DNA of 64,000 nt from Nocardioides nematodiphilus. Its GTDB lineage: Bacteria > Actinomycetota > Actinomycetes > Propionibacteriales > Nocardioidaceae. Of this stretch, positions 1-64,000 are shown piece after piece; position 1 is the stretch's first letter, and every line of letters starts with the position of its first letter. The translations under genes and the position numbers were made by a program. Under the pieces are notes generated by a model that was not told the origin of the DNA, made no database searches, and saw only the letters and a list, made by a program, of their open reading frames with translations. Location of the stretch: NCBI RefSeq assembly GCF_020216525.1, contig NZ_JAIWOY010000003.1, forward strand, positions 330,344 through 394,343. The letters are read 5' to 3'.

Positions 1-929
1 CCGCAACCGCGCCCCCGACCGCGCCCAAGACCACCATCGTGGCGCGCGGTCCCTGGGCGCTCGCCTGGCGCCGGTTCCGCAAGGACAAGGTGGCGTTGAT
101 CGCCGCGGCCGTGATGGCAGTGATCATCCTCGTCGCGATCTTCGCGCCGCTGATCAACTCCGCCCTCGGCCAGGACCCGAACTACCAGGACCAGGTCAAC
201 GGCCTGGACGTCAACGGCCTGCCCCTGGGGCCGAGCGGGGCCCACTGGCTCGGCACCGACGCACTCGGCCGCGACGTGTTCGCACGCCTCGTGTACGGCG
301 CCCGGATCTCGATCGGCATCGGCATCCTCTCGACCGGGATCGCGGTCGCGGTCGGCGTCGTGCTGGGGCTGCTCGCCGGCTACTTCCGCGGCATCGTCGA
401 CGTGATCATCGCCCGCCTGCTCGACGTCGTTCTCGCGCTGCCGGTGGTTCTCGCCGCGGTCGCGCTGGTCGCGGTCTTCGGGCAGAGCCCGCTGGTCACC
501 GTGCTCGTGCTGGCGTTCTTCAGCTGGGCGACCATGGCCCGCATCGTGCGCGGTCAGGTCATCTCGCTGCGTGAGCGCGAGTTCATCGAGGCCGCACGCT
601 CCCTGGGTGCCAGCAGCACCCGCATCATGTTCGTCGAGCTGCTGCCCAACCTGGTGATGCCGATCATCATCTACTTCTCGCTGCTGGTGCCGGTCAACAT
701 CGTGACCAACGCCGTGCTCGCCTTCCTCGGACTCGGCATCCCGGTGCCGACCGCCGACTGGGGCGGCATGATCAGCGACGCCGAGGCCGGAGGCCTGTAC
801 CAGCAGGCCTGGTGGCTGGTCTTCTTCCCCGGCGGCGTGCTGGTGCTCACGACCCTGGCCTTCAACCTTCTCGGGGACGGCATCCGTGACGCCCTCGACC
901 CGCGCATCGAGAGGTTGCTCCGCAAATGA
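1..929 (+). CDS. ABC transporter permease, DppC/OppC type (5' end cut by window)
   Basis: Inner-membrane permease of a peptide/nickel-type ABC importer. Numbering from the in-frame GTG at 39, a first membrane segment lies at about residues 18-39, the family motif LGTDALGRDV at 71-80, and the EAA loop (EFIEAARSLG...LLPN) that docks the ATPase at about 181-204, followed by further hydrophobic segments. The frame stays open to the window edge and the codons before 39 (ATAPTAPKTTI) look like the polar head common in DppC proteins, so the true start is probably upstream and GTG 39 is only a fallback. It overlaps the next permease by 4 nt (ATGA). The C-before-B order suggests the binding protein or ATPases lie upstream, outside the window. 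The substrate cannot be told from sequence. Confidence 0.88.
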   Translation, partial: ATAPPTAPKTTIVARGPWALAWRRFRKDKVALIAAAVMAVIILVAIFAPLINSALGQDPNYQDQVNGLDVNGLPLGPSGAHWLGTDALGRDVFARLVYGARISIGIGILSTGIAVAVGVVLGLLAGYFRGIVDVIIARLLDVVLALPVVLAAVALVAVFGQSPLVTVLVLAFFSWATMARIVRGQVISLREREFIEAARSLGASSTRIMFVELLPNLVMPIIIYFSLLVPVNIVTNAVLAFLGLGIPVPTADWGGMISDAEAGGLYQQAWWLVFFPGGVLVLTTLAFNLLGDGIRDALDPRIERLLRK

Positions 930-1912
930 TCCGCTTCATCTTCGTGCGCCTCATCACCGGACTCCTGGTCGTCTTCCTGGTCTCGGTGGCCACGTTCCTC
1001 ATGTTCTTCGCCGCGCCCAACGACGTGGCGCGGACCATGGCCGGCAAGGCGGCCACGCCGGAGACGATCGCCCTGATCAACCACCGGCTCGGTCTCGACC
1101 AGCCCCTATGGCACCAGTACGGGCACTTCATCTGGCGTGCCCTGCACGGCGACCTGGGCTACGACTACTACCACCAGCGGTCGGTCGTCTCGATCATCAA
1201 GGGTGCCGCGCCGGTCAGTCTCTCCATCGCGTTCGGAGCGGCCATCCTGTGGATGATCCTCGGCGTGGGCTCGGGGATCATCTCGGCGGTCCGCCCGCGG
1301 TCGTTCATGGACCGTGCGCTGAACGTCCTGGCGCTGATCTTCTACTCGATGCCTACGTTCGTGCTCGGCAGCATGCTGCTGTTCTTCCTCTACTTCAAGC
1401 TCACCTCGGCCGGGCACGCCTGGTTCCCGGCCGCGGGCTACGTCCCGTGGTTCGGCAAGCCGGACCCGTCGAACCCGCAACACGGGTTCTGGCCGTGGAT
1501 GCACCATTTGATCCTGCCGTGGGTGACGCTCGCGCTGGTGACGGCGGCGGCGTACACCCGCTTCACGCGCGGGTCGATGCTCGAGGTGCTGAGTGAGGAC
1601 TACATCCGCACCGCGCGGGCCAAGGGCATCTCGGAGCGCCGGGTCGTCTTCCGTCACGCGCTGCGCAGCGCGCTGACGCCGGTGGTGACCCAGTTCGGCA
1701 TCGACCTGGCGATCCTCGCCGGTGGCACCGTCGTGACCGAGCAGCTCTTCGGCATGCACGGCCTGGGGTGGAACTCGCTGACCGCGATCACCAACCAGGA
1801 CCTCCCGGTGATCGTCGGCATCCTGCTCGTGGTGAGCGTGTTCGTGGTGGTCGCGAACTTCCTCGTCGACCTCATCTACGCGGTCCTCGATCCTCGGGTC
1901 AGGCTCTACTGA
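926..1912 (+). CDS. ABC transporter permease, DppB/OppB type
   Basis: Partner permease (328 aa) of the preceding gene; the two should form the membrane channel of one peptide-type importer. The N terminus (MIRFIFVRLITGLLVVFLVS) is the characteristic DppB first helix. A soluble loop with the conserved RLGLDQPLWHQY stretch follows at about 55-66, and the EAA-like ATPase docking loop (EDYIRTARAKG) sits at about 224-234. The C terminus DPRVRLY is typical of the family. The start ATG overlaps the upstream stop, indicating translational coupling. No ATPase or binding protein follows, so the remaining subunits must be upstream or elsewhere. Confidence 0.92.
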   Translation: MIRFIFVRLITGLLVVFLVSVATFLMFFAAPNDVARTMAGKAATPETIALINHRLGLDQPLWHQYGHFIWRALHGDLGYDYYHQRSVVSIIKGAAPVSLSIAFGAAILWMILGVGSGIISAVRPRSFMDRALNVLALIFYSMPTFVLGSMLLFFLYFKLTSAGHAWFPAAGYVPWFGKPDPSNPQHGFWPWMHHLILPWVTLALVTAAAYTRFTRGSMLEVLSEDYIRTARAKGISERRVVFRHALRSALTPVVTQFGIDLAILAGGTVVTEQLFGMHGLGWNSLTAITNQDLPVIVGILLVVSVFVVVANFLVDLIYAVLDPRVRLY

Positions 1913-1914
1913 GC

Positions 1915-2502
1915 GTGCGCACTCTTCCGCTGGCCGGCCCCCGGGCCGAGTCCGCGCAGGGCACCGGGATCCGGGGAGTCGGCTGGCTCGCCGGTGGGGT
2001 GGCCGCCGCTCTGGGGATCTTCTTCGTGGTGTCGAGCCCGACGCTCGGCGGCGTCCGCGCGTGTCTGGTGGTGTGGCTTGTCACCTGGTGCGCGTGGGCG
2101 GTGCTGATCCGTCCGCGCGTGGACGTGCAGGACGACGTCATCGTGCTGATCGGATCGGTGCGAGACGTACGGATCCCGGCGGCGCGGGTCGATGCCGTCC
2201 GGGTGCGGGCCTACCTGGAGCTCGTCGTCGGCCGCCGCCGATACACCTCGGCGGCGGTCGGCTTCCGGCCCAGCAGCCTCGCGCGCGGTCACGCCGACCT
2301 CGCGCGCGGCCTGGTCTCCGAGGGCGGGCGCCGGGAGGTGGAGAGCGCCACCGCGTACGCGGCCGAGTACCTGCGCTCAGTGGTGGCGCAGGCCCGCGAG
2401 CGAGGCGGGGAGGCGCCGCCCATCACCTCCTCGGTAGCCTGGATCCCGCTCGGGTCGCTCATCGTCCTGGTGCTGGCAGCGGTCGCTGCGTTCTCCCTGT
2501 GA
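1915..2502 (+). CDS. PH-like domain membrane protein
   Basis: Predicted 195-aa membrane protein of unknown function. Two hydrophobic segments near the N terminus (GWLAGGVAAALGIFFVV and VRACLVVWLVTWCAWAVLI) are followed by a beta-rich segment resembling bacterial PH domains (RPRVDVQDDVIVLIGSVRDV, then VDAVRV), an Arg/Glu-rich stretch and a C-terminal hydrophobic tail. The frame is open further upstream inside the permease gene; GTG at 1915, 2 nt after the permease stop, is chosen because upstream sequence is out-of-frame permease coding. Close spacing suggests co-transcription, but a link to transport is unproven. Confidence 0.7.
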   Translation: MRTLPLAGPRAESAQGTGIRGVGWLAGGVAAALGIFFVVSSPTLGGVRACLVVWLVTWCAWAVLIRPRVDVQDDVIVLIGSVRDVRIPAARVDAVRVRAYLELVVGRRRYTSAAVGFRPSSLARGHADLARGLVSEGGRREVESATAYAAEYLRSVVAQARERGGEAPPITSSVAWIPLGSLIVLVLAAVAAFSL

Positions 2503-2519
2503 AGTCGTAGCGAGGTGGG

Positions 2520-3905
2520 ATGGTGGAGGGTCTCTTCGAGATCCCGGACGAGCCAGCCGGATCCACCGACCCGGCGCGTGCTCGCGAGGGCGGATCGCTC
2601 TCCGACGCCGATCACGTCGCCGCGCCGCTCGCCGTACGGATGCGTCCGCGCACCCTCGACGAGCTCGCCGGCCAGGCGCAGCTGCGCGCCCCCGGCTCGC
2701 CGCTGCGTCAGCTGATCGAGGGCGACCAGTCGCTCTCGCTGCTGCTGTGGGGCCCGCCGGGCACCGGCAAGACCACGATCGCCTCGATCGTCTCGCGCCA
2801 GACCGACCGTCGCTTCGTGGAGGTCTCGGCGGTCAGCGCCGGGGTCAAGGAGGTCCGCGCCGCGATCGACTCGGCGCGCGCGACGCTGGTGCGCACGGGC
2901 AAGGAGACGGTGCTCTTCGTCGACGAGGTGCACCGGTTCTCCAAGGCCCAGCAGGACGCCCTCCTGCCCGGGGTGGAGAACCGTTGGGTCACCCTGGTGG
3001 CGGCGACCACCGAGAACCCGTTCTTCTCCGTCATCAGCCCGCTGCTCTCGCGCAGCCTGCTGCTGCGCCTCGAGTCGCTCACCGATGACGACGTCCGCGC
3101 CGTGCTGGAGCGGGCCCTCGAGGACGAGCGCGGCCTGGGTGGGCGACTCGCCATCGAGGACGAGGCGCTCGACCACCTCGTCCGGCTCGCCGGGGGAGAC
3201 GCGCGCCGCTCGCTCACCTATCTGGAGGCCGCGGCCGGAGCCGCGGACTCGATGGGCTCCGAGGCGATCACCCTGGAGGCCGCGGAGACCGCTGTCGACC
3301 AGGCCGCGGTCCGCTACGACCGCCAGGGCGATCAGCACTACGACGTGATCAGCGCCTTCATCAAGTCGGTGCGGGGGAGCGACGCCGATGCGGCGCTGCA
3401 CTACCTGGCTCGGATGCTCGAGGCCGGCGAGGATCCTCGCTTCATCGCGCGCCGCCTGATGATCCTGGCCAGCGAGGACATCGGACTGGCCGACCCGACC
3501 GCGCTCACCACGGCGGTCGCCGCGGCCCAGACCGTGCAGCTGATCGGGCTGCCGGAGGCGCAGCTGACGCTGGCCCAGGCGACCATCGCGCTCGCGGTGG
3601 CACCCAAGTCCAACGCGGTCACGAACGCGATCTTCGCCGCGATCGCCGACGTGAAGGCCGGCAAGATCGGCCAGGTCCCGCCGCACCTGCGCGACGCCCA
3701 CTACGGCGGGGCGAAGAAGCTGGGCCACGGCGTGGAGTACAAGTACGCCCACGACGAGCCGTTCGGGATCGCCGAGCAGCAGTACGCCCCCGACGCCATC
3801 GGCGACGCCGCGTACTACCAACCCACCACGTACGGCAACGAGGCTGCGGTCAAGGACCGCTGGGAGCGGATCCGTGCGATCATCCGTGGGCGAGCCGAGC
3901 GCTGA
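2520..3905 (+). CDS. rarA: RarA/MgsA-type replication-associated AAA+ ATPase
   Basis: Clamp-loader-like AAA+ ATPase acting at stalled replication forks, cytoplasmic. At 461 aa it has the usual RarA length. Walker A GPPGTGKT is at about 78-85, Walker [11 protein letters not shown] at about 131-140, sensor-1 region AATTENP at about 161-167, and the SRSLLLRLE arginine-finger region just after. The C-terminal half carries the conserved RarA segments [11 protein letters not shown] and [20 protein letters not shown] 2520 (preceded by GAGGTGGG) and GTG 2523 are both possible starts. In actinobacteria it commonly sits upstream of alaS, as here. Confidence 0.93.
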
Positions 3906-3917
3906 CCGGCACCGCGA

Positions 3918-3923
3918 TAGGGT
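3918..3923 (+). promoter_or_regulatory. -10 hexamer TAGGGT, leaderless-type start
   Basis: TAGGGT lies 8 nt before the ATG at 3932 in the short gap after rarA, so transcription would begin at or next to the start codon. No clear -35 box is visible, which is common for actinobacterial promoters. Confidence 0.55.
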
Positions 3924-3931
3924 CTGGCTCC

Positions 3932-4480
3932 ATGACCACGCTCGCCATCGTCCTCGCCCTCGTGGCGCTGGTGGCGGCTGCTGTGGCGGTGATCGCGCTC
4001 GTCGCCTGGCGGCGTGACGTCGCCGCGCTGCGCGTCCGCCTGGAGGCGCTCGACGCGGAGGTCGCGAGGCTCGCCGGCGCGCGCACCGCGACCGTCGCGG
4101 AGCCGGAGGTCGCGACGGCCGCTCCGTCCGGACCGGGCGCGAGCGTCCCGCGCCTCCCGACCGCCACGGAGTTCGTCATCACCCACCTCGGCGAGGACGA
4201 CCCGGAGCCCGAGCGCGCTCCGGTGAAGGTCAGCCTCACCGGCCCCGCGTTCGCCGACGCGGTGGTGCGCGAGACCGTCGTCCAGACCGCCTCCCTGGTC
4301 CACGGCGTGCGGCGCGCGCTCGCCCCCGAGACCCGCAACCGGATCCGCTTCGAGATGAAGCGGGAGGTCAAGCGCTCCCGCAAGGACCGCAGGGCCGAGA
4401 TGAAGCAGGCGCTGCGAGAGCACCGGGCCCGCCAGCGCCAGGGCATGACCGCGATCCCGGACGAGGAGGGCGTGGCATGA
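3932..4480 (+). CDS. Single-span membrane protein with coiled coil (DUF948-like position)
   Basis: 182-aa protein of unknown function. Residues 1-26 form one membrane helix (MTTLAIVLALVALVAAAVAV...). A short coiled-coil-like stretch (AALRVRLEALDAEVARL) follows, then a Pro/Ala/Glu linker and a very basic helical tail (EMKREVKRSRKDRRAEMKQA). In related genomes a DUF948-type gene occupies this slot between rarA and alaS; assignment to that family is by position and shape only. It overlaps the next gene by 4 nt (ATGA) and appears to have its own promoter, so this may be the head of the alaS operon. Confidence 0.7.
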   Translation: MTTLAIVLALVALVAAAVAVIALVAWRRDVAALRVRLEALDAEVARLAGARTATVAEPEVATAAPSGPGASVPRLPTATEFVITHLGEDDPEPERAPVKVSLTGPAFADAVVRETVVQTASLVHGVRRALAPETRNRIRFEMKREVKRSRKDRRAEMKQALREHRARQRQGMTAIPDEEGVA

Positions 4481-4767
4481 GGCGCGGACTCTGGTTCGCC
4501 GCCGGCGCAGGTGCCGGCATCTACGCCGTCGTACGCGGCCACCGTGCGGCCGAGGCGCTGACCCCCGACGGTCTGCGGGACCGCTGGCAGGCGATCGGGC
4601 TCGGCGCCCGGATGCTGCGCGACGAGGTCGCCCAGGGCAAGGCCGAGGCCGAGCCCCGGCTGCGCGAGCGATTCACCCCTTCGTACGACCCCACTCCACA
4701 ATTGACCTCCGGGCGCGACCAGAACGCGCTTGAAGCACCTCAGGAAGGCACCCGAAGCAGTGAGTGA
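4477..4767 (+). CDS. Small membrane-anchored protein, DUF6167-like
   Basis: 96-aa protein beginning MRRGLWFAAGAGAGIYAVVR, a short glycine/alanine-rich membrane anchor, followed by a charged soluble tail. This matches the small DUF6167-type proteins encoded immediately before alaS in many actinobacteria; the function is unknown. Its start overlaps the stop of the preceding gene (ATGA) and its 3' end overlaps the chosen alaS start by 8 nt, so the three genes are probably translated in a coupled way. Confidence 0.7.
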   Translation: MRRGLWFAAGAGAGIYAVVRGHRAAEALTPDGLRDRWQAIGLGARMLRDEVAQGKAEAEPRLRERFTPSYDPTPQLTSGRDQNALEAPQEGTRSSE

Positions 4768-7483
4768 CAACCGTCCCGACACCTGGCTGAGCACTGCGGA
4801 GATCCGTCGCCGCTTCACCAGCCACTTCGCCGACCACCCGACGCTGGCCCACACGGCCGTGCCGTCGGCGTCGCTGCTGCTCGACGACCCGAACCTGCTC
4901 TTCGTCAACGCCGGCATGGTGCCGTTCAAGCCGTACTTCCTGGGCCAGGCCACCCCGCCGTTCCAGCGCGCGACGTCGGTGCAGAAGTGCATCCGCACGC
5001 CGGACATCGAGGAGGTCGGCAAGACCACCCGTCACGGCACGTTCTTCGAGATGTGCGGCAACTTCTCCTTCGGCGACTACTTCAAGGAGGGCGCCATCAC
5101 GCTCGCCTGGGACCTGGTCACCAAGTCCCTCGAGCACGGCGGCTTCGGTCTCGACGAGGGTGTCCTCTACCCGTCGGTCCTCGAGGGCGACGACGAGGCC
5201 GTCGCGATCTGGAAGCGGGTCTCGGGCCTGCCCGATGACCGCATCGTCCGGCTGCCCCCGCGCGAGAACTACTGGTCGATGGGCGTCCCCGGCCCCGGCG
5301 GCCCCTGCTCGGAGATCCTGATCGACCGCGGCCCGCAGTTCGGCGCCGACCGCGACTGGGACGCCGGTGACCGCTACCTCGAGTTCTGGAACCTCGTCTT
5401 CATGCAGGACGACATCTCCGCCGCCCGCTCCAAGTACGACGTCGACATCGCCGGCAAGCTGGCGCAGACCGGCATCGACACCGGCCTCGGCCTCGAGCGG
5501 GTCGCCTACCTGCTCCAGGGCAAGGCGAACATGTACGAGACCGATGTCGTCTTCCCGGTGATCGAGAAGGCGATGGAGCTCACCGGCAAGACGTACGGCG
5601 CCTCCTACGACGACGACGTCCGCTTCCGCGTGGTCGCCGACCACGTCCGCTCCTCGATGATGCTGATCAGCGACGGCGTCACGCCGGGCAACGAGGGCCG
5701 CGGCTACGTGCTTCGCCGCCTGCTGCGGCGCGCGATCCGCAACCTCCGCCTCCTCGGGTACGAGGACCCCGCGCTGCCCGAGCTGCTGCCGGTCTCGCGC
5801 GACAAGATGGGCGAGACGTACACCGAGCTGCACTCCGGCTGGGACCGGATCATCCGGGTCGCCAACGCCGAGGAGGAGGCGTTCCGCAAGACGCTGGCGT
5901 CCGGCACCCAGATCTTCGATCTGGCTGCCAACGACCTCAAGCAGAAGGTCGCATCCAGCGGCGCGCCGGCCGTCCTCTCGGGCGACAAGGCGTTCCAGCT
6001 GCACGACACCTTCGGCTTCCCGATCGACCTCACGCTCGAGATGGCCTCCGAGGCCGGTCTGAGCGTCGACGAGCAGGGCTTCCGCACCCTCATGGCCGAG
6101 CAGCGCGAGCGCGCCAAGGCCGACGCGAAGGCGAAGAAGGGTCAGCACGCCGACCTGTCGGTCTACCGCGACATCCTCGACACCGTCGGCCCGACCGACT
6201 GGCAGGCCTACTCCACGCTGACCACCGAGTCGAAGCCGATCGCGCTGCTGCGCGAGGGCAAGCGGGTGGACGCGCTCGGCAGCGGCGAGATCGGCGAGCT
6301 CGTGCTCGACCGCACGCCGTTCTACGCCGAGTCCGGTGGCCAGGCCGCCGACGCCGGCATCATCGAGTTCGATGGCGGCCGCTTCGAGGTCATCGACGTC
6401 CAGCGTCCGGTCAAGGGCCTCGTCGTGCACCAGGTCCGCGTCGTCGACGGCGAGTTCGCTACCGGCTCCGCGGCCAACGCCGCGCTGCACGCGCAGGTCG
6501 ACGCCGACTGGCGTCTCGGCGCCCGTCAGGCCCACTCCGGCACCCACGTCGTGCACGCTGCGCTCCGGGAGGTGCTCGGCCCGACGGCGCTGCAGTCCGG
6601 CTCGTACAACCGACCGGGGTACCTGCGACTCGACTTCGGCTGGACCCAGGGCCTGACCCCGGGCCAGCTGACGGAGATCGAGGAGGTCTCCAACAACGCG
6701 CTGCGCGCCGACCTCGCGGTCTCGGCGCAGTACATGTCGCTGAGCCAGGCCAAGGACTGGGGCGCGGTCGCGCTCTTCGGCGAGACGTACGACGACACCA
6801 ACGTCCGCGTCGTCGAGATCGGCGGCCCCTGGAGCCGTGAGCTCTGCGGCGGCACCCACGTCGACCACTCCTCGCAGATCGGCACCCTGGTCGTCACCAG
6901 CGAGGCCTCCGTCGGCTCCGGCAACCGCCGCATCGAGGCCTTCACCGGCGTCGAGGGCTTCAAGTACCTCGCCCGCGAGCGCGACGTCGTCCACAGCCTG
7001 ACCGACCTGCTCAAGGCCCAGCAGGGCGACGACCTGGTCGGCCGGGTCGGCGAGATGATGGAGCGCCTCAAGGCCGCCGAGAAGGAGATCGAGAAGGTCC
7101 GCATCGCGCAGCTGCTCGCGAACGCCGGCTCGATCGCCGAGAAGGCCATCGACGTCGACGGCGTCGCCGTCGTCGCTGCCCGCGCCGCCGGGGCCGGCGG
7201 CGGGGACGTCCGCACGCTGGCGATGGACGTACGCGCCCGCTTCGCCGCCGACCGCCCGGCCGTCGTGGTCGTCCTCGGCGACGCCGACGGCAAGGTCGCG
7301 GTCGTCGCGACGGTCAACGAGGCCGGCCGGGCGCGCGGCCTCAAGGCCGGCGACGTCGTGAAGGCCCTCGGCCCGGTCCTCGGTGGCCGCGGCGGCGGCA
7401 AGGACGACCTGGCCCAGGGTGGTGGCACCGAGGTCGGGAAGATCGACGAGGCGATCGCCCTGGTGCCCACCCTGGTGCGGTGA
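4760..7483 (+). CDS. alaS: Alanine--tRNA ligase
   Basis: Charges tRNA-Ala with alanine; class II synthetase with an editing domain. Visible are the motif-1 region (PSASLLLDDPNLLFVNAGMV), motif 2 around RHGTFFEMCGNFSFGDYFKE, motif 3 with GLGLERVAYLLQG, the editing-site HxxxH (HSGTH, about 592-596) and the CGGTH metal motif (about 696-700), then the coiled/DHHA1 tail ending AQGGGTEVGKIDEA. Start: the frame reaches TTG 4730, but GTG 4760 is preferred since it follows AGGAAGG by about 11 nt and overlaps the upstream stop. That gives 907 aa, typical for the family. ruvX and mltG follow. Confidence 0.97.
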   Translation: MSDNRPDTWLSTAEIRRRFTSHFADHPTLAHTAVPSASLLLDDPNLLFVNAGMVPFKPYFLGQATPPFQRATSVQKCIRTPDIEEVGKTTRHGTFFEMCGNFSFGDYFKEGAITLAWDLVTKSLEHGGFGLDEGVLYPSVLEGDDEAVAIWKRVSGLPDDRIVRLPPRENYWSMGVPGPGGPCSEILIDRGPQFGADRDWDAGDRYLEFWNLVFMQDDISAARSKYDVDIAGKLAQTGIDTGLGLERVAYLLQGKANMYETDVVFPVIEKAMELTGKTYGASYDDDVRFRVVADHVRSSMMLISDGVTPGNEGRGYVLRRLLRRAIRNLRLLGYEDPALPELLPVSRDKMGETYTELHSGWDRIIRVANAEEEAFRKTLASGTQIFDLAANDLKQKVASSGAPAVLSGDKAFQLHDTFGFPIDLTLEMASEAGLSVDEQGFRTLMAEQRERAKADAKAKKGQHADLSVYRDILDTVGPTDWQAYSTLTTESKPIALLREGKRVDALGSGEIGELVLDRTPFYAESGGQAADAGIIEFDGGRFEVIDVQRPVKGLVVHQVRVVDGEFATGSAANAALHAQVDADWRLGARQAHSGTHVVHAALREVLGPTALQSGSYNRPGYLRLDFGWTQGLTPGQLTEIEEVSNNALRADLAVSAQYMSLSQAKDWGAVALFGETYDDTNVRVVEIGGPWSRELCGGTHVDHSSQIGTLVVTSEASVGSGNRRIEAFTGVEGFKYLARERDVVHSLTDLLKAQQGDDLVGRVGEMMERLKAAEKEIEKVRIAQLLANAGSIAEKAIDVDGVAVVAARAAGAGGGDVRTLAMDVRARFAADRPAVVVVLGDADGKVAVVATVNEAGRARGLKAGDVVKALGPVLGGRGGGKDDLAQGGGTEVGKIDEAIALVPTLVR

Positions 7484-7490
7484 TCCGCTG

Positions 7491-7976
7491 ATGCGGACGG
7501 GGGTCCGGCTCGGGATCGATCCCGGAGACGCCCGGATCGGGGTCGCGAAGAGCGACCCCACCGGGTTCCTCGCCACGCCCGTCGAGACAGTCAAGCGCGG
7601 TCGCGGAGATCTGCAGCGGCTCCAGGCGATCGCTGCGGAGATCGCTGAGGAGTCCGTCCTCCTCGAGGTCGTCGTCGGCCTCCCGCGCTCGCTCAAGGGC
7701 GGCGAGAACCCGGCCACCGCCAAGGTCCGCGAGTTCACCGCGTCGCTGGCCAGGCGACTCGCCCCCACGCCCGTGCGTCTCGTCGACGAGCGGCTCACCA
7801 CGGTCAGCGCCGAGGCTATGCTGCGCGATCGGGGCCGCAAGGGCCAGGACCGTCGCGCGGTGGTCGACCAGGCCGCCGCCGTCTTCATCCTGCAGCACGC
7901 CCTGGACACCGAACGCACCTCGGGACAAGCGCCCGGCGAGGTCGTCGCGCTCGAAGGAGACACGCAGCATGACTGA
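7491..7976 (+). CDS. ruvX: RuvX/YqgF Holliday-junction-resolvase-like nuclease
   Basis: RNase H-fold protein of the YqgF family, linked to pre-16S rRNA 5' end maturation and resolvase-like activity. ATG 7491 gives 161 aa; the frame is open upstream within alaS but family proteins begin at this point (RLGIDPGDARIGVAKSD). The first Asp in GIDPGDARIGVA and the conserved DERLTT motif (about residues 97-102) mark the active site, and VVDQAAAVFILQ is the usual C-terminal segment. It overlaps mltG by 8 nt. The alaS-ruvX-mltG order is standard in actinobacteria. Confidence 0.93.
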   Translation: MRTGVRLGIDPGDARIGVAKSDPTGFLATPVETVKRGRGDLQRLQAIAAEIAEESVLLEVVVGLPRSLKGGENPATAKVREFTASLARRLAPTPVRLVDERLTTVSAEAMLRDRGRKGQDRRAVVDQAAAVFILQHALDTERTSGQAPGEVVALEGDTQHD

Positions 7977-9321
7977 TCATCCGTTCCAGGGCATCGCGCC
8001 CGAGCCGTCCGGCGAGGAGCCGGTCGGCCCCGAGGGCGGTCGCCACCAGGCCGCACTGCCGGACTACGTCGCCGGTGACACCGGCACCCGCGCCGTCCCG
8101 GTCGAGCAGATCGCCGCGGCCGGGTCGGAGGCCCCGTACGACCAGTCCGCTCCCGAGCCCGCGGTGGAGCACGAGCCCTCCTTCCTGGCCGGCCACACCG
8201 GCGGCGGACGCCGGGTCGCGCCTCGTCCCAAGCGCCGCGCCTCCGGCTGCCTGGCCGTGCTGGTCGCGCTCGCGGTCATCGGCGGTCTGGCGGTCGTCGG
8301 CGGCACCAAGGGCTACCACTTCCTCAAGGACCACGTGGGCAACTCGGCCGCCGACTATCCGGGCCCCGGCTCCGGCTCGGTCACGTTCGAGGTGCACCAG
8401 GGCGACACCGCCGCCGAGATGGGCCGCAACCTCAAGGCGGCGGGCGTCGTCGCCTCGGTGGAGGCGTTCGTCGACGCCGCCACCGCCGACACCCGCTCCA
8501 GCGGCATCCAGGTCGGCTTCTACCCGCTGAAGAAGAAGATGCGAGCCTCCGCCGCGCTCGCGGTCCTGGTCGACCACAAGAACCTCGTCCAGAACGCCGT
8601 GCTGGTCCGCGAGGGCGTCCGCGCCGCCGATGTCGTCGCCGCGGTTGCCAAGGCATCCAAGACCTCGACGCAGAAGGTCGCCCAGGCCCTCTCGAAGGTG
8701 TCGCTGCCGCAGACCGCGGGCGGCAACCCGGAGGGCTACCTCTTCCCGGCGACCTACGACTTCGGTCCGCACGCCACGGCGGCGGACATGCTCGCCCAGA
8801 TGGTCGGCACGTGGCGCAAGCAGGCCACCGCCGCGGGTCTCGAGGACACCACCATCGACGGTCACACCTACACCGTGCAGCAGCTGCTGACGGTGGCCAG
8901 CCTGGTGCAGTCCGAGGGCAAGACCCCCGAGGACATGGCGAAGATCGCCCGGGTCATCTACAACCGCATCGAGCACCCGGGGGAGCAGGGCCAGGCCGGC
9001 TACCTCCAGATCGACGCCACCGTCGACTACGCGCTCCACCGGCCGCTCACGGTCGGACTCACCCAGGCCGAGCGCGAGGGCACCGACTCCCCGTACAACA
9101 CCTTCGTCACCAAGGGTCTGCCGCCGGGTCCCATCGGCAACCCGGGCGCGGCCGCGATCAAGGCGGCGCTGCACCCGGCGGACGGCGACTGGTACTACTA
9201 CGTCGCGGTCAACCTGGCGACGGGCGAGACGAAGTTCGCCCACACCTACGCCGAGTTCCAGACCTACGTCGCGGAGCTCCACCACTACTGCGAGACCGAG
9301 TCCGCCTCGGGCTGCCAGTGA
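7969..9321 (+). CDS. mltG: Endolytic murein transglycosylase MltG (YceG)
   Basis: Cuts nascent glycan strands in the periplasmic/cell-wall space and is thought to set strand length. An unusually long cytoplasmic N terminus (about 90 residues, Pro/Glu-rich) precedes a single membrane helix at about 93-112. The LysM-like region (VTFEVHQGDTAAEMGRNLK) and the YceG catalytic domain follow. The catalytic glutamate is E316 in ASLVQSEGKTPEDM; the conserved LQIDATVDYAL and TKGLPPGPIGNPG motifs are intact. 450 aa is somewhat longer than enterobacterial MltG because of the N-terminal extension, as is usual in actinobacteria. Confidence 0.94.
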   Translation: MTDHPFQGIAPEPSGEEPVGPEGGRHQAALPDYVAGDTGTRAVPVEQIAAAGSEAPYDQSAPEPAVEHEPSFLAGHTGGGRRVAPRPKRRASGCLAVLVALAVIGGLAVVGGTKGYHFLKDHVGNSAADYPGPGSGSVTFEVHQGDTAAEMGRNLKAAGVVASVEAFVDAATADTRSSGIQVGFYPLKKKMRASAALAVLVDHKNLVQNAVLVREGVRAADVVAAVAKASKTSTQKVAQALSKVSLPQTAGGNPEGYLFPATYDFGPHATAADMLAQMVGTWRKQATAAGLEDTTIDGHTYTVQQLLTVASLVQSEGKTPEDMAKIARVIYNRIEHPGEQGQAGYLQIDATVDYALHRPLTVGLTQAEREGTDSPYNTFVTKGLPPGPIGNPGAAAIKAALHPADGDWYYYVAVNLATGETKFAHTYAEFQTYVAELHHYCETESASGCQ

Positions 9322-9343
9322 CAGTCCTGCCAGTGAGGTCCTG

Positions 9344-10195
9344 ATGCCTGTCCCGTTCCACTGTGCCGTCCTCGGCGACCCGATCGAGCACTCGCTGTCA
9401 CCGGTGCTCCACCGCGCGGGCTACGAGGCTCTCGGGCTCACCACCTGGACGTACGAGCCGCGCCAGGTCCGCTCCGGCGACCTGTCGTGGTTCCTCGGCA
9501 CGCTCGACGAGTCCTGGCGCGGCCTGTCGCTGACGATGCCGCTCAAGCGCGAGGCGCTCGCGCTGATCGGGTCGCGCTCGCGTCGCGCCGAGCTCGCCGG
9601 CGGGATCAACACCCTGGTGCGGACCACGTACGGCTGGGCCGGTGACAACACCGACTATCCGGGCGCGGTCGCCGCGGTCCAGGAGCGGTACGACAGGTCG
9701 ATCCGGACGGCCGCGATCCTCGGCGCGGGCGCCACCGCCGGCTCGACCGGGCTCGCCCTGGCCGAGCTCGGCGCCCGCAGCATCACCCTGCTGGCCCGCG
9801 ACGCCGCCCGGGCGGAGGAGTCGCGGGCGGTGATCGCCGCTCACCCGAGCCGTCCCGAGGTGCTGGTCGCGCCGTTCGAGGCGCGTCCCGACGTCGACGC
9901 CCTCGTCTCCACGATCCCCGCCATCGCCCAGATCCCGCCGCTGGTCGCGGCCTGGTGCCAGGTCCCGATGCTCTTCGAGGTCGTCTACGACCCGTGGCCC
10001 ACGCCCCTGATGCAGTCGGTCGCCGGCGTCGGCGGCACGGTGGTCAGCGGTCTCGACCTGCTGGTCCACCAGGCGGTGCTCCAGTTCGAGCTGTTCACCT
10101 CCCAGCCCGCACCGCTCGCCGCGATGCGCACGGCCGGCGAGATCGCGCTGGGCATCGCGCAGCCCGAGCCGGCCGAGGTCGACGCCACCGCATGA
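9344..10195 (+). CDS. aroE: Shikimate dehydrogenase
   Basis: Reduces 3-dehydroshikimate to shikimate with NADPH. Shikimate-binding SLSPVLH is near residues 17-23, the catalytic lysine lies in LTMPLKREA, followed by GGINTLV and the conserved NTDYPG. The nucleotide loop is LGAGATAGSTGLAL. 283 aa is the family's normal size. It begins a compact shikimate run (aroE, peptidase gene, aroC, aroK, aroB, aroQ) and overlaps the next gene by 4 nt (ATGA). Confidence 0.93.
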   Translation: MPVPFHCAVLGDPIEHSLSPVLHRAGYEALGLTTWTYEPRQVRSGDLSWFLGTLDESWRGLSLTMPLKREALALIGSRSRRAELAGGINTLVRTTYGWAGDNTDYPGAVAAVQERYDRSIRTAAILGAGATAGSTGLALAELGARSITLLARDAARAEESRAVIAAHPSRPEVLVAPFEARPDVDALVSTIPAIAQIPPLVAAWCQVPMLFEVVYDPWPTPLMQSVAGVGGTVVSGLDLLVHQAVLQFELFTSQPAPLAAMRTAGEIALGIAQPEPAEVDATA

Positions 10196-10938
10196 GCGCA
10201 GGGCTGGTCGGTGCGCTCTGCGGCCTGATCGGCCTGCTCGCCCTGGGTGTACCCGCGGGGATCCGCGCGCTCCCGGAGCCACCTCCCGAGGACCTCCCGG
10301 AGGACCCCGAGCAGGACACCAGGCTCCAGGCGATGCTGCGGGCCGAGGGCCCGAAGGAGCTGTACGCGGACCTGGCCGCCCGACCCCGGCTGGCCTGGTG
10401 GGCCACCGCCGCCAGCGTGGTCGTCGCCGCCGCGATCGGCGTCCGGCTCGGCAACCACCCGGCCACCTGGGCGCTGGCGCTGCTCACGCCGGTCCTGGTC
10501 CTGCTCGCCGTCGTCGACTGGCGCACCCGGCTGCTGCCGCGGGTGGTCGTCCTCCCGGCGACCGGGATCCTCATCCTGCTCGCCGGCCTCGAGTGGCTCG
10601 TCCAGCGCGACACCCACGTGCTGGTCCGCACCCTGATCGCGATGCTGGTCGCGCGGTCGTTCTTCTGGATCCTGTGGTTCATCCGCAGTGCCGGGATGGG
10701 CTTCGGCGACGTCCGCCTCGCCGCCCTGCTCGGTCTCGTCCTGGGCCGGCTCGGCTGGAGCGAGTGGATCATCGGCCTCTACGGCGGTCTGGTGCTCTTC
10801 GGCGTCTTCGGCATCACCCTGGCGATCGTGCGCCGGGACCGCGCCACCCTGAAGAAGGCGTACCCGTTCGGGCCCTTCATGATCGCCGGCGCCCTGCTCG
10901 GTGTCCTGACCAGCGGATCCGTGGTCCTCCTGCCCTGA
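10192..10938 (+). CDS. A24-family prepilin peptidase-like membrane protein
   Basis: Polytopic aspartyl protease of the type IV prepilin peptidase family. Two catalytic aspartates are recognisable: one in [11 protein letters not shown] and one in [14 protein letters not shown] (GxGDxx-type motif). At 248 aa with a soluble acidic N-terminal loop ([14 protein letters not shown]) it lacks the cysteine-rich methylase-like domain of full PilD. ATG 10192 overlaps the aroE stop; the open frame upstream is shadow of aroE. No pilin or secretion genes are in the window, so its substrate must be encoded elsewhere. Its place between aroE and aroC recurs in actinobacteria. Confidence 0.85.
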
Positions 10939-10960
10939 GTGGCATGGGAGAATGACACCC

Positions 10961-12145
10961 ATGTTGCGCTGGCTCACCGCGGGCGAGTCCCACGGCCCTT
11001 CCCTGGTCGCGATCCTCGAGGGTCTCCCTGCTCACGTCGAGATCACCTCCGAGCAGATCGGCGACGCCCTTGCGCGTCGCCGCCTCGGCTACGGCCGCGG
11101 AGCTCGGATGAAGTTCGAGCGCGACGAGATCACCATGGTGGGCGGTGTCCGCCACGGCGAGACCCAGGGCGGCCCGGTCGCCATCCAGGTCGGCAACAGC
11201 GAGTGGCCCAAGTGGGAGACCGTGATGTCGGCCGACCCGGTCGACGAGGAGGTGCTGGCCAAGCAGGCCCGCAACGCCCCGCTGACCCGCCCGCGCCCCG
11301 GCCACGCCGACCTGGCCGGCATGCAGAAGTACGACTTCGACGATGCCCGCCCGATCCTCGAGCGCGCCTCGGCCCGCGAGACCGCCGCCCGTGTCGCCCT
11401 GGGCGCGGTCGCCACCGCGTTCCTCGAGCAGGCCACCGGCGCCCGGATCGTCAGCCACGTCATCGAGCTCGGCGGCATCCGTACGACCGGCACCGACCTG
11501 CCGACCCCCGACGACGTCGTGAAGCTCGACGAGGACCAGGTCCGCTGCTTCGACGCCGACTCCTCGGCCGCGATGGTCGCCCGCATCGACCAGGCCCACA
11601 AGGACGGCGACACCCTCGGCGGCGTCGTCGAGGTCGTGGTCTACGACCTCCCGCCGGGCCTCGGCTCGCACGTGCACTGGGACCGCCGCCTCGACGCGCG
11701 CCTGGCCGGTGCGCTGATGGGCATCCAGGCGATCAAGGGCGTCGAGGTCGGCGACGGCTTCGAGCTGGCCGCCACCCCGGGCAGCCTCGCCCACGACGAG
11801 ATCATCGTGGACGAGGGCAGCGGCAGGATCAGGCGTACGTCGGGCCGCTCCGGCGGCACCGAGGGCGGCATGACCACCGGAGAGGTGCTGCGGGTGCGTG
11901 CCGCGATGAAGCCGATCGCGACCGTGCCGCGGGCGCTGCGCACCATCGACGTCGCCACCGGCGGGGAGGCCGTCGCGCACCACCAGCGCTCGGACGTCTG
12001 CGCCGTCCCGGCCGCCGGGATCGTCGCCGAGGCGATGGTCGCGCTGGTGCTGGCCGACGCGGTGCTGGAGAAGTTCGGCGGCGACTCGGTCGGCGAGACC
12101 AAGCGCAACGTCGACGCCTACCGCGCCAACCTCCGCTACAGCTGA
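10961..12145 (+). CDS. aroC: Chorismate synthase
   Basis: Converts EPSP to chorismate using reduced FMN. The start [15 protein letters not shown] is the standard N terminus; ATG 10961 is chosen over ATG 10952 because GGGAG ends 10 nt before it and only 1 nt before the other. Further signatures are [15 protein letters not shown], the RPGHADLAG segment, [14 protein letters not shown] and the C-terminal [14 protein letters not shown]. 394 aa is typical. The stop overlaps the aroK start by one base (TGATG). Confidence 0.95.
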
Positions 12146-12657
12146 TGGCCGGTCCGCGCGCGATCCTCGTCGGCCCCATGGGCGCCGGCAAGACCACCGT
12201 CGGTCGGCTCCTCGCCGAGCGGTGGGGCGTCGGGGTGCGCGACACCGACCACGACGTCGAGGCGGCGGCGGGCAAGAGCGTGCAGGAGATCTTCGTCGAC
12301 GACGGTGAGACCGCCTTCCGCCTGCTCGAGCGCGCGGCCGTCACGACCGCGCTGACCGAGCACGACGGCGTGCTGTCGCTCGGGGGCGGCGCGGTGCTCG
12401 ACCCGGCCACCCAGGAGGCGCTCTCCGGCCGCCCGGTGGTCTTCCTGCGCGTCGGGCTCGCCGACGCCTCCAAGCGCGTCGGGCTCGGCCACGGGCGCCC
12501 GCTCCTGCTGGGCGACGTCCGCAGCCGGATCAAGAAGCTGCTCGACGAGCGCACCCCCGTCTACGAGTCGGTGGCCGCGCTCGTGGTCGACACCGACGGC
12601 CGCGCGCCGATCGAGATCGCCGCCGAGATCGCCACCCGCCTGGAGGACCAGTCTTGA
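12145..12657 (+). CDS. aroK: Shikimate kinase
   Basis: Phosphorylates shikimate with ATP. P-loop GPMGAGKTT is near residues 10-18, the substrate-binding Asp lies in RDTDHDVE, the conserved EIFVDDGETAFR and GGGAV motifs follow, and the lid region is GLGHGRPLLLG. ATG 12145 shares its A with the aroC stop; the longer frame upstream is the aroC shadow. 170 aa is normal. Its stop overlaps the aroB TTG start. Confidence 0.94.
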   Translation: MAGPRAILVGPMGAGKTTVGRLLAERWGVGVRDTDHDVEAAAGKSVQEIFVDDGETAFRLLERAAVTTALTEHDGVLSLGGGAVLDPATQEALSGRPVVFLRVGLADASKRVGLGHGRPLLLGDVRSRIKKLLDERTPVYESVAALVVDTDGRAPIEIAAEIATRLEDQS

Positions 12658-13781
12658 ACGCCGCAACGCCCACCACGACGATCCCCGTGGGCACCTCGTA
12701 CGACGTCGTGATCGGCCATGACCTCGCCGACCACCTCCCGATCATGCTCGGCGAGGGCGTCCAGCGCGTCGCGCTGCTGTACGCCGGCGAGCTCGGCAAC
12801 CTGGCCGAGCCGGTCATCGACGTGCTGGTCGAGCACTACGAGGTGCTCGCCCTCGGTCTGCCCGACGGCGAGGAGGCCAAGACCGCCGCGGTCGCCAACG
12901 AGTGCTGGGAGGCGCTCGGGGAGAAGGGCTTCACCCGCTCCGACGCCGTCGTCACCTTCGGTGGCGGCGCCACCACCGACCTCGGCGGCTTCGTCGCGGC
13001 CTCGTGGCTGCGCGGCGTCAAGGTCGTGCACGTGCCGACCACGCTGCTCGCCATGGTCGACGCCGCTGTGGGCGGCAAGACCGGCATCAACACCGGCGCC
13101 GGCAAGAACCTCGTCGGCGCCTTCCACGAGCCCGCCGGGGTGCTGTGCGACCTCTCCCTGCTGGCCACGCTGCCGGCCGACGAGCTGACCGCGGGCATGG
13201 GCGAGGTCGTCAAGTGCGGCTTCATCGCCGACCCCGAGATCCTCGCGATCGTCGAGGCCGCGTCCGGTCCGATCACGGCGGACTCGCCGCAGCTCGCCGA
13301 GCTGGTCGAGCGCGCCGTCCGGGTCAAGGCCGAGATCGTCGCGGCGGACCTCAAGGAGACGGGCGGCGCGGCAACGCTCGGGGCCGGCCACCCGGGTCGT
13401 GAGGCGCTGAACTACGGCCACACCCTGGGCCACGCGATCGAGAAGAACTCCGGCTACCAGATGCGCCACGGCGAGGCCGTCGCGATCGGCTGCATCTACG
13501 TCGCCGAGATCGCCGCCCGATCCGGCCTGATCGACGCCGACCTGCTGGCGCGCCACCGCACCGCGTTCGCCACGGCCGGGCTGCCGACCACGTACCCGTG
13601 GGGCGACTACTCCGCCACCTTCGACGAGCTGATCGGCGCGATGCGGGTCGACAAGAAGGCTCGCGGCTCGCTGCTGCGCTTCCTCGTCCTGCACGGTCTG
13701 GCGAAGCCGGCGATCCTCGCCGGACCCGACGAGCAGATCCTGCGCGACGCCTTCGACGCGCTGGCCCCCGCGGCGGTGTGA
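12654..13781 (+). CDS. aroB: 3-dehydroquinate synthase
   Basis: Cyclises DAHP to 3-dehydroquinate, NAD- and metal-dependent. Start is TTG 12654, overlapping the aroK stop (TTGA); no better start is nearby. Signatures are DGEEAKT, the NAD loop GGGATTDLGGFVA, PTTLLAMVDAAVGGKTGIN, the metal-ligand histidines in GREALNYGHTLGHAIE and later RHGEAVAIG. An extra short insert (GGAATLGAGHPG) precedes the metal motif. 375 aa is typical. Confidence 0.95.
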   Translation: MNAATPTTTIPVGTSYDVVIGHDLADHLPIMLGEGVQRVALLYAGELGNLAEPVIDVLVEHYEVLALGLPDGEEAKTAAVANECWEALGEKGFTRSDAVVTFGGGATTDLGGFVAASWLRGVKVVHVPTTLLAMVDAAVGGKTGINTGAGKNLVGAFHEPAGVLCDLSLLATLPADELTAGMGEVVKCGFIADPEILAIVEAASGPITADSPQLAELVERAVRVKAEIVAADLKETGGAATLGAGHPGREALNYGHTLGHAIEKNSGYQMRHGEAVAIGCIYVAEIAARSGLIDADLLARHRTAFATAGLPTTYPWGDYSATFDELIGAMRVDKKARGSLLRFLVLHGLAKPAILAGPDEQILRDAFDALAPAAV

Positions 13782-13783
13782 GC

Positions 13784-14212
13784 ATGCGCGTGCTGGTCCT
13801 CAACGGCCCCAACCTCGGCCGGCTCGGGAAGCGGCAGCCGGAGATCTACGGCTCGACCACGTTCGCCGAGCTGATCGACCTCTGCGTCGGCTGGGGTCGC
13901 GGCCTGGGCCTCGAGGTCGAGGTCCGACAGACCAACCACGAGGGCGACCTGCTCGACTGGCTCAACACCGCCGCCGACGAGCAGACCCCGGTCGTGCTCA
14001 ACGCCGCGGCGTGGACGCACTACTCGTACGCCCTCTTCGACGCCTGCGCCCAGCTCACCGCGCCGCTCGTCGAGGTGCACATCAGCGCCCCCTCCAAGCG
14101 CCCCGAGGCCTTCCGGCACACCTCCGTGGTGACGCCGCACGCGATGAAGGTGATCGAGGGCGAGGGCATCGACGGCTACCGCCAGGCGCTCGAGGCCATC
14201 GCCGGCTCGTGA
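13784..14212 (+). CDS. aroQ: 3-dehydroquinate dehydratase, type II
   Basis: Dehydrates 3-dehydroquinate to 3-dehydroshikimate. The type II motifs are visible: NGPNLGRLGKRQPEIYG with the catalytic Tyr, QTNHEGDLLDWLN, and VEVHISAPSKRPEAFRHTS. Two spots diverge from the common pattern: NPGA is NAAA (NAAAWTHYS) and the usual HxSN reads HISA. The catalytic His/Tyr/Glu region is kept, so I call it functional. ATG 13784 is chosen; GTG 13778 overlapping the aroB stop is an alternative. It ends the shikimate run, followed by a perfect hairpin. Confidence 0.88.
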   Translation: MRVLVLNGPNLGRLGKRQPEIYGSTTFAELIDLCVGWGRGLGLEVEVRQTNHEGDLLDWLNTAADEQTPVVLNAAAWTHYSYALFDACAQLTAPLVEVHISAPSKRPEAFRHTSVVTPHAMKVIEGEGIDGYRQALEAIAGS

Positions 14213-14218
14213 CGGACT

Positions 14219-14267
14219 GACACGATCCGCACCCGGCACGTCCCAGTGAGCGGGTGCGGATCGTGTC
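14219..14267. terminator. 17-bp perfect hairpin between convergent genes
   Basis: Left arm 14219-14235 (GACACGATCCGCACCCG) and right arm 14251-14267 are perfectly complementary around a 15-nt loop. It lies between the convergent ends of aroQ and the dehydratase gene, so it can stop transcription from both sides. There is no T-run, so the terminator role is inferred from position and stem strength. Confidence 0.65.
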
Positions 14268-14270
14268 TGC

Positions 14271-15242
14271 TCAGGCGCCGAGCACCTTCGACAGTACGTC
14301 GAAGTCGGCGTTGCCCCCGGTGAGGACGACCGCGACCCGACTGCCCGCCGGGAGGTCGCGGTCCGCGAGCAGGCCGGCGACGGCGAGCGCCCCGGCCGGC
14401 TCGGCGAGGTTGTGGGTCGTCCGGTAGACGGAGGCCATCGCGGTGGCGGCGGCCTCCTCGGAGACGCGCAGGATGCGTGCGGCCCCGCCGGCGATGATCT
14501 CGACGGCGGTCGGATCGGGCGTACGGCACGCGACCCCGTCGACGAAGGTGTCCGCGGTCTCGGTCGGCACCGGCACGCCGGCGTCGTACGACAGCGCGTA
14601 TGCGGGGGCCCGCTCCGCCACCACGCCGATGATCTCGGTCGAGGCGCCGAGCAGGTCGCGGACCGCGATGTTGGCGCACGCGCCACTGCCCATCCCGATC
14701 GGCACGTAGATCGCGTCGAGGTCCGGCACCTGCTCGTGCAGCTCGGCGGCGTAGGTCGCGACCCCCTCCACCAGCCACGGGTGGTACGACGGCACCGCGA
14801 GCAGGCCGTTCGCCTCCGCGAGCCGCCGGGACTCCTCGACCGCCTCCTGGAAGTCACGACCGTGCACGACGACGTCGGCGCCGAGGGCGGCGGTGGCGGC
14901 GTTCTTGTCCGGCGAGTTGCCCTCCGGCACCACGATCGTGACGGGAAGGCCGAAGGCACGTCCGGCGTACGCGAGGCTCTGGGCGTGGTTGCCGCGACTG
15001 GCCGAGATCAGTCCCGCGGGACGCTCGCCGCGCAGCAGCTGCTCCACGAACCACAGCCCGCCGCGGACCTTGAAAGCTCCGATCGGGGTGTGGTTCTCGT
15101 GCTTGACCCAGGTCTCGACGCCGGTGAGGGACTCGAGCAGGGGCCAGCGGTAGGCGGGCGTCGGTGGCACGTGCTGCCCCACGAAGGCACGCGCCGCGGT
15201 CAGACGCTCGGCGCTCAGCCCGGCACTCGACCCGGTGCTCAT
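14271..15242 (-). CDS. Threonine/serine dehydratase-like PLP enzyme (fold type II)
   Basis: 323-aa PLP-dependent enzyme of the tryptophan-synthase-beta fold. The PLP lysine lies in GAFKVRGG (about residues 58-65), SRGNHAQSLA binds the substrate carboxylate, the phosphate loop is IGMGSGACAN, and LTGGNAD is near the C terminus. It lacks an ACT regulatory domain, so it resembles catabolic threonine dehydratases or serine racemase/dehydratases; exact substrate is unresolved. It starts one base inside the stop of the YczE-type gene (TGATG on the minus strand), so the two form an operon. Confidence 0.85.
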   Translation of the reverse strand: MSTGSSAGLSAERLTAARAFVGQHVPPTPAYRWPLLESLTGVETWVKHENHTPIGAFKVRGGLWFVEQLLRGERPAGLISASRGNHAQSLAYAGRAFGLPVTIVVPEGNSPDKNAATAALGADVVVHGRDFQEAVEESRRLAEANGLLAVPSYHPWLVEGVATYAAELHEQVPDLDAIYVPIGMGSGACANIAVRDLLGASTEIIGVVAERAPAYALSYDAGVPVPTETADTFVDGVACRTPDPTAVEIIAGGAARILRVSEEAAATAMASVYRTTHNLAEPAGALAVAGLLADRDLPAGSRVAVVLTGGNADFDVLSKVLGA

Positions 15243-15919
15243 CAGGCGGCCGCCGGCGCCTCGGCCAGCACCGGGGCGACCGGACGCTCGGGCAGGGTGA
15301 CCACCCAGAACGGCAGCATCCGCTGGGTGAGCGGGCCGATCAGGAGGGCGAAGCCGATGGTGCCGAAGCCGAGCCCGCCGCCGAGCAGCAGGCCGAGGAC
15401 GACGACGGCGATCTCCAGGCCGGTGCGGACGAGGCGGATCGAGGCGCCCGTACGCCGGACCAGGCCGGTCATCAGCCCGTCACGCGGGCCACGGCCGAAC
15501 TGCGCGCCGATGTACATCGCGGTGGCCAGCGCGCACAGCACGATGCCGGCGAGGGTGAAGATCACCCGGACCACGAAGTGGTGCTGGGTCGGCACACCTG
15601 CCATCACCAGGTCGGCGCTGGTGCCGATCAGGAGCGCGTTGGCGATGGTGCCGATGCCCGGCTTCTCGCGCAGCGGGATCCACAGCAGCAGCACCACGAA
15701 GCTGGTCGCGATGACCATCTGGCCGAGGTCGAGGGGGAGGAACCGGATCAGGCCGGAGTGGAGCACGTCCCACGGCGCCAGGCCGAGACCACCGCGCACC
15801 ATCACAGCCAGCGAGGCGCCGTAGAGGAACAGGCCGACGAGGAGCTGGGTGAGCCGCCGGGGGAGTCGGCCGGCGCGGAGCTGCGCGATCGGGCCGAGGT
15901 CGGCGAGGAGCGTGGTCAT
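15242..15919 (-). CDS. YczE-type integral membrane protein
   Basis: 225-aa polytopic protein with about five hydrophobic helices. Conserved features of the YczE/YitT-like family are visible: GLFLYGASLAVMVRGGLGLAPWDVLH near the start and GRGPRDGLMTGLVRRTG in the middle (shown here in part). Its molecular function is unknown. It is transcribed divergently from a MocR-type regulator gene; this pairing is the known YczR-YczE arrangement and makes the regulator the likely controller of this gene and the downstream dehydratase. Confidence 0.82.
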   Translation of the reverse strand: MTTLLADLGPIAQLRAGRLPRRLTQLLVGLFLYGASLAVMVRGGLGLAPWDVLHSGLIRFLPLDLGQMVIATSFVVLLLWIPLREKPGIGTIANALLIGTSADLVMAGVPTQHHFVVRVIFTLAGIVLCALATAMYIGAQFGRGPRDGLMTGLVRRTGASIRLVRTGLEIAVVVLGLLLGGGLGFGTIGFALLIGPLTQRMLPFWVVTLPERPVAPVLAEAPAAA

Positions 15920-15936
15920 GGATCCATTCTGAAACC

Positions 15937-15980
15937 CGATTGGACTGTTGCGAAATAGCCAATCGTGGCAGAGTGGACTG
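15937..15980. promoter_or_regulatory. Probable MocR/YczR operator in divergent promoter region
   Basis: The 62-bp gap between the divergent genes holds an inverted repeat CGATTGG (15937-15943) - 15 nt - CCAATCG (15959-15965). It also holds a direct repeat TGGACTG at 15941-15947 and 15974-15980, 33 bp apart (about three helical turns). MocR-type regulators commonly use direct repeats, so either set could be the operator. No other AT-rich element is visible in this gap. Confidence 0.55.
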
Positions 15981-15981
15981 C

Positions 15982-17457
15982 ATGTCCCATGCCACTGGCG
16001 CGATCAGCCCCGCCCGGCTCGCCGAGCTGGTCACCGGTTTCTCCCGGACGCCGGCCTACTCCGGTCTCGCCGAGCAGCTCACCCTCCTCGTCGGCGACGG
16101 CCGGATCGGGCTCGGCACCCGGCTGCCCAGCGAGCGCGACCTCAGCGTCGCCCTGGAGGTCTCCCGGACCACCGTCACCCGGGCGTACGCCGCCCTGGTC
16201 GAGAGCGGATTCGCGGAGGCCCGCCAGGGCGCCGGCACCTTCACCCGGCTGCCCGGCGATCGGCGCCGCGCGCTCGACCACGCCCTGATGCCGAGCGGGC
16301 GCCCCGACCAGGTCATCGACCTCAACTGCGCGGCCACCTCCGCGCCGCCCGGCATCGCCGCGGCGTACGCCGAGGCGGTCGCCGAGCTGCCCGCCTACCT
16401 GGGCGGTCACGGCTACTTCCCGGCCGGTCTGCCGCGCCTGCAGGAGGCGATCGCCCGCGCGTACGAAGCCCGCGGGCTGCCCACCCGGCCCGAGCAGATC
16501 ATGATCACCGCCGGTGCGCTGGCCGCCTCCGCGATCGTCTCCCAGGCGCTCATCGCCCGGGGCGACCGGGTGCTGGTCGAGACGCCGTCCTATCCCAACG
16601 GGATCGACGCGCTGCGCAACGCCGGCGCGCGGCTGGTCGGCCTGCCCGTCTCGCCCGACGGCTGGGAGCTCGACGGGCTGCCGGCGCTGCTCGCCCGCTC
16701 CCGCCCCACGCACGCGATGCTCATCCCGGATCTGCAGAATCCGACCGGCCGGATCATGAGCGCCGCCGATCGCGAGCGTGTCGCGGTCATGCTGCGCAAC
16801 GTCGGCACCCGCCCGATCGTGGACGAGGCACACCAGAGCCTGCTGCTCGACCGGCGCACCGGCGAGGACGGCCCTGGGATGCCGCCGCCGTTCGCCACCT
16901 TCGCGCCGGAGACGATCACGCTCGGCAGCGCCTCGAAGAGCTTCTGGGGCGGCCTGCGCATCGGCTGGATCCGCGTCCCGGAGAAGGACGGCGCGGCGGT
17001 GATGCAGGCGCTCACCCAGGCCAGGATCCGGCTCGACCTCGGCGCGCCCGTGGTCGAGCAGCTCGCCTTCGCTCATCTCCTCGACGACGCGGAGCCGGTC
17101 GTCGGGGTCCACCGTGAGCGTCTGCGCGAGCAGCGCGCGGCGCTGGTGACGGCGGTGCGCGAGCACCTGCCCGACTGGGACGTCCGGGTGCCGGCCGGCG
17201 GGCTGTGCCTCTGGTGCCGGCTGCCGGCACCCCTGGCCACCGACCTGGTCATCGAGGCCGAGCGTCGCGGCGTCGTGGTCGCGCCCGGTCCGGTGTTCGC
17301 CCTCGAGGGCGGGCTCGACCACTTCGTCCGCATCCCGTGGAGCCGGCCCGGGCACGAGCTGGAGCGCGCGGTCGAGATCCTCGCCGAGGCCTACGCCGCG
17401 GTCAGCTCCCGGCGCCCGCGGGCCCTCCGGGCGACCGAGCGCGTCATCGTCGCGTAG
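15982..17457 (+). CDS. MocR/YczR-type regulator (GntR wHTH + aminotransferase-like domain)
   Basis: 491-aa transcription factor. An N-terminal GntR winged helix (about 20-95: LPSERDLSVALEVSRTTVTR) joins a fold-type-I aminotransferase-like domain. PLP-binding features are kept: PSYPNGIDALR, DLQNPTGRIMS, DEAHQSLLLD, and the Schiff-base lysine in LGSASKSFWGGLRIGW. ATG 15982 is preferred over the upstream in-frame TTG 15940, which falls in the operator. It most likely autoregulates and controls the divergent YczE-type/dehydratase operon; the effector is unknown. Confidence 0.88.
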   Translation: MSHATGAISPARLAELVTGFSRTPAYSGLAEQLTLLVGDGRIGLGTRLPSERDLSVALEVSRTTVTRAYAALVESGFAEARQGAGTFTRLPGDRRRALDHALMPSGRPDQVIDLNCAATSAPPGIAAAYAEAVAELPAYLGGHGYFPAGLPRLQEAIARAYEARGLPTRPEQIMITAGALAASAIVSQALIARGDRVLVETPSYPNGIDALRNAGARLVGLPVSPDGWELDGLPALLARSRPTHAMLIPDLQNPTGRIMSAADRERVAVMLRNVGTRPIVDEAHQSLLLDRRTGEDGPGMPPPFATFAPETITLGSASKSFWGGLRIGWIRVPEKDGAAVMQALTQARIRLDLGAPVVEQLAFAHLLDDAEPVVGVHRERLREQRAALVTAVREHLPDWDVRVPAGGLCLWCRLPAPLATDLVIEAERRGVVVAPGPVFALEGGLDHFVRIPWSRPGHELERAVEILAEAYAAVSSRRPRALRATERVIVA

Positions 17458-17514
17458 CCGCTTCGCGCCCGGCACCCGCGCTCGGCCGGCTCCGGAGCTC
17501 GGGCGCCTCGGCGC

Positions 17515-18090
17515 TCACAGCGCCCAGCCGGAGGCGCGCAGCCGCTTGAGGCCGCGCTGGCGCGCCACCCGTACGGCCGGGCGACTGATCCCCAGGATGC
17601 GCGCGGTGGTCTCCACGTCGAGATCGACCACGTCGATGCAGGCGATCGCCTCGCCCTCGCGCCGGGGGAGCGCGGCGAGCGCGTGCCGGATCGCCTCCGC
17701 GGTCTCGGCGGGGCCGGTGACGGTCTCCATGGGCAGCGTCGTCTCGGGCAGGTCCGCGGTCGCGTAGGTCGCACGCCGGGCCGAGCGGCGGCGGATGTTC
17801 ATCACGTGGTTGCGGGCGATCCCGAAGAGCCAGCCGGCGAACGCGTCGTCGTCCCCGTGGAAGTCCGCGATCTTGGAGGCGGCCACCGTCCAGGCCTCCA
17901 TCGCCAGGTCGTCGGCGTCGGCCGCGGGGTCACCGGTCGGCGACTGCCGCAACCACAGCACGAGCCGCCCGGCGTGCGCGTCGTACAACGCGCGCCAGGC
18001 GGCTGGATCGCCCTCGCGGGCCCGCTCGACCCACGAGGAGTGCGGATCGGGCGGAGGCGGAGGAACGGGTACGGGGGCGGGACCGCTCAC
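17515..18090 (-). CDS. ECF-type RNA polymerase sigma factor
   Basis: 191-aa sigma-70-family factor with only regions 2 and 4. A proline-rich N terminus (PAPVPVPPPPP) precedes region 2 (DDLAMEAWTVAASKI, FAGWLFGIARNHVMNIRRR) at about 60-105, and region 4 lies at about 140-190 (LPRREGEAIACIDVVDLDVE, then GISRPAVRVARQRGLKRLR). The GTG at 18090 is chosen because AGGGGG lies 4-10 nt upstream and it overlaps the stop of the preceding minus-strand gene (GTGA). The coupled upstream membrane protein is the natural candidate for its anti-sigma or sensor partner. Confidence 0.85.
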   Translation of the reverse strand: MSGPAPVPVPPPPPDPHSSWVERAREGDPAAWRALYDAHAGRLVLWLRQSPTGDPAADADDLAMEAWTVAASKIADFHGDDDAFAGWLFGIARNHVMNIRRRSARRATYATADLPETTLPMETVTGPAETAEAIRHALAALPRREGEAIACIDVVDLDVETTARILGISRPAVRVARQRGLKRLRASGWAL

Positions 18091-18728
18091 CCAGCCCCCT
18101 GCGCGGTCGTGGGCAGGGACGGGCCGTTGGACGGCCGCGTGGACGGACGTCCGCTCGGGTGGACCGGGCTCGCAGCGGTGGTCGGCCTGGTGCCCTTGGT
18201 GTGCTTCCCGCGTCCGGGCGCCGCCGTGCTCGGCTCCCCGGGTGAGCTCGGCTTGCCGTGCGCCTGGTCGCTGCGGCCCTGGTCGGCGGGCGTGCTCGCG
18301 CCGTGTCCCTCGCTGCGGACGACCTGCCCGGGAGCGCTGGTCAGCGCCTCCGCGCTGCGGCCGCGCCCGGTGTGGTCGCCCCCGGTGATCGCGGCCTGCG
18401 AGCGGTCGGGCACGCCGGGGCTCGAGGCGGGTGCCGTCTCGTCGGTCGCGTCGTCCGCCGAGGACGGCAGCGGGGCGAGGCTGAGGTCCGAGCCGGGCAC
18501 GACCACGGACGGGACGTGGTGGCTGTGCACGACCGCCTGGGTGCCGTACGCGAGGCCGCCGGTGCCGACCACGATGGCCAGTCCGGCCAGCGGCGCCCGC
18601 CACGCGCGCCGGCGTACGGTCGTGGGCGTCGAGGCCTGGGCGAGCAGCGCCAGGCGCTCACCGAGCGCGGGGTCGGAGCGTCGGATCGGCGGCTGCAGTC
18701 GCAGCGGGTTGTCGTGCTTGTCGTTCAT
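18087..18728 (-). CDS. Single-span membrane protein coupled to sigma factor
   Basis: 213-aa protein of unknown family. A cytoplasmic N terminus (about 45 residues) is followed by one membrane helix (APLAGLAIVVGTGGLAYGTQ) and a long extracytoplasmic tail rich in Ser, Thr, Pro, Gly, His and basic residues, apparently disordered. No zinc-anti-sigma HxxxCxxC motif is present. It starts at ATG 18728 (MNDKHDNPLRLQPP) and its stop overlaps the sigma start. It probably tunes the sigma factor, but its position upstream of, rather than downstream of, the sigma gene and its unstructured outer domain are unusual. Confidence 0.65.
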   Translation of the reverse strand: MNDKHDNPLRLQPPIRRSDPALGERLALLAQASTPTTVRRRAWRAPLAGLAIVVGTGGLAYGTQAVVHSHHVPSVVVPGSDLSLAPLPSSADDATDETAPASSPGVPDRSQAAITGGDHTGRGRSAEALTSAPGQVVRSEGHGASTPADQGRSDQAHGKPSSPGEPSTAAPGRGKHTKGTRPTTAASPVHPSGRPSTRPSNGPSLPTTAQGAG

Positions 18729-18746
18729 CGGGTACCTCGAGAAGAA

Positions 18747-18786
18747 GCCGGCTCGCATCATCATCCCCCGAGAGACGCGAGCCGGC
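18747..18786 (-). promoter_or_regulatory. 10-bp hairpin in leader of sigma operon
   Basis: GCCGGCTCGC (18747-18756) and GCGAGCCGGC (18777-18786) form a perfect stem around a 20-nt loop, 18 nt upstream of the ATG at 18728. On the minus strand the stem is followed by TTCTTCTC. It may act as an attenuator or translational control element; this is inferred from structure only. Confidence 0.35.
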
Positions 18787-18880
18787 GGCATAGTGGGGTG
18801 GGTGTCTCCTGCCTGCACATGTCGCGGGAGGCCTGGAAGGCGACATGGCTGCGGGTTTCCGCCCCGTACGCGCGCAGGGA

Positions 18881-18886
18881 TAGGAT
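18881..18886 (+). promoter_or_regulatory. -10 hexamer TAGGAT upstream of efp
   Basis: TAGGAT sits in the 225-bp divergent gap before efp; a start about 7 nt later would give a leader of roughly 60 nt. A TTGACA nearer the gene (18919-18924) has no -10 partner. No strong Shine-Dalgarno precedes the efp ATG. Confidence 0.4.
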
Positions 18887-18953
18887 CGGCCGCTGGCGCT
18901 CGGGCGCCGTACGACCTCTTGACAACTGACGACGAAGGCTGGCGCGCAAGCAC

Positions 18954-19520
18954 ATGGCAACCACGAACGACCTGAAGAACGGCATGGTTCTCAACATCGA
19001 CGGCCAGCTCTGGGCTGTCGTCGAGTTCCAGCACGTGAAGCCGGGCAAGGGCCCCGCCTTCGTGCGGACCAAGCTGAAGAACGTCGAGTCGGGCAAGAAC
19101 GTCGACAAGACCTTCAACGCCGGCACCAAGGTCGAGACCGCCACGGTCGACCGCCGCAGCTACCAGTACCTGTACAACGACGGCATGAACTACGTGTTCA
19201 TGGACACGGGCACGTTCGAGCAGATCGAGGTCTCCCCGGAGATCATGGGTGACACCACCGACTTCCTGCTCGAGAACATGGACGTCAACATCGCCACGAA
19301 CGAGGGCCGCGTCCTCTTCGTCGAGCTCCCGGCCTCGGTCGAGCTCACCATCACCTACACCGAGCCGGGCGTCATGGGCGACTCGGCCACCGGCCGCACC
19401 AAGCCGGCCACGCTGGAGACCGGCGCCGAGATCCAGGTGCCGCTCTTCATCGAGAACGGCGAGAAGATCAAGGTCGACACCCGCGAGGGTGGCTCCTACC
19501 TCAGCCGCGTCAAGGGCTGA
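18954..19520 (+). CDS. efp: Elongation factor P
   Basis: Relieves ribosome stalling at polyproline stretches. 188 aa, standard length, with the KOW-like N-terminal domain, two OB domains and the loop [14 protein letters not shown] carrying the modifiable lysine at about position 34. The C-terminal [10 protein letters not shown] is typical. It is followed after 2 nt by nusB. Efficient EF-P is relevant here because several proteins in the window (the sigma factor at 17515-18090, for example) have polyproline runs. Confidence 0.96.
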
Positions 19521-19522
19521 CG

Positions 19523-19927
19523 TTGTCGGCTCGTAGCAAGGCTCGTAAGCGGGCCCTCGACATCCTCTTCGCCGCCGAGGCGCAGGGCACCGAGGCGCTC
19601 GACCTCCTCGTCGAGCAGAAGGGTGCGGGGGAGCTCAACAACCCCTACACCGCCACCCTCGTCCAGGGCGTCATCGCCCAGCGGGAGCGGATCGACGAGA
19701 TCCTCGGCCAGTACGCGCAGGGCTGGACCCTCGACCGGATGCCGGCCGTGGACCGCAACGTCCTGCGCCTGGGCGCCTGGGAGCTCCTCTTCGCCGAGGA
19801 CGTCCCCGAGCACGTCGCGCTGAGCGAGGCGGTGGAGCTCGTCCGCGAGCTCTCCACCGACGAGTCGCCGGCGTACGTCAACGGCGTGCTGGGCTCCATC
19901 CAGCGTGCGAAGGCCGACCTGGTCTGA
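19523..19927 (+). CDS. nusB: Transcription antitermination protein NusB
   Basis: 134-aa all-helical RNA-binding protein for rRNA antitermination, working with S10/NusE. It starts at TTG 19523 (MSARSKARKRALDILFAAEA), 2 nt after the efp stop. The typical features are the basic SKARKRALDILFAAE helix, VQGVIAQRERID, RNVLRLGAWELLF and ESPAYVNGVLGSIQ. A strong intrinsic terminator follows, closing an efp-nusB unit. In many actinobacteria pyrR follows soon after; here an alkane-oxidation module lies between. Confidence 0.94.
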   Translation: MSARSKARKRALDILFAAEAQGTEALDLLVEQKGAGELNNPYTATLVQGVIAQRERIDEILGQYAQGWTLDRMPAVDRNVLRLGAWELLFAEDVPEHVALSEAVELVRELSTDESPAYVNGVLGSIQRAKADLV

Positions 19928-19960
19928 CCCGCTCCGCGGAGCCCGCTCACCTGAGCACCC

Positions 19961-20002
19961 GACGGCCGCTTTGTGCTTATGCACAAAGCGGCCGTCTGTT
20001 TT
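19961..20002 (+). terminator. Rho-independent terminator after nusB
   Basis: GACGGCCGCTTTGTGC (19961-19976) pairs perfectly with 19981-19996 around a TTAT loop, a 16-bp stem, and is followed by TGTTTT. This is the strongest intrinsic terminator in the window apart from the infC attenuator and separates efp-nusB from alkB. Confidence 0.88.
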
Positions 20003-20052
20003 GGATGTCCGGACCAGTGACCGCTGTGCTGGGGTCCTGTGACACTCGTCTC

Positions 20053-21474
20053 ATGAGCACTCTGAACGCCTCCGGCACGGTCCCGGCCGGCAGCACCGAG
20101 CAATGGCGGGACAAGAAGCGCTACCTGTGGCTGATCGGCCTCGTGGTGCCCTCCCTCGTCCTGATCGCCCTCGCCGGGCGCGCCTACCTGGGGCTCGACT
20201 TCCTCGTCTGGATCGGCCCGATCGTCCTGTTCCTCGTCGTCCCGGCGATCGACCTCATCGCGGGGCTCGACGGGTCCAACCCACCCGACGACGTGATCGA
20301 GGCACTGGAGAACGACCGCTACTACCGCTGGATCACGTTCCTGTTCCTGCCGGTGCAGTACGTCGGATTCGTGGTCTCCTTCCACGCGATCGCCCACGGT
20401 GACCTGTCGACCCTGGACAAGGTCGGTCTGTCCGTCACCCTCGGCGTGGTCGGTGGCATCGGCATCAACACCGCGCACGAGCTGGGGCACAAGAAGGAGA
20501 GCCACGAGCGCTGGCTGTCCAAGATCGCGCTGGCGCAGAGCTTCTACGGCCACTTCTACCTCGAGCACAACCGCGGTCACCACGTCCGGGTCGCCACTCC
20601 TGAGGACCCGGCCAGCTCCCGGCTGGGTGAGAGCTTCTACCGGTTCTGGCCGCGCACCGTCCTCGGCTCGCTCAAGAGCGCGTGGAACCTCGAGCGGAAG
20701 CGCTACGCCCGCAAGGGTCAGCACCCGTTCCGGATCGGCAACGACGTGCTGAACGCGTGGCTGATGTCGGTGGTGCTGTACGGCGCGATGATCGCCTGGC
20801 TCGGGATCGGCATCGCGCCGTACCTCCTCATCCAGGGCATCTTCGGCTTCTCGCTGCTGGAGGTCGTCAACTACCTCGAGCACTACGGCATGCGCCGCCA
20901 GAAGGTGGGCCAGCCCGGCAAGGAGCGGTACGAGCGCGTCGCGCCCTCGCACAGCTGGAACTCCAACAACATCGCCACCAACGTGCTCCTGTACCACCTG
21001 CAGCGTCACAGCGATCACCACGCGAACCCGACGCGCCGCTACCAGACGCTGCGTGACTTCAAGGAGAGCCCGGTCCTGCCCACCGGCTACGCGGGCATGA
21101 TCCTGCTGGCGCTCGTGCCCCCGGCGTGGCGGAAGGTGATGGACCCGCGGGTCGTGGCCCACTTCGACGGCGACATCCGGCTGGCCAACGTGCAGCCGGG
21201 CAAGCTGGACCGGTTGCTCCAGCGCTATCCGGTCCCGGTGGCGACCGCCGCAGCCGCGCCGCAGGAGGACCTCGGTCGACACGTCTTCGACGACGGCGTC
21301 CGCGCGGCCCGCTGCCCGGGGTGTGGCTACACCTACGAGGTCGACGCCGGCAACGAGCTCGAGGGGTTTGCCGCAGGTACGGCCTGGAAGGACATCCCCG
21401 ACGACTGGTGCTGCCCCGATTGCGGCGTGCGCGAGAAGGTCGACTTCGTTCCCCTGACGGAGGTCGTGCGATGA
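20053..21474 (+). CDS. alkB: Alkane 1-monooxygenase fused to rubredoxin
   Basis: Membrane-bound non-heme diiron hydroxylase for terminal oxidation of alkanes, with its electron donor fused at the C terminus. All histidine motifs are present: HELGHK (about 142-147), EHNRGHH (171-177), LQRHSDHH (about 316-323), plus NYLEHYG. Six hydrophobic helices precede or separate them. Residues from about 415 form a rubredoxin with CPGCG (C421, C424) and CPDCG (C454, C457) as the FeCys4 ligands. ATG 20053 (473 aa) is preferred to an in-frame ATG at 20005. Such fusions are known in Nocardioides, Dietzia and Prauserella. Ferredoxin and reductase genes follow without gaps. Confidence 0.95.
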   Translation: MSTLNASGTVPAGSTEQWRDKKRYLWLIGLVVPSLVLIALAGRAYLGLDFLVWIGPIVLFLVVPAIDLIAGLDGSNPPDDVIEALENDRYYRWITFLFLPVQYVGFVVSFHAIAHGDLSTLDKVGLSVTLGVVGGIGINTAHELGHKKESHERWLSKIALAQSFYGHFYLEHNRGHHVRVATPEDPASSRLGESFYRFWPRTVLGSLKSAWNLERKRYARKGQHPFRIGNDVLNAWLMSVVLYGAMIAWLGIGIAPYLLIQGIFGFSLLEVVNYLEHYGMRRQKVGQPGKERYERVAPSHSWNSNNIATNVLLYHLQRHSDHHANPTRRYQTLRDFKESPVLPTGYAGMILLALVPPAWRKVMDPRVVAHFDGDIRLANVQPGKLDRLLQRYPVPVATAAAAPQEDLGRHVFDDGVRAARCPGCGYTYEVDAGNELEGFAAGTAWKDIPDDWCCPDCGVREKVDFVPLTEVVR

Positions 21475-21659
21475 GTCGGATCGTCGCTGACCACGCCGTC
21501 TGCGAAGGCATCGGCATGTGCGAGACGACCGCCCACGAGATGTTCGTCGTCGGCGACGACGGTCTGGTCGAGGTGCTCCAGTTCGAGCCCGACGACGTGA
21601 CACTGGCCCGCGCCGCGGTGGCCGCGTGCCCGGTCTCGGCTCTGCGCCTCCAGGACTGA
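21471..21659 (+). CDS. 3Fe-4S-type ferredoxin
   Basis: 62-aa ferredoxin. Only three cluster cysteines are visible: C11 and C17 (CEGIGMC) and C53 followed by Pro (ACPVSAL), the arrangement of 3Fe-4S ferredoxins that serve actinobacterial P450s. It overlaps the alkB stop (ATGA). It probably moves electrons between the downstream reductase and the fused rubredoxin, or to another oxygenase; this is inferred from the operon. Confidence 0.88.
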   Translation: MSRIVADHAVCEGIGMCETTAHEMFVVGDDGLVEVLQFEPDDVTLARAAVAACPVSALRLQD

Positions 21660-21662
21660 GTC

Positions 21663-22832
21663 ATGGTTCGAAGGCTGGTCGTGGTCGGCGCCTCGCATGC
21701 CGGGGTCGCCGCCGCGACGGCGGCACGCGACGCAGGTGCGTATGACGAGGTCGTGGTCGTGGGTGCCGAGGAGCGGGCGCCGTACCAGCGCCCGCCGCTG
21801 TCCAAGGAGGTCCTCACCGGTGCCGCGGAGCCGGCGCAGCTCGGCGTCCTCGACCAGGTCACGCTGCACACGGGGATGCGTGCGCGCGGGCTCGATCCGG
21901 TGCGCCGGGTGCTCGTCACGGACGCCGGCGAGGTCGGCTACGACGCCCTGGTGATCGCCACCGGAGCGCGGCCGCGCACGCTGCCTGCCATCCCCGAGGC
22001 GCTGACGCTGAGGACCTACGACGACGCACGAGGTCTGGGGGCGGCCCTCGCCGGCGCGCGGCGGGTCGCGGTCGTCGGGGCCGGCTTCATCGGCGCGGAG
22101 GTCGCCTCGGCGGTCCGCTCGCGCGGTGGGGCGGTGACGCTGCTCGAGCAGGCACCGCTGCCGCTGTGCGGGCTGGTGGGTGAGGACGTCGCCCAGCGCC
22201 TGCTGGCCCTGCACGCGGCCCATGGCACGTCCGTACGGGTGGGGGCGCGGGTCATCGGGGCGCGCCGGGCGGCCGGCCGGGTGACCGGTGTCGAGCTGGC
22301 CGACGGCGAGCTCGTCGCCGCGGACGTCGTGGTCGCTGCCCTCGGGGTCGCACCCGACACCGGGTGGCTGACCGCCTCGGGGATCGCACTGGACGCCGAC
22401 GGCGCGGTCCGCTGCGACGACCGGCTGCGGACCTCGTTGCCCCACGTGCTCGCGGCGGGCGATGTCGCCCGGGTGGCCGGCCACGGCTGTGGTCACGTGC
22501 TGACCGCGACCGAGCAGGGCCGCGCCGCCGGGATGAACGCCGCGGGCGCCGATGAGGCCTGGAGCCCGCGGCCCTTCGCCTGGTCGCAGTGGTACGGACA
22601 CCGGCTGCAGCTCGTCGGTCGGTTCCACGGGCTCGCCACGCCGGCGCTGATCGCGCGCGACGAGGACGGCTCGCTGCTCGCGGTCGCGGGCGAGGCGGAC
22701 CGGCTCCTGGGGGTCTTCGGGCTCGACCGGCCGCGTCAGGTCGCCGCGCTGCGCCGCGTCGTGGGGGAGCCGGGGTCGTGGGAGCGGGCACTCGAGCAGA
22801 TCAGTCCCGCGCCGGCTCCGATTCCGGCGTGA
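21663..22832 (+). CDS. FAD-dependent ferredoxin/rubredoxin reductase
   Basis: 389-aa NAD(P)H:ferredoxin or rubredoxin reductase. It has an N-terminal FAD loop (VVVGASHAGVAAA), the YQRPPLSKEVL motif of oxygenase-coupled reductases, a second nucleotide loop VAVVGAGFIGAEVAS, and the GDVAR segment near the flavin. It supplies electrons to the AlkB-rubredoxin protein, completing a full electron path in one operon. Its last 32 bp overlap the convergent regulator gene tail to tail. Confidence 0.9.
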   Translation: MVRRLVVVGASHAGVAAATAARDAGAYDEVVVVGAEERAPYQRPPLSKEVLTGAAEPAQLGVLDQVTLHTGMRARGLDPVRRVLVTDAGEVGYDALVIATGARPRTLPAIPEALTLRTYDDARGLGAALAGARRVAVVGAGFIGAEVASAVRSRGGAVTLLEQAPLPLCGLVGEDVAQRLLALHAAHGTSVRVGARVIGARRAAGRVTGVELADGELVAADVVVAALGVAPDTGWLTASGIALDADGAVRCDDRLRTSLPHVLAAGDVARVAGHGCGHVLTATEQGRAAGMNAAGADEAWSPRPFAWSQWYGHRLQLVGRFHGLATPALIARDEDGSLLAVAGEADRLLGVFGLDRPRQVAALRRVVGEPGSWERALEQISPAPAPIPA

Positions 22833-24009
22833 GCGGGAACGCCGCCAGGTAGTCCAGCGCGACCGCGATGTCGGTACGGCGCTCGCTGATCGGATGGCCG
22901 AGCAGCGTCTCGGCCTGGCCGAGCCGGTAGCGCACAGTGTTCTTGTGGATCCCGAACGTCCGGGCGGCGGCGTCGACGCTCGCGCTGAGCAGCACCTGGC
23001 GCACGGTCTCGCGGATCTTGTCGCGCCCCGGGTCGTCGCGGGCGAGGGCGCCGAGCGTGCTCGTCGCGAAGCGCCGAGCGGCCGCGTGGTCGCGGGCCAG
23101 GAAGGTCAGCAGGGCGACATCGGCGTACGGGATCCAGGTCCGGCCCTGCTGCTGGGCGAGTCCCAGATCGAGTGCCTGACGCGCTTCCTGGTGGCTGATC
23201 CGGAACCCGTCCGGGCCGGTCGCGGGGTTGCCGCTCGCGACCAGGACACCCTTCTCCGGGAGCAGCTCCGCGAGCTGCCCGGGGAGATCGGGCAACCACA
23301 GCCACAGCTCGCGTCCGCCCGGCTCGACGGTCAACGTGCGCCCGCGCACCGCGGCGCACAGGGCCGATGCGGTCGGCTCCAGCAGGCGGGTGCCGCCGGG
23401 CGCGAGCGCCCGCAGGACCAGCGCGCGATGGGTGCCCTCGATCGGATAGCCACCCAGTGCGATGGTCAGCTCCCGCAGCTCTGGCTCCTCGCCGTCGAGG
23501 ACGGCGCGGACGACGTCGTAGCGGTGGGCGGCGCCGCTGTGCTCGACCCGGCGGCGCTCCGCCTGGTGCACCACGATCGAGGCACTGGTGACCTCGTCGA
23601 GCCAGCGGCCCGCGCGACTCCACAGCTCCACCAGCAGCGCACCTCCGTCCACCTCGGGCGGTGCGAGCGCGACCACCTCGGTGGCATACGCCCACGTCTC
23701 GCCCTGCGCCGCCCGGTAGGCGGTGAGGAGCACCGTGAGGTCGAGGTGGCGCCGGGCGACCTCCAGGGCGACCTGCTCGGCGCTCGGCACCAGGCGGGGC
23801 GCGCTGGTCGGGTCGGTCAGCTCGGCCAGGAACGCCTGCCACTGCTCGCGCACGGTCGCGGCGAGCAGGACGGCGAGATCGGGGTCGCTCGCAACCTCCG
23901 GCGTGGCGGCGAGCACGGCGGCGCCGATCCGCTCGGCCCACGAATCGACCGCCTCGGGCGCCGCCGCGGCGGCCACGAAGTCGGCCAGCCACGCGGTGCT
24001 CTCGACCAT
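22801..24009 (-). CDS. PucR-type transcriptional regulator (CdaR/GGDEF-like + HTH)
   Basis: 402-aa regulator. The N-terminal half is a helical sensor region (RsbRD-like: VLLTAYRAAQGETWAYATEV), the middle is a CdaR-type GGDEF-like domain, and the C terminus holds the PucR helix-turn-helix (SVDAAARTFGIHKNTVRYRL). ATG 24009 is chosen; upstream in-frame codons fall in the divergent promoter. Being convergent with the alk operon and divergent from the oxidoreductase gene, it is the best local candidate to regulate alkane oxidation, which is inference. Confidence 0.82.
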   Translation of the reverse strand: MVESTAWLADFVAAAAAPEAVDSWAERIGAAVLAATPEVASDPDLAVLLAATVREQWQAFLAELTDPTSAPRLVPSAEQVALEVARRHLDLTVLLTAYRAAQGETWAYATEVVALAPPEVDGGALLVELWSRAGRWLDEVTSASIVVHQAERRRVEHSGAAHRYDVVRAVLDGEEPELRELTIALGGYPIEGTHRALVLRALAPGGTRLLEPTASALCAAVRGRTLTVEPGGRELWLWLPDLPGQLAELLPEKGVLVASGNPATGPDGFRISHQEARQALDLGLAQQQGRTWIPYADVALLTFLARDHAAARRFATSTLGALARDDPGRDKIRETVRQVLLSASVDAAARTFGIHKNTVRYRLGQAETLLGHPISERRTDIAVALDYLAAFPLTPESEPARD

Positions 24010-24055
24010 GGGCTCCAAGATAGGCCCTGCCGGGGTTCTCGGTAACGTGCGTGGC
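24010..24055. promoter_or_regulatory. Divergent leaderless-type promoters
   Basis: The 46-bp gap has a minus-strand TATCTT (24016-24021) 6 nt before the regulator ATG and a plus-strand TAACGT (24043-24048) 7 nt before the oxidoreductase ATG. Both spacings place transcription starts at the start codons. The two promoters nearly abut, so binding of one factor could affect both. Confidence 0.5.
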
Positions 24056-25075
24056 ATGCGCGCGATCGTCTACTCCGAGCCCGGCCCGTCCTCCGTCCTG
24101 CGCCTCGTCGAGCGCGACCTGCCCGAGCCCGGTCCGGGTGAGGTCCGCGTGCGGATCGTGCGAGCGGGCGTCAACCCGACGGACTGGAAGCAGCGCGCCG
24201 GCGGCACGTACGCGGCTTTGCCCTACGAGGAGATCACGCCCGGTCAGGACGGTGCGGGCGTCGTCGACGCCGTCGGCGAAGGGGTGCGCGGCGTGGCCGT
24301 CGGTGACCGGGTGTGGCTGCACATGGTCCAGCACGGCCAGGCCTACGGCACCGCGGCCGAGTACGCGGTCGTGCCGGTGCACAAGGCCGTACCGCTCCCT
24401 GAGGCGGCGTCCTTCGACCTGGGTGCCGCCCTCGGCGTGCCGGCGGTGACGGCACACCGCGCGCTGACCAGCGGCGACGTCACGCGGCTCGCGCCGGGCA
24501 CCCTCGCCGGTCGCACGGTGCTCGTCCAGGGCGGCGCGGGAGCGGTCGGCAACGCCGCCATCCAGCTCGCCCGCTGGTCCGGCGCCACCGTCATCACGAC
24601 TGTCAGCAGCCCGGAGAAGGCCGCCCTGGCCACGGCCGCGGGTGCCCAGCACGTGGTCGACTACCGGACCGACCCCACCGAGGCCGCGATCCGTGCGATC
24701 GCGCCCGAGGGCGTCGACCTGATCGTCGAGGTCGCCCCGGCGGTCAACAACGACCTCGACCGGGCGGTGATCCGCAACGGCGGGACCATCGCGATCTACG
24801 CCAACAACGGCGGCGACGACCTCACCCTCCCGTTGCGCGCGACCTTCTCGCTCAACCTCCGCTACCAGTTCGTGCTGCTCTACGGCGTCGCATCGGACCT
24901 CCTCGCCGCAGCCGTCGAGGACATCACCGCCGCCGTGGCCGCGGGCGCGCTCGGCGTGGGGGAGCCGCACGGGCTGCCGCTCACCCACCTTCCGCTCGAC
25001 CAGGCCGCCGCCGCGCACGACGCGGTCGAGGCCGCCGCCGTCGGCAAGGTGCTCCTCGACGTCTCGGCCGGGTAG
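24056..25075 (+). CDS. NADPH:quinone reductase-like MDR-family oxidoreductase
   Basis: 339-aa medium-chain dehydrogenase/reductase without the structural-zinc cysteines, closest to quinone oxidoreductases (QorA-like). The N terminus MRAIVYSEPGPSSVLRLVE, the GQDGAGVVDAVGEGV segment and the nucleotide-binding loop VQGGAGAVGNAAIQLARW are characteristic. The substrate is unknown. It starts at a leaderless-type ATG, and its TAG stop is reused as part of the TAGGGT promoter of pyrR. Confidence 0.85.
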   Translation: MRAIVYSEPGPSSVLRLVERDLPEPGPGEVRVRIVRAGVNPTDWKQRAGGTYAALPYEEITPGQDGAGVVDAVGEGVRGVAVGDRVWLHMVQHGQAYGTAAEYAVVPVHKAVPLPEAASFDLGAALGVPAVTAHRALTSGDVTRLAPGTLAGRTVLVQGGAGAVGNAAIQLARWSGATVITTVSSPEKAALATAAGAQHVVDYRTDPTEAAIRAIAPEGVDLIVEVAPAVNNDLDRAVIRNGGTIAIYANNGGDDLTLPLRATFSLNLRYQFVLLYGVASDLLAAAVEDITAAVAAGALGVGEPHGLPLTHLPLDQAAAAHDAVEAAAVGKVLLDVSAG

Positions 25076-25133
25076 GGTGGCCGCGCAGTTCCGACGTTCC
25101 TTTAAGAGCCGTCCCGTGAGGCGGAGAAGGAGG
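25073..25133 (+). promoter_or_regulatory. pyrR promoter and PyrR-binding leader
   Basis: A -10 TAGGGT (25073-25078) is followed by a short leader containing TCCCGTGAGG (25112-25121), an exact match to the known PyrR RNA-binding consensus UCCNGNGAGG. It is held in a small hairpin by CCG/CGG (25109-25111/25122-25124); CCTT (25099-25102) can also pair with AAGG (25127-25130) inside the Shine-Dalgarno AAGGAGG. PyrR binding would therefore hide the ribosome site, the translational repression described for mycobacterial pyr genes. Positions 25106-25133 are identical to 29502-29529 before carA. Confidence 0.85.
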
Positions 25134-25141
25134 TCCGGGCC

Positions 25142-25708
25142 ATGCCCGATCCGACCGCAGAGCCCCTGGACGCAGGCCGTATCGTCCTCGACGACGCCGA
25201 CATCGCCCGCGCGCTGACCCGCATCTCCCACGAGATCCTGGAGCGCAACAAGGGTGCCGAGGACCTCGTCCTCCTCGGCCTGCACACCCGTGGTGTGCCC
25301 CTGGCCAAGCGGATCGCCGCCGGGATCGCGGAGGTCGAGGGCACGCCCGTCCCGACCGGCAGCCTCGACGTGACGATGTACCGCGACGACCTGCGCAGTC
25401 ACCCGACCCGCGCCCCGCACAAGACCGATCTGCCCGCCGGCGGCATCGACGGCCGCATCGTGGTGCTCGTCGACGACGTGCTCTACAGCGGCCGCACCAT
25501 CCGCGCCGCGCTCGACGCGCTCTCCGACCTGGGCCGGCCCTCGGCCGTACGCCTCGCGGTCCTGGTCGACCGCGGCCACCGCGAGCTGCCGATCCGCGCC
25601 GACCACGTCGGCAAGAACCTGCCGACCGCCCGCAGCGAGAAGGTCCGCGTGCGCCTGGCCGAGACCGACGGCGCCGATGCGGTCACCATCACCGGAGGCA
25701 CCGAGTGA
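25142..25708 (+). CDS. pyrR: Bifunctional pyr operon regulator / uracil phosphoribosyltransferase
   Basis: 188-aa RNA-binding regulator with uracil phosphoribosyltransferase activity; senses UMP and represses pyr expression. The PRPP loop [18 protein letters not shown] is at about 107-124, and the basic segment [11 protein letters not shown] belongs to the RNA-binding face. ATG 25142 is 8 nt after AAGGAGG. It begins pyrR-pyrB-pyrC and its own leader carries its binding loop, so it is autoregulated. Confidence 0.95.
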
Positions 25709-26652
25709 AGAAGCACCTGCTCTCCATCGACGACGTCACCGCCGACGACATCGCGGCGCTCTTCGAGACCGCGGCCGAGATGCACGACGTGCAGCGTCGT
25801 GAGGTCAAGAAGCTGCCGGCGCTGCGCGGCCGTACGGTCATCAACCTGTTCTTCGAGGACTCGACCCGCACGCGCTCGTCCTTCGAGATCGCCGGCAAGT
25901 GGCTCTCCGCCGACGTGATCAACCTGTCCGCCAAGGGCTCCTCGACCTCCAAGGGCGAGTCGTTGCGCGACACCGTGCTGACGGTCACCGCCATGGGGAT
26001 CGACGGCCTGGTCATGCGCCACTCGGCCTCCGGTGCGGCGCACCAGGTCGCGCAGTGGCTCGACATCCCGGTCATCAACGCCGGCGACGGGACGCACGAG
26101 CACCCGACCCAGGCACTCCTCGACGCGTACACCCTCGTCCGGCACCTCGGCTCGCTCGAGGGCAAGCACGTCGCGATCATCGGCGACCTTACCCACTCAC
26201 GGGTCTTCCGCTCCAACATCAAGTCGCTGGCCAAGCTCGGCGCGCGGGTGACGGTGGTCGCCCCGCCGACCCTGATGCCCAGCGGCGTGGGCCCGTGGTC
26301 CGCGGAGGCCGGCTTCGCCACCTCGTACGACCTGGACGGAGTGCTGGCCGGCGACAACGGTCCGGTCGACGCGGTGATGATGCTGCGCGTGCAGAAGGAG
26401 CGGATGAGCGGTGGGTACTTCCCGACCGCCCGCGAGTACACCGTCGGCTACGGCCTGACCCGCGGCCGCCTCGCGATGCTCCAGCCCGGCACCCCGATCC
26501 TGCATCCGGGCCCGATGAACAGGGGCCTGGAGATCTCGCCGGACGCCGCCGACGCCGCCGACAGCCTGATCCTCGACCAGGTCAGCGCCGGCGTCGCCGT
26601 GCGCATGGCCGTGCTCTACCACCTGCTTGCCGGAGAGGAGGCCGTCCAGTGA
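25705..26652 (+). CDS. pyrB: Aspartate carbamoyltransferase, catalytic chain
   Basis: Condenses carbamoyl phosphate with aspartate, the committed pyrimidine step. Carbamoyl-phosphate motif STRTRSSFE and the second-site segment SKGES are present, then [10 protein letters not shown] and the C-terminal [14 protein letters not shown] 25705 overlaps the pyrR stop (GTGA). No pyrI-type regulatory gene is seen; 315 aa is typical of the unregulated catalytic chain, so control is probably through PyrR. Confidence 0.96.
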
Positions 26653-27947
26653 CGAGCCTGCTGATCAAGGGAGCCTCGCTCCTGGGGACCACCACCGCCG
26701 ACGTCCTCGTCGAGGACGGCGTCATCCGCTTCGTCGGTCGAGCGAGCGGCGACGAGGGCATCGAGACCCCCGACACGACGGTCGACGCCGACGGCCTGGT
26801 GCTGCTGCCCGGCCTGGTGGACCTCCACACGCATCTGCGTGAGCCGGGCCGCGAGGACGCCGAGACCGTCCGGACGGGCTCGGCGGCCGCTGCCGCCGGT
26901 GGCTACACATCCGTGCTCGCGATGGCGAACACCAACCCGGTCACCGACACCGCCGAGGCCGCGGAGCGGGTCTACGACCTCGGCCGCGCCGCCGGCCTCG
27001 TGGACGTGCAGCCGGTCGGCGCCGTCACCAAGGGCCTCGAGGGTCACGAGCTCGCCGAGCTCGGCCTGATGGCCCGCTCGCGCGCCCAGGTCCGGGTCTT
27101 CTCCGACGACGGCAAGTGCGTGGGCGACGCCCGCGTGATGCGCCGCGCGCTCGAGTACGTGAAGGCCTTCGGCGGCGTCATCTCGCAGCACTCGCAGGAC
27201 CCGTCGCTGGCTCCGCACGCCTCCTGCTGCCACGAGGGCCCGATCTCCGGCGAGCTCGGCCTGCCCGGCTGGCCCGGGGTCGCCGAGGAGGTCATCGTCG
27301 CCCGCGACGTGATGCTCGCCCGCCACACGGGCTCGCGCGTGCACGTCGCGCACGTCTCCACCGCCGGCTCGGTCGAGGTCGTCCGCTGGGCCAAGTCCCA
27401 GGCCGAGAAGGATGGGCACTGGCAGGTCACCGCCGAGGTGACCCCGCACCACCTGCTGCTGACCACCGACCTGCTGCGCGGCTACGACCCGACCTTCAAG
27501 GTCAACCCGCCGCTGCGTCCGCAGGAGGACGTCGAGGCGCTCCGTACGGCGTTGGCCGACGGCACCATCGACGCGGTCGCCACCGACCACGCCCCGCATG
27601 CGCGCCACGACAAGGAGCACGCCTTCGTCGACGCCGCCTTCGGCATGCTCGGTCTCGAGACGGCGCTCTCGGTGGTCGCCACGGTCATGGGGGAGCGGAT
27701 GGACTGGTCCCGGATCGCCGAGGTCATGTCGGTCAACCCGGCCCGCATCGCCGGCCTCGACGCTCACGGCCGCGCGATCGCGGTGGGCGAGCCGGCCAAC
27801 CTGGCCCTCATCGACCCGTCGGCCAGCTACGTGGTCGACCGCGACGCCTCGCTCTCGCTGAGCCGCAACAACCCCTGGCACGGACGGACGGTCACCGGCC
27901 AGGTCGTCGGCACCTGGCTGCGGGGTCAGCGCACCTTCGGGTCCTAG
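26649..27947 (+). CDS. pyrC: Dihydroorotase
   Basis: Zinc amidohydrolase cyclising carbamoyl-aspartate to dihydroorotate. Metal ligands are seen in [10 protein letters not shown] (HxH), the histidines of HVAHVST and the catalytic Asp region ATDHAPH. GTG 26649 overlaps the pyrB stop; the longer frame upstream is shadow. 432 aa is the type I (long) form. It ends the first pyr transcription block; carA is about 1.6 kb downstream. Confidence 0.95.
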
Positions 27948-27957
27948 AGGCTCCGCG

Positions 27958-27963
27958 TAGCCT
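27958..27963 (+). promoter_or_regulatory. -10 hexamer TAGCCT, leaderless-type start
   Basis: TAGCCT is 7 nt before the GTG at 27971, right after the pyrC stop. It suggests that the DUF1810 gene is transcribed separately as a leaderless message. Confidence 0.5.
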
Positions 27964-27970
27964 CGGTGGG

Positions 27971-28402
27971 GTGAGCGACGACTTCGACCTCGACCGCTTC
28001 GTCCAGGCGCAGGCCGGGGGCGTCTACGAGCAGGCGCTGGCCGAGCTGCGCGCCGGACGCAAGCGCAGCCACTGGATCTGGTTCGTCTTCCCACAGGTCG
28101 CCGGGCTCGGATACTCCCCGACGTCCCAGCGTTACGCGATCGGCTCGCTCGCCGAGGCCCGCGCCTACCTCGGGCACCCGGTCCTCGGCCCGCGGCTGCG
28201 GCAGAGCGCGAGCGCCGCACGGGACTTCGACGGCACCCCCGAGGAGCTCCTCGGACCCGTCGACGAGGAGAAGCTGCGCTCCTCGATGACCCTCTTCGAG
28301 GCCGCCGATCCCGACGAGTCGGTCTTCGCCGCGGTCCTCGACGGCCCGTACGCCGGCTCCCGCTGCCGGCACACCCAGAGGTTCCTCGCCGAGCATCCGT
28401 GA
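27971..28402 (+). CDS. DUF1810 family protein
   Basis: 143-aa soluble protein of the DUF1810 family, function unknown. Family marks are DRFVQAQAGGVYEQALAELR, the HWIWFVFPQ block and GLGYSPTSQRYAIGSLAEAR, and MTLFEAADPDESVF near the end. Start GTG 27971 follows a leaderless-type promoter. It is one of three genes separating the two pyr blocks and has no evident role in pyrimidine synthesis. Confidence 0.85.
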   Translation: MSDDFDLDRFVQAQAGGVYEQALAELRAGRKRSHWIWFVFPQVAGLGYSPTSQRYAIGSLAEARAYLGHPVLGPRLRQSASAARDFDGTPEELLGPVDEEKLRSSMTLFEAADPDESVFAAVLDGPYAGSRCRHTQRFLAEHP

Positions 28403-28405
28403 TCT

Positions 28406-28425
28406 GCCCCGGGCTTCGGCGGGGC
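28406..28425. terminator. Short GC hairpin between convergent genes
   Basis: GCCCCG (28406-28411) and CGGGGC (28420-28425) around an 8-nt loop, in the 31-bp gap between convergent DUF1810 and DUF1304 genes. There is no T-run; a modest bidirectional terminator is likely from position. Confidence 0.4.
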
Positions 28426-28433
28426 GATGTCGG

Positions 28434-28829
28434 TCAGAGGGCGAGGGCGACCAGCACGACGCCGACCAGCGGGATGACACCCTGCTTGAGCGCGGCACCG
28501 CGCTTGTCCGGGCTGCTCAGGAGGAGCACCAGGCTCGCCGCGACCATCGAGCCGGCGCCGGCCAGTACCAGGGCAGCGCCCGGGGCGCGCTCGTCGGCAG
28601 CGATCAGCACGGTGCCGATCGCCACGAGGATCGCCAGGAACAGGTTGTAGAAGCCCTGGTTGTAGGCCAGCTCCTTGGTCGCCTGGGCCTCCTCGAGGGA
28701 GGTCCCGAAGACCTTCCGCGCCGCGCCCGTCCAGGCCAATGACTCGAGCCAGAAGATGTAGACGTGGACCAGGGCGGCGAGCCCGGTGAAGGCGAGCCCC
28801 GCGCTCAACAGTGTGTTCACGCCGATCAC
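28434..28829 (-). CDS. DUF1304 family membrane protein
   Basis: 131-aa protein with four membrane helices. The segment KELAYNQGFYNLFLA, followed by a long hydrophobic run, is the family signature, and LVHVYIFWLESLAW lies in the first helix. The function is unknown. GTG 28829 overlaps the stop of the upstream minus-strand gene (GTGA), suggesting coupling; GTG 28820 is an alternative. Confidence 0.82.
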   Translation of the reverse strand: MIGVNTLLSAGLAFTGLAALVHVYIFWLESLAWTGAARKVFGTSLEEAQATKELAYNQGFYNLFLAILVAIGTVLIAADERAPGAALVLAGAGSMVAASLVLLLSSPDKRGAALKQGVIPLVGVVLVALAL

Positions 28830-29359
28830 CCTTGCATCTTCTTGAGGATCCGTCCGAGAGTCAGGGGAGTCCGCGACGTCGTCGACTTCCGATACGTCTT
28901 GTCGAGCCACTTCATCACCTCGGGCCCGCCGGTCACGGTGGTGTCGTGCACCGTGCACAGCACGCCGTCCACCATCCCGAGCACCTGGACGCCAGGCTGC
29001 GCCGGCGGATCGGGCGGCGAGTCCGGCGCGGTCTTGAAGAACGTCACCAGCTGGTACGACTCCTTGCCGTGCGGCGCATCGCCGAACGGCAGCCGATCCA
29101 CGAGCTCCGTCAGCTCCTCGCGGGAGCGCACGATCGTCGCGGCGGTGAAGCCGCGCAGCTCCGGCCAGGCCGCCTCGATCCGGTCGCCGAGCTCCTCGGA
29201 GGACGAGCCGTCGGGCGCGGAGAAGACGACGTTCCCGCTCGAGATCACGGACCGCACGTCCTCGTACCCGAGCTCCTCCAGCACACCGCGCAGCGACTCG
29301 TTGGACTTGCGCGGATCACCCGGACCGATGCCTCGGATCAGTGCGACATAGGTGCTCAT
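28826..29359 (-). CDS. DUF1697 family protein
   Basis: 177-aa soluble protein of the DUF1697 family, function unknown. Typical are the N terminus MSTYVALIRGIG, LRGVLEELGYEDVRSVISSG with NVVF, and the C-terminal RTPLTLGRILKKM. It starts at ATG 29359 behind a leaderless-type hexamer and is co-transcribed with the DUF1304 gene, antisense to the surrounding pyr genes. Confidence 0.85.
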   Translation of the reverse strand: MSTYVALIRGIGPGDPRKSNESLRGVLEELGYEDVRSVISSGNVVFSAPDGSSSEELGDRIEAAWPELRGFTAATIVRSREELTELVDRLPFGDAPHGKESYQLVTFFKTAPDSPPDPPAQPGVQVLGMVDGVLCTVHDTTVTGGPEVMKWLDKTYRKSTTSRTPLTLGRILKKMQG

Positions 29360-29365
29360 GGACAC

Positions 29366-29371
29366 AACGTA
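29366..29371 (-). promoter_or_regulatory. -10 hexamer TACGTT (minus strand), leaderless-type start
   Basis: Reading the minus strand, TACGTT is followed after 6 nt by the ATG at 29359. It drives the DUF1697-DUF1304 pair, divergent from carA. Confidence 0.45.
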
Positions 29372-29470
29372 GGGGACGTGAGCGAGACCATCGAGCGCGC
29401 TCGTCCGTGCCGAGCGATCGAGCCCTGGGCGTGGAGCGCGAGCGATGCCGGAACAGGCATGTCTGGCTGA

Positions 29471-29529
29471 TAGGGTCGGGCCCGACCGAAAGTCCTTTAA
29501 AGAGCCGTCCCGTGAGGCGGAGAAGGAGG
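29471..29529 (+). promoter_or_regulatory. carA promoter and second PyrR-binding leader
   Basis: The -10 TAGGGT (29471-29476) is followed by a leader with a second TCCCGTGAGG (29508-29517) and Shine-Dalgarno AAGGAGG (29523-29529). The 28 nt at 29502-29529 match the pyrR leader exactly, with CCTTTAA in front in both. PyrR should therefore repress carA-carB-pyrD-pyrF in the same way as its own operon. Confidence 0.85.
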
Positions 29530-29534
29530 CCCGG

Positions 29535-30673
29535 GTGCACTTGCGTGCCGCCACCACCCCTGCATTGCTCGTCCTGGAGGACGGGCGCACCTTCCATGGT
29601 GAGTCCTACGGAGCCGAGGGTGAGACCTTCGGCGAGGCCGTCTTCGCGACCGGGATGACCGGCTACCAGGAGACGCTGACCGACCCGTCCTACCACCGCC
29701 AGGTGGTCGTCCAGACGGCCCCGCACATCGGCAACACCGGTGTGAACGACGAGGACCCCGAGTCCCGCCGGATCTGGGTCGCCGGCTACGTCGTGCGTGA
29801 GCCCGCCCGGATCCCGTCCAACTGGCGCTCGCAGCGCAGCCTGGACGACGAGCTCAAGGAGCAGGGCATCGTCGGCATCGCCGGCATCGACACCCGCGCC
29901 CTGACCCGCCACCTGCGGGAGCGAGGCTCGATGCGCGTGGGGATCTCCACCACCACCCTCGACGCCGACGCGCTGCTCGAGAAGGTCAAGGCCGCCGCCG
30001 AGATGGCCGGCTCCGAGCTCTCCTCGGACGTCACCACGAGCGAGGCGTACGTCGTGCCCGCCATCGGCGAGAAGCGCTTCACGGTCGCGGCGCTCGACCT
30101 CGGGATCAAGGAGATGACCCCGCACCGGATGGCCGAGCGCGGCATCGAGGTGCACGTCCTGCCCGCCACCAGCGCCATCGACGAGGTGCTCGCCGTCCAG
30201 CCCGACGGCCTCTTCTACTCCAACGGCCCCGGCGACCCGGCGGCCACCACCGCCCAGGTGGAGCTCCTGCAGCAGGCGCTGGACCAGGGCGTCCCGTACT
30301 TCGGGATCTGCTTCGGCAACCAGCTCTTCGGTCGCGCGCTCGGCTTCGGCACCTACAAGCTGAAGTACGGCCACCGCGGCATCAACCAGCCGGTCCAGGA
30401 CCGCACCACCGGCAAGGTCGAGGTCACCGCGCACAACCACGGCTTCGCCGTCGACGCGCCCCTCGACAAGGACACCGAGACCCCGTACGGCGTCGCGTCG
30501 GTCAGCCACGTCAACCTCAACGACGACTGCGTCGAGGGTCTCGAGCTGCGCGATGCGGCGAGCAGGAAGCTCAAGGGCTTCTCCGTCCAGTACCACCCGG
30601 AGGCCGCGGCCGGCCCGCACGATGCCGCGTACCTCTTCGACCGTTTCGTGAACCTGCTCGAGGGGACCATCTG

Positions 30674-30674
<1 letters not shown>
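29535..30674 (+). CDS. carA: Carbamoyl-phosphate synthase small subunit (glutaminase)
   Basis: Releases ammonia from glutamine for CarB. The class I amidotransferase nucleophile is Cys in [17 protein letters not shown], with the His/Glu pair in [16 protein letters not shown] 29535 is 5 nt after AAGGAGG; TTG 29541 is an alternative. 379 aa is typical. Note FGNQ in place of the more common LGHQ/LGNQ at the oxyanion loop, a conservative change. It opens carA-carB-pyrD-pyrF. Confidence 0.95.
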
Positions 30675-34002
<3,328 letters not shown>

Positions 34003-34003
<1 letters not shown>

Positions 34004-35043
34004 TGGGCGCCTACCGGTTCCTCTTCGACCAGTTCCTGGTCAGGTCCGATCCGGAGAAGGCCCACCACCAGGCCTTCGCCGCCATCCGGGCGGCGAGGCC
34101 GGTGCTGGCCCGTCGGTCGTTCCCCGGTGAGCCGGTCCAGGCGCTGGGGCTGACGTTCCCCAACGCCCTGGGCCTGGCCGCGGGCTTCGACAAGAACGCC
34201 GTCGGCATCGACGCCCTCGGCGGCCTCGGCTTCGGCCATGTCGAGATCGGCACCGTCACGGGCGAGGCCCAGCCGGGCAATCCGCAGCCGCGGCTGTTCC
34301 GTCTGGTCAACGACCGGGCGGTCGTCAACCGGATGGGCTTCAACAATGACGGCGCCGAGGTGGTCGCCGCCCGGCTCAAGGCGCGGCTCGACAAGCGCGG
34401 CTCGGGCGAGCTCGGCCCGGTGCTCGGCATCAACATCGGCAAGACCAAGGTCGTCCCCGAGGACGACCAGGCCGCCGTCGAGGCCGACTACGGCACGTCG
34501 ACCCGCCTGCTCGCCCCGTACGCCGACTACCTGGTCGTCAACGTCAGCTCCCCGAACACGCCGGGACTGCGCAGCCTGCAGGCCGTGGAGCGGCTCCAGC
34601 CGCTGCTCGAGCACGTCCGCCGTACGGCCGACGAGGTGACCACCGCGCGGGTCCCGCTGCTGGTCAAGATCGCCCCCGACCTGGCCGACGAGGACGTCCT
34701 GGCCGTCGCCGACATGGCGAAGGAGATCGGGCTCGACGGCATCATCGCCACCAACACCACGATCTCGCGCGCGGGCCTGCGGGCCCACCCCGACGAGCTC
34801 GAGGAGATCGGCGCGGGCGGCATCTCCGGCGCACCGGTCAAGGCCCGGGCGCTCGAGGTGCTGCGGATGCTGCGCGCCCGCGTCGGTGACGAGATGACGC
34901 TCATCGGGGTCGGCGGCATCAGCACGGTGCAGGACGCGATCGAGCGGCTCGACGCCGGCGCGGACCTGTTGCAGGGCTACACCGCGTTCATCTACGAAGG
35001 CCCGCTGTGGCCCGCCCGGATCACCAAGGGGGTTGCTCGATGA
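34003..35043 (+). CDS. pyrD: Dihydroorotate dehydrogenase (quinone), class 2
   Basis: Membrane-associated FMN enzyme oxidising dihydroorotate with quinone. The N-terminal extension ([17 protein letters not shown]) is the class 2 membrane-contact region. FMN/substrate motifs are [42 protein letters not shown] with the catalytic Ser, and GVGGI. ATG 34003 overlaps the carB stop (TGATG). 346 aa is typical. Confidence 0.95.
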
Positions 35044-35852
35044 GCACGTTCGGAGAGCGGCTCGACGCCGCCGTACGCGCCCGCGGACCGCTGTGCGCCG
35101 GCATCGACCCGCACGCGGGCCTGCTGGCCGAGTGGGGCCTCGACGACGACATCGCCGGGCTGGAGCGCTTCGCTCTCACCGCGGTCGAGGGCCTCGCCCC
35201 GCACGTCTCGGTGATCAAGCCGCAGAGCGCGTTCTACGAGCGCTTCGGCTCGAAGGGCATCGCCGTGCTCGAGCGTGTCATCGCCGAGTCGCGCGCCGCC
35301 GGTGCGCTGGTGCTGCTCGACGTGAAGCGCGGCGACATCGGCTCCACCTCGCAGGCCTACGCCGACGCCTACCTCGACCCGGCCTCACCGCTGGCCTCCG
35401 ACGCGATCACGGTGTCCCCGTACCTGGGCTTCGGCTCGTTGGCGCCGTTCATCGCCTCGGCGAGCATGTTCGACGCGGGGCTGTTCGTCCTCGGGCTCAC
35501 CTCGAACGCGGAGGGCCCGGAGGTGCAGCGCTCGACGACCGACACCGGCGAGAGCGTCGCCGAGCGGATGTTCGCCCACCTCGCGGCCCTCAACGAGGGC
35601 GCGACGCCGTACGGCTCCTTCGGCGCCGTGGTCGGAGCGACCATCGGCGACGCCGGTGCCTCGTTGGACTTCGGCGGCCCGATCCTCGCTCCCGGCTTCG
35701 GCGAGCAGGGCGGCACCGCCGCCGACATCAAGCGCATCTTCGGTGACCTGCCGGTGCTGCCGTCGTCCTCACGCGGCCTGCTGCGCAAGGGCCCGGACAC
35801 CGCCGCTCTGCGCGACGCGGCCCTGGCCACCAACGCCGAGCTGCGCGGCTGA
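35040..35852 (+). CDS. pyrF: Orotidine 5'-phosphate decarboxylase (long bacterial type)
   Basis: Last UMP step. The active site is [20 protein letters not shown], with Lys and Asp of the catalytic array. 270 aa is the actinobacterial/long type. N terminus [20 protein letters not shown] is standard. ATG 35040 overlaps the pyrD stop (ATGA). It ends the second pyr block just before a large palindrome. Confidence 0.95.
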
Positions 35853-35855
35853 CCG

Positions 35856-36377
35856 ATGCCCGCCTGTAACGCGGTGTTACACCGTCTTCTGCGGTGCTGC
35901 AACACCGCAGAAGTTGCTGTAACACCGCGTTACAGGGGCCGGGTGGCCGCGGTCGCGGGCCTCGTCCTGGCTACCGCCCTGACGGCCTGCGGCGGCTCGT
36001 CGTCCACCGACGACTACTGCGCGACGGTCACCTCGCACCGCGACGACCTGTCGAGGATCCTCGGCGACGGGGGAGGGGCCGCCCTGCTCGACGCCCTGCC
36101 CATCTTCCGCGAGCTCCGGGCCAAGGCGCCCAGCGACATCGCGGACGACTGGACCACCGTGATCGACCGGCTCGCCGCCCTCGACGCGGCGCTGAAGACA
36201 GCAGGCGTCGACCCCAGCACGTACGACGCCGCCCACCCGCCGGCCTCCCTGGCCGCTGCGCAGCGCGAGGCGATCGCCACGGCGGCCACCGCCCTCGGCA
36301 GCCCGGCGACCGTGTCCGCCCTCGACGCCGTCCAGCAGCAGGCCCGCGACGTCTGCCACACGCCGATCACCCTCTGA
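35856..36377 (+). CDS. Putative lipoprotein of unknown function
   Basis: 173-aa protein, no family recognised. A basic stretch (PRYRGR, residues 24-29), a hydrophobic core and the lipobox LTAC (Cys45, then GGSSS) indicate a lipoprotein signal; the mature part is helical, acidic, with two cysteines (DDYCATV and DVCHTPI). The start is unclear: ATG 35856 lies 3 nt after the pyrF stop but makes the first 30 codons run through the palindrome, including the charged n-region; GTG 35943 avoids it but leaves a 15-residue signal without positive charge. A palindromic insertion into the 5' end would explain this. Confidence 0.62.
   Translation: MPACNAVLHRLLRCCNTAEVAVTPRYRGRVAAVAGLVLATALTACGGSSSTDDYCATVTSHRDDLSRILGDGGGAALLDALPIFRELRAKAPSDIADDWTTVIDRLAALDAALKTAGVDPSTYDAAHPPASLAAAQREAIATAATALGSPATVSALDAVQQQARDVCHTPITL
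35863..35936. repeat. Nested palindrome with paired TGTAAC-N5-GTTACA sites
   Basis: Outer arms 35863-35881 and 35918-35936 are perfectly complementary over 19 bp. Inside, CTTCTGCGGTG (35886-35896) and CACCGCAGAAG (35903-35913) form an 11-bp stem with a 6-nt loop. Each outer arm is itself the inverted repeat TGTAAC-N5-GTTACA. An 11-bp unit GCGGTGYTRCA appears four times, twice in each orientation. It could be a terminator for the pyr operon, a double operator, or a small palindromic repeat element. Confidence 0.8.
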
Positions 36378-36400
36378 TCCGGCCCGACACGGGACCGCCG

Positions 36401-36429
36401 TTGCCGCTCCCGTGTCTTCTGACTAGATT
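36401..36429 (+). promoter_or_regulatory. Promoter for mihF-gmk-rpoZ
   Basis: TTGCCG (36401-36406), 17-nt spacer and TAGATT (36424-36429) resemble a housekeeping sigma promoter. The predicted leader to GTG 36481 is about 45 nt. Confidence 0.55.
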
Positions 36430-36480
36430 GGCGCGGACTGCATCGGCCAGTCGCCCACCGATCTCATGAAGTAGGACTCT

Positions 36481-36801
36481 GTGGCACTTCCTCCGCTCAC
36501 CCCCGAACAACGTCAGGCCGCGCTGGAGAAGGCCGCCGCCTCACGACGCGTCCGGGCCGAGGTGAAGAACCGGCTCAAGACGGGTGGGGCCGACATCATG
36601 GAGGTCATCCAGGAGGGTCAGTCCAACGAGGTCGTCGGCCGGATGCGGGTGCTCGACCTGCTGCAGGCGATGCCCGGTCTGGGCAAGGTGCGCGCCCACG
36701 CGATGATGGAGCGGGTCGGCATCGCCGAGAGCCGCCGCGTCGCGGGGCTCGGCGCCAAGCAGATCGTCGGTCTGGCGCAGGAGTTCGGCCGGCGTGTCTG
36801 A
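36481..36801 (+). CDS. mihF: Actinobacterial integration host factor
   Basis: 106-aa nucleoid-associated protein of the actinobacteria-specific IHF family (mIHF/sIHF), unrelated to the proteobacterial heterodimer. Typical are the N terminus [16 protein letters not shown], the basic helix [14 protein letters not shown] and the helix-two-turn-helix DNA-binding core ([18 protein letters not shown]). It starts at GTG 36481. It overlaps gmk by 8 nt; mihF-gmk-rpoZ-coaBC-metK is the standard actinobacterial order. Confidence 0.95.
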
Positions 36802-37420
36802 GGCCGCACCTGCTCGTCTCGTCGTTCTCGCCGGGCCCACCGCGGTGGGCAAGGGCACCGTCGCGGCCGAGATGCGCGCCGCCCATCCCGACCTGTGGAT
36901 GTCGGTGTCCGCCACCACCCGCGCCCCTCGCCACGGGGAGGTCGACGGCGTGCACTACCGGTTCGTCTCCGACGAGGAGTTCGACCGGATGATCGCCGAG
37001 GACGAGCTCCTGGAGTGGGCCACGGTCCACAAGGTCGCCCGCTACGGCACCCCCCGCAAGCCGGTCGAGGAGGCGCTCGCGGCAGGCCGCCCGGCCCTGC
37101 TCGAGATCGACCTGCAGGGCGCGCGACAGGTCCGCGAGGCGGTCGCCCGGCAGCCCGGGCTCAACCCGCTCTTCGTCTTCTTGGCGCCGCCGTCGTGGGA
37201 CGAGCTCGTCCGCCGGCTGATCGGCCGGGGCACCGAGACCGAGGCTGAGCGGACCCGCCGGCTGGAGACCGCGAAGGTCGAGATGGCCGCCGAGTCGGAG
37301 TTCGACGTGACGATCGTCAACCGGGAAGTTCGTGAGGCTGCTGCCGAGTTGGTAGCCTTGATGACGCGCGGTGCCGGTGACGGCATCAGCACCCCCGACT
37401 CGAAAACCAGTGAGGCTTAA
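36794..37420 (+). CDS. gmk: Guanylate kinase
   Basis: Phosphorylates GMP to GDP. The P-loop is GPTAVGKGT (about 14-22), slightly varied from the usual GPSGVGKGT; the GMP-binding segment [16 protein letters not shown] and the following YRF are intact, and [11 protein letters not shown] is present. GTG 36794 lies within the end of mihF. 208 aa is normal. rpoZ follows 1 nt after the stop. Confidence 0.95.
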
Positions 37421-37421
37421 C

Positions 37422-37754
37422 GTGGCTGCTCCCGCAATCGACGCCCAGGGCGTGACCAACCCGTCGATCGACGACCTCCTCACGAAGACGGACAGCAAGT
37501 ACAAGCTGGTCCTCTACAGCGCCAAGCGCGCCCGCCAGATCAACGCGTACTACTCCCAGCTCGGCGAGGGCCTGCTGGAGTACGTCGGCCCGCTCGTCGA
37601 CACGCACGTCCAGGAGAAGCCGCTGTCGATCGCGCTGCGCGAGATCAACGACGACCTGCTGACCTGCGAGGACATCGACCCGGCCGAGGTCGCCGCCGAG
37701 GAGGCCGCTCGCGCCGCCGCCGCGAACGACGACCCGTTCGCCGTCAGCGAGTGA
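37422..37754 (+). CDS. rpoZ: RNA polymerase omega subunit
   Basis: 110-aa subunit assisting RNA polymerase assembly. Omega signatures are [19 protein letters not shown], the [11 protein letters not shown] block and [11 protein letters not shown] near the end. GTG 37422 gives the actinobacterial length; the upstream open frame is gmk shadow. It is followed closely by coaBC. Confidence 0.93.
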
Positions 37755-37761
37755 GCCGATC

Positions 37762-39009
37762 CTGACCACGCACGACATCACGTCGGCCGCTTCCCGGAAC
37801 GGGGAGCGGCCGTCGGTCGTTCTCGCGGTCTCCGGTGGCATCGCCGCGTACAAGGCCGCCGAGCTGCTGCGCCGCTTCACCGAGGGCGGCTACGACGTCA
37901 CCGTCGTCCCGACCCGCTCCGCGCTGGAGTTCGTCGGCGCCCCCACCTGGGAGGCGCTCTCCGGCAAGGCGATCGCCACCGAGGTCTGGCAGAACATCAC
38001 CGAGGTCCCGCACGTCCGGATCGGCCAGCAGGCCGACCTGGTCGTGGTCGCCCCCGCCACCGCCAACACCATGGCGCGCGCCGCGCACGGGCTGGCCGAC
38101 GACCTGCTCACCAACGTGCTGCTCACCGCCCGCTGCCCGGTCGTCTTCGCCCCGGCGATGCACACCGAGATGTGGGAGCACCCCGCCACCGTCGACAACG
38201 TCGCCACCCTGCGCCGGCGCGGCGCCGTCGTGATCGAGCCGGCCGAGGGCCGGCTCACCGGCAAGGACACCGGCAAGGGCCGTCTGCCCGACCCGGCCGA
38301 GATCTTCGAGCTCTGCGAGGCGGTCCTGGCCCGGGGCGGCGTGACCGACCTGGCCGGCCGTACGGTCGTCGTCAGCGCCGGCGGCACGCGTGAGTACCTC
38401 GACCCCGTCCGCTTCCTCGGCAACCGCTCCAGCGGCCTGCAGGGCTACGCCATCGCGCGCGCCGCCGCGGCCCGGGGCGCCGAGGTCACCGTCGTCGCCG
38501 CCAACGTCACGCTGCCCGACCCGGCGGGCGTGAAGGTCCTCCGGGTGGAGACCACCGCCCAGCTGCACGACGCGATGCTCGCCGCGGCGCCGACCGCCGA
38601 CGCGATCGTGATGGCGGCCGCACCGGCCGACTTCCGCCCGACGTCGCAGAGCGACGCCAAGATCAAGAAGGCCGCCGACGGCTCGGCGCCGATCATCGAG
38701 CTGGTGCAGAACGCCGACATCCTCGCCGAGCTGAGCGCCCACCGCGCCCACCCCGGCCAGTTGGTCGTCGGCTTCGCCGCCGAGACCGGCGACGCGACGG
38801 GATCGGTCCTCGACCTCGCCCGCGCCAAGCTCGCGCGCAAGGGCTGCGACCTGCTCGTGGTCAACGACGTCAGTGGTGGCGCGGTCTTCGGCAGCCCCGA
38901 GAACGCCGCCGTGATCCTCGGTGCCGACGGCACGGCCGCCGAGGTCCCCCAGGGCGCCAAGAGCGCTCTCGCGCAGGTGATCGTGGATCACATCGCGGCA
39001 CGGCTCTGA
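37762..39009 (+). CDS. coaBC: Phosphopantothenoylcysteine decarboxylase/synthetase (CTG start inferred)
   Basis: Bifunctional coenzyme A enzyme: the N-terminal flavoprotein decarboxylase (CoaC) and C-terminal synthetase (CoaB). The CoaC start [20 protein letters not shown] is coded from 37816, [12 protein letters not shown] lies in the flavoprotein half, and CoaB has [20 protein letters not shown] and LVVNDVSGG. There is no in-frame ATG, GTG or TTG before GTG 38044, which would delete the FMN-binding part. CTG 37762, 7 nt after the rpoZ stop, gives 415 aa, the expected length, with a normal leading [10 protein letters not shown]. Confidence 0.85.
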
Positions 39010-39034
39010 CCGGTGCCGACGGCACCTATACGCT
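39005..39034 (+). promoter_or_regulatory. Candidate metK promoter
   Basis: TCTGAC (39005-39010), 18 nt and TACGCT (39029-39034) overlap the end of coaBC. Between them lies the small hairpin GGTGCC-GAC-GGCACC (39012-39026). No SAM riboswitch is visible in the short leader. Confidence 0.4.
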
Positions 39035-39074
39035 GTGCATGGCACTCAACAGACTGAGGAACGGAGCGCTTTTC

Positions 39075-40274
39075 GTGACTGGACGTCTTTTCACGTCGGA
39101 GTCGGTGACCGAGGGTCACCCGGACAAGATCGCCGACCAGATCAGCGACACCGTCCTGGACTACCTACTCGCCCATGACCCGAAGAGCCGGGTCGCGGTC
39201 GAGACGCTCCTGACCACCGGCTTGGTCGTGGTGGCCGGTGAGGTCACCACCGAGGCGTACGCGCCGGTGGCGCAGCTGGTCCGCGAGAAGATCCTCGAGA
39301 TCGGCTACGACAGCTCCGAGAAGGGCTTCGACGGCAACTCCTGCGGCGTCCAGGTCGCGATCGGCGCGCAGTCGGCCGACATCGCCCAGGGTGTGGACAC
39401 CGCCGAGGAGCAGCGCGCCGAGGGCTCGGTCGACGAGCTCGACAAGCAGGGCGCGGGCGACCAGGGTCTGATGTTCGGCTACGCCTGCGACGACACCCCG
39501 GAGCTCTTCCCGCTGCCGATCAAGATCGCGCAGACGCTGGCCGAGCGGCTCACCGAGGTCCGCAAGGACGGCACGCTCGCCTACCTGCGTCCCGACGGCA
39601 AGACCCAGGTCACCATCGAGTACGACGACGAGAACCGGGCCGTCCGGGTCGACACCGTCGTCCTCTCCACCCAGCACGCGGAGGAGATCAGCCAGGAGCA
39701 GATCGCCGCCGACGTGAAGGCGCACGTCATCGAGCCGGTCCTGGAGCGCTTCAAGACCTCGGTGCCGTTCGACGGCTACAAGCTGCACATCAACCCGACC
39801 GGCAAGTTCGTCGTCGGCGGCCCGATGGGCGACGCCGGCCTGACCGGTCGCAAGATCATCGTCGACACCTACGGCGGCATGGCCCGCCACGGCGGTGGCG
39901 CGTTCTCCGGCAAGGACCCGTCGAAGGTCGACCGCTCCGCCGCCTACGCGATGCGCTGGGTCGCCAAGAACATCGTCGCGGCCGGCCTGGCCCGTCGCGC
40001 CGAGGTCCAGGTCGCGTACGCGATCGGCAAGGCCGCCCCCGTCGGCGTCTTCGTCGAGACCTTCGGCACCGGCGTGCTGCCCGACGAGAAGATCCAGGAG
40101 GCGGTGCTCGAGGTCTTCGACCTGCGCCCCGCCGCGATCCTGCGTGACCTCGACCTGCTGCGCCCGATCTACGCCAAGACCGCTGCGTACGGCCACTTCG
40201 GCCGCGAGCTGCCCGAGTTCACCTGGGAGCGCACCGACCGCGCCGAGGCCCTGAAGGCTGCCGCGGGGATCTGA
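39075..40274 (+). CDS. metK: S-adenosylmethionine synthetase
   Basis: Makes SAM from methionine and ATP. Signatures are [18 protein letters not shown] at the start, [12 protein letters not shown], and the glycine-rich loop [22 protein letters not shown] 39075 (399 aa) is chosen: GGAG lies 8 nt upstream, and family proteins begin just here ([11 protein letters not shown]); the in-frame ATG 39039 would add 12 unsupported residues. A strong hairpin follows the stop. Confidence 0.96.
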
Positions 40275-40290
40275 CCGATCACGCTCCGTG

Positions 40291-40324
40291 CGAGTGGGCC
40301 GTCCCTTCGGGGGCGGCCCACTCG
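40291..40324 (+). terminator. Hairpin terminator after metK
   Basis: CGAGTGGGCCG (40291-40301) and CGGCCCACTCG (40314-40324) form an 11-bp stem that can extend inward by CCC/GGG. There is only a weak T-rich tail. It sits between metK and the convergent c-di-GMP gene. Confidence 0.65.
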
Positions 40325-40414
40325 TCGTTGCACGGGCGGCGTGGGCTCGTCGTCCGCGCCGCATCACCGAGGAAGAGGCGTCGACCTCGATCGCCGGCCC
40401 TCAGCGCCGCTCGG

Positions 40415-42505
40415 TCAGTGAGGGCGCTCGCCGATGATCGGGGCGGCCAGCCCACCCGAGCGCCTGAACTGGCCCGTCCGAGCGATGTCGTCGGGGGACG
40501 AGGGTCGGCCGAACAGGAAGCCCTGCGCCTCCAGGCACCCCGCCAGGGTCAGCAGGTCGCGCTGCTCGGGGGTCTCGATGCCCTCGGCGATCACGGTCAT
40601 GCCGAAGGTCCGGCCGAGGGTGAGCACGGTCTGGATCAGCTCGATCGTCTGCTGGGGGCTGGTGCCGGTCAGGAAGGAGCGGTCGATCTTGAGCCGGTCG
40701 AACGGGAAGGACCGCAGCACGTCGAGCGAGGAGTAGCCGACCCCGAAGTCGTCGAGCGCCAGGCCCACTCCCATCGCCTTGAGCTCGACGAGCGTGCGCA
40801 TCACCTGGTCACGGTCGTTGAAGACGGCCGTCTCGGTCATCTCCAGCTCCAGGCGGTCGGCCGAGAGGCCGGATGCGGCGAGGGCGGCGCGCACGGTGTC
40901 GACCAGACCGGGCTCGGAGAGCTGCACGGGGGAGACGTTCACCGACACGCGGTACGGCGGGTCCCAGCGGACCGCCTCGGCGCAGGCCTGGTGCAGCACC
41001 CAGGCGCCGATCGTCACGATCAGCCGGCTGGACTCCGCCAGCGGGATGAACTCGGTCGGCGAGACCAGCCCGTGCTTCGGGTGGTCCCAGCGCAGCAGCG
41101 CCTCGTACCCGAGGACGTCACCCTTCGGCAGCGCCGTCTGGACCTGGTAGTGCAGCAGGAACTCATCGCGCACCATGGCCTCGCGCAGGTCCGCGAGCAG
41201 ACCCTGGCGCGAGCGGGTGCGCTCGTCGATGGCCGGGTCGTACAGGCACAGCTGGCTGTACGGGTCGGCCTTGGCGCGGTACAGCGCCAGGTCCGCGTTG
41301 CTGATGAGGGTCTCGGCGTCGGTGGCGTCCTCGGGGAAGATCGCCGCGCCGATGCTCGCCTGGGGGCGGATCACGTCGGAGCCGAACTCGATGGGCGCCG
41401 ACGACACGTCGAGGAGCTCGCGCAGGAACGCGTCCAGCTCCTCCTGCAGCTCCGCGGACTCGAGGCGGTGCAGGGCGACGAACTCGTCGCCGCCGATGCG
41501 GGCGATGAAGGTGCCGGGCGAGGCGTCGACCAGGCTGGTCATCCGGTGGCCGAGCGTACGGAGGACCTCGTCGCCGACCGGGTGGCCGCGCAGGTCGTTG
41601 ATCTCCTTGAACCCGTCGATGTCGATCACCGCCAGCGAGAGCCGGCTGCTGCTCTCCCGGGTCGCGATGATCTCGAGCTCGAGGCGCTCGCCGAGGCTGG
41701 TGCGGTTGGGCAGGCCGGTGAGCGAGTCGTGCATCGCCAGGGTCCTGAAGCGCTCGAGGGCGGCGGCGCGGGTGCTGCCGTCGATCAGGTAGCCGACCAT
41801 GCCGGCGCCGATCGTCGCCAGCGCCATGATCGCGATCGCGACGGCGAGGACGGACTCCGAGTCCCGGTCGATCGAGGAGTCGAGCGTCATCGCGTTGCCG
41901 CTGTGGGTGATGCTGAAGGCCCACATCCCGGTGAAGTGCAGCGACAGGATCGCCAGCGCGTACAGCAGGGCCATCGCGTTGCTGCGCGGACGCTCGCCGG
42001 TGGGGCGCCCGCCGATGTGCAGCGCGGCGATGCTCAGGCCGCCGCCGAGCACGACCGAGAGCACGACGATGGGCACGCTCCACGAGACCGGCGTGTAGGT
42101 GCGCATGGCACTCATGCCGACGTAGTGCATGGTGGCGATCGAGATGCCGACGATGGCACCGCCCACGGCCCGCCGGGAGCCCGTACGGTCGCCGAGGACC
42201 GCGACGGTGAAGCCGGCCGCGCTGCCGATCACGGCGATCGTGAGCGACACGAGGGTCGGGGCCCAGGCGATGCCGATCGGCATGTCCGCGTGATAGCCGA
42301 GCATCGCGACGAAGTGGGTGCACCAGATGGTGACGCCGCTGGAGACCGAGGTCAGCAGCAGCCAGTCGGCGCGCAGGCCGTCGCCGCTGTTGGCGATGCG
42401 CTGGAAGAAGCGCGACGTGGCCCAGGATCCGGCGAGGCACAGCAGCGCCGCAAGACCGATCAGCGCCGGGCTGTGCTCCGCAAACAGATGCGGGGAGTGG
42501 ATCAT
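40415..42505 (-). CDS. MHYT-GGDEF-EAL c-di-GMP turnover membrane protein
   Basis: 696-aa protein. The N-terminal half (to about 245) is a seven-helix MHYT sensor with three motif copies: THFVAMLGY (about 63-71), MHYVGM (126-131) and LHFTGM (189-194), thought to bind copper and sense O2, CO or NO. A GGDEF cyclase domain follows with intact GGDEF at 338-342, then an EAL phosphodiesterase with EALLR at 468-472 and LDDFGVGYSSL. Both catalytic signatures look intact, so it may make and break c-di-GMP. It is a single gene between convergent metK and divergent priA. Confidence 0.93.
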   Translation of the reverse strand: MIHSPHLFAEHSPALIGLAALLCLAGSWATSRFFQRIANSGDGLRADWLLLTSVSSGVTIWCTHFVAMLGYHADMPIGIAWAPTLVSLTIAVIGSAAGFTVAVLGDRTGSRRAVGGAIVGISIATMHYVGMSAMRTYTPVSWSVPIVVLSVVLGGGLSIAALHIGGRPTGERPRSNAMALLYALAILSLHFTGMWAFSITHSGNAMTLDSSIDRDSESVLAVAIAIMALATIGAGMVGYLIDGSTRAAALERFRTLAMHDSLTGLPNRTSLGERLELEIIATRESSSRLSLAVIDIDGFKEINDLRGHPVGDEVLRTLGHRMTSLVDASPGTFIARIGGDEFVALHRLESAELQEELDAFLRELLDVSSAPIEFGSDVIRPQASIGAAIFPEDATDAETLISNADLALYRAKADPYSQLCLYDPAIDERTRSRQGLLADLREAMVRDEFLLHYQVQTALPKGDVLGYEALLRWDHPKHGLVSPTEFIPLAESSRLIVTIGAWVLHQACAEAVRWDPPYRVSVNVSPVQLSEPGLVDTVRAALAASGLSADRLELEMTETAVFNDRDQVMRTLVELKAMGVGLALDDFGVGYSSLDVLRSFPFDRLKIDRSFLTGTSPQQTIELIQTVLTLGRTFGMTVIAEGIETPEQRDLLTLAGCLEAQGFLFGRPSSPDDIARTGQFRRSGGLAAPIIGERPH

Positions 42506-42692
42506 CTGGCCTCTTCAATCATCACTGCGTCCGGCTGCCGAGCCCCACCGGATGACGAGCGCAGCGATCACATCATCTGATCGGCAACGGGTTGCCATCT
42601 ATGAGACCAATGTCCCGGGACTGCCTCTCGTTCGTGTCCGAACGGGCCAGGTGGCCGAACGCGCTGTCGGTGCGCGCTGGTACAACAGCGCC

Positions 42693-44765
42693 ATGGCACC
42701 CTCCGCGCACGACGACCAGCTCCTCGAGCTGCCCGGTCTCGTCCGCGACCGAGTGGCCGAGGGGCGGGCGAAGGCGCGCGCGACCAAGCAGCGCAAGGCC
42801 GCCGAGGCAGAGGTCACCGAGGTGGACCCGGTCGCGCAGGTGCTGCTCGACCTGCCGTTGGCCCATCTCGACAAGCCCTTCGACTACAGCGTTCCGGTCG
42901 CGATGGCCGAGACCGCGCAGCCGGGCGTACGGGTCAAGGTGCGCTTCGCCGGGCAGGACGTGGACGGCTTCGTGGTGGGCCGCGCCGCCACGACGGAGCA
43001 TGCCGGCGCCCTGAAGCCGCTGCGCCGGGTGGTCAGCGCCGAGCGGGTGCTCTCACCCGAGATCGCGGCCCTGACCGCGGCGGTGGCCGAGCGCTACGCC
43101 GGTACCCGCTCCGACGTCCTGCGGCTGGCGGTGCCCGCCCGCCACGCCACGGCCGAGGGGGAGCCACCCGTCGCGCCAGGTGGCCCAGCCCGGTGGGATC
43201 CGGCAGCGGCGGAGGAGGCCTGGGCCGGACACGAGCCCGGCGCGACGTACCTGCGCCATCTGCACGACGGCGGTGCCCCGCGCTCGGTGTGGCACGCGGC
43301 GGCCGGCACCGACTGGCCGGTGCTGATGGCCCATGCCACGGCGGCGACGCTCGCGGGTGGCCGGGGGAGTCTGCTGGTGGTGCCCGACGGCAAGGCCGTG
43401 GCCCGGGTCTCCGCTGCCCTGGGCGCCGTGCTCGGCGACGGTCACCATGTCACCCTCACCGCCGACGCCGGGCCCGCTGAGCGCTATCGGGCGTTCCTGG
43501 CCGTCGCGCGGGGCAGCGTCCGGGTCGTCGTCGGCACTCGTGCCGCCGCCTTCGCGCCGGTGCGCGACCTGGGCCTGCTCGGGCTGTGGGACGACGGGGA
43601 CGGCAACCTCGCCGAGCCCCGTGCGCCCTATCCGCACGCCCGCGAGGTGCTGCTGCTGCGTGCCGAGCAGGAGGCGGCCGGGCTGCTGATCGGTGGCTTC
43701 GCCCGGACCGTGGAGGCCGACCAGCTGCTGCGGACCGGCTGGGCACATCGGATCGCTCCGACCCGGGCGCTGGCCCGCGGCCGCGTCACCGTCGGCGTCA
43801 CCGGCGCCACCGACTTCGACCTGGAGCGCGATCCGCTGGCCCGCGTCTCGCGCGTGCCCCGCGATGCCTTCGCCACGATCAAGACGGCGCTCGAGGCCGG
43901 ACCGGTGCTCGTCCAGACGCCGCGGCGCGGCTACGCCGCGGCACTGGCGTGCGACACGTGCCGGACGTCCGCGCGGTGCCCGGCCTGCACGGGGCCGCTG
44001 CGGCTCAGCGGGCCGGTCGCCCCGCCGGAGTGCGGCTGGTGCGGCGCCGTGGCCGAGTCCTGGTCCTGCGCCGTCTGTGGTGGGCGAGGGCTGCGGGCAC
44101 CGATCGTCGGGGAGGCCCGGACCGCCGAGGAGCTCGGCCGGGCGTTCCCGGGCGTGCGGGTCGCCGGCTCGAGCGGCGATCGGCTCCTGACGCGGGTCAA
44201 GGCCGGGCCCTCGATCGTGGTGGCCACACCGGGGGCCGAGCCTCCGGCCGACGGCGGTTACGCCGCCGTGCTGCTGCTCGACACCTGGCTCCTGCTGGGG
44301 CACCCCGATCTGCGCACCGAGGAGGAGGCGCTGCGCCGCTGGAGCAACGCCGCCGGTCTGGTCGCACCCGGCGGACGGGTGCTGATCGTCGGCGACCCGG
44401 CGCATCCGACCACCCAGGCGCTGGTTCGTTGGGATCAGCCCGGCTTCGCCGGACGCGAGGCCGAGCAGCGCGCGCTCGCGCATCTGCCGCCCGCCTCGCG
44501 GCTCGCCTCCCTCACCGGTGCGCCCGGCGCGCTCGCCGACGCCCGCACCCTGCTCGACCTGCCGGAGCACGCCGAGCTGCTCGGCCCGGTGCCGCTGGCC
44601 GCGGGCGCCGAGGTGGGCGAGGACGACGAGGAGCAGCGACTCGTCGTCCGGGTCCCGCGAGGGGAGGGGCCGGCGCTGTCGGCGGCCCTCGGCGAGCTGC
44701 AGCGGCTCCGCTCCGCGCGCCGACTCGAGCCGGTCCGCGTCCAGGTCGATCCGCCGAGTCTCTGA
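42693..44765 (+). CDS. priA: PriA-like primosomal protein N', helicase motifs degenerate
   Basis: 690-aa homolog of PriA. The N-terminal DNA-binding domain is recognisable (LPLAHLDKPFDYSVP, VRVKVRFAGQDVDGFV). Zinc-binding cysteine pairs are kept (CDTCRTSARCPAC, CGWC, CAVCGG). However, the Walker A site GxTGSGKTE reads HAAAGTDWP and the DEAH-box site reads LWDDGD, so ATPase/helicase activity should be absent, as known for other actinobacterial PriA proteins. ATG 42693 is chosen; the open frame upstream is antisense to the GGDEF gene start. def, fmt and rsmB follow. Confidence 0.88.
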   Translation: MAPSAHDDQLLELPGLVRDRVAEGRAKARATKQRKAAEAEVTEVDPVAQVLLDLPLAHLDKPFDYSVPVAMAETAQPGVRVKVRFAGQDVDGFVVGRAATTEHAGALKPLRRVVSAERVLSPEIAALTAAVAERYAGTRSDVLRLAVPARHATAEGEPPVAPGGPARWDPAAAEEAWAGHEPGATYLRHLHDGGAPRSVWHAAAGTDWPVLMAHATAATLAGGRGSLLVVPDGKAVARVSAALGAVLGDGHHVTLTADAGPAERYRAFLAVARGSVRVVVGTRAAAFAPVRDLGLLGLWDDGDGNLAEPRAPYPHAREVLLLRAEQEAAGLLIGGFARTVEADQLLRTGWAHRIAPTRALARGRVTVGVTGATDFDLERDPLARVSRVPRDAFATIKTALEAGPVLVQTPRRGYAAALACDTCRTSARCPACTGPLRLSGPVAPPECGWCGAVAESWSCAVCGGRGLRAPIVGEARTAEELGRAFPGVRVAGSSGDRLLTRVKAGPSIVVATPGAEPPADGGYAAVLLLDTWLLLGHPDLRTEEEALRRWSNAAGLVAPGGRVLIVGDPAHPTTQALVRWDQPGFAGREAEQRALAHLPPASRLASLTGAPGALADARTLLDLPEHAELLGPVPLAAGAEVGEDDEEQRLVVRVPRGEGPALSAALGELQRLRSARRLEPVRVQVDPPSL

Positions 44766-44782
44766 CCCGCCCGTCGGGTCCA

Positions 44783-44788
44783 TAGGAT
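44783..44788 (+). promoter_or_regulatory. -10 hexamer TAGGAT, leaderless-type start for def
   Basis: TAGGAT ends 7 nt before ATG 44796. This supports ATG 44796 over the in-frame ATG 44787, which overlaps the hexamer itself. Confidence 0.6.
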
Positions 44789-44795
44789 GGAGGGC

Positions 44796-45341
44796 ATGGC
44801 CATCCAGCCCATCCGCCTCTTCGGCGATCCCGTCCTGCGCCGCCGCGCCGACGAGGTCGTCGACTTCGACAAGGAGCTGCGCAAGCTCGTCGAGGACCTC
44901 ACCGACACCATGCTCGACGCGCCCGGCGCCGGCCTGGCCGCGCCCCAGATCGGCGTCGGCCTGCGGGTCTTCACCTGGAACGTCGACGACGAGGTCGGTC
45001 ACCTGATCAACCCGCGTCTCGAGCTCTCGGAGGAGTGCCAGGACGGCGGCGAGGGCTGCCTGTCCCTGCCGGGCCTGACGTACGACACCAAGCGCGCGCT
45101 CCACGTGGTCGCGCACGGGTTCAACATGCACGGCGACGAGGTCACCATCGAGGGCTCCGAGCTGCTCGCCCGTGCGATCCAGCACGAGACCGACCACCTC
45201 GACGGCGTGCTGTTCATCGACCGTCTCGACGACGCCGCCCGCAAGGCCGCGATGCGTGAGATCCGCGAGTCGGAGTGGTTCGGGCTCGAGAAGCCGACCG
45301 TCAAGGTCAGCCCGCACGCGACGTTCGGGTCGGGCCGCTGA
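44796..45341 (+). CDS. def: Peptide deformylase
   Basis: Removes the N-formyl group from nascent proteins. Three family motifs are intact: [18 protein letters not shown] (metal Cys) and QHETDHLDG (HExxH). ATG 44796 ([15 protein letters not shown]) is the family start. 181 aa is normal. The stop overlaps the fmt start by one base; def and fmt act on the same formyl group in opposite directions. Confidence 0.95.
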
Positions 45342-46264
45342 TGCGCGTCGTCTTCGCCGGCACCCCCGAGGTGGCCGTGCCCTCGCTCGACGCGATCGCC
45401 GACAGCCAGCACGAGCTGGTCGGCGTCGTCACCCGCCCGGACGCGGCCGCCGGCCGCGGCCGCAAGCTGGTCGCCTCCCCGGTCGCCCAGCGCGCCGAGG
45501 AGCTCGGCATCCCGGTGCTCAAGCCGGAGCACCCGCGCGACCCGGAGTTCCAGGAAGCGCTCAAGGCGCTCGATCCGGACGTCTGCCCGGTGGTCGCGTA
45601 CGGCGCCCTGCTGCCGCAGTCCGCCCTCGACATCCCCGAGCACGGCTGGGTCAACCTGCACTTCTCGCTGCTGCCCGCCTACCGTGGCGCGGCCCCTGTG
45701 CAGCGCGCGATCTGGGAGGGCGAGGAGATCACCGGTGCCACCACCTTCCGGATCGTCAAGGAGCTCGACGCGGGTCCCACGTACGGCCTGATGACGCAGC
45801 TCATCCGCCCCGAGGACACCGCCGGCACGCTGCTGGCCAAGCTCGCCGAGGGTGGCGCGGGCCTTCTGGTCGCCACCCTCGACGGCCTCGCCGACGGGTC
45901 GCTGGTCGCGCGCGACCAACCCACCGACGGCGTCACCTACGCCGCCAAGATCAACCCCGAGGACGCCCAGCTCACCTGGAGCCATCCGGCCGCCGGCATC
46001 GAGCGCCAGGTCCGGGCCTGCACGCCCGCGCCCGGCGCCTGGACGCTGCTCGAGGGGGAGCGGTTCAAGATCGGCCCGGTCACCCTGACCGACGAGCAGC
46101 TCGCGCCCGGCACCCTCGAGGTCCGCAAGAACGACGTCCTCGTCGGCACCGGCACCGTCGCGGTCCGGCTCGGCCTGGTCAAGGCGTTCGGCAAGAAGGA
46201 GATGGCGGCCGCCGACTGGGCACGCGGAGCGCGGGTGGAGACCGGTGTCCGGTTCGACGGGTAA
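45341..46264 (+). CDS. fmt: Methionyl-tRNA formyltransferase
   Basis: Formylates initiator Met-tRNA. N terminus [16 protein letters not shown], the formyl-THF loop with VVTRPD, and the active-site block [20 protein letters not shown] (catalytic Asn/His region) then [19 protein letters not shown] 45341 shares its A with the def stop. 307 aa is typical. The 3' end overlaps rsmB by 20 nt. Confidence 0.96.
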
Positions 46265-47645
46265 CTACCGCAACAAGCGTCGTGGCGGGCGCCCCGGTGC
46301 ACCGCCGAAGGCGAGCCGTGCGCCGATCGATCCCGCTCGGCTGGCCGCGTTCGAGGTGCTGAAGGCCGTCCGCGTCGATGACGCGTACGCCAATCTCGCC
46401 CTCCCGCACGTCCTGTCCCGCCTCGGGCTGAGCGGTCGCGACGCCGCGTTCGCCACCGAGCTCGCCTCCGGCACGCTGCGCGGGATCGGGACGTACGACG
46501 CCGTGCTCGCCCGCTGCATCGACCGGCCGCTGGCCAAGGTCGAGGCGAAGGTCCTCGATGCGCTCCGCCTGGGTGCGCACCAGCTCCTCGCGATGCGCGT
46601 GCCGAGCCACGCCGCCATCGCGACCACGGTCGACCTGGTGAAGTCGAAGGTCGGCCCCGGCGCCGGCGGCTTCGCCAACGCCGTGCTGCGCAAGGTGGCC
46701 GCCAAGCCGCTCGCCGAGTGGACCGCGGACCTGCCGCTGCCCGAGCGCACCTCCCACCCGGCGTGGATCGTCGACGTGCTCCGGGATGCCGTCGGCGCCG
46801 ATGAGATCGAGGCGCTGCTCGCGGCCGACAACGAGCCACCGCGGGTCACGCTGGTGGCGCGCCCGGGCCGCGCGACGCCGCAGGAGCTGGCCGAGACCGA
46901 CGGCAGCGAGCGGACTCGCTTCTCCCCGTACGGCGTCACGCTCTCCGGCGGCTCTCCGGTCGGCATCGCCGCCGTCGCCGAGGGCCGCGCCGGCGTGCAG
47001 GACGAGGGCTCCCAGCTGGTCGCGCTCGCCCTGACCGAGGCGCGCCTCGACGGCCGCGACACCCGCTGGCTCGACCTCTGCGCCGGCCCCGGCGGCAAGG
47101 CCGCCCTGCTCGACGCCCTCGCCGCGCAGGCGGGCGCCACCTTGGTCGGCAACGAGCGCCAGCCGCACCGCGCCGGCCTGGTCAAGGGCAACGGCGTGGC
47201 CAGCGTCGTCGCCGCCGACGGCACCCGGCCTCCGTTCCGCCCCGGCACGTTCGACCGCGTCCTCGTCGACGCGCCGTGCTCCGGCCTCGGCGCGCTGCGC
47301 CGTCGCCCCGAGGCGCGCTGGCGGCGCAAGCTCGCCGACATCACCGAGCTGGTGCCGCTCCAGGAGGACCTGCTCCGCTCCGCGCTGGACCTCGTCCGCC
47401 CCGGCGGCGTCGTCGTCTACGCGACCTGCAGCCCGGCCCTGGCCGAGACCCGCGCGGTCGTCGAGGCCGTGCTGGGTGAGGACCCGACGCTCACGCTCGA
47501 GCCGACCGCAGGCGTCGTCGCAGAAATCAGTGACGCCGAGGGGCCGCTGCCCGGTACGGTCCAGCTCTGGCCGCACCGACACGGCACCGACGCCATGTTC
47601 ATCGCGGTGCTCCGCAAGGCCGCGCTCGACGACGAGGACCGATGA
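46245..47645 (+). CDS. rsmB: 16S rRNA (cytosine(967)-C(5))-methyltransferase RsmB
   Basis: 466-aa m5C methyltransferase. The N-terminal NusB-like RNA-binding domain ([40 protein letters not shown]) precedes the SAM domain: [33 protein letters not shown] and [14 protein letters not shown], with both catalytic cysteines present. GTG 46245 follows GGTGGAG by 5 nt inside the end of fmt. An extra basic head ([20 protein letters not shown]) may bind RNA. Its stop overlaps the lysE-type start. Confidence 0.94.
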
Positions 47646-48259
47646 ACCACTACCTGACCTTCCTGGTCTTCGCGCTGCTGATCGCACTCGCGCCGGGCCC
47701 CGACACGTTCATCACGCTGCGGGTCACCGTCGCCGGCGGCCGTCACCGGGGTCTGTGGACGGTCGCCGGGATCATCGCTGCCAACGTCGTCCTCGGCGTG
47801 CTCGCCGCGACCGGGCTCGGCGCGGTGATCACCAACGCGCACACCGTCTTCCTGTGCCTGCGCATCGTCGGTGTCGTCTACCTGGCCTGGCTCGGACTGC
47901 AGGCCGTCGTCGGGGCGCTGCGCGGCGGGGGAGACGGCTGGCAGGCCGCCGGCAGCGGTCGGCTGGCGCCGCACCACGCGATGCGGCAGGGCTTCATCTC
48001 GACCTTCACCAACCCGAAGGCACTGGCGTTCTACCTCGCGGTGCTGCCGCCGTTCGTGGGCCGCCACCCGAGCCTGGGCACGCTGATGGCGTACGCCCTG
48101 ACCCTGGCCGTGCTCGGCGCGATCTACCTGGTGACCGTCGCCCTGGTCGCCGACAAGGCGATGAGCTTGATCAAGCAGGACAAGGTCCGGCGCTGGATCG
48201 ACGGCGTCGTCGGCATGATCATGCTGGGCTTCGCCGGCGCCCTCGCGCTCGACGAGTGA
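47642..48259 (+). CDS. LysE/RhtB-family amino acid exporter
   Basis: 205-aa membrane protein with about six helices. The LysE family motif is seen in LIALAPGPDTFITLRVTVAGG and the middle GFISTFTNPKALAFYLAVLP is characteristic. The exported amino acid or metabolite is unknown. It overlaps the rsmB stop (ATGA), so it is transcribed at the end of the def-fmt-rsmB operon, probably by read-through rather than functional link. A hairpin repeat follows 4 nt after the stop. Confidence 0.88.
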   Translation: MNHYLTFLVFALLIALAPGPDTFITLRVTVAGGRHRGLWTVAGIIAANVVLGVLAATGLGAVITNAHTVFLCLRIVGVVYLAWLGLQAVVGALRGGGDGWQAAGSGRLAPHHAMRQGFISTFTNPKALAFYLAVLPPFVGRHPSLGTLMAYALTLAVLGAIYLVTVALVADKAMSLIKQDKVRRWIDGVVGMIMLGFAGALALDE

Positions 48260-48263
48260 TGGC

Positions 48264-48309
48264 GTTGTGAGTGCCAGCGCACGCCAGGGCGTGCGCTGAG
48301 ACTCACAAC
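48264..48309. repeat. Hairpin repeat copy 1 flanking DUF559 gene
   Basis: Inverted repeat with arms 48264-48284 and 48289-48309, CAGG loop and two internal mismatches. The core AGCGCACGC-CAGG-GCGTGCGCT and the flanks GTTGTGAG match copy 2 at 49291-49336. It may act as a terminator for the rsmB/lysE-type operon. Confidence 0.75.
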
Positions 48310-48366
48310 AGGGGGCCTGTGGAGAGCTCCCGATGTGGTCGTGGGATCTCGGGCAGGCTGAGTCGC

Positions 48367-49284
48367 ATGACGGAGAGCTCGTGGCGAGACATCGCGCGGG
48401 CGCAGTGCGGTCTCATCACGCGAGCGCAGCTGGCGTCGGTCGGCATCCGGCGCAGTGGTGTCTCCCACCGGATAGCGTCCGAGCGATGGCAGCTGCTCTC
48501 GGCCACCGTCATCGCGACGACGACCGGCGAGCTGACGCGAGCCCAGCGCCTGTGGCATGCGGTCCTCCACGCCGGTGACGGCGCGCTGGCGGGCGGCCTC
48601 ACCGCCGCGGAGGACGCCGGGCTGCGGAACTGGTCTCGCGAGACGTTGACGGTCTTCGTGCCCTACGTCAACGATGTGCCCGCACCGCTCCCGGGGATCT
48701 CGTTCGTCAGGTCACGTCGCGACCTGGGTGCGATGCGGGCAACTGACTCGGCCCCGCCTGCGATCCGGATCGAGCCGGCGATCCTGCTCTTCGCCTCGGC
48801 CGATCGCTCGGAGCGGACCGCGCAGGGTGTGGTCGCAGCGGCCGTCCAACAGCAGCACAGCACCCCGGACGCTCTGCTCGAGTGGATCGATTGGCTCCGC
48901 CCACTCCGCCGCGCCGATGCCCTGCGCCGCGCACTGCAGGAGATCGCGGGCGGAGCACAGTCGGTCGCGGAGCTCGACATCCGCAGGTTCTGCCGCCGGT
49001 ACGGCTTCGCGATGCCGCGGCGCCAAGTGAAGCGCAGTGACGCGTCGGGACGTGTGCGCTACACCGACTGCGAGTGGGACCTGCCAGGAGGGGTGGTCGC
49101 CGTCCTCGAGATCGACGGCTCCTTCCACATGGAGGTGGAGCACTGGGAAGATGACATCGCCCGGCAGCGGGCGTTGACCTCGCCGAACCGGCTCGTCATC
49201 CGCTGCACGGCACGCGAGCTGCGCGAGGACGATGCGGGCCTGGCCCGTGATCTGCGCCGGCTCGGCGTGCCGCGAGCGGCATGA
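48367..49284 (+). CDS. AbiEi-like wHTH + DUF559 (Vsr-like nuclease fold) protein
   Basis: 305-aa protein. An N-terminal winged-helix resembling AbiEi antitoxins (IARAQCGLITRAQLASVGIR) is joined to a C-terminal DUF559 domain with the Vsr/PD-(D/E)xK-like pattern: DCEWDLPGGVVAVLEIDGS, then HMEVEHWEDDIARQRAL. Such proteins are abundant and strain-variable in actinobacteria, and no matching toxin gene is adjacent. ATG 48367 is chosen because the product then begins at the wHTH. Near-identical hairpins lie on either side, hinting at a mobile or duplicated unit. Confidence 0.75.
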   Translation: MTESSWRDIARAQCGLITRAQLASVGIRRSGVSHRIASERWQLLSATVIATTTGELTRAQRLWHAVLHAGDGALAGGLTAAEDAGLRNWSRETLTVFVPYVNDVPAPLPGISFVRSRRDLGAMRATDSAPPAIRIEPAILLFASADRSERTAQGVVAAAVQQQHSTPDALLEWIDWLRPLRRADALRRALQEIAGGAQSVAELDIRRFCRRYGFAMPRRQVKRSDASGRVRYTDCEWDLPGGVVAVLEIDGSFHMEVEHWEDDIARQRALTSPNRLVIRCTARELREDDAGLARDLRRLGVPRAA

Positions 49285-49290
49285 GTCGGC

Positions 49291-49336
49291 GTTGTGAGTG
49301 TCAGCGCACGCCAGGGCGTGCGCTGACACTCACCAC
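49291..49336. repeat. Hairpin repeat copy 2 flanking DUF559 gene
   Basis: Arms 49291-49311 and 49316-49336 around CAGG pair over 21 bp with a single mismatch. It begins 6 nt after the DUF559-protein stop and 6 nt before the end of the convergent minus-strand gene. Nearly the same sequence as copy 1 at 48264-48309. Confidence 0.8.
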
Positions 49337-49342
49337 TCGGGG

Positions 49343-50191
49343 TCACTTCCAGGTGAGGGACGCCCCGAGCGCCTGGATCTCGACGTCCGTGGTGCCCTGG
49401 CCGCCCTGGATGGTGACGAAGACCCCGTCGTGGACCTCGCTGGTCCAGGTCAGGGGGTCCGCGCCCTTGTCCGGCTGGCCGGACCACGCGGCGTAGTCCT
49501 TCGCGGCGCGCCACACGATGCCGGCGACGGCGCCGTGCGGCCCCTCGAGCGTCGCCTTGTCGTCGGCGACCGGGCCGACGAGCTTCCAGCCCGGGAGGTG
49601 GACGGCGACGTCCTGGCCCTGGTAGATCGGCTGGATCAACGGGTCGGAGGCGGGCAGCGCATACGTCAGCCCCTGGTACGCCGCGAGCTGGGGCGAGTCG
49701 AAGCTCGAGCTCCACGAGTCTTCGATGGCCGCGGCGGGTCCGACGAGCACGACCGCGAAGCCGGTGCCCGGTCCCGGGATCGTCGAGGACCCCTCGATGG
49801 CGTACTTCTTCGGCAGGACGCAGTCGGGGCTGACACCGGCCTCGCCCGACGGCTTCGTCGACGTGCAGGCGACGACCGTGCCGGTGACGCCCTGGCCCAG
49901 GTCGAAGGTCTGGCCCGCCCGCAGCGGTGCGGGTCCGGTCGGGGAGGCGTTCGCCGGACCGCTCGCCGCGGGTGCCAGGTCATCGCGCGCCGTGCCGGAG
50001 CCGGCCTGCGTGCCGGCCATGACAGCGCCCGCTGACGCGATCGCGGCGACCGCGAGGCCGACTCCGGCGTACGACATCCGCCGGCGGCGCTGGAGCCGCT
50101 GTCCGTCCCGGATCGCACCGGCCAGGAGCCGGTCGACATCGGGGCGCTCGCCGTCGACGGAAGCATGCATCAAGGAGTTGAGGTCGTTCAT
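49343..50191 (-). CDS. Membrane-anchored partner of SigE-family sigma factor (unknown family)
   Basis: 282-aa protein. A basic cytoplasmic head ([11 protein letters not shown]) precedes one membrane helix (MSYAGVGLAVAAIASAGAVM), then a Ser/Thr/Pro/Gly linker and a globular beta-rich extracytoplasmic domain with two cysteines (VVACTS, SPDCVLP). It begins at ATG 50191, 7 nt after AAGGGA; its start overlaps the sigma stop. This is a typical gene order for an ECF sigma and its membrane-bound partner, so a regulatory role is inferred. Confidence 0.68.
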   Translation of the reverse strand: MNDLNSLMHASVDGERPDVDRLLAGAIRDGQRLQRRRRMSYAGVGLAVAAIASAGAVMAGTQAGSGTARDDLAPAASGPANASPTGPAPLRAGQTFDLGQGVTGTVVACTSTKPSGEAGVSPDCVLPKKYAIEGSSTIPGPGTGFAVVLVGPAAAIEDSWSSSFDSPQLAAYQGLTYALPASDPLIQPIYQGQDVAVHLPGWKLVGPVADDKATLEGPHGAVAGIVWRAAKDYAAWSGQPDKGADPLTWTSEVHDGVFVTIQGGQGTTDVEIQALGASLTWK

Positions 50192-50691
50192 CACAAGATC
50201 CCTTCGAGGTCGCGCACGAGCGGCCGCAGCCGGTCGATGGCGCGTTTGGCACGGGTACGGACGGCGGTCTCGGTCAGCCCGAGATCATGCGCCGTCTCGG
50301 TGACGGAGCGGTCCTCCCAGTAGCGCGCGACCAGCACGGCCCGGTCGGTCGGCGACAGCTGCGCCAACGCAGCCAGCAGGTCGACACGGGTGCTGGGGTC
50401 GGCATCGCTCGCGCCCTCGCGGGCGAGCGTCTCGGTCAGGTCGGCGGCGCGGCCGGGCGTCTCGCCCGTACGTCGCAATCGCCGGTGGGAGAGGAACGTG
50501 TTCATCAGGATGGTGCGGGTGTAGCCCACCGGGTTCCCGGCGCGGCTCACCTTCTTCCAACCGGCGAAGACCTTGGCGTAGGTGGACTGCGTCAGGTCCT
50601 CGGCCAGGTGGTGGTCGCCGGTCAGCAGCAGCGCGGTCCGATAGAGCTGGGCACTGGTCGTCTGGACGAACGACGCGAACTCCTCGGCCAT
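50191..50691 (-). CDS. SigE-family ECF RNA polymerase sigma factor
   Basis: 166-aa sigma factor of the actinobacterial SigE-like group. Region 2 (SAQLYRTALLLTGDHHLAED, then TQSTYAKVFAGWKKV) is at about 12-50 and region 4 (LSPTDRAVLVARYWEDRSVT, TAVRTRAKRAIDRLRPLV) at about 110-160. ATG 50691 (MAEEFASFVQ) is preferred over GTG 50721 because AGAGGAG lies just upstream. It is co-transcribed with the membrane protein whose gene starts at its stop. This is the second two-gene sigma unit in the window. Confidence 0.88.
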   Translation of the reverse strand: MAEEFASFVQTTSAQLYRTALLLTGDHHLAEDLTQSTYAKVFAGWKKVSRAGNPVGYTRTILMNTFLSHRRLRRTGETPGRAADLTETLAREGASDADPSTRVDLLAALAQLSPTDRAVLVARYWEDRSVTETAHDLGLTETAVRTRAKRAIDRLRPLVRDLEGIL

Positions 50692-50774
50692 GATGCTCCT
50701 CTGCTCGACGCTCACATCCACTCTGACGCCTCGACTCCACCATCATGTGGCACCCACGACGCGACGAATCTGAT

Positions 50775-50780
50775 TAACCT
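50775..50780 (+). promoter_or_regulatory. -10 hexamer TAACCT, leaderless-type start
   Basis: TAACCT lies 7 nt before GTG 50788 in a locally AT-richer stretch (TGATTAACCT). It could start a leaderless message for the small ORF and the LigD-type gene. Confidence 0.45.
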
Positions 50781-50787
50781 GCGAGAT

Positions 50788-50886
50788 GTGACGACGACGC
50801 CGCCGGCCTGGCACATCGACCCGCAGGATCCGAGCAGGATCATCCGGGCGGTCTCCGCGGCCCAGGGGCAGACCGCTCATGGGTGA
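50788..50886 (+). CDS. Small ORF (32 aa) coupled to LigD-type polymerase gene
   Basis: GTG 50788 opens a 32-codon frame (TTTPPAWHIDPQDPSRIIRA...) ending at TGA 50884-50886. It overlaps the next start by 8 nt (ATGGGTGA) in a different frame. About 29 of 32 third positions are G or C, like real genes nearby, and a leaderless-type hexamer lies 7 nt upstream. No family is recognised. It may be a true small protein or a leader peptide coupling translation of the polymerase gene. Confidence 0.4.
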   Translation: MTTTPPAWHIDPQDPSRIIRAVSAAQGQTAHG

Positions 50887-51841
50887 CGCGATCGAGGTCG
50901 AGGTCGACTCGCGGATCATCAGGATCTCGAACCCCGACCGGATCTACTTCCCGGAGATCAACGCGACCAAGCACGACCTAGTCGACTACTACCTCGCCGT
51001 CGGACCCGGGATCGTCAAGGCCCTCTACGAGCGTCCGTGCATGCTGCACCGCTTCCCCAAGGGCGTGCTCGGCGAGCCGGGGGAGAAGGTCCACCAGAAG
51101 CGGATCCCGTCCGGGGCACCCGACTGGGTCGAGACCGTCGAGCTCTTCTTCCCGCGCTGGAAGCGGACCGCCGACGAGCTGTGCGTGACCGAGCTCGGCT
51201 CGGTGATCTGGGCCGTCCAGATGTCGACGGTGGAGTTCCACCCCTGGAACAGTCGTCGTGCGGACACCGAGCAGCCCGACGAGTGGCGCATCGACCTGGA
51301 CCCGGGGGAGGAGTGCGACTACGACCGGGTCCGTCGGGTCGCGCACGTCGCGCACGAGGTCCTCGACGAGCTCGGCGCGGTCGGCTACCCCAAGACGAGC
51401 GGCAGCAAAGGGATCCACATCTACGTCCGGATCAAGCCGGAGCACGGCTTCCAGGACGTACGACGCGCGGCGCTGGCCTTCGCCCGCGAGGTCGAGCGTC
51501 GTGCGCCAGCGGACGTCACCACGGCCTGGTGGCGCAAGGACCGCGACCCGGCCGCGGTCTTCGTGGACTACAACCAGAACACCCGCGACCACACGATCGC
51601 CTCGGCCTACTCCGTGCGCGGTCTCCCGGACGCCCGCGTGTCGACGCCGATCCGCTGGGAGGAGATCGACGACGCCGACCCCCGTGACTTCACCATCCTC
51701 ACGGTGCCGAAGCGCTTCGCGAAGATCGGCGACCTCCACGCCGACATCGACGACCACGTCTTCGACATCCGCCCCCTGCTCGAGTGGTCCGACCGCGACG
51801 AGCGCGACGGCCAGGAGACTGCCGGCACTGACGAAGCCTGA
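50879..51841 (+). CDS. LigD-type polymerase/primase domain protein (stand-alone)
   Basis: 320-aa archaeo-eukaryotic primase-type polymerase like the PolDom of LigD, used in non-homologous end joining or gap filling. Signatures are the N-terminal ISNPDRIYFPE, CMLHRFPKG, the metal-binding RIDLDPGE (DxD), the nucleotide-contact SGSKGIHIYV, and DYNQNTRDHTIASAYSVRG. No ligase or nuclease domain is fused and no ku gene is near, so it may act alone or with partners encoded elsewhere. Confidence 0.9.
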   Translation: MGDAIEVEVDSRIIRISNPDRIYFPEINATKHDLVDYYLAVGPGIVKALYERPCMLHRFPKGVLGEPGEKVHQKRIPSGAPDWVETVELFFPRWKRTADELCVTELGSVIWAVQMSTVEFHPWNSRRADTEQPDEWRIDLDPGEECDYDRVRRVAHVAHEVLDELGAVGYPKTSGSKGIHIYVRIKPEHGFQDVRRAALAFAREVERRAPADVTTAWWRKDRDPAAVFVDYNQNTRDHTIASAYSVRGLPDARVSTPIRWEEIDDADPRDFTILTVPKRFAKIGDLHADIDDHVFDIRPLLEWSDRDERDGQETAGTDEA

Positions 51842-51853
51842 GCCCGCGGCGGA

Positions 51854-51912
51854 GCAACAGGTGAGAAAACGGGTGTCACGCCGAGGCCGAGGCCCACGTT
51901 CTCACCTGTTGC
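51854..51912. terminator. 14-bp inverted repeat between convergent genes
   Basis: GCAACAGGTGAGAA (51854-51867) and TTCTCACCTGTTGC (51899-51912) are perfectly complementary, with a 31-nt loop. It sits between the LigD-type gene and the convergent reductase gene and probably ends both transcripts; the long loop is unusual for a simple terminator. Confidence 0.55.
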
Positions 51913-51925
51913 CCCGGTTGCCGCG

Positions 51926-52492
51926 CTACTTGCGTGGGATGACCGTCAGGACCCGCTCGATGTGGTTGCGGAACTCGCGCATGTAGTTCTCCAGGAACTC
52001 CGCGCTGGCGTCGTTGGTGACCTCACCGTCCGCGGTGATGAGGCCGGGGGTGAGCTGGATGTAGGCCTCCGGGGCGGTCATCTGGCGGGCGTTGCAGAAG
52101 CTCAGCACCGAGCGCAGCGACTGCTGGGCCACCGCGGTGCCGATGGCGCCCGGGGAGGCGCCGATGACGGCGGCCGGGACGTGGTCGAAGGAGTTCGTGC
52201 CCCACGGCCGCGAGGCCCAGTCGATCGCGTTCTTGAGCGCGCCGGGGATCGAGCGGTTGTACTCCGGGGTGACGAACATGACCGCCTCCGAGCGCCGGAT
52301 CGCGTCCTTGAGCGCGGTGGCCTCGGGCGGGTAGTTCGCATCGAAGTCGGGGCTGTAGAGCGGGAGGTTCCCGATGGGGATCTCGGTGAACTCCAGGTCG
52401 TCCGGCGCGAGCCGGATCAGCGCCTTGCTGAGCACCCGGTTGATCGAGTTCGAGGAGAGACTGCCGATGAAGTAGCCGACCTGGTAGGCCAT
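51926..52492 (-). CDS. NAD(P)H-dependent FMN reductase
   Basis: 188-aa flavodoxin-like NADPH-dependent FMN reductase (YieF/ChrR-like group). The FMN loop GSLSSNSINR near residues 8-17 and the TPEYNRSIPGALKNAIDW block are family hallmarks. ATG 52492 is 7 nt after AAGGAG. Likely reduces quinones, FMN or other acceptors in the cytoplasm; the precise substrate is unknown. Divergent from rpe. Confidence 0.9.
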   Translation of the reverse strand: MAYQVGYFIGSLSSNSINRVLSKALIRLAPDDLEFTEIPIGNLPLYSPDFDANYPPEATALKDAIRRSEAVMFVTPEYNRSIPGALKNAIDWASRPWGTNSFDHVPAAVIGASPGAIGTAVAQQSLRSVLSFCNARQMTAPEAYIQLTPGLITADGEVTNDASAEFLENYMREFRNHIERVLTVIPRK

Positions 52493-52592
52493 GTCACGCT
52501 CCTTGGTAGAGGGGTCGGGCCCACTCTCGTCCGCTTCACCTGGCCCGACAAGCGCCCGGAACGATCCAAGTCGCCTGCGCGCCACGACGCAC

Positions 52593-52598
52593 TAGGCT
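52593..52598 (+). promoter_or_regulatory. -10 hexamer TAGGCT, leaderless-type start for rpe
   Basis: TAGGCT ends 7 nt before GTG 52606, which supports GTG 52606 as a leaderless start over ATG 52618. Confidence 0.55.
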
Positions 52599-52605
52599 CC
52601 CCGGC

Positions 52606-53280
52606 GTGACGTCCCACATGCAGATCACCCCCAGCATCCTCAACGCCGACTTCGCGAACCTCGCCGGCGAGATCGCGCGGATCCCCAGCGCCGACTGGGT
52701 GCACGTGGATGTGATGGACAACCACTTCGTGCCGAACCTGACCTTCGGCCCGACGATGGTCGAGGCGCTCTCGAAGGCCACCGACGTCCCGCTCGACGCG
52801 CATCTGATGATCGCCGACGCCGACCGGCACGCGCCGGCATACGCCGAGGCCGGCGCCGGCAGCGTCACCTTCCACGTCGAGGCCGCCGCTGCGCCCGTAC
52901 GGCTCGCGCGCGAGATCCGCAAGCAGGGCGCCCGCGCCTCGATGGCGCTCAAGCCCGCCACCCCGATCGAGCCGTACGAGGACCTGCTCGCCGAGCTCGA
53001 CATGGTCCTGATCATGACCGTGGAGCCCGGCTTCGGCGGGCAGAAGTTCCTCGACCTGTGCCTGCCCAAGATCCGTCGCGCCCGCGCCCTGATGCACAAG
53101 CACGGCCTCGAGACCTGGCTGCAGGTCGACGGCGGTGTCAGCCTGGAGACCATCGAGCGCTGCGCCGAGGCCGGCGCCGACGTCTTCGTCGCCGGCTCGG
53201 CCGTCTACTCGGCCGACGACCCGGACGCGATGGTCAGCGCCCTGCGCGCGAGTGCCGCGAGCGCCTCGACGCTGCCGTGA
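52606..53280 (+). CDS. rpe: Ribulose-phosphate 3-epimerase
   Basis: Interconverts ribulose 5-phosphate and xylulose 5-phosphate. TIM-barrel signatures: [31 protein letters not shown] with metal His/Asp, [18 protein letters not shown], and [11 protein letters not shown]. 224 aa from GTG 52606. Its substrate ribulose 5-phosphate is also the precursor for the downstream RibBA DHBP synthase step, which may explain the adjacency. The FMN riboswitch separates it from ribD. Confidence 0.95.
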
Positions 53281-53292
53281 CGCAGCCCACGA

Positions 53293-53319
53293 TTGTCTAG
53301 CGGCGGGCTGTGCTTAAAT
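53293..53319 (+). promoter_or_regulatory. Candidate promoter of rib operon
   Basis: TTGTCT (53293-53298), about 15 nt, then TTAAAT (53314-53319) preceded by TGC as an extended -10. It places the start shortly before the riboswitch P1 stem at 53343. Confidence 0.45.
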
Positions 53320-53342
53320 GTGTGCACACGAGTGAACAACTC

Positions 53343-53483
53343 GCGTGCTCTGGGGGCGGTGGAAATCCGCACCGGCGGTGATCGACGAGAGTCGGAAGTC
53401 CGCGACCCGGCCGCAGCCAGCGTCCGGTTGACCAGGTGAGAGTCCTGGACCGACGGTCAAAGTCCGGATGGAAAGAAGCACGC
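53343..53483 (+). promoter_or_regulatory. FMN riboswitch (RFN element)
   Basis: The conserved RFN core is present: GGGGGCGGTGGAAATCCGC then ACCGGCGGTGAT, the GAGAGTCGGAAGTCCGCGAC arm region, CCGGTTGACCAGGTGAGAGT, CGACGGTCAAAGTCCGGATG and the GAAAGAAGCAC end. The closing P1 stem is GCGTGCT (53343-53349) with AGCACGC (53477-53483). FMN binding should switch off ribD-ribE-ribBA-ribH. The downstream 53484-53579 segment lacks a T-run terminator, so it more likely controls translation through the GGAGG at 53569-53573 region. Confidence 0.94.
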
Positions 53484-53579
53484 AGTCACCGCTCGACCCG
53501 GAGGTCCCGTACGTGGGGCGTCGGGCGTCGGCCGTGATCAGCCCCGGAGTCCGCGCAGTACGGACAGGAGGGGCCAACG

Positions 53580-54632
53580 ATGAGCAGTGCGACCGACGTC
53601 GAGATCGCCGCGATGCGCCGTGCCCTCGAGCTCGCCGCCCTGGGACCGTTCAGCCCCAACCCCCGCGTCGGCTGCGTCCTGCTCGCCGATGACGGCACCA
53701 CCGTCGCCGAGGGCCATCACCGCGGCGCCGGCACCGCCCATGCCGAGGCCGACGCTCTCAACCAGGCGGGCGAGCGCGCCCGCGGCACGACCGCGGTCGT
53801 CACCCTCGAGCCGTGCAACCACACCGGTCGCACCGGCCCGTGCTCCCGTCGCCTCATCGAGGCGGGCGTACGCCGTGTCGTGTTCGCCCAGCCCGACCCC
53901 AACCCGCTGGCCACCGGGGGAGCAGAGACCCTCCGCGGCGCGGGCCTCGAGGTCGTCTCGGGCGTGCTCGAGGAGGAGTCCCGGCACCTCAACCGGGTCT
54001 GGTCCCGCGCCCTCGAGCTCGGCCGCCCGTTCGTCACCTGGAAGTTCGCCACCACCCTCGACGGGCGCAGCGCGGCCGCCGACGGCACGTCGCGCTGGGT
54101 CTCCTCCACCGCGGCCCGTCTGGACACCCACCGGCTGCGCGCCCAGTGCGACACGATGCTGGTCGGCACCAACACCATCGCGATCGACGACCCGTTGCTC
54201 ACCGTCCGCGACGCCGCCGGCGAGCCACTCGAGCACCAGCCGCTGCGGGCCGTGATGGGCCTGCGCGACCTGGCCGCCACCAGCAGCGTCTTCAACGACG
54301 ACGCCGAGACCGTCCGGCTGCGCACCCACGACCCGCGCGCGGCCCTGGCCGAGCTCTGGGCGCTCGAGCGCCGCCACGTCTTCCTCGAGGGCGGCCCGAC
54401 GCTCGCCGCCGCGTTCATCCGCGCCGGCCTGATCGACGAGATCGTCACCTACGTCGCACCGATGCTCCTGGGCGCCGGCCGCAACGCGGTCGCCGATCTC
54501 GGAATCTCGACGATCGCGGCGGCGTTGCGCCCCCGAGTCACCGACATCACCGTCCTCGACCCGGCCGCGCCGGGCGAGGAGCCCAACGTCCGGATCACCC
54601 TGACCCCGGACACGAAGACAGAGGAGAGCTGA
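53580..54632 (+). CDS. ribD: Bifunctional riboflavin deaminase/reductase RibD
   Basis: 350 aa. The N-terminal deaminase has zinc motifs HAEADAL and [19 protein letters not shown]; the C-terminal reductase has [15 protein letters not shown] and SRWVSS, plus [11 protein letters not shown]. It does the second and third steps from GTP in riboflavin synthesis. ATG 53580 follows GGACAGGAGG by about 8 nt. First gene of the rib operon; its stop overlaps ribE by one base. Confidence 0.95.
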
Positions 54633-55231
54633 TGTTCACCGGCATCGTCGAGGAGCTCGGCATCATCGCCGCGATCGAGGACCAGGGGGACGCGATCCGC
54701 CTGACGGTCAGCGCCGCCACCGTCCTGCAGGACGCGGCGCTCGGCGACTCGATCGCTGTCAACGGCTGCTGCCTCACCGTCGCCACGCGGGACGACGGCA
54801 CCTGGACCGCCGACGTCATGCAGGAGACCCTCGACAAGACCTCGCTGCGCGGCATCGCCGTCGGCGACGTGGTCAACCTCGAGCGTGCCGTCACCCCCCA
54901 GACCCGGCTCGGCGGCCACATCGTGCAGGGCCACGTCGACGGCGTCGGCGAGATCCTCGCCCGCACCCCGAGCGAGCACTGGGAGGTCGTCGAGGTCTCC
55001 CTGCCCGCGCACCTGGCCCGTTACCTCGTCGACAAGGGCTCGATCACCGTCGACGGCGTCAGCCTCACGGTCGTGGAGGCCAAGGACGCGAGCTTCACGG
55101 TGAGCCTCATCCCCGAGACCCTCGCCCGCACCACCCTCGGTCGTCGCCAGGTCGGCGACCGGGTCAACCTCGAGGCAGACGTCCTCGCCAAGCACGTCGA
55201 GAAGCTGCTGCAGTCAGGAGTCACCCAGTGA
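54632..55231 (+). CDS. ribE: Riboflavin synthase alpha chain
   Basis: Dismutates lumazine to riboflavin. 199 aa with two repeated barrels: [10 protein letters not shown] with NGCCLTV in the first, [10 protein letters not shown] and DGVSLTV in the second, giving the usual internal duplication. ATG 54632 overlaps the ribD stop (TGATG); the longer upstream frame is shadow. Overlaps ribBA by 4 nt (GTGA). Confidence 0.95.
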
Positions 55232-56538
55232 GCGACCAGAACATCGAGCCGGCCACCGCCCCGGTCCACGGCCAGGCCCAGCACGGCGGCGTACGGCTCG
55301 ACTCCGTCGAGCGCGCCATCGCAGACATCGCCGCCGGCAAGGCCGTCGTGGTCGTCGACGACGAGGGCCGCGAGAACGAGGGCGACATCATCTTCGCCGC
55401 CGCCAAGGCGACCCCGGAGCTGATGGCCTTCACCATCCGTCACTCCTCCGGTGTGATCTGCGTGCCGATGCCCGGCCCGATGCTCGACCGCCTCGAGATC
55501 CCGCTGATGACGCCGCACAACCGCGACAAGCTCCGCACGGCGTACACGATCTCGGTGGACGCCCGCGACGGCGTCTCCACCGGCATCTCGGCCGCCGACC
55601 GCGCGCACACCGCCCGCGTCCTCGCCGACTCGGCGACCGAGCCGTGGGAGCTGACCCGCCCGGGTCACGTCTTCCCGCTGCGCTACCGCGAGGGCGGCGT
55701 CCTGGTCCGCCGCGGTCACACCGAGGCCGCCGTCGACCTGGCGATGCTCGCCGGGCTCACCCCGGCCGGCGTCCTGGTCGAGGTCGTCAACGACGACGGC
55801 ACCATGAAGCGCGCCACCGAGCTGCGCGAGTTCGCCGACGAGCACGGCCTGGCGATGATCTCCATCGAGGATCTCGTCCGCTACCGCCGCCGCGTCGAGG
55901 TGCTGGTCGAGCGCAAGGCCGAGACCCAGCTCCCGACCAAGTACGGCGCGTTCACCGCGTACGGCTACACGGTCACGACCGACCGCTCCGAGCACGTCGC
56001 GCTGGTGTACGGCGACATCTCGGGTGACGCCCCGGTCCTGACCCGCGTGCACTCCGAGTGCCTGACCGGCGACGTGTTCGGCTCCGAGCGGTGCGACTGC
56101 GGTCCGCAGCTCGACGAGGCGATGGAGCGCATCGTCGCCGAGGGCCGCGGCGTGGTGGTCTACCTGCGTGGGCACGAGGGCCGCGGCATCGGCCTGGTCG
56201 CCAAGCTGCAGGCCTACCAGCTCCAGGACGGCGGCCGCGACACCGTGGACGCCAACCTGGACCTCGGCCTGCCCGCCGACGCGCGTCACTACGGCGCCGC
56301 GACCCAGATCCTGCGTGACCTCGGTGTCACCAACGTCCGGCTGATGACCAACAACCCGGACAAGATCAGCAACCTCGAGGACTACGGCATCGCGGTCGCG
56401 GAGCGGGTCGCGCTGACGCCGCACCCCAACGACCACAACATCAACTACCTGCTGACCAAGCGCGACCGGATGGGCCACGTCCTGCCCGGTCTCGAGCAGC
56501 TCGCCACCCACCACCAGACCGAGGAGCAGGACGCATGA
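55228..56538 (+). CDS. ribBA: Bifunctional DHBP synthase / GTP cyclohydrolase II
   Basis: 436 aa. The N-terminal RibB domain ([26 protein letters not shown]) makes DHBP from ribulose 5-phosphate; the C-terminal RibA domain opens GTP, with zinc Cys in [20 protein letters not shown] and [18 protein letters not shown]. Both active sites look intact. GTG 55228 overlaps the ribE stop. With rpe next to the operon both entry metabolites are covered. Confidence 0.96.
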
Positions 56539-57023
56539 GCGGCCACGGAGCACCCCAGACCCAGATCGCCGACTGCCACGACCTCCGCGTCGCGGTCGTG
56601 GCCGCCTCGTGGCACGAGGTCGTCATGGACGGCCTCATCGCCGGCGCCCAGCGAGCCCTGGACGACCACAAGGTCGAGGTCCCCGTCGTGGTCCGTGTCC
56701 CGGGCACCTTCGAGCTGCCTGTCGTCGCCGACGCGCTCGCCCGGGAGGGCTACGACGCCGTCATCGCCCTGGGCGTGGTCATCCGTGGCGGCACGCCGCA
56801 CTTCGACTACGTCTGCTCGGCGGCCACCGACGGTCTCAACCGGGTCGCCCTGGACCACTCCGTACCGGTCGGCTTCGGCGTCCTGACCTGCGACAACGAG
56901 CAGCAGGCGCTCGACCGCGCGGGCCTTGAGGGCTCCGCGGAGGACAAGGGGTACGAGGCCACCGCCGCCGCCCTCGCGACCGCGCTCACGCTCAAGAAGA
57001 TCAAGAGCCACCTGCTCGGCTGA
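56535..57023 (+). CDS. ribH: 6,7-dimethyl-8-ribityllumazine synthase
   Basis: 162 aa; condenses DHBP with the RibD product. Signatures: [51 protein letters not shown] with the catalytic His, and [20 protein letters not shown] 56535 overlaps the ribBA stop (ATGA). Last gene of the FMN-controlled operon. Confidence 0.95.
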
Positions 57024-57070
57024 TCGGCACCGGCGATTTGGCCGGGGCGATGGTGGTCTGCCTACTCTCG

Positions 57071-57259
57071 TAGGGTCCTGGGACCCCCGGGACGGCTGCC
57101 GCGTGACGCCGAGTCCTGTCCAACGCGGTGCGTCACGACGAACCGATCGGGCAGGAGCGGGGGAACCACGTACGTGGGTCCACCGGACCCTGGGGGTGAA
57201 GCCGCACCTGGTGCGGCCGGGCACACTGCGCCCGAATCCGACAGCTAACTCCGCAGGCG
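57071..57259 (+). promoter_or_regulatory. c-di-AMP riboswitch (ydaO/yuaA class) with promoter
   Basis: A TAGGGT -10 (57071-57076) is followed by the conserved ydaO-type core: GCCGCGTGACGCCGAGTCCT (57098-57117), GGGGGAACCACG, CTGGGGGTGAAGCCGC (57190-57205), and CCCGAATCCGACAGCTAACT (57231-57250), ending near the GCAGG at about 57254. In actinobacteria this class often controls rpf-type cell-wall genes, and here it lies directly before one. c-di-AMP binding is expected to lower expression. This explains almost the whole 251-bp gap after ribH. Confidence 0.92.
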
Positions 57260-57274
57260 CGCAGGAGATCCACA

Positions 57275-57610
57275 TTGCGCATGCGCACCATGCTGTCCAC
57301 GGCCGTCCTCTCGGTCGCCACCCTCGCCCCGGTCGCCTTCGCGGCGCCGAGCCACGCGGTCACCACGCACACCTGGGAGCGCCTGGCCCAGTGCGAGTCC
57401 AGCGGCCGTTGGCACATCAACACCGGAAACGGCTACTACGGCGGCCTGCAGATCAGCCCGAGCACGTGGCGTGCCAACGGCGGCCGTCGCTTCGCGGCCC
57501 TGCCCAACCACGCCTCCAAGCGCCATCAGATCAAGGTCGCGGAGCGGATCAAGCGCAGCCAGGGCTGGGGCGCCTGGCCGGCGTGCTCGGCGCGCATCGG
57601 CGTCCGCTGA
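57275..57610 (+). CDS. Secreted Rpf-like transglycosylase domain protein
   Basis: 111-aa secreted protein. A signal peptide (TMLSTAVLSVATLAPVAFAA, then PSHA) is followed by a resuscitation-promoting-factor/lysozyme-like domain: TWERLAQCESSGRWHINTGN with the catalytic Glu, GGLQISPSTW, and two cysteines (QCESS, WPACS) that pair in the family. TTG 57275 is 7 nt after AGGAG; ATG 57281 is an alternative. It consists of the domain alone, with no LysM or G5 module. Likely cleaves peptidoglycan during growth or revival, under c-di-AMP control. Confidence 0.9.
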   Translation: MRMRTMLSTAVLSVATLAPVAFAAPSHAVTTHTWERLAQCESSGRWHINTGNGYYGGLQISPSTWRANGGRRFAALPNHASKRHQIKVAERIKRSQGWGAWPACSARIGVR

Positions 57611-57653
57611 GCGAGCTTTCGCCACTGGCCCCGAGGGGAGGGCTTGTCGGGGC

Positions 57654-57659
57654 TAGTGT
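57654..57659 (+). promoter_or_regulatory. -10 hexamer TAGTGT, leaderless-type start
   Basis: TAGTGT lies 6 nt before GTG 57666. Confidence 0.45.
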
Positions 57660-57665
57660 CGGAGC

Positions 57666-58082
57666 GTGCGACTGCTCCTGAACCTGATCTGGCTGGTCCT
57701 GTGCGGCTTCTGGATGTTCCTCGCGTACGTCTTCTTCGGGGTCATCTGCTGCATCCTGATCATCACGATCCCGTTCGGGCTCGCCGCCTTCAGGATCGCG
57801 GGCTTCGCGCTGTGGCCGTTCGGCCGCACGGTCGTCCGTCGCACCGATGCGGGCGCGCCCTCGGCGATCGGCAACGTCGTCTGGTTCGTCTTCGCCGGTC
57901 TGTGGCTCGCCATCGGTCACCTGTTCACCGGCGTCGCGCTGTGCCTGACCATCATCGGCATCCCGCTGGGTCTGGCGAACTTCAAGCTCATCCCGGTGTC
58001 CCTGATGCCGCTGGGGCGCGTGATCGTGCCGGTCGACGTGGCCCAGCGGATGTACGCCGACCAGCACGCCCCGACGTTCTGA
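57666..58082 (+). CDS. YccF-domain membrane protein
   Basis: 138-aa membrane protein with two YccF (DUF307) repeats: NLIWLVLCGFWMFLAYVFFG...IPFGLAAFRIAGFALWPFGR and a second NVVWFVFAGLWLAIGHLFTG...IPLGLANFKLIPVSLMPLGR (each shown in parts). Function is unknown in bacteria. GTG 57666 follows a leaderless-type hexamer. It stands alone between the rpf-like gene and hisE. Confidence 0.88.
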   Translation: MRLLLNLIWLVLCGFWMFLAYVFFGVICCILIITIPFGLAAFRIAGFALWPFGRTVVRRTDAGAPSAIGNVVWFVFAGLWLAIGHLFTGVALCLTIIGIPLGLANFKLIPVSLMPLGRVIVPVDVAQRMYADQHAPTF

Positions 58083-58149
58083 GTCGACCTCCAGGCCGGC
58101 CTCGCGTCCACAACGGCGGCCCGAGGACGCCCGCGGGGCCTGCACGGCC

Positions 58150-58155
58150 TAGGCT
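58150..58155 (+). promoter_or_regulatory. -10 hexamer TAGGCT, leaderless-type start for hisE
   Basis: TAGGCT is 8 nt before GTG 58164, supporting that start over TTG 58155, which overlaps the hexamer. Confidence 0.5.
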
Positions 58156-58163
58156 TGTCCCTC

Positions 58164-58427
58164 GTGAAGACGTTCGAGGAGCTGTGGGACGAGCTCAGCG
58201 AGAAGGCGCGTACGCGCCCCGAAGGCTCCGGCACGACCAGGCTGCTCGAGGGCGGCACCCATGCGATCGGCAAGAAGCTGGTCGAGGAGGCCGCCGAGTC
58301 GTGGATGGCCGCCGAGCATGAGGGCAAGGACGCGACCGCGCTGGAGATCAGCCAGCTGCTCTACCACGCCCAGGTCATGATGCTCGCCGCCGGCTTGAGC
58401 CTCGACGACGTCTACGCCCACCTCTGA
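58164..58427 (+). CDS. hisE: Phosphoribosyl-ATP pyrophosphatase
   Basis: 87-aa MazG-fold enzyme for the second step of histidine synthesis. Signatures: [35 protein letters not shown] with the metal-binding EExxE pattern, and [19 protein letters not shown]. Start GTG 58164 (VKTFEELW) after a leaderless-type promoter. hisG follows 21 nt later, so first and second pathway steps are paired; the remaining his genes are elsewhere. Confidence 0.94.
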
Positions 58428-58448
58428 GCCCTGAGGACCCCGATCCCC

Positions 58449-59306
58449 ATGAGTGACTACCTCCGCATCGCCGTCCCCAACAAGGGTGCGCTGTCCGAAG
58501 CGGCCTCCACCATGCTCCGCGAGGCCGGCTACCGCCAGCGCGAGGACGCCAAGCGTCTCAGCCTGATCGACGATGACAACGGCGTCGAGTTCTTCTACCT
58601 GCGCCCGCGCGACATCGCGCTCTACGTCGGCGAGGGCACCCTCGACGTCGGCATCACCGGCCGCGACCTGCTCGCCGACTCCGGCGCCAAGGCCGAGGAG
58701 GTGCTCCAGCTCGGCTTCGGCCGCAGCCGGTTCCGCTTCGCCGGTCCCGCCGGGCAGTTCAACAGCCTCGCCGATCTGGCGGGCAAGCGGATCGCCACCT
58801 CGTACACCGGTGTCGTGCGTGCCTTCCTGCAGGCGAACAACATCGAGGCCAGCGTCACCCGCCTCGACGGCGCCGTCGAGTCGTCGATCCAGCTCGGCGT
58901 CGCCGATGTGATCGCCGACGTCGTCGAGACCGGCACCAGCCTGCGCGCCGCCGGGCTCGAGGCGTTCGGCGAGCCGATCCTCGAGTCCGAGGCGGTCGTC
59001 ATCTCCGGCGGCCACACCAACGGCCACACCGCCACGTACGAGACGTTCAAGCGCCGCATCGACGGCGTCATGATCGCCCGCCGCTACGTGATGATGGACT
59101 ACGACATCCGCGCCCAGGACGTTCCGGCGGCGACCGAGTTGGCCCCCGGTCTCGAGGGCCCGACGGTCAGCCCGCTGCACCGCGAGGGCTGGGTCGCCGT
59201 CCGGGTGATGGTGCCGCGCGACGGCTCACAGAAGCTGATGGACGACCTCTACGCCATCGGTGCCCGCGCGATCCTGCTCACCGACATCCATGCCTGCCGA
59301 CTCTGA
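58449..59306 (+). CDS. hisG: ATP phosphoribosyltransferase, long form
   Basis: First step of histidine synthesis. 285 aa is the long, histidine-feedback-inhibited form with C-terminal regulatory domain. Motifs: LRIAVPNKGALSEAA, DVGITGRDLLADSG, and the PRPP-binding DVIADVVETGTSLRAAGLE (in part). The C terminus (MDDLYAIGARAILLTDIHAC) is in the regulatory domain. It overlaps the next gene by 17 nt. Confidence 0.95.
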   Translation: MSDYLRIAVPNKGALSEAASTMLREAGYRQREDAKRLSLIDDDNGVEFFYLRPRDIALYVGEGTLDVGITGRDLLADSGAKAEEVLQLGFGRSRFRFAGPAGQFNSLADLAGKRIATSYTGVVRAFLQANNIEASVTRLDGAVESSIQLGVADVIADVVETGTSLRAAGLEAFGEPILESEAVVISGGHTNGHTATYETFKRRIDGVMIARRYVMMDYDIRAQDVPAATELAPGLEGPTVSPLHREGWVAVRVMVPRDGSQKLMDDLYAIGARAILLTDIHACRL

Positions 59307-59754
59307 GCCTGCGGCTCTCACGCCTCTGCCCAAGACCTGGCGCCCCTTCGGCGTCCGGGCGATGGGGATCGTGCTGGTCATCGCGCTCTACGGCCTGACG
59401 ATCTTCATGTGGTTCGCGTTCGACGACGAGACCCGGGCGAAGTTCACCGTCTTCCAGAAGGGGACGCTGGTGTTCTTCGGCCTGCTGATCCTCGCGGTCG
59501 TGCACGCGCTGACCCGCTCGCGCGTCGAGGCGCGCGAGGAGGGACTCGTGATCGTCAACGGCTACAAGCGCCGCGACTTCGCCTGGGAGCAGGTCGTCGC
59601 GGTCCGGATGCCGCCGGGCGCGCCCTGGGCCACGCTCGACATCGCCGACGGCACCACGGTTCCCGCGATGGGCATCCAGGCCTCCGACGGCGGTACCGCC
59701 AAGAAGGCCGTACGGGACCTGCGCGCTCTCGTCGCGGCCCCGCACGGCTCCTAG
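59290..59754 (+). CDS. PH-like domain membrane protein
   Basis: 154-aa protein: two membrane helices (GIVLVIALYGLTIFMWFAF and TLVFFGLLILAVVHAL) then a PH-like beta domain (SRVEAREEGLVIVNGYKRRD, VVAVRM, LDIADGTTVPAMGIQ). A related layout is seen in the protein at 1915-2502. ATG 59290 lies in the 3' end of hisG; position after hisG recurs in actinobacteria. Function unknown. Confidence 0.78.
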   Translation: MPADSEPAALTPLPKTWRPFGVRAMGIVLVIALYGLTIFMWFAFDDETRAKFTVFQKGTLVFFGLLILAVVHALTRSRVEAREEGLVIVNGYKRRDFAWEQVVAVRMPPGAPWATLDIADGTTVPAMGIQASDGGTAKKAVRDLRALVAAPHGS

Positions 59755-59763
59755 CCGCCGGCG

Positions 59764-60681
59764 TCAGCGGGCGCGGATGCCCCAGACGCCGCTGAAGGTC
59801 TCGCCGGGCGCCAGCACGATGAGGCCCTCGCCGGAGTTGAACGCGTCGACCGATGCGGTCATCGGCTCGATCGCGATGGCCGTACGGGCGGGGTTGCGGT
59901 TGTTGGCCGTGTAGACCATCAGCCACCGGTGCTGGCTGTCCTGCCACAGGTCGACGGCCCGCTCCTCGCCCCCGGCGGTCACCGTCGAGAGGGTGACGGT
60001 GGCGATGCCGTCGGCGTCGAACTCCAGGTCCGCGAAGCAGGTGTCCATGCCGATGCCGTCGAGCGACTTGCCGCCCCGGAAGTCGTAGACGGTGCCCTCG
60101 ACCGACTCGGTGCCCGTCGGGAGCAGCCGGTCGTCGGCGAGCACGCGGGTCGCGGCGGGGGAGTCGAGCGTCCAGGCGTCGATGGTCCCGCCCGTGTCGA
60201 GGGTGAAGTACGGGTGCGCGCCGGTCGCGAAGGGCGCGTTGGTCGCCGCGTGGTTGGTGGCCTTCTGGGTGACCCTCAGGCCGTCCTCACCGAGCTCGTA
60301 GACGACGCCGAGCTCGAGGGTCCACGGGTAGCCGGTCTGGGCCATCAGCCGCAGACCGAGCTCGATCCGGGCCTCGGTGTGCTCGACGACGTGCCAGGTG
60401 GCCCAGCGGACCAGGCCGTGGATGGCGTTGTGGGTGTGCGGCTCGGTGAGCCCGAGCTGGTGCTCCTGGCCCTCGAAGGTGTAGTGCCCGTCGCGGATCC
60501 GGTTGGGCCACGGCATCAGGAGCTGGCCACGGCACGCACCCGGGATCTCGTCCTCGGGGAAGCCGTCGACGACGTTGCGGCCGTCCTTCGTCAGCAGGCG
60601 CAGCGTGGCACCTGACTCCGTGATGGTGGCGGCGTAGCCGGCCGCCTTGATCTCGTACTGCTCACCAGTGGGGGCAACCAT
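59764..60681 (-). CDS. Aldose 1-epimerase family protein
   Basis: 305-aa GalM-type mutarotase. Catalytic and substrate residues are seen in NAIHGLVRWATW (His), TGAHPYFTL (His) and AIEPMTA (Glu base). Probably interconverts alpha and beta hexose anomers; the sugar is unknown. ATG 60681 has a leaderless-type TAGCGT 7 nt upstream, inside the end of the kinase gene. Its end lies 9 nt from the convergent PH-like gene. Confidence 0.9.
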   Translation of the reverse strand: MVAPTGEQYEIKAAGYAATITESGATLRLLTKDGRNVVDGFPEDEIPGACRGQLLMPWPNRIRDGHYTFEGQEHQLGLTEPHTHNAIHGLVRWATWHVVEHTEARIELGLRLMAQTGYPWTLELGVVYELGEDGLRVTQKATNHAATNAPFATGAHPYFTLDTGGTIDAWTLDSPAATRVLADDRLLPTGTESVEGTVYDFRGGKSLDGIGMDTCFADLEFDADGIATVTLSTVTAGGEERAVDLWQDSQHRWLMVYTANNRNPARTAIAIEPMTASVDAFNSGEGLIVLAPGETFSGVWGIRAR

Positions 60682-60688
60682 GCGGAGA

Positions 60689-60694
60689 ACGCTA
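60689..60694 (-). promoter_or_regulatory. -10 hexamer TAGCGT (minus strand), leaderless-type start
   Basis: On the minus strand TAGCGT precedes ATG 60681 by 7 nt, so the epimerase gene may have its own promoter overlapping the kinase stop. Confidence 0.4.
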
Positions 60695-61246
60695 TCGAAC
60701 CGTGCGCCAGATCACGTCGGCGGCATCGCGGGTGCGCTCGCGCTCGAAGAGCGCCTCCTGATCGCGCTCCCACGCGGCGATGTACGGCTCGACCTCGGCG
60801 CCGTCGCGGGCGCGCCAGCGCGCGAGCCGGATGTCGGTCGGGGCCTCGATCCAGACGAGCGCCGTGCGCAGGTGGGCATACGCGGCCATTCCCGCCCCGA
60901 CGCCCTCGACGACCAGCAGGGCGGCGGGCTCGACGGTCACGGTCTCGGCGTACGCGTCCGCGTGCCAGTCGTGGCGGCGATAGCTCCCGGGCCGGCCCTC
61001 GGCGAGCGGGAGCAGGAGCGCGTCGAGCTGCGTGGCGAGCCGGGGAAGCCCGCTCCAGCCGTCGTAGAGGTCGTCGAGGTGGACCACTGTCGCCGGGGTC
61101 AGTGCCGCGACGGCACCGGCGAGGGTGGTCTTGCCGGAGCCGGCCGGTCCGTCGAGACAGAGCAGGCGCCCGTCGGCGAGCGTCGGAGCGCGACCATGCA
61201 CCAACGCGACCACGCCGGGGGCATCGACCTCAGAAGGCGAGTCCAT
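60692..61246 (-). CDS. P-loop nucleoside/nucleotide kinase-like protein
   Basis: 184-aa cytoplasmic kinase-like protein related to uridine kinases. Walker A is GPAGSGKTT (about 33-41), VVHLDDLYDGW follows as the substrate-side segment, and VVEGVGAG is the Walker-B-like block. LARWRARDG and the end resemble the lid. The phosphorylated substrate is unknown. ATG 61246 overlaps the 3' end of the upstream minus-strand gene by 17 nt, so it is translated as part of that operon. Confidence 0.8.
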   Translation of the reverse strand: MDSPSEVDAPGVVALVHGRAPTLADGRLLCLDGPAGSGKTTLAGAVAALTPATVVHLDDLYDGWSGLPRLATQLDALLLPLAEGRPGSYRRHDWHADAYAETVTVEPAALLVVEGVGAGMAAYAHLRTALVWIEAPTDIRLARWRARDGAEVEPYIAAWERDQEALFERERTRDAADVIWRTVR

Positions 61247-62462
61247 GACCCCGGTACGTGGTGGCGGCCTCGACGATCCGATCGCCGCTGATCAGGTAGG
61301 CGGTCGGGGTGTGCTCGAAGAGCTCACCGGACTTCGCGTGCCGGAACCACACCAGGTCGCCGATCCGCAGCCGGTCGGCCGCATCGCCGCGCAGCGGGGT
61401 CTGCACCTCACCGGCGCCCTCGAGGTCGGTCAGCGCCAGACCCGCCGGAGCCCACGGGGTCGGCAGCCGGTCGGGACCCGCGGGGCCGGAGGCGCCCAGG
61501 CCGCCGCCATGCACGGCGACGAGGCCGGCGGCGGGCCGGCGCGTCACCGGTACGCCGAAGAACGCCGCCGGGCGCGGCGAGAACGCGCGGTAGTGGTCGA
61601 ACAGGCCCGGCACCAGCAGCCCGGAGCCGGCCGTCACCTCGGTGACCGTCGGGTCGGCCGAGGAGGTCTCCAGGGAGCCCGACCCGCCGGCGTTCCAGAA
61701 CTCCAGCCCCTCCGGGCCCAGCAGCTCGTCGAGCCCGAGCCCGATCGAGGCGCGCCGCTCGGCGAGCTGTGCCACCGAGAGCGCCTTGATCCGGCGCACC
61801 GCGAACGAGCGCGCCGCCTGCCCGGGGACCTCGTCGGCGAGTCCGGCGACCTGCCCCTCGTACGTCATCACGCCGACCAGCCGGAAGCCGGGGCGCGCGA
61901 CGATCGCACGGGCCAGCTCGAGCACCCCCTCCGGAGCGAGCAGGGGCGAGCGCTTCGGTCCCAGGTGGCGGCCCGCGACCTGCAGCCCGGCGTCGACGTC
62001 GATCGCGACCCGCACCGGGACGGCCTTGGAGGCGCGCACCGAGTCGATCACGTCGAGGTGCTCGACGGAGTCGACCATCAGCGTGATCTTCGCGGCCGCC
62101 GACGGCGACCCGACCAGCCGCGTCAGCGCCCAGCGGTCGACGCTCGGATAGGCGACCACCACGTCGTCACTGACGTTGCTCTCGACCAGCCACAGCGCCT
62201 CGGCCAGCGTGTAGCCGAGCACACCCGCGAAGCCGGGAGCCGCGAGAGCGCGCGAGATCAGTGCCGGCACCCGCAGTGACTTCGACGCCACCCGGATCGG
62301 CGTGCCGCCCGCTCGCCGGGCCAGGTCGGCGGCGTTGGCGTCGAACGCGTCCAGGTCGACGACCATCGCCGGCGTGGCCACCGGTCGGTCGTGCGCGGCG
62401 ACGGCGCCGCCGAGCCGCGCCCAGAGCCGGTTGCGATCGGCTGCGGAACCTGCCCCGCTCAC
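61230..62462 (-). CDS. D-threonine aldolase/alanine racemase-fold PLP enzyme
   Basis: 410-aa fold-type-III PLP enzyme, annotated in relatives as amino acid deaminase/aldolase. The N terminus TPAMVVDLDAFDANAADLAR, the Schiff-base lysine in IRVASKSLRVP (about residue 60), and the C-terminal D-serine-dehydratase-like domain with HGGGLGASGPAG are typical. Probable action on D-amino or beta-hydroxy amino acids; the true substrate is unclear. GTG 62462 overlaps the upstream stop (GTGA). Its open frame upstream is shadow. Confidence 0.82.
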   Translation of the reverse strand: MSGAGSAADRNRLWARLGGAVAAHDRPVATPAMVVDLDAFDANAADLARRAGGTPIRVASKSLRVPALISRALAAPGFAGVLGYTLAEALWLVESNVSDDVVVAYPSVDRWALTRLVGSPSAAAKITLMVDSVEHLDVIDSVRASKAVPVRVAIDVDAGLQVAGRHLGPKRSPLLAPEGVLELARAIVARPGFRLVGVMTYEGQVAGLADEVPGQAARSFAVRRIKALSVAQLAERRASIGLGLDELLGPEGLEFWNAGGSGSLETSSADPTVTEVTAGSGLLVPGLFDHYRAFSPRPAAFFGVPVTRRPAAGLVAVHGGGLGASGPAGPDRLPTPWAPAGLALTDLEGAGEVQTPLRGDAADRLRIGDLVWFRHAKSGELFEHTPTAYLISGDRIVEAATTYRGHGLAF

Positions 62463-62896
62463 TTGATCCCGTGCTTCTTCAAGATGGCCTCGATGTCGTC
62501 CAGGTCGTCGCCCAGGCCGAGATCGGCGCCCGCCGGCGCCTTGCCCTTCACCGCCTTCGCCGGCTTCGCTCGCTTCGCCGCCGCGGGCGCATCGCTGCCC
62601 GCCCCGTTGGACAGGCGCGCCGAGACGCCGATCAGCGCGAACGCGATCACGGCCAGGACCAGGCCGAGCCAGACCACCGGGCTCCAGACGAAACCGGTCG
62701 CCCAGTTGGCGATCGCGGTGCCGATCCGGCCGAAGAGGCGCAGCGTGTGGGTGAAGTACGCGGCCAGCGGCAGCAGCGTGATGCCGCTCCACCGGGCGAG
62801 CGAGGCCGCACCCTTCGCGCGAGCGCGCGTCCAGGTGTAGAGACCCGAGAACAGGGTCAGTGCGAGCGCAAGAGCGCCCCAGGCGACGTCGTCCAT
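62459..62896 (-). CDS. Small multi-span membrane protein
   Basis: 145-aa protein of unknown function with three or four hydrophobic segments (WGALALALTLFSGLYTW, GITLLPLAAYFTHTL, WLGLVLAVIAFALIGV) and a cytoplasmic Ala/Lys-rich tail ending LDDIEAILKKHGIK. ATG 62896 follows GGGAGG by 8 nt. It heads the minus-strand operon with the aldolase-like enzyme and kinase. Confidence 0.72.
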   Translation of the reverse strand: MDDVAWGALALALTLFSGLYTWTRARAKGAASLARWSGITLLPLAAYFTHTLRLFGRIGTAIANWATGFVWSPVVWLGLVLAVIAFALIGVSARLSNGAGSDAPAAAKRAKPAKAVKGKAPAGADLGLGDDLDDIEAILKKHGIK

Positions 62897-62946
62897 AACG
62901 CCATCCTCCCACCCACCCCTCAGGGAGCGCTTGATTGAATGACCGC

Positions 62947-63465
62947 GTGGACCACGACCACCTCCGGCCCGACGCCAAGCGCCTCCAGGCGCCCGCCTTC
63001 CCCGATGACGACGGGACGACCTCCGAGCCGGTGGCGACCGCCTTCGCGGCCTACGCCGCCGACCGCTCCTCGTACCCGCTGCTCCTCGGGGCGCTGAGCG
63101 AGAGCCGACTGCTGGTGCCGGTGGTCGCGGTCCTCGGCGAGGTGGAGTACGACGCGCAGGGGCTCGCCCACGACAAGACCAGTGACATGGCCACCGTCCT
63201 GCTCACCGGGGCCGACGGACGGCAGGCGCTGCTCGCCTTCACCAGCATGGAGACGATGGCCGCATGGCGGCCCGACGCCCGGCCCGTCCCGGTCGCGACC
63301 CGCGACGCCGCCCGCGCCGCGGAGCAGGAGGAGGCGGCCGCCGTCGTCATCGACATCGCCGGCCCGGTGACCGCGGTGATCGAGGGCGAGGACCTGCATG
63401 CGCTGGCGCGCGGCTGGACCCTGACGCGGGTGGGGGAGCAGACCGCGTGGATCGCGCCCGCGTGA
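62947..63465 (+). CDS. SseB-family protein
   Basis: 172-aa soluble protein resembling the SseB N-terminal domain family; function unknown. Segments ESRLLVPVVAVLGEVEYDAQ, MATVLLTGADGRQALLAFTS and VVIDIAGPVTAVIEGEDLHA fit the family. GTG 62947 is preferred to TTG 62935: TTGAAT, 6 nt upstream, could be a -10. It lies just before infC, as in several actinobacteria. Confidence 0.78.
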   Translation: MDHDHLRPDAKRLQAPAFPDDDGTTSEPVATAFAAYAADRSSYPLLLGALSESRLLVPVVAVLGEVEYDAQGLAHDKTSDMATVLLTGADGRQALLAFTSMETMAAWRPDARPVPVATRDAARAAEQEEAAAVVIDIAGPVTAVIEGEDLHALARGWTLTRVGEQTAWIAPA

Positions 63466-63480
63466 ATTGGTTCACGCGGG
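63457..63480 (+). terminator. 10-bp hairpin at end of SseB-like gene
   Basis: CCCGCGTGAA (63457-63466), TTGG loop, TTCACGCGGG (63471-63480): perfect stem that includes the stop codon. No T-run. It separates the gene from the infC promoter. Confidence 0.55.
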
Positions 63481-63490
63481 AATCCTCCGG

Positions 63491-63735
63491 TAGTCTCTCG
63501 TGTTGACCGAGCAGTTGACATCCGTCAGCTGCTCTACAAGCGGAGACAGCGACACCGTTTCCCACCCGCATCGACCAAGGCAGCACAGGTCGTCGGGTCC
63601 GGTCCAGGAGTAGGAATCAGAGGATATCTGGGTCCTGTCTTCCGGTGTGAGCCATGGGAATTCTTCCCCCGTGGCCCGCAGTGACTGGCTTCCGCTTGGA
63701 CAAGCGGAAGCCTTTTTTCGTTCTCTGGAGGACAC
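63491..63735 (+). promoter_or_regulatory. infC promoter and structured leader
   Basis: TAGTCT (63491-63496) is a likely -10, with TTGGTT 18 nt upstream (63467-63472). The transcribed leader of over 200 nt has an early hairpin GAGCAGTTGAC/GTCAGCTGCTC (63509-63519/63524-63534, one G-U pair), a mid region without an obvious ORF, and the terminator at 63687-63718. This layout is that of a leader with transcription attenuation. Confidence 0.65.
63687..63718 (+). terminator. Attenuator: intrinsic terminator before infC
   Basis: GGCTTCCGCTT (63687-63697), loop GGAC, AAGCGGAAGCC (63702-63712), then TTTTTT (63713-63718). A perfect 11-bp stem with a six-T tail, only 8 nt before the GGAGG of infC. As it precedes a gene's ribosome site it should act as an attenuator rather than an end terminator. 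Confidence 0.85.
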
Positions 63736-64000
63736 ATCAGCACCGAGCTTCGTATCAACGACCGGATCCGAGTACCCGAGGTCCGCCTCGTTGGTCCCAA
63801 CGGCGAGACCGTCGGCATCGTGCCGACCGGCGACGCACTGCGCCTTGCTCAGGAGGCGGACCTCGACCTCGTCGAGATCGCCCCGATGGGCAAGCCCCCG
63901 GTCTGCAAGCTCATGGACTACGGCAAGTTCAAGTACGAGAACGCGCAGAAGGCGCGTGACGCTCGCCGTAACCAGACGAATGTCGTCATCAAGGAGATGA
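63736..64000 (+). CDS. infC: Translation initiation factor IF-3 (3' end outside window), ATC start
   Basis: N-terminal domain of IF-3: [20 protein letters not shown], then [28 protein letters not shown] and [12 protein letters not shown]. The frame has no ATG, GTG or TTG between the stop at 63682-63684 and the conserved N terminus. ATC 63736 lies after GGAGG (63727-63731) with a 4-nt gap. AUU/AUC starts in infC allow autoregulation because IF-3 itself rejects non-canonical starts, as established in E. coli. The gene runs off the window end; rpmI and rplT usually follow. Confidence 0.92.

Follow-up and report, generated by a model that had tools for sequence, protein, structure and literature searches.

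The infC-rpmI-rplT operon at the right-hand end of the window (the whole 64,000-nucleotide stretch of Nocardioides nematodiphilus DNA analysed here) is preceded by a long leader, which is predicted to form a transcription attenuator. A ligand, most likely the ribosomal protein L20, would stabilise an aptamer-like fold within this leader and cause termination before infC. We put the probability of this reading as a whole, with L20 as the presumed ligand, at about 0.6; that the leader contains an attenuator at all, as judged from its sequence, appears very likely. Counted from the expected RNA start, the leader is about 235 bases in length. The gene upstream, on the same strand, encodes an SseB-domain protein and ends at 63465, and the genes for L35 and then L20 follow infC past the end of the window. 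If the reading is correct, a defined RNA element would balance IF-3, L35, and L20 in Actinomycetes, antibiotic producers included.

Terminator and predicted fold of the infC leader

The original prediction placed an 11-bp hairpin followed by six T between the promoter and the ribosome-binding site of infC. This element was recovered at 63687-63718 of the plus strand, in the form of a perfect 11-bp stem (63687-63697 with 63702-63712), a GGAC loop, and the T-run at 63713-63718, and is identified as an intrinsic terminator from sequence, fold, and comparison with relatives. When both strands of the 64-kb window were scanned for a perfect 11-bp stem with a loop of 3-8 bases and six T at most 2 bases behind, this hairpin was the sole match. 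As in an attenuator, it stands between the promoter and the coding sequence. For comparison, leaders were extracted by patterns from 183 of 197 loci, giving 176 distinct sequences; terminators of -15 kcal/mol or lower were detected in 133 of the 176, against 8.0% of shuffles. After clustering, 29 of 108 representatives, several Microbacteriaceae included, were without a clear terminator, indicating that in these leaders the output works otherwise or that the scan missed the terminator.

The segment 63503-63718 folded at -101.7 kcal/mol; its shuffled versions averaged -73.85 (z = -5.33; none of 200 was as good), and the centroid structure was identical to the minimum free energy structure. Both contain an aptamer-like fold of four stems, P0 to P3, at 63505-63604 of the plus strand. 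The outermost stem P0 (63505-63508 with 63601-63604) and P1 (63509-63519 with 63524-63534) are taken from the predicted fold; P1, with 11 pairs including one G-U, is the second hairpin that the original prediction had expected early in the leader. P2 (63542-63547 with 63557-63562, to which the consensus adds the pair G63540-C63563) and P3 (63564-63568 with 63594-63598, inner part 63572-63576 with 63588-63592) are supported by both fold and covariation. In an alignment of 49 diverse sequences out of 125 pattern-matched loci (one row, L032, was shortened at its 3' end by the extraction pattern), 97.0% of the P2/P3 cells were paired, and 39 cells were doubly changed, as against a shuffled mean of 12.5; none of 500 shuffles reached 39. 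When the pairing was slid out of register, the level of paired cells fell to 33-59%. The letters AAG.GG, UCCCACC, and GGU were invariant in all 49 sequences.

The covariation of P0 was sought in 90 of the 108 cluster representatives. At least four pairs, mostly GACC with GGUC, are possible in 77 of the 90, with a mean of 4.53 against 3.78 in shuffles; at p≤0.05 only 9 of the 90 passed, barely above shuffles. P0 is conserved and weakly supported, without backing from covariation.

Conservation extends through the family and beyond. In a draw from the genus, this stretch was matched in 58 of 59 genomes, in many of them first over the coding part, with separate pieces in the leader. Alignment of 70 distinct Nocardioidaceae leaders gave several strongly conserved blocks. 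Among 65 further actinobacterial loci with a located infC start, [CT]CCCACC was detected within 420 bases upstream of the start in 63, by inspection nearly always within the same block context. In several leaders from Microbacteriaceae and their kin (L048, L051, L054, L060, L070-L072, and L074), P2 and P3 were kept and no clear U-tract terminator was seen before infC; the output there may be translational or Rho-dependent.

Alternative pairing of the switch strand

A near-repeat of the terminator 3' arm, CAAGCGGAG, is located at 63537-63545 of the plus strand, partly within P2. When the leader was folded only as far as 63700, with the terminator 5' arm present and its 3' arm absent, this switch strand paired with UUCCGCUUG of the 5' arm (63690-63698, plus strand), and both P0 and P2 were undone. 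Addition of the 3' arm restored the aptamer fold and the terminator. The two pairings are mutually exclusive, and the leader carries by its sequence an antiterminator of the kind expected for an attenuator.

Sequence controls were then applied to 140 leaders with a terminator of -12 kcal/mol or lower. The pairing between switch strand and 5' arm was better than that with shuffled arms (p≤0.05) in 57 of 60 leaders of the Nocardioides group and 4 of 5 of Aeromicrobium. In the remaining 75 terminator-bearing leaders it was better in 42 and failed to beat shuffled arms in 33. After clustering, 79 of the 108 clusters were subjected to the same test, and 56 of the 79 representatives passed at p≤0.05. 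For 47 of the 79, the region from the switch strand to the terminator held no rival 17-mer that paired equally well. When a leader's own arm was ranked among foreign arms, it did better than their median in 62 of the 79 and fell within the best 10% in only 17, indicating that lineage-specific compensation is present but modest. The attenuation layer that the original prediction proposed is supported by the enrichment of terminators and gains from these data a candidate antiterminator, which the prediction had not contained.

From these pairings the following mode of regulation may be proposed. Without ligand, the switch strand would leave P2 and pair with the terminator 5' arm, and RNA polymerase would read on into infC. 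When free L20 is in excess over rRNA, L20 would bind the P2/P3 region, lock P2, and free the terminator, and transcription would then stop near 63718. Full transcripts would be under a second repression, by IF-3 acting at the AUC start.

Promoter elements

A -10-like element of a housekeeping promoter, TAGTCT, is present at 63491-63496 of the plus strand, from which the RNA start is expected near 63502-63504. The pattern TANNNT was detected in 63 of 65 leaders of the Nocardioides group (21.6% of shuffles) and in 104 of 111 others (30.5% of shuffles).

In addition, GGAAT (63479-63483) and GTT (63502-63504), separated by 18 bases on the plus strand, form a match to the SigR consensus. Its general form, GGAA[TC]-N17..20-GTT, was enriched mainly in the Nocardioides group, with 50 of 65 leaders against 0.8% of shuffles, compared with 9 of 111 others against 0.5%. 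A sigma factor matching SigH_actino (351.7 bits; cut-off 251.55) is encoded by the same genome. For Streptomyces, one promoter of infC is described as a SigR target (PMC5472188). The SigR-type match of the window overlaps the 5' end of the leader. As a conjecture, RNA started from it would begin past the P0 strand and might weaken the switch, P0 itself being a weakly supported stem.

The position of the RNA start bears also on the involvement of translation. The original prediction had named L20 or translation status as possible triggers. Attenuation through translation of a short upstream frame would draw on the GTG at 63500, which opens 37 codons in the window; GTG is found at this place in 25 of 52 leaders having TTGACCGA. 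The codon is, however, located at or before the expected 5' end of the RNA. Moreover, the spacing between TTGACCGA and the switch strand, taken modulo 3, was 0, 1, and 2 in 20, 11, and 21 of the 52 leaders, and the stops stood at scattered places. The reading frame is not conserved across these leaders and a leader peptide is unlikely; of the two triggers, L20 is the likelier, and translation of an upstream frame is disfavoured to the point of being hardly credible.

Association of the leader core with infC in Actinomycetes

For a wider search, a covariance model of P2/P3, designated R1, was employed. The window and its relatives belong to the training set of R1, and their scores are therefore partly by construction. 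The genome of origin gave one strong match (46.1 bits); a second match of 17.8 bits was rejected, as no IF-3 gene was found there by pattern. In a draw of 197 genomes of the class, R1 matched 171 at E≤0.1, some of them weakly, and IF3_N was found in 189; in some genomes a second, weaker R1 match was listed. For 118 genomes both positions were among the matches listed (120 R1 rows, minus two without an IF-3 row), and in all 118 R1 preceded IF3_N on the same strand, at a distance of 80-269 bases.

In a draw from the phylum, R1 was found, among the matches listed, in 20 of the 21 class genomes (the genome of origin included) and in 8 of 225 outside the class. An IF-3 gene was located downstream in all 20 class matches, including one leader (L151) that was counted because its IF-3 gene was in place, although the switch-strand pattern failed. 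Six of the eight matches outside the class were rejected for lack of an IF-3 gene by pattern; the other two had one.

This linkage bears on a simpler view of the hairpin, namely that it does no more than end the transcript of the SseB-domain gene, which lies upstream on the same strand, as a 3' terminator, or is a constitutive partial terminator. A promoter-like site intervenes between that gene and the hairpin, the core element travels with infC across the class, and the upstream neighbour in M. tuberculosis, lysX, is described as divergent. The alternative pairing, too, would be useless to such a terminator. We consider this view very improbable.

Relation to Scr1601 of Streptomyces

One form of this leader is already catalogued under another description. 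In a Streptomyces-like locus (L145), Rfam family RF02830, Scr1601, matched positions 1380-1605 of the minus strand with 171 bits (cut-off 100), from 5 bases after the -10-like element through the six T behind the terminator. Matches above the cut-off were found in 15 of the 197 class genomes, which are all 15 genomes drawn from the Streptomyces-like genus, and all 15 overlapped R1 matches. A leader from Microbispora (L079) gave a weak match of 27.7 bits, and neither the window leader nor its genome gave any match. In Streptomyces-like genomes, Scr1601 covers this same leader from its start to the T-run; it differs in being filed as an sRNA gene and as a family without a match in the window. 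A further Rfam match on the minus strand, to EBER1, scored 24 bits (cut-off 50) and was regarded as chance.

We infer that the Scr1601 sRNA detected in Streptomyces is the terminated infC leader. It might instead be an independent trans-acting sRNA, not a by-product of regulation, as is implied by its Rfam type, "Gene; sRNA", and by the inclusion of Scr1601 among 11 S. coelicolor ncRNAs with confirmed expression (PMC8388888). According to the same report, the S. ambofaciens homologue was found within a UTR and was missing from the sRNAs predicted in that study (PMC8388888). The alternative pairing with the terminator arm and the linkage to infC also argue against an independent function, which we hold to be very improbable. 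The attenuator proposed here is known in type but built on another RNA; if it operates as predicted, the catalogued Streptomyces sRNA would get a corrected meaning. No paper on an actinobacterial infC attenuator was found in searches of open-licence papers, mostly of their listings.

A broader proposal, which we regard as speculative and rather unlikely to hold in full, is that a switch structurally unlike known L20 leaders controls the infC operon throughout Actinomycetes, that Scr1601 is its terminated product and no sRNA in its own right, and that in Nocardioides the SigR-type promoter bypasses the attenuator under oxidative stress, with RNA that starts past 63508 and is without the P0 strand.

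Candidate ligands

Given an attenuator, L20 would probably be its ligand, because L20 is reported to promote termination in the leader of the same operon in B. subtilis by stabilising the terminator (PMC6097659, PMC10931766). The B. subtilis leader (RF00558, L20_leader), as described, shares with the window leader the operon, a structured leader, a rho-independent terminator before infC, and alternative structures. The two are different RNAs, and L20 is for the window a presumed ligand. Comparison with known L20/infC leader models, as the original prediction had proposed, did not bring out a relation: RF00558 had no match up to E=5 at 62800-64000 of the window, and was above its gathering cut-off in none of the 197 class genomes, 12 of which had weaker matches. 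In a control set, matches were obtained in 4 of 14 genomes including B. subtilis, two of them above the cut-off. The 12 genomes with sub-threshold matches, the f85 genomes and G466 among them, were mostly small; one of these matches, G466:C17:6834-7033, was found on both strands of the same place.

The known L20 site is described as two consecutive G-C pairs plus an AA dimer, as in 23S rRNA (PMC7247131). The invariant AAG.GG and UCCCACC fit this description loosely. In a search for rRNA mimicry at the 23S gene of the same genome, covering 3,019 bases, AAGYGGA occurred twice and GTGGAG six times, while UCCCACC was absent; the resemblance is weak. One AAGUGGA and one GUGGAG are located 71 and 57 bases, respectively, before the reference pattern, presumably near helices 40-41, but neither word is confined to that site within the stretch searched.

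This unconvincing mimicry, together with the fact that the class R1 matches are tied to infC, leaves room for the same attenuator to respond to another ligand that stabilises the fold, such as IF-3 itself, L35, some other part of the ribosome, or a small molecule. In E. coli as well as in B. subtilis, however, genes of the infC cluster are reported to be regulated by L20, and the L20 leaders that have been described include several with unrelated structures (PMC7247131). Another ligand is a less probable choice, to be kept in mind as the chief alternative for this part of the reading. With L20 as ligand, the leader would likely offer this regulator a new scaffold. The element also makes it directly testable which factor controls the long infC leader of actinobacteria.

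A likewise long and abundant infC leader is described for M. tuberculosis, where the RPKM of the UTR is 2.6 to 4.9 times that of the gene (PMC3207917). The authors suggest that it holds regulatory elements with analogues in E. coli and B. subtilis, and the homology given in that account is to the infA UTR (PMC3207917).

Initiation codon of infC

The original prediction had IF-3 coding begin at ATC 63736 with no canonical start in frame, and the sequence agrees. The ATC at 63736-63738 is preceded by a Shine-Dalgarno sequence, GGAGGA (63727-63732, plus strand). There is no canonical in-frame start upstream, and the first canonical codon in the open frame is GTG 63820, 28 codons into the gene, with no earlier ATG, GTG, or TTG; the arrangement is that of a non-canonical AUU/AUC/AUA start. 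The product initiated at ATC is 227 amino acids long, with both IF3_N and IF3_C above the Pfam cut-offs. Its gene occupies 63736-64000 of the plus strand and continues past the window end.

By our own rule, the start codon was ATC in 167 of the 176 distinct leaders, ATT in two, and GTG in two; of the rest, two had another codon shortly before ATC and three were unclear. AUC initiation of infC is known in kind, the ATC start being in print for Streptomyces together with repression by IF-3 at the non-canonical infC start (PMC5472188). The second layer of the original prediction, discrimination of the start codon by IF-3, would fit these counts and the Streptomyces report. What the window shares with the autoregulation at AUU in E. 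coli infC and at ATC in Streptomyces infC is a non-canonical start on infC; the likeness lies in the codon.

The two GTG starts, which are apparent ones, belong to Lentzea (L049 and L064), and two other loci (L050 and L044) had no clear start codon at the usual ATC place. Two copies of infC (C12:47443 and C5:29682) were observed in one genome, G020, which is marked as 7% contaminated; this is probably due to contamination.
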